Assembly: GCA_030590185.1 (NCBI GenBank) | Contig: JAUUZB010000293.1 | Coordinates: forward strand, 1 to 6,075 | Reading direction: 5' to 3' | Source of the DNA: Deltaproteobacteria bacterium | GTDB taxonomy: Bacteria > Myxococcota > XYA12-FULL-58-9 > JAUUZB01 | Length of the DNA stretch: 6,075 nt | Shown here: piece after piece, positions 1 to 6,075 of the stretch | Layout of the letters: each line of letters starts with the position of its first letter | Position numbering within the stretch: the first letter of the stretch is position 1 | Made by a program: the position numbers and the translations under genes | Notes under the pieces: model-generated | Databases searched by the model: none | What the model was told of the DNA's origin: nothing | What the model saw: only the letters and a program-made list of their open reading frames with translations

Positions 1-107
1 CCGTCGAGCTCCACCAAGATCCGCACCGTCCCGTGCATGGCCGGGTGGGAGGGACCCATGTTGATTTCGACGTTCTTAGTGGGGAGGTCGTGGGCTATGT
101 CGGCCAT
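1..107 (-). CDS. nuoD: NADH-quinone oxidoreductase subunit D, N-terminal fragment
   Basis: The first 35 codons of nuoD run off the left edge of the window. NuoD is the 49-kDa-type subunit of the complex I Q module. With NuoB it forms the quinone-reducing site at the cytoplasmic side of the membrane. The reverse strand from ATG at 105-107 reads MADIAHDLPT followed by KNVEINMGPSHPAMHGTVRI, and the MGPSHPAMHGTVRI stretch is the family hallmark (N-x-GP-x-HP-x-x-HG) that contributes to the quinone pocket. A purine-rich stretch GAGGAAGG lies about 10 bases upstream of the ATG (118-125), which is slightly far but acceptable. The gene would normally follow nuoC directly. Here nuoC lies about 2.65 kb away, so this copy probably has its own promoter in the divergent region 108-246. 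Identity is secure from the motif despite the short length; whether the rest is intact cannot be seen. Confidence 0.9.
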   Translation of the reverse strand, partial: MADIAHDLPTKNVEINMGPSHPAMHGTVRILVELD

Positions 108-149
108 CGAGTTGCTGCCTTCCTCCGGGATGTCTCGCCCTCTGCGGGG

Positions 150-178
150 TTGCTAGCCCCACCCGGTCTTCGAGTCAA
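150..178 (-). promoter_or_regulatory. candidate sigma70-type promoter for nuoD
   Basis: On the minus strand a TTGACT hexamer (173-178) matches five of six bases of the -35 consensus. It is followed after exactly 17 bases by TAGCAA (150-155), a weaker -10. Transcription would start near 143, giving a leader of roughly 35 bases before the nuoD ATG at 107. The position is what is needed if nuoD has been cut off from nuoABC. The -10 match is poor and GC-rich genomes give chance hits, so this is a suggestion only. Confidence 0.35.
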
Positions 179-190
179 CTGCCCATACCG

Positions 191-220
191 TTGCCCTGGC
201 GCCCGATTCCCCGCTATAGG
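191..220 (+). promoter_or_regulatory. candidate promoter for the redoxin-PhnD gene
   Basis: TTGCCC at 191-196 and TATAGG at 215-220 are separated by 18 bases. TATAGG shares the first four bases of the -10 consensus and is the most AT-rich hexamer in this intergenic region. Transcription would begin around 226-228, with the GGAG ribosome site at 235-238 and the ATG at 247. The whole gap 108-246 is 139 bp and divergent, so it must hold any promoters for both flanking genes. No operator-like palindrome stands out apart from a short GGGG/CCCC inverted pair at 146-160. Confidence 0.4.
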
Positions 221-246
221 GCCGCAAACTGCACGGAGAAGACACG

Positions 247-1602
247 ATGCCACTCGCGCTACTCCTCGTCCTCGCCACCCAGATGTCCAGCGGCGGATCC
301 GACGACCTGCTGCTCAAGATCGGGGACCGCGCACCGCCCTTTTCGATGCGTGACCTCGACCGTCAGGTCTTCTCCCTGGCCCACCACACGGGCCCCTCGG
401 CCACCGAACCCAAGAAGGCGGTCTTCATCGTCTTTTTCGCCACCTGGTGCGAGCCCTGCAAAAAAGAGATCCCCATCGTCAAGCGGGTCCACGCCCGTTG
501 GGCGGCCAAGGGTGTCGAGGTGATCTACATTGGTCTCTCCCAAGGCCCCAAGGAGCTCAAGCCCTTCGCCGCCCAGGCCAACATGCCCTGGCGCGTGGTC
601 CCGGACTCCTTTGGCCTGCTCTCTCGGCGGTACGGCGCGGCGCAGCTCCCCCACGTCTTGCTGATCAACAGCGCCGGTAACATCGCTTTCCAACACCGGG
701 GCATCGCGCCGGATCTCCAACGCACCATCGAGGAGGCGATCTCCAAGGCCACCGGCATCGCGGTCCCGCCAGGACTCGACGAGGGGGGCGCCGCCGCCGT
801 GGCTCAGACCTACGAAAAAAAGCTGATCCTCGGCCGGGCGCCCTCGGGGGACGGCTCCACCGATCGCTGGCAGCCCCTGGGCATCTACCTGCGGGACATG
901 GTCAAGGCGGAGATCGATCTGGCGAGCGAGCCCTCCTATGCCCAGTTCGAGAAGGCGCTCAAGGCCGGCAAATACGACATCGCCAACGCCGGGCCGCTGG
1001 TCTGCAACGAGGTCAAGAAGGTCTACGAGCCGCTGGTCACCCTCGAGCGTCAGGGCACGCCGACCTACCTCGGGCTGATCTTCGCCATGCGTGCCAGCCG
1101 GCTCAAGAAGCTCGGCGATCTCAAAGGCAAGACGGTCGGCCTGGTCTCGCCCAAGTCGACCTCCGGCGGCCTCTACCCCCAACAGGCGCTGCTCAAGGCC
1201 GGGCTGATCCCGGGCAAGAACGTCACCATCAAGTGGTTGGGTAGCCACTCCAAGGTAGCGGCGGCGGTCAAGGACGGCATCGTCGATGCGGGCGGCTGTT
1301 ACGAGGATTGCCGCGATGCCGTGTGGAGCAACCAGCGTGGCAAGGCGATCGCGACCGTGGTGCTCGATTATACCGAGGAGATCCCAGCGGAGATGATCAT
1401 CGTCCGGCGCGGCCTCGACGCCAAGACCAAGGCTGATCTGCGCAAGGCGTTGCTCGGGCTCAATGAGAACACCGGCATCATGACGCAGATCTCCCGCGGC
1501 GAGCTCCCCTTGACCGCCGTGGCCGAGGCCAGCGACGCCGACCTCGCGCCGGTGGCCAAGGCGATCAAGTACGTCGCCTCGAAGACCAAAAAGAAAAAGT
1601 AG
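247..1602 (+). CDS. thioredoxin-like (TlpA/redoxin) domain fused to a PhnD-like substrate-binding domain
   Basis: The 451-residue protein has two clear domains. Residues about 20-170 form a TlpA/redoxin-type thioredoxin fold: IGDRAPPFSMRDLDRQ opening, FFATWCEPCKKEIP with the CxxC pair Cys68/Cys71, and a cis-proline motif QLPH at Pro135. Residues about 185-445 resemble the periplasmic phosphonate-binding family of PhnD: DIANAGP (244-250), DLKGKTVGLVSPKSTSGG (291-308), GSHSKVAAAVKDGIVDAGG (332-350). A short hydrophobic N-terminus (LALLLVLA) suggests export, but it lacks the usual positive n-region, so the signal is weak. The start is fixed by GGAG eight bases upstream and an in-frame stop at 217-219. 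The binding half has three cysteines (253, 351, 355) and the C-terminus is lysine-rich. No ABC permease or ATPase gene is visible, so uptake of phosphonate is not supported. A redox-linked ligand sensor or a thiol-disulfide partner is an inference. The gene sits between nuoC and nuoD on the opposite strand. Domain calls are firm; the role is unknown. Confidence 0.88.
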   Translation: MPLALLLVLATQMSSGGSDDLLLKIGDRAPPFSMRDLDRQVFSLAHHTGPSATEPKKAVFIVFFATWCEPCKKEIPIVKRVHARWAAKGVEVIYIGLSQGPKELKPFAAQANMPWRVVPDSFGLLSRRYGAAQLPHVLLINSAGNIAFQHRGIAPDLQRTIEEAISKATGIAVPPGLDEGGAAAVAQTYEKKLILGRAPSGDGSTDRWQPLGIYLRDMVKAEIDLASEPSYAQFEKALKAGKYDIANAGPLVCNEVKKVYEPLVTLERQGTPTYLGLIFAMRASRLKKLGDLKGKTVGLVSPKSTSGGLYPQQALLKAGLIPGKNVTIKWLGSHSKVAAAVKDGIVDAGGCYEDCRDAVWSNQRGKAIATVVLDYTEEIPAEMIIVRRGLDAKTKADLRKALLGLNENTGIMTQISRGELPLTAVAEASDADLAPVAKAIKYVASKTKKKK

Positions 1603-1606
1603 GTCT

Positions 1607-2596
1607 CTACTCGCAGGCGAGGGTATCGAGCTCGCAGGCCGTGGTGCAGGCTAGGGTGCCGCTGTCAAAGCCGAGGTCCGTGCAGGTGGCGTCGCCGAGG
1701 TCGTCGCTGTCGCACTCTTCGTCCCCTTCGCGGCGGCTGTTGCCGCACAACTGGCAGGCGGTGGCATCGAACCGGCAGGTGGCCTCGGCGCAGCCCAGGG
1801 TACCGCTGTCGAAACCGAGGCTCTCGCAGGTCTCGCCCGCGAGGTAGGTGTTCTCGCAGTCCTCGGCCCCGGCGATGACGCCATCGCCGCAGGTGATCAG
1901 CCCGCCGAGGCAACTGGTGAGATCGAGGGTGCAATAGAGTCCGCAACCGAGGATGCCGCCGGTGTAGCCGAGGCCGAGGTCGGCGCACTCGACGCCGCCG
2001 AGGTCGAGGCCGTCACATGGCTCGGCGCCGTCGATCTGGTCGTTGCCGCACACCGGGCCGGTGCCGGTGCATTCGGAGAGGTCGAATTCGCACGCCCCCG
2101 GTTCCCCCGGCAGGCCACAGGCCAGGGTCCCGTCGTCAAAGCCGGCGGTAGCGCAGTCCCAGCCGCCGAGGTCGGAGGGCTCGCAGGACTCGGCGCCATC
2201 GATGATGCCGTTGCCGCATTCCGGCCGAACCTCGCAGCCGCCGGTGTCAAAGGTGCAAGCCGCGGTGCAGGCGAGGGTGCCGCCCGGGTGTCCGAGGTCC
2301 CAGCAGTCGAAGCCGCGCAGGGCGGTCGTGTCACACTGTTCGCCCGGGTCGAGGGCGTCGTTGCCGCAGACCAGGGCCACGCCGCCGGTTCCGCCGGCTC
2401 CGCCCATGCCGCCGGTTCCGCCGGTCCCGCCCATGCCGCCGGTGCCCGTACCCCCCGTGCCGCCCAATCCTCCGGCGCCGGACCCTCCGGCCCCGCTTCC
2501 GCCCGTACCACCTGAGCCCCCGGTGCCCGTGGCATCCGGCGTCGGCCAGGTCCCAATCCCGCACCCAGGCGCGAGCCCGATCGCCAGAACGGCCAT
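1607..2596 (-). CDS. cysteine-rich putative lipoprotein with Gly/Thr linker and five six-cysteine repeats
   Basis: From the ATG at 2594-2596 the gene encodes 329 residues. The start MAVLAIGLAPGC looks like the end of a lipoprotein signal with Cys12 as the possible acylated residue. Then come a Gly/Thr/Ser/Ala linker (about 22-73) and five modules of about 45 residues (Cys77-121, 127-176, 183-229, 236-281, 284-328). Each module begins CGN or CGD, continues like GAE-x-CD, and holds six cysteines. These resemble the myxobacterial cysteine-rich repeats found in surface proteins; disulfide-bonded modules outside the cytoplasm are expected. The chosen ATG has no ribosome site in front of it, and the hydrophobic reading frame continues upstream to an amber codon at 2633-2635. 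The usual start is therefore probably at 2641 and disrupted (see separate entry). The gene follows nuoC by about 160 bp on the same strand and converges with the redoxin-PhnD gene, leaving only four bases between stops. Ligand and function are unknown. Confidence 0.8.
   Translation of the reverse strand: MAVLAIGLAPGCGIGTWPTPDATGTGGSGGTGGSGAGGSGAGGLGGTGGTGTGGMGGTGGTGGMGGAGGTGGVALVCGNDALDPGEQCDTTALRGFDCWDLGHPGGTLACTAACTFDTGGCEVRPECGNGIIDGAESCEPSDLGGWDCATAGFDDGTLACGLPGEPGACEFDLSECTGTGPVCGNDQIDGAEPCDGLDLGGVECADLGLGYTGGILGCGLYCTLDLTSCLGGLITCGDGVIAGAEDCENTYLAGETCESLGFDSGTLGCAEATCRFDATACQLCGNSRREGDEECDSDDLGDATCTDLGFDSGTLACTTACELDTLACE
1613..2368 (-). repeat. five tandem six-cysteine protein modules
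   Basis: The five modules occupy 2234-2368, 2069-2218, 1910-2050, 1754-1891 and 1613-1747. Cysteine spacing is nearly invariant: C-x10-C-x9-C-x11-C-x3-C-x6-C in modules 1 and 5. Module 4 has x4 in place of x3, module 3 has x13 in place of x11, and module 2 has x8 in place of x3. Other shared positions are CGN/CGD at the start, an acidic residue before the second cysteine, DLGG-like before the third, and GTL before the fourth. The pattern predicts three disulfides per module. The modules have diverged at the DNA level, so this is an old duplication. Confidence 0.85.
2378..2533 (-). repeat. Gly-rich linker tract of GGT/GGC-type codons
   Basis: This stretch encodes about 52 residues made almost only of Gly, Thr, Ser, Ala and a few Met and Leu, with GTGG, GTGGMGG and GSGAGG units. 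On the plus strand it appears as imperfect iterations of the ccgccggt/tccgccggt type, densest at 2383-2450. It links the lipid-anchored N-terminus to the first cysteine module, as a flexible spacer that lifts the modules off the membrane. Tracts of this kind vary in length by slippage, so copy number may differ between strains. Confidence 0.8.
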
Positions 2597-2641
2597 GATG
2601 GCCGCGATGAACGGTCCGAGGTTGGCGTTGCGCTACAGCAT
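2597..2641 (-). other. probable original start of the lipoprotein gene, interrupted by an in-frame TAG at codon 3
   Basis: On the minus strand ATG (2639-2641), CTG and TAG (2633-2635) are followed in the same frame by codons for RNANLGPFIAAI, running directly into MAVLAIGLAPGC. Without the TAG this gives a textbook lipoprotein signal: Met-Leu-x, an Arg, a 15-20 residue hydrophobic core and a Gly-Cys end. A purine-rich ribosome site GGAAGAG (2648-2654) sits six bases before this ATG, while the downstream ATG at 2596 has none. A single C-to-T change of CAG would create the TAG. A sequencing or assembly error, a true nonsense mutation, or suppression remain possible. Confidence 0.55.
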
Positions 2642-2647
2642 GGCAGA

Positions 2648-2654
2648 CTCTTCC
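2648..2654 (-). promoter_or_regulatory. ribosome binding site in front of ATG 2641
   Basis: GGAAGAG on the minus strand lies six bases from ATG 2639-2641. It supports that ATG, and not the one at 2596, as the site where the lipoprotein gene was meant to be translated, which makes the TAG two codons later significant. Confidence 0.45.
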
Positions 2655-2678
2655 AACTCAAAAGAGAGCAAGAACCGG

Positions 2679-2707
2679 ACCATCGCAAGTGGCTGGAATC
2701 AGGTCAA
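2679..2707 (-). promoter_or_regulatory. weak candidate promoter for the lipoprotein gene
   Basis: TTGACC (2702-2707) and GATGGT (2679-2684) on the minus strand are 17 bases apart. The -35 is good and the -10 matches only three of six. It lies between nuoC and the lipoprotein start, so transcription would begin about 30 bases before ATG 2641. Read-through from nuoC is the alternative. Confidence 0.25.
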
Positions 2708-2712
2708 ATCAG

Positions 2713-2747
2713 TGTCTCGTTCCAGAGACAGGGCCGCCTCCGGCGCC
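2713..2747 (-). terminator. pair of short hairpins after nuoC
   Basis: Two inverted repeats follow the nuoC stop. 2732-2738 and 2742-2747 pair as a GC stem with a TCC loop and one bulge. 2713-2718 (TGTCTC) and 2725-2730 (GAGACA) pair perfectly over six bases with a six-base loop. Neither is followed by a T-run on the minus strand, so neither is a classical intrinsic terminator. They may slow or end the nuoABC transcript or protect its 3' end; this is uncertain. Confidence 0.2.
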
Positions 2748-2757
2748 AAGACTCGCG

Positions 2758-3294
2758 CTAGGGCTCGTTCAGCTTCTCGACCGGCGCGTGGCGTTGAGTC
2801 GGCTCGGCCGTGACCTCCCGCAGCTCGACCAGGGGCTGACGCCGGTCGATGGGGTAGTCCTTGCGCAGCGGGTGACCCTCGAATTCCTCGTAGAGCAGCA
2901 CCCGGGCGAGGTTGGGATGACCGGCGAACCGGATGCCGTACATGTCCCAACATTCGCGCTCGTGCCAGTTCATGCCCGGCCAGACCGGCGTTAGGGATGG
3001 GCAGGTCGGATCTTCGACCGCCACGTGCACCTTGAGCCGCACCCGGTGTCGGCGGGCGACGGAGTAGAGGTGGTAGATGACGTCGAAGCGCGGCTCGCGT
3101 TTCTCGTACCAGTCGACGCCGGTGCAGTCGATCGGCATGTCGAGCTCGAGCTCGGGGTCGTCCCGCAGGAAGGTGGCGATCTCGACCAGCCTGTCGGTGG
3201 CGACCACGGCGGTTTCATTGCCGTGCTCGGCGTGGGTCTCGAGGATAGCGTCGCCAAACTTGCGACGCAGGCGGTTCAGTACGACCTCAGCCAT
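2758..3294 (-). CDS. nuoC: NADH-quinone oxidoreductase subunit C
   Basis: This 178-residue protein is the 30-kDa-type subunit of complex I, part of the Q module on the cytoplasmic face. It holds no cofactor and supports the NuoB/NuoD interface. The signature is near the C-terminus: HERECWDMYGIRFAGHP (111-127) and EEFEGHPLRKDYP (136-148), both classic for the family. Length is in the normal range for an unfused NuoC. ATG 3292-3294 is chosen because GAGG lies five bases upstream (3300-3303). A TTG at 3307-3309, directly after the nuoB stop, would add five residues but has no better ribosome site. The gap to nuoB is 15 bases, so the two are co-transcribed. The next gene on the strand is not nuoD, as would be expected, but a cysteine-rich lipoprotein gene. 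Confidence 0.95.
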   Translation of the reverse strand: MAEVVLNRLRRKFGDAILETHAEHGNETAVVATDRLVEIATFLRDDPELELDMPIDCTGVDWYEKREPRFDVIYHLYSVARRHRVRLKVHVAVEDPTCPSLTPVWPGMNWHERECWDMYGIRFAGHPNLARVLLYEEFEGHPLRKDYPIDRRQPLVELREVTAEPTQRHAPVEKLNEP

Positions 3295-3299
3295 CTTCG

Positions 3300-3303
3300 C
3301 CTC
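3300..3303 (-). promoter_or_regulatory. ribosome binding site deciding the nuoC start
   Basis: GAGG on the minus strand, five bases from ATG 3292-3294. It favours this ATG over the TTG five codons earlier. Confidence 0.6.
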
Positions 3304-3309
3304 AACCAA

Positions 3310-3837
<528 letters not shown>

Positions 3838-3840
3838 GAC

Positions 3841-4278
3841 TCACTCCGCTGCCTGCTCGCGCTCGAGCTGGGTGACCTGCTTGGGGCCCCACTCGAGGGC
3901 GCCCTTGCGCCAAGCGTAGATCAGGCCGACCAGGATGATCGCCACGAAGACCACCATCTCGACCACGGCGAGTTGGGCGCTCACCGCCGGCTGCTTTCCC
4001 TTGGCGGCGTCGCTGAAGGTTACGGCCCAGGGGTAGATGAACACTGCTTCGATGTCGAAGATCAGAAACAGAATCGCGACCATGAAGAACCGCGCGTTGA
4101 ACGGCTGACGCGCACTGCCGGAGCTCGGGTTGCCGCACTCGAAGGCTTCGTTCTTGATGGGGTTTGGGTTCCTCGGGCCGAGGAAGCGCGAGGCGACCAG
4201 GATGAAGATACCGACGCCGACCGCGATGACCGCGGCGATCAGCAGGGGTAAGTGCAACTCCAACTGCGAGTCCGACAT
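3841..4278 (-). CDS. nuoA: NADH-quinone oxidoreductase subunit A
   Basis: This 145-residue integral membrane protein matches ND3/NuoA, which sits at the junction of the membrane and peripheral arms of complex I. Three membrane helices are visible at about 9-31, 64-86 and 104-123. The conserved loop after the first helix contains KNEAFECGNPSSGSARQPF (42-60), with Cys48 equivalent to the loop cysteine near the quinone site. The second helix holds FDIEAVFIYPWA with Asp75 and Glu77. Length is usual for the family. No strong ribosome site precedes ATG 4276-4278; the 43-base gap to the upstream gene carries GC inverted repeats instead. It heads the nuoABC cluster, which could be read from a promoter of its own or from the upstream propeller gene. 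Confidence 0.96.
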   Translation of the reverse strand: MSDSQLELHLPLLIAAVIAVGVGIFILVASRFLGPRNPNPIKNEAFECGNPSSGSARQPFNARFFMVAILFLIFDIEAVFIYPWAVTFSDAAKGKQPAVSAQLAVVEMVVFVAIILVGLIYAWRKGALEWGPKQVTQLEREQAAE

Positions 4279-4285
4279 AGGACGT

Positions 4286-4317
4286 GGGGTACCCCTAAGC
4301 GGTTGTTGGGGTCAAGG
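4286..4317 (-). promoter_or_regulatory. inverted repeats and possible -35 in the short gap before nuoA
   Basis: The 43 bases between the propeller gene and nuoA hold a perfect 10-base palindrome ggggtacccc (4286-4295). An ACCCC/GGGGT pair (4308-4312 with 4291-4295) could form a five-base stem with a 12-base loop. A TTGACC hexamer (4312-4317, minus strand) looks like a -35, but nothing 16-18 bases on resembles a -10. The structure could act on nuoA translation, which has no clear ribosome site. This is speculative. Confidence 0.25.
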
Positions 4318-4321
4318 GGGC

Positions 4322-5332
4322 TCATTCGACCGCAATATGAATGAGGGGGCCGTCCCCAGTGGCCCAGATCTCTGTGAACGTACCCGTGTAGGTGATGGCG
4401 ATGGTTTGGAACATTGCGTATCCGAAGCCGTCGCCACCGCACCGTTCCATCATGCTCACCCAATTGTCATCTCGTTTGAGAACCGGGGTGGCGTTGTCAT
4501 CGAACATGACGATGTCTTCCCCAAGATCCGCGGCGAACCACTTCCGGCCCGCGTCGTCGATGGCCATCGCAGAAAAGTCGTTGGCCAACCGCGAGTCGTG
4601 GAGGCCGAATGCGATCCAGGTGTCGTTGTCCTTTTCGCCCGGAGTATCGCCGTCGTCTAGGAAGGACAGGTGGCTGTCGCTCACGAACCACTTGTTCCCA
4701 TCGGCGTCGATGGCGATGTCATCAACGGGTGTTGCCACCAGACCGTCGCGCTCCTCAAAATTCGTACATGGACCGTCCCACACGTGGGTGGGTGTGACGC
4801 CGACGTCGAGGAATAGCGCTCCATTCCAGGTTCCGACCCAGACACCACCGGCGGGCTCAAAAGCAATGCTCATCACGCCTCGCCCGGCCAAGGCACCTTC
4901 ACAGGTGAATTGGGCTAGGTGATCATCGGATCCATCGGTCGGCGTACCACTGTCATCGAGACGAAACACGCCACAACTCATGCCGATCCAAATACTCCCG
5001 TCAGGCGCCAGAACGATGTGTGTCGCCGAGTCCGCTTCTCCCGTGCATCCGACGGTGCGGACCAAGGCAATTACATCGTCAGTTCTGTCGGCCGGTGTGC
5101 CCCCGTGGTCGAGGAAGTACAACTCCCTGCCCGCAATGAACCAAAGCCCGCCGTCGTTGCCCGCGGCGATGTCGATGATCGGCCCATAGGGCACGCCATC
5201 CTCCGCTGAAAAGCTGACCGCCACGTCATCGGTAGCATCGGCCGGTGTCCCGTTGTCGTCGAGGTACGAGAGGGAGTGCCAATGTGAGAACCACTTTCCC
5301 CCATCGCTGTCGATCACGATCTTCTCCGCGCC
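4322..5332 (-). repeat. propeller blade repeats of about 50 residues
   Basis: The motif L/F-D-D-x-G-T-P followed by acidic residues recurs at residues 164, 214, 265, 315, 365 and 417, that is every 50-52 residues. Each is preceded by a strand ending in WF or WI/WV. Blade 4 has lost most of its acidic residues (LDVGVTPTHVWDG). A short seventh blade (about 448-476) lacks the motif and ends the protein, so the ring probably closes with strand exchange. Confidence 0.75.
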
Positions 5333-5752
5333 ATCGAAGCCGTCGAGAACCGCGCACGTACAGCCCTGGAGCGATGGAAGGAGATCGTCACAGTCCTCCT
5401 CGACACACGCGCCGTCGTTATCCGCGTCGAAGCAAGTGTCACAGCCGTCAGGTATGCCGTCTTGGTCGCCATCGATGCGATCGTCGAAGTCTGGACAGAG
5501 GTCCTCGGCGTCGCAGATCCCGTCCTCGTCCGAATCGCCGCTGTCGTTGTCGCCAAGGCAGAGGTCACAGCCCGAGGCGATACCGTCGTCGTCCGGGTCG
5601 AGGTTGTCATCGTGGCCTGGGCATAGGTCTTCGGCATCGCAGACCTCATCCCCGTCAGCATCAGGGCAATTGCAGGCCGGCAACGAGGGTGCGACCGAGA
5701 GCGCCAAGATCGTGAGCGCGCAGCGGTGAGAGAACGCCAGCGACGGGATCAC
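4322..5752 (-). CDS. secreted protein with TSP3-like calcium repeats and a seven-blade propeller
   Basis: From the GTG at 5750-5752 the gene encodes 476 residues. A signal peptide covers about 1-26 (MIPSLAFSHRCALTILALSV then APSLPA), with Cys27 either lipidated (L-P-A-C, an imperfect lipobox) or next to a signal peptidase I cut. Residues 30-131 are Asp- and Cys-rich units of the DxDxDGxxDxxDxCP type, as in thrombospondin type 3 repeats, which bind calcium. Residues about 141-476 hold repeating strands such as IAIDADGNKWF and the motif LDDxGTPxDxTDD, giving about seven blades like the two-component-regulator propeller family. The GTG is preferred to a longer frame starting at 5923: it overlaps the upstream stop as GTGA, has GGGGG about eight bases upstream, and begins a signal peptide. 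Translation is probably coupled to the upstream cysteine-rich gene. nuoA follows 43 bases later. There is no kinase domain, so signalling is not implied; ligand binding at the surface is a guess. Confidence 0.82.
   Translation of the reverse strand: MIPSLAFSHRCALTILALSVAPSLPACNCPDADGDEVCDAEDLCPGHDDNLDPDDDGIASGCDLCLGDNDSGDSDEDGICDAEDLCPDFDDRIDGDQDGIPDGCDTCFDADNDGACVEEDCDDLLPSLQGCTCAVLDGFDGAEKIVIDSDGGKWFSHWHSLSYLDDNGTPADATDDVAVSFSAEDGVPYGPIIDIAAGNDGGLWFIAGRELYFLDHGGTPADRTDDVIALVRTVGCTGEADSATHIVLAPDGSIWIGMSCGVFRLDDSGTPTDGSDDHLAQFTCEGALAGRGVMSIAFEPAGGVWVGTWNGALFLDVGVTPTHVWDGPCTNFEERDGLVATPVDDIAIDADGNKWFVSDSHLSFLDDGDTPGEKDNDTWIAFGLHDSRLANDFSAMAIDDAGRKWFAADLGEDIVMFDDNATPVLKRDDNWVSMMERCGGDGFGYAMFQTIAITYTGTFTEIWATGDGPLIHIAVE
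5360..5665 (-). repeat. TSP3-like Asp-rich calcium-binding units
   Basis: Three imperfect units (residues about 30-62, 69-104 and 109-131 of the protein) share D-x-D-x-DG, then D-x-x-D-x-CP, with Asp at alternate positions and cysteines that can link neighbouring units. DAEDLCP occurs twice (39-45 and 81-87). The third unit is shorter and degenerate. Confidence 0.8.
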
Positions 5753-6075
5753 GGTGAGCCCCCATGACGTCGGAAGCGTGGGGGTTGGCGGCGACCTCTC
5801 GTCGAGGCGAGAGCGAGCAACGCGGCGATCCCCATCAAGAATACGACCCGCGGCAGACCGGCGCAGCCCATCTGTCCAGATTCGGAGGTACAGACTAGGC
5901 AGGGGTCTGCGCCCGCTTCGCAATAATCTTCGTCCCCATCGCGGCAGGCCCAGTCCTCTTGCGCGGCGGCATTGCCACAGCGGTCGCCGCGTTCACGATC
6001 CACGCAGAGGGCCCGAAGGTCCGAGATGCACGCCAGGCACGGCGAGTCCCCGGCGGGGCAAACGTCGGTGAATGC
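5749..6075 (-). CDS. C-terminal part of a cysteine-rich protein with a membrane-anchor tail (5' end outside the window)
   Basis: The frame is open from the right edge to TGA 5749-5751, giving 108 residues. It is rich in cysteine and has two matching units: CPAGDSPCLACISDLRALC and CEAGADPCLVCTSESGQMGC, each C-x6-C-x2-C then x7 or x8 to the next C. After the last cysteine comes AGLPRVVFLMGIAALLALAS, a single membrane helix, then TRGRRQPPRFRRHGGSP. A Cys, a hydrophobic helix and an arginine cluster at the end resemble the MYXO-CTERM type of C-terminal sorting signal, but this tail runs about 12 residues past the first arginines, which is longer than usual. A GTG at 6001-6003 could start a short protein of 84 residues, but the cysteine unit lies upstream of it, so the gene most likely begins outside the window. 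It overlaps the next gene by four bases and is probably in one operon with it. Confidence 0.7.
   Translation of the reverse strand, partial: AFTDVCPAGDSPCLACISDLRALCVDRERGDRCGNAAAQEDWACRDGDEDYCEAGADPCLVCTSESGQMGCAGLPRVVFLMGIAALLALASTRGRRQPPRFRRHGGSP

Follow-up and report, generated by a model that had tools for sequence, protein, structure and literature searches.

The nuo genes in the 6,075-nucleotide stretch of DNA analysed in the present study (the window) are divided between nuoC and nuoD, and this division is very probably the outcome of operon fission, in which an ancestral nuoABCDGHI cluster would have opened at the nuoC|nuoD boundary, nuoD would have come under a sigma-70-type promoter of its own and redoxin-PhnD, a gene for a redoxin domain fused to a PhnD-type binding domain, would have settled at the junction. 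The split is real and is kept in relatives, and it looks like ordinary operon splitting and not like a new partnership.

Results

The nuoABC block lies at positions 4278–2758 on the reverse strand and comprises nuoA (3841–4278), which encodes complex I subunit A and was assigned by PF00507 (E 7.9e-36), nuoB (3310–3837), assigned by PF01058 and by the NCBIfam model PRK14817 (279.4 bits against a cut-off of 271), and nuoC (2758–3309; PF00329, E 3.9e-47). All three reading frames are intact, and codon-position GC agrees with the called frames of the window. On the same strand, the 5′ end of nuoD (positions 1–107) starts with the ATG at position 107, 2,650 bp from the nuoABC block, and the gene leaves the window at its left edge. 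It was identified by similarity to the NuoD proteins of relatives, and the 35 residues inside the window display 77 and 80% identity with NuoD of genomes G001 and G195 respectively. NuoC of the window has 54–70% identity with NuoC of six related genomes (G001, G002, G003, G192, G193 and G195) in tblastn comparisons. These data bear out the original prediction that the nuo set is broken at the C|D boundary, with nuoABC and nuoD on one strand and two genes between them.

The gene located 161 bp 3′ of nuoC (1607–2596, reverse strand) encodes a cysteine-rich and glycine-rich lipoprotein-like protein, for which only a sub-threshold match to DUF4215 was found. It lies tail to tail, at a distance of 4 bp, with redoxin-PhnD (247–1602, forward strand; PF00578 and PF12974), in which a TlpA/ResA-like redoxin with a CxPC motif at residues 68–71 is fused to the PhnD-type domain, and the starts of redoxin-PhnD and nuoD are divergent with 139 bp between them. 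As had been proposed, redoxin-PhnD is antisense to nuo; it is the sole antisense gene of the intervening pair, the cysteine-rich gene being on the nuo strand. Both may be described as envelope-type genes, judging from their domains and the look of their N-termini. The stretch that holds the cysteine-rich gene has the highest GC content within the window, and no tblastn match to this gene was obtained in the relatives' loci L001–L003 and L121–L146. Six terminator-like sites were observed against 2.8 expected, with none found within positions 108–2757.

The two halves of redoxin-PhnD each belong to one family, namely the TlpA/ResA thioredoxins and the PtxB/PhnD-type binding proteins (solved relatives 5o2j, 3gl3 and 4nmu), but unlike in those proteins both are joined here, and no ABC transporter accompanies them in the window. 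Contrary to what would be found in a PhnD/PtxB phosphonate or phosphite uptake locus, Pfam revealed no ABC permease or ATPase in the window, nor any among selected ORFs near redoxin-PhnD in L001, L002 and L003. A protein search yielded 48 proteins with both domains, the window's own included, ranging from 408 to 486 amino acids in length, and in an alignment of 24 of these (again including that of the window) the CxPC motif and two further cysteine residues were invariant in all members. A literature search covering titles and the openings of abstracts found no paper devoted to a PhnD–TlpA fusion. When genome contigs were scanned, full-length relatives were present in L001–L003, two of which are titled Myxococcota bacterium and one Deltaproteobacteria bacterium; the other 77 of the 80 scanned loci were set aside as fusion relatives, their match being confined to the first 207 residues, i.e. 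the redoxin part. With a threshold of E ≤ 1e-40 and at most eight candidates scored per genome, redoxin-PhnD was detected in five of the 195 genomes of the phylum to which the L001 genome belongs (G001, G002, G003, G195 and G191, the last with two matches, one of them partial), whereas NuoC matches occur in 174 and NuoD matches in 176 of these genomes.

NuoC and NuoD are fused in some bacteria, and NCBIfam includes both C/D and B/C/D models. The claim that the two genes usually stand side by side held across the phylum: in 77 of the 96 genomes that have both genes among the best 150 matches listed for each, nuoC and nuoD are adjacent on the same strand, with 410–636 bp between profile edges. 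Among the 19 non-adjacent cases in the matches listed, three have the genes far apart on one contig (G001, G193 and G195) and 16 have no pair on the same contig and strand. Five of these 16 were inspected, and in four of them (G002, G003, G019 and G021) nuoABC is away from nuoD on a separate contig. The fifth, G007, was rejected as a split genome, as it proved to be a listing artefact and both its sets are contiguous. The nuoABC loci of G019 and G021 (14 and 17 kb) contain no NuoD match, and these genomes are placed elsewhere in the NuoABC tree, from which it seems that the C|D boundary was opened more than once.

Comparison of gene order in the relatives shows that the break is kept in G001 and G195, with redoxin-PhnD between the two parts, and in G193, with other genes there. 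In G001 (L001/L124), a single contig carries nuoABC and then, after 36 bp, an opposite-strand block followed by nuoDGHI; the block consists, in order, of redoxin-PhnD, a lipoprotein-like ORF, a PEGA/FecR protein, a sigma-factor-like ORF and one further ORF, the lipoprotein-like and sigma-factor-like assignments having been made by eye. The G195 contig (L121) has nuoABC and, after 6 bp, an opposite-strand block of a polyprenyl/phytoene synthase fusion, redoxin-PhnD and a MopE/NHL protein, followed by nuoD and nuoG up to the contig end, and thus in neither genome is nuoD followed by nuoE. The redoxin-PhnD proteins at these two junctions have 57–60% identity with that of the window. In G002, redoxin-PhnD and nuoABC meet tail to tail at a distance of 4 bp, and nuoDG is on a separate contig, adjoining a divergent Na/Ca exchanger gene. 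In G003, nuoABC and nuoDGHI are each interior to their own contig and redoxin-PhnD is on a third; a second PhnD-family gene, only 27% identical, lies head to head with nuoD. G193 has nuoABC, a gap of 2.7 kb and nuoDGHI, with no Pfam match among the ORFs scanned in the gap. Two opposite-strand ORFs in this gap look secreted by eye, and codon-position GC gives no clear verdict on their frame. The nuoABCDGHI cluster is unbroken in G192, with a C–D spacing of 26 bp; the genes are also contiguous from A to I in G016, G017, G167 and G170, and from A to G, at contig ends, in G168 and G171. The original prediction had suggested a clean gain of two genes at the C/D boundary together with a new nuoD promoter. 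The promoter is likely; a single clean two-gene insertion does not fit, because redoxin-PhnD is shared with the relatives and the cysteine-rich gene is not.

Upstream of nuoD we identified, by alignment of relatives and subsequent counting, a promoter-like site at positions 150–178 of the reverse strand, consisting of TTGACT (178–173), a 17 nt spacer and TAGCAA (155–150), 42 nt before the ATG. The motif TTGACT-N17-TA precedes nuoD in five of the six split genomes, namely the window, G001, G195, G003 and G193, the exception being G002. It is absent there from all five intact genomes compared (G192, G016, G017, G170 and G171, with the match edge standing in for the start codon in G016, G170 and G171). 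By first-order Markov resampling, its chance occurrence per 160-nt region is between 0.0002 and 0.004; these values are post hoc, because the motif was picked by eye from the alignment, and the genomes, being related, do not count as independent cases. Five of the six occurrences of the motif in nine loci (286,698 strand-bases) are the nuoD sites. The end of the −10 block is exactly 7 nt from the nuoD ATG in G001, G195 and G003, so that the messenger would be almost leaderless, and 42 nt from it in the window and G193; the 42-nt leader of the window contains GGAGG. A sigma-70 consensus scan of the window gave two hits, both on the forward strand within 4732–4926, and none before nuoD, because its strict second-hexamer rule misses TAGCAA.

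In addition, a pattern count placed a promoter-like site for nuoABC at 4286–4315 of the reverse strand (TTGACC-N18-TACCCC, 7 nt before the nuoA ATG). A loose TTG...TA pattern, chosen after looking, is found before nuoA at a like distance in all six split genomes and not in G192. For redoxin-PhnD there is a weak site (TTGCCC-N18-TATAGG; 191–220, forward strand), which is not common to the relatives checked. As the nuoD motif is present in five of the six split genomes and in none of the intact ones compared, nuoABC and nuoD likely form two transcription units, transcription being inferred here from sequence motifs.

We also examined the number of complex I gene sets. G001 and G002 each have one NuoC (E ≤ 1e-3) and one NuoD (E ≤ 1e-30), with no second match to either at these thresholds, at which both parts of the split set are thus the sole copy. 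Additional NuoC-type matches in G003 and G195 indicate that a second complex, or a relative of complex I, is present in some members. In G001, G002, G003, G193 and G195, NuoF is matched on the same contig as NuoK, and three genes of the L/M/N type share a different contig. In G192, one contig again combines F with K; a second contains three genes of the L/M/N type together with a K and an additional NuoC. G191 has a cluster of one match to PF00420 and three to PF00361, which may represent antiporter genes.

The order of events was addressed with a tree of seven Nuo subunits covering the window and 12 genomes. The window contributed its A, B and C subunits and the first 35 residues of D, and H and I were missing from four of the genomes. 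With a support of 100, G192 groups with the split genomes to the exclusion of the others; within this group, support values are 54–87. In the best tree the window branches first and the intact G192 falls inside the split group, a topology that would require either two breaks or a re-joining. A tree in which the split genomes form a clade of their own, apart from G192, is 4 log-likelihood units worse and was not rejected by the AU test (p-AU 0.157). The test did reject a tree uniting the carriers of redoxin-PhnD to the exclusion of G193 (p-AU 0.0002), and thus either G193 lost redoxin-PhnD or the gene moved. The redoxin-PhnD tree recovers the ((G001,G003),G195) grouping of the Nuo tree, an agreement that is in line with vertical descent, and places G191 with a support of 43. 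We read these data as pointing to one break with redoxin-PhnD at the junction, its later loss in G193 and its relocation in G003, the alternative being two breaks.

Discussion

Cyanobacterial ndhC, ndhK, ndhJ and ndhH correspond to nuoA, nuoB, nuoC and nuoD. In NDH-1 of this other lineage, ndhCKJ is apart from ndhH according to the accessible portion of PMC6337551, and the break point is the same as in the window, with A, B and C together and D elsewhere; unlike here, where nuoD leads nuoGHI, ndhH is there also apart from ndhAIGE. In the accessible portion of PMC3457125, the ndhCKJ operon is named in the references only. For Anaeromyxobacter, Myxococcus and Stigmatella, the available part of PMC2330069 gives nuoEFJKLMN and nuoIHGDBA clusters, as printed. 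The present lineage resembles these myxobacteria in that its complex I genes are divided among clusters, one of which includes A, B, D, G, H and I and neither E nor F; this block is whole in G192 as nuoABCDGHI. The lineage differs from what that source gives in that the block has a further break, between C and D.

A partnership with complex I had been put forward as one explanation of the arrangement. In such a case redoxin-PhnD, with its thiol-redox and oxyanion-binding domains, would act in the assembly or regulation of complex I and would be kept at the junction for this role, sharing a divergent control region with nuoD in the window. Of the five genomes in which both are seen, four (the window, G001, G195 and G002, not G003) do have redoxin-PhnD next to nuoC or within the nuoC–nuoD gap, which could still mean coupling, and the invariant cysteines and the PhnD-family gene facing nuoD in G003 point the same way. 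However, the gene itself is away from nuo in G003, which groups with G001 in both trees, and G191, which may be an incomplete assembly, has two redoxin-PhnD-like genes and no match to NuoC (E ≤ 1e-15), NuoD (E ≤ 1e-30) or NuoF (E ≤ 1e-3). Redoxin-PhnD thus does not co-occur with complex I across the phylum, where it is far rarer than NuoC or NuoD, and this distribution is the reason why its position beside nuo is best read as an inherited one. Moreover, it faces nuoD directly in the window only, other genes doing so in G001 and G195, and the nuoD motif is kept in G003 and G193 with no redoxin-PhnD nearby. We therefore regard a partnership as unlikely, and redoxin-PhnD and the cysteine-rich protein would be neighbours, not partners, of complex I. 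It is very unlikely that the nuoC|nuoD junction is a kept control point, at which nuoABC and nuoDGHI would be started separately, in several members with near-leaderless messengers, and a periplasmic fusion sensing thiol-redox state or oxyanions would tie the production or assembly of D, G, H and I to the redox or phosphorus state of the envelope.

If a two-gene cassette, mobile or acquired horizontally, had been inserted at C|D, this would explain why the cysteine-rich gene is without a match in the relatives' loci and has the highest GC of the window, but this high GC may simply reflect a glycine-rich coding sequence, no tRNA, Rfam match or inverted repeat of at least 14 nt was found in positions 1–2900, and redoxin-PhnD must be old, given its presence at the G001 and G195 junctions with the degree of identity noted above; we consider a cassette highly improbable. 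Finally, the original prediction had raised the concerns of a mis-joined assembly between 107 and 2757 and of a remnant left beside a second, intact copy, and the further NuoC-type matches in G003 and G195 would suit the latter. The order of nuoABC, opposite-strand genes including redoxin-PhnD, and nuoD nevertheless recurs in two other assemblies, G001 and G195, each time on a single contig, which argues strongly against a mis-join at these positions; the nuoA, nuoB and nuoC frames of the window are undamaged, and the NuoC and NuoD of G001 and G002 are without a second copy at the thresholds used. An artefact or decayed remnant of this kind is therefore extremely unlikely.

Operon fission thus remains our preferred explanation. 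The ancestral nuoABCDGHI cluster would have opened at nuoC|nuoD in one Myxococcota-type clade, and nuoD would have had its own sigma-70-type promoter, such that A–C and D/G/H/I would be produced from two separately started transcripts. Redoxin-PhnD would have taken up a tail-to-tail position next to nuoC; later it may have been joined or displaced at the junction by other genes, and the two halves may have become separated in some lineages.

The split junction illustrates the limits of gene neighbourhood alone as a means of inferring a partner of complex I. Because NuoC and NuoD are adjacent in most genomes (77 of 96, among the matches listed) and fused in some bacteria, the split lineage is a natural test case: with NuoC and NuoD probably made from separate transcripts, and with an intact relative for comparison, it offers a case for asking whether their joint production matters in the assembly of complex I, and also a case of how operons break.

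The redoxin–PhnD fusion and neighbouring genes

The gene facing nuoD in the window (247–1602, plus strand) encodes a fusion protein that joins a redoxin with a PhnD-type binding domain, and alignment of its family showed that the CxPC motif of the protein (residues 68–71) is invariant in all 24 aligned members, as likewise are Cys 351 and Cys 355 (24 of 24). No ABC transporter to accompany redoxin–PhnD was found in the window. In G003, a related genome of the same phylum, nuoD is instead arranged head to head with a gene for a plain PhnD-family binding protein (L126:7629–8699), which is 27% identical with the PhnD half of the fusion, and the redoxin–PhnD gene of that genome is located elsewhere.

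The Cys-rich lipoprotein-like gene, if read from the ATG at 2596, has only a short stretch that looks like a signal peptide; upstream of this start, at 2633–2641, inspection by eye revealed an in-frame ATG followed two codons later by a TAG. A propeller-type lipoprotein-like gene with a PF07494 match (4322–5755) lies on the same (minus) strand as nuoA and ends 43 bp upstream of it. Beside it, the ORF at 5749–6075 carries, as judged by eye, a C-terminal Cys-hydrophobic-basic tail, which we take to resemble Myxococcota sorting signals.

The nuoC/nuoD boundary

In three genomes with split nuo genes (loci L121, L124 and L126), the nuoD ATG lies exactly 7 nt after the end of the −10 block of the promoter-like motif, and because of this spacing the sequences suggest that their nuoD messengers are near-leaderless. 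A second group of phylum members (G019, G021 and G020) has nuoABC, with nuoD absent from the loci examined (L132, L134 and L140 respectively), and here the operon has apparently been broken independently at the same boundary.
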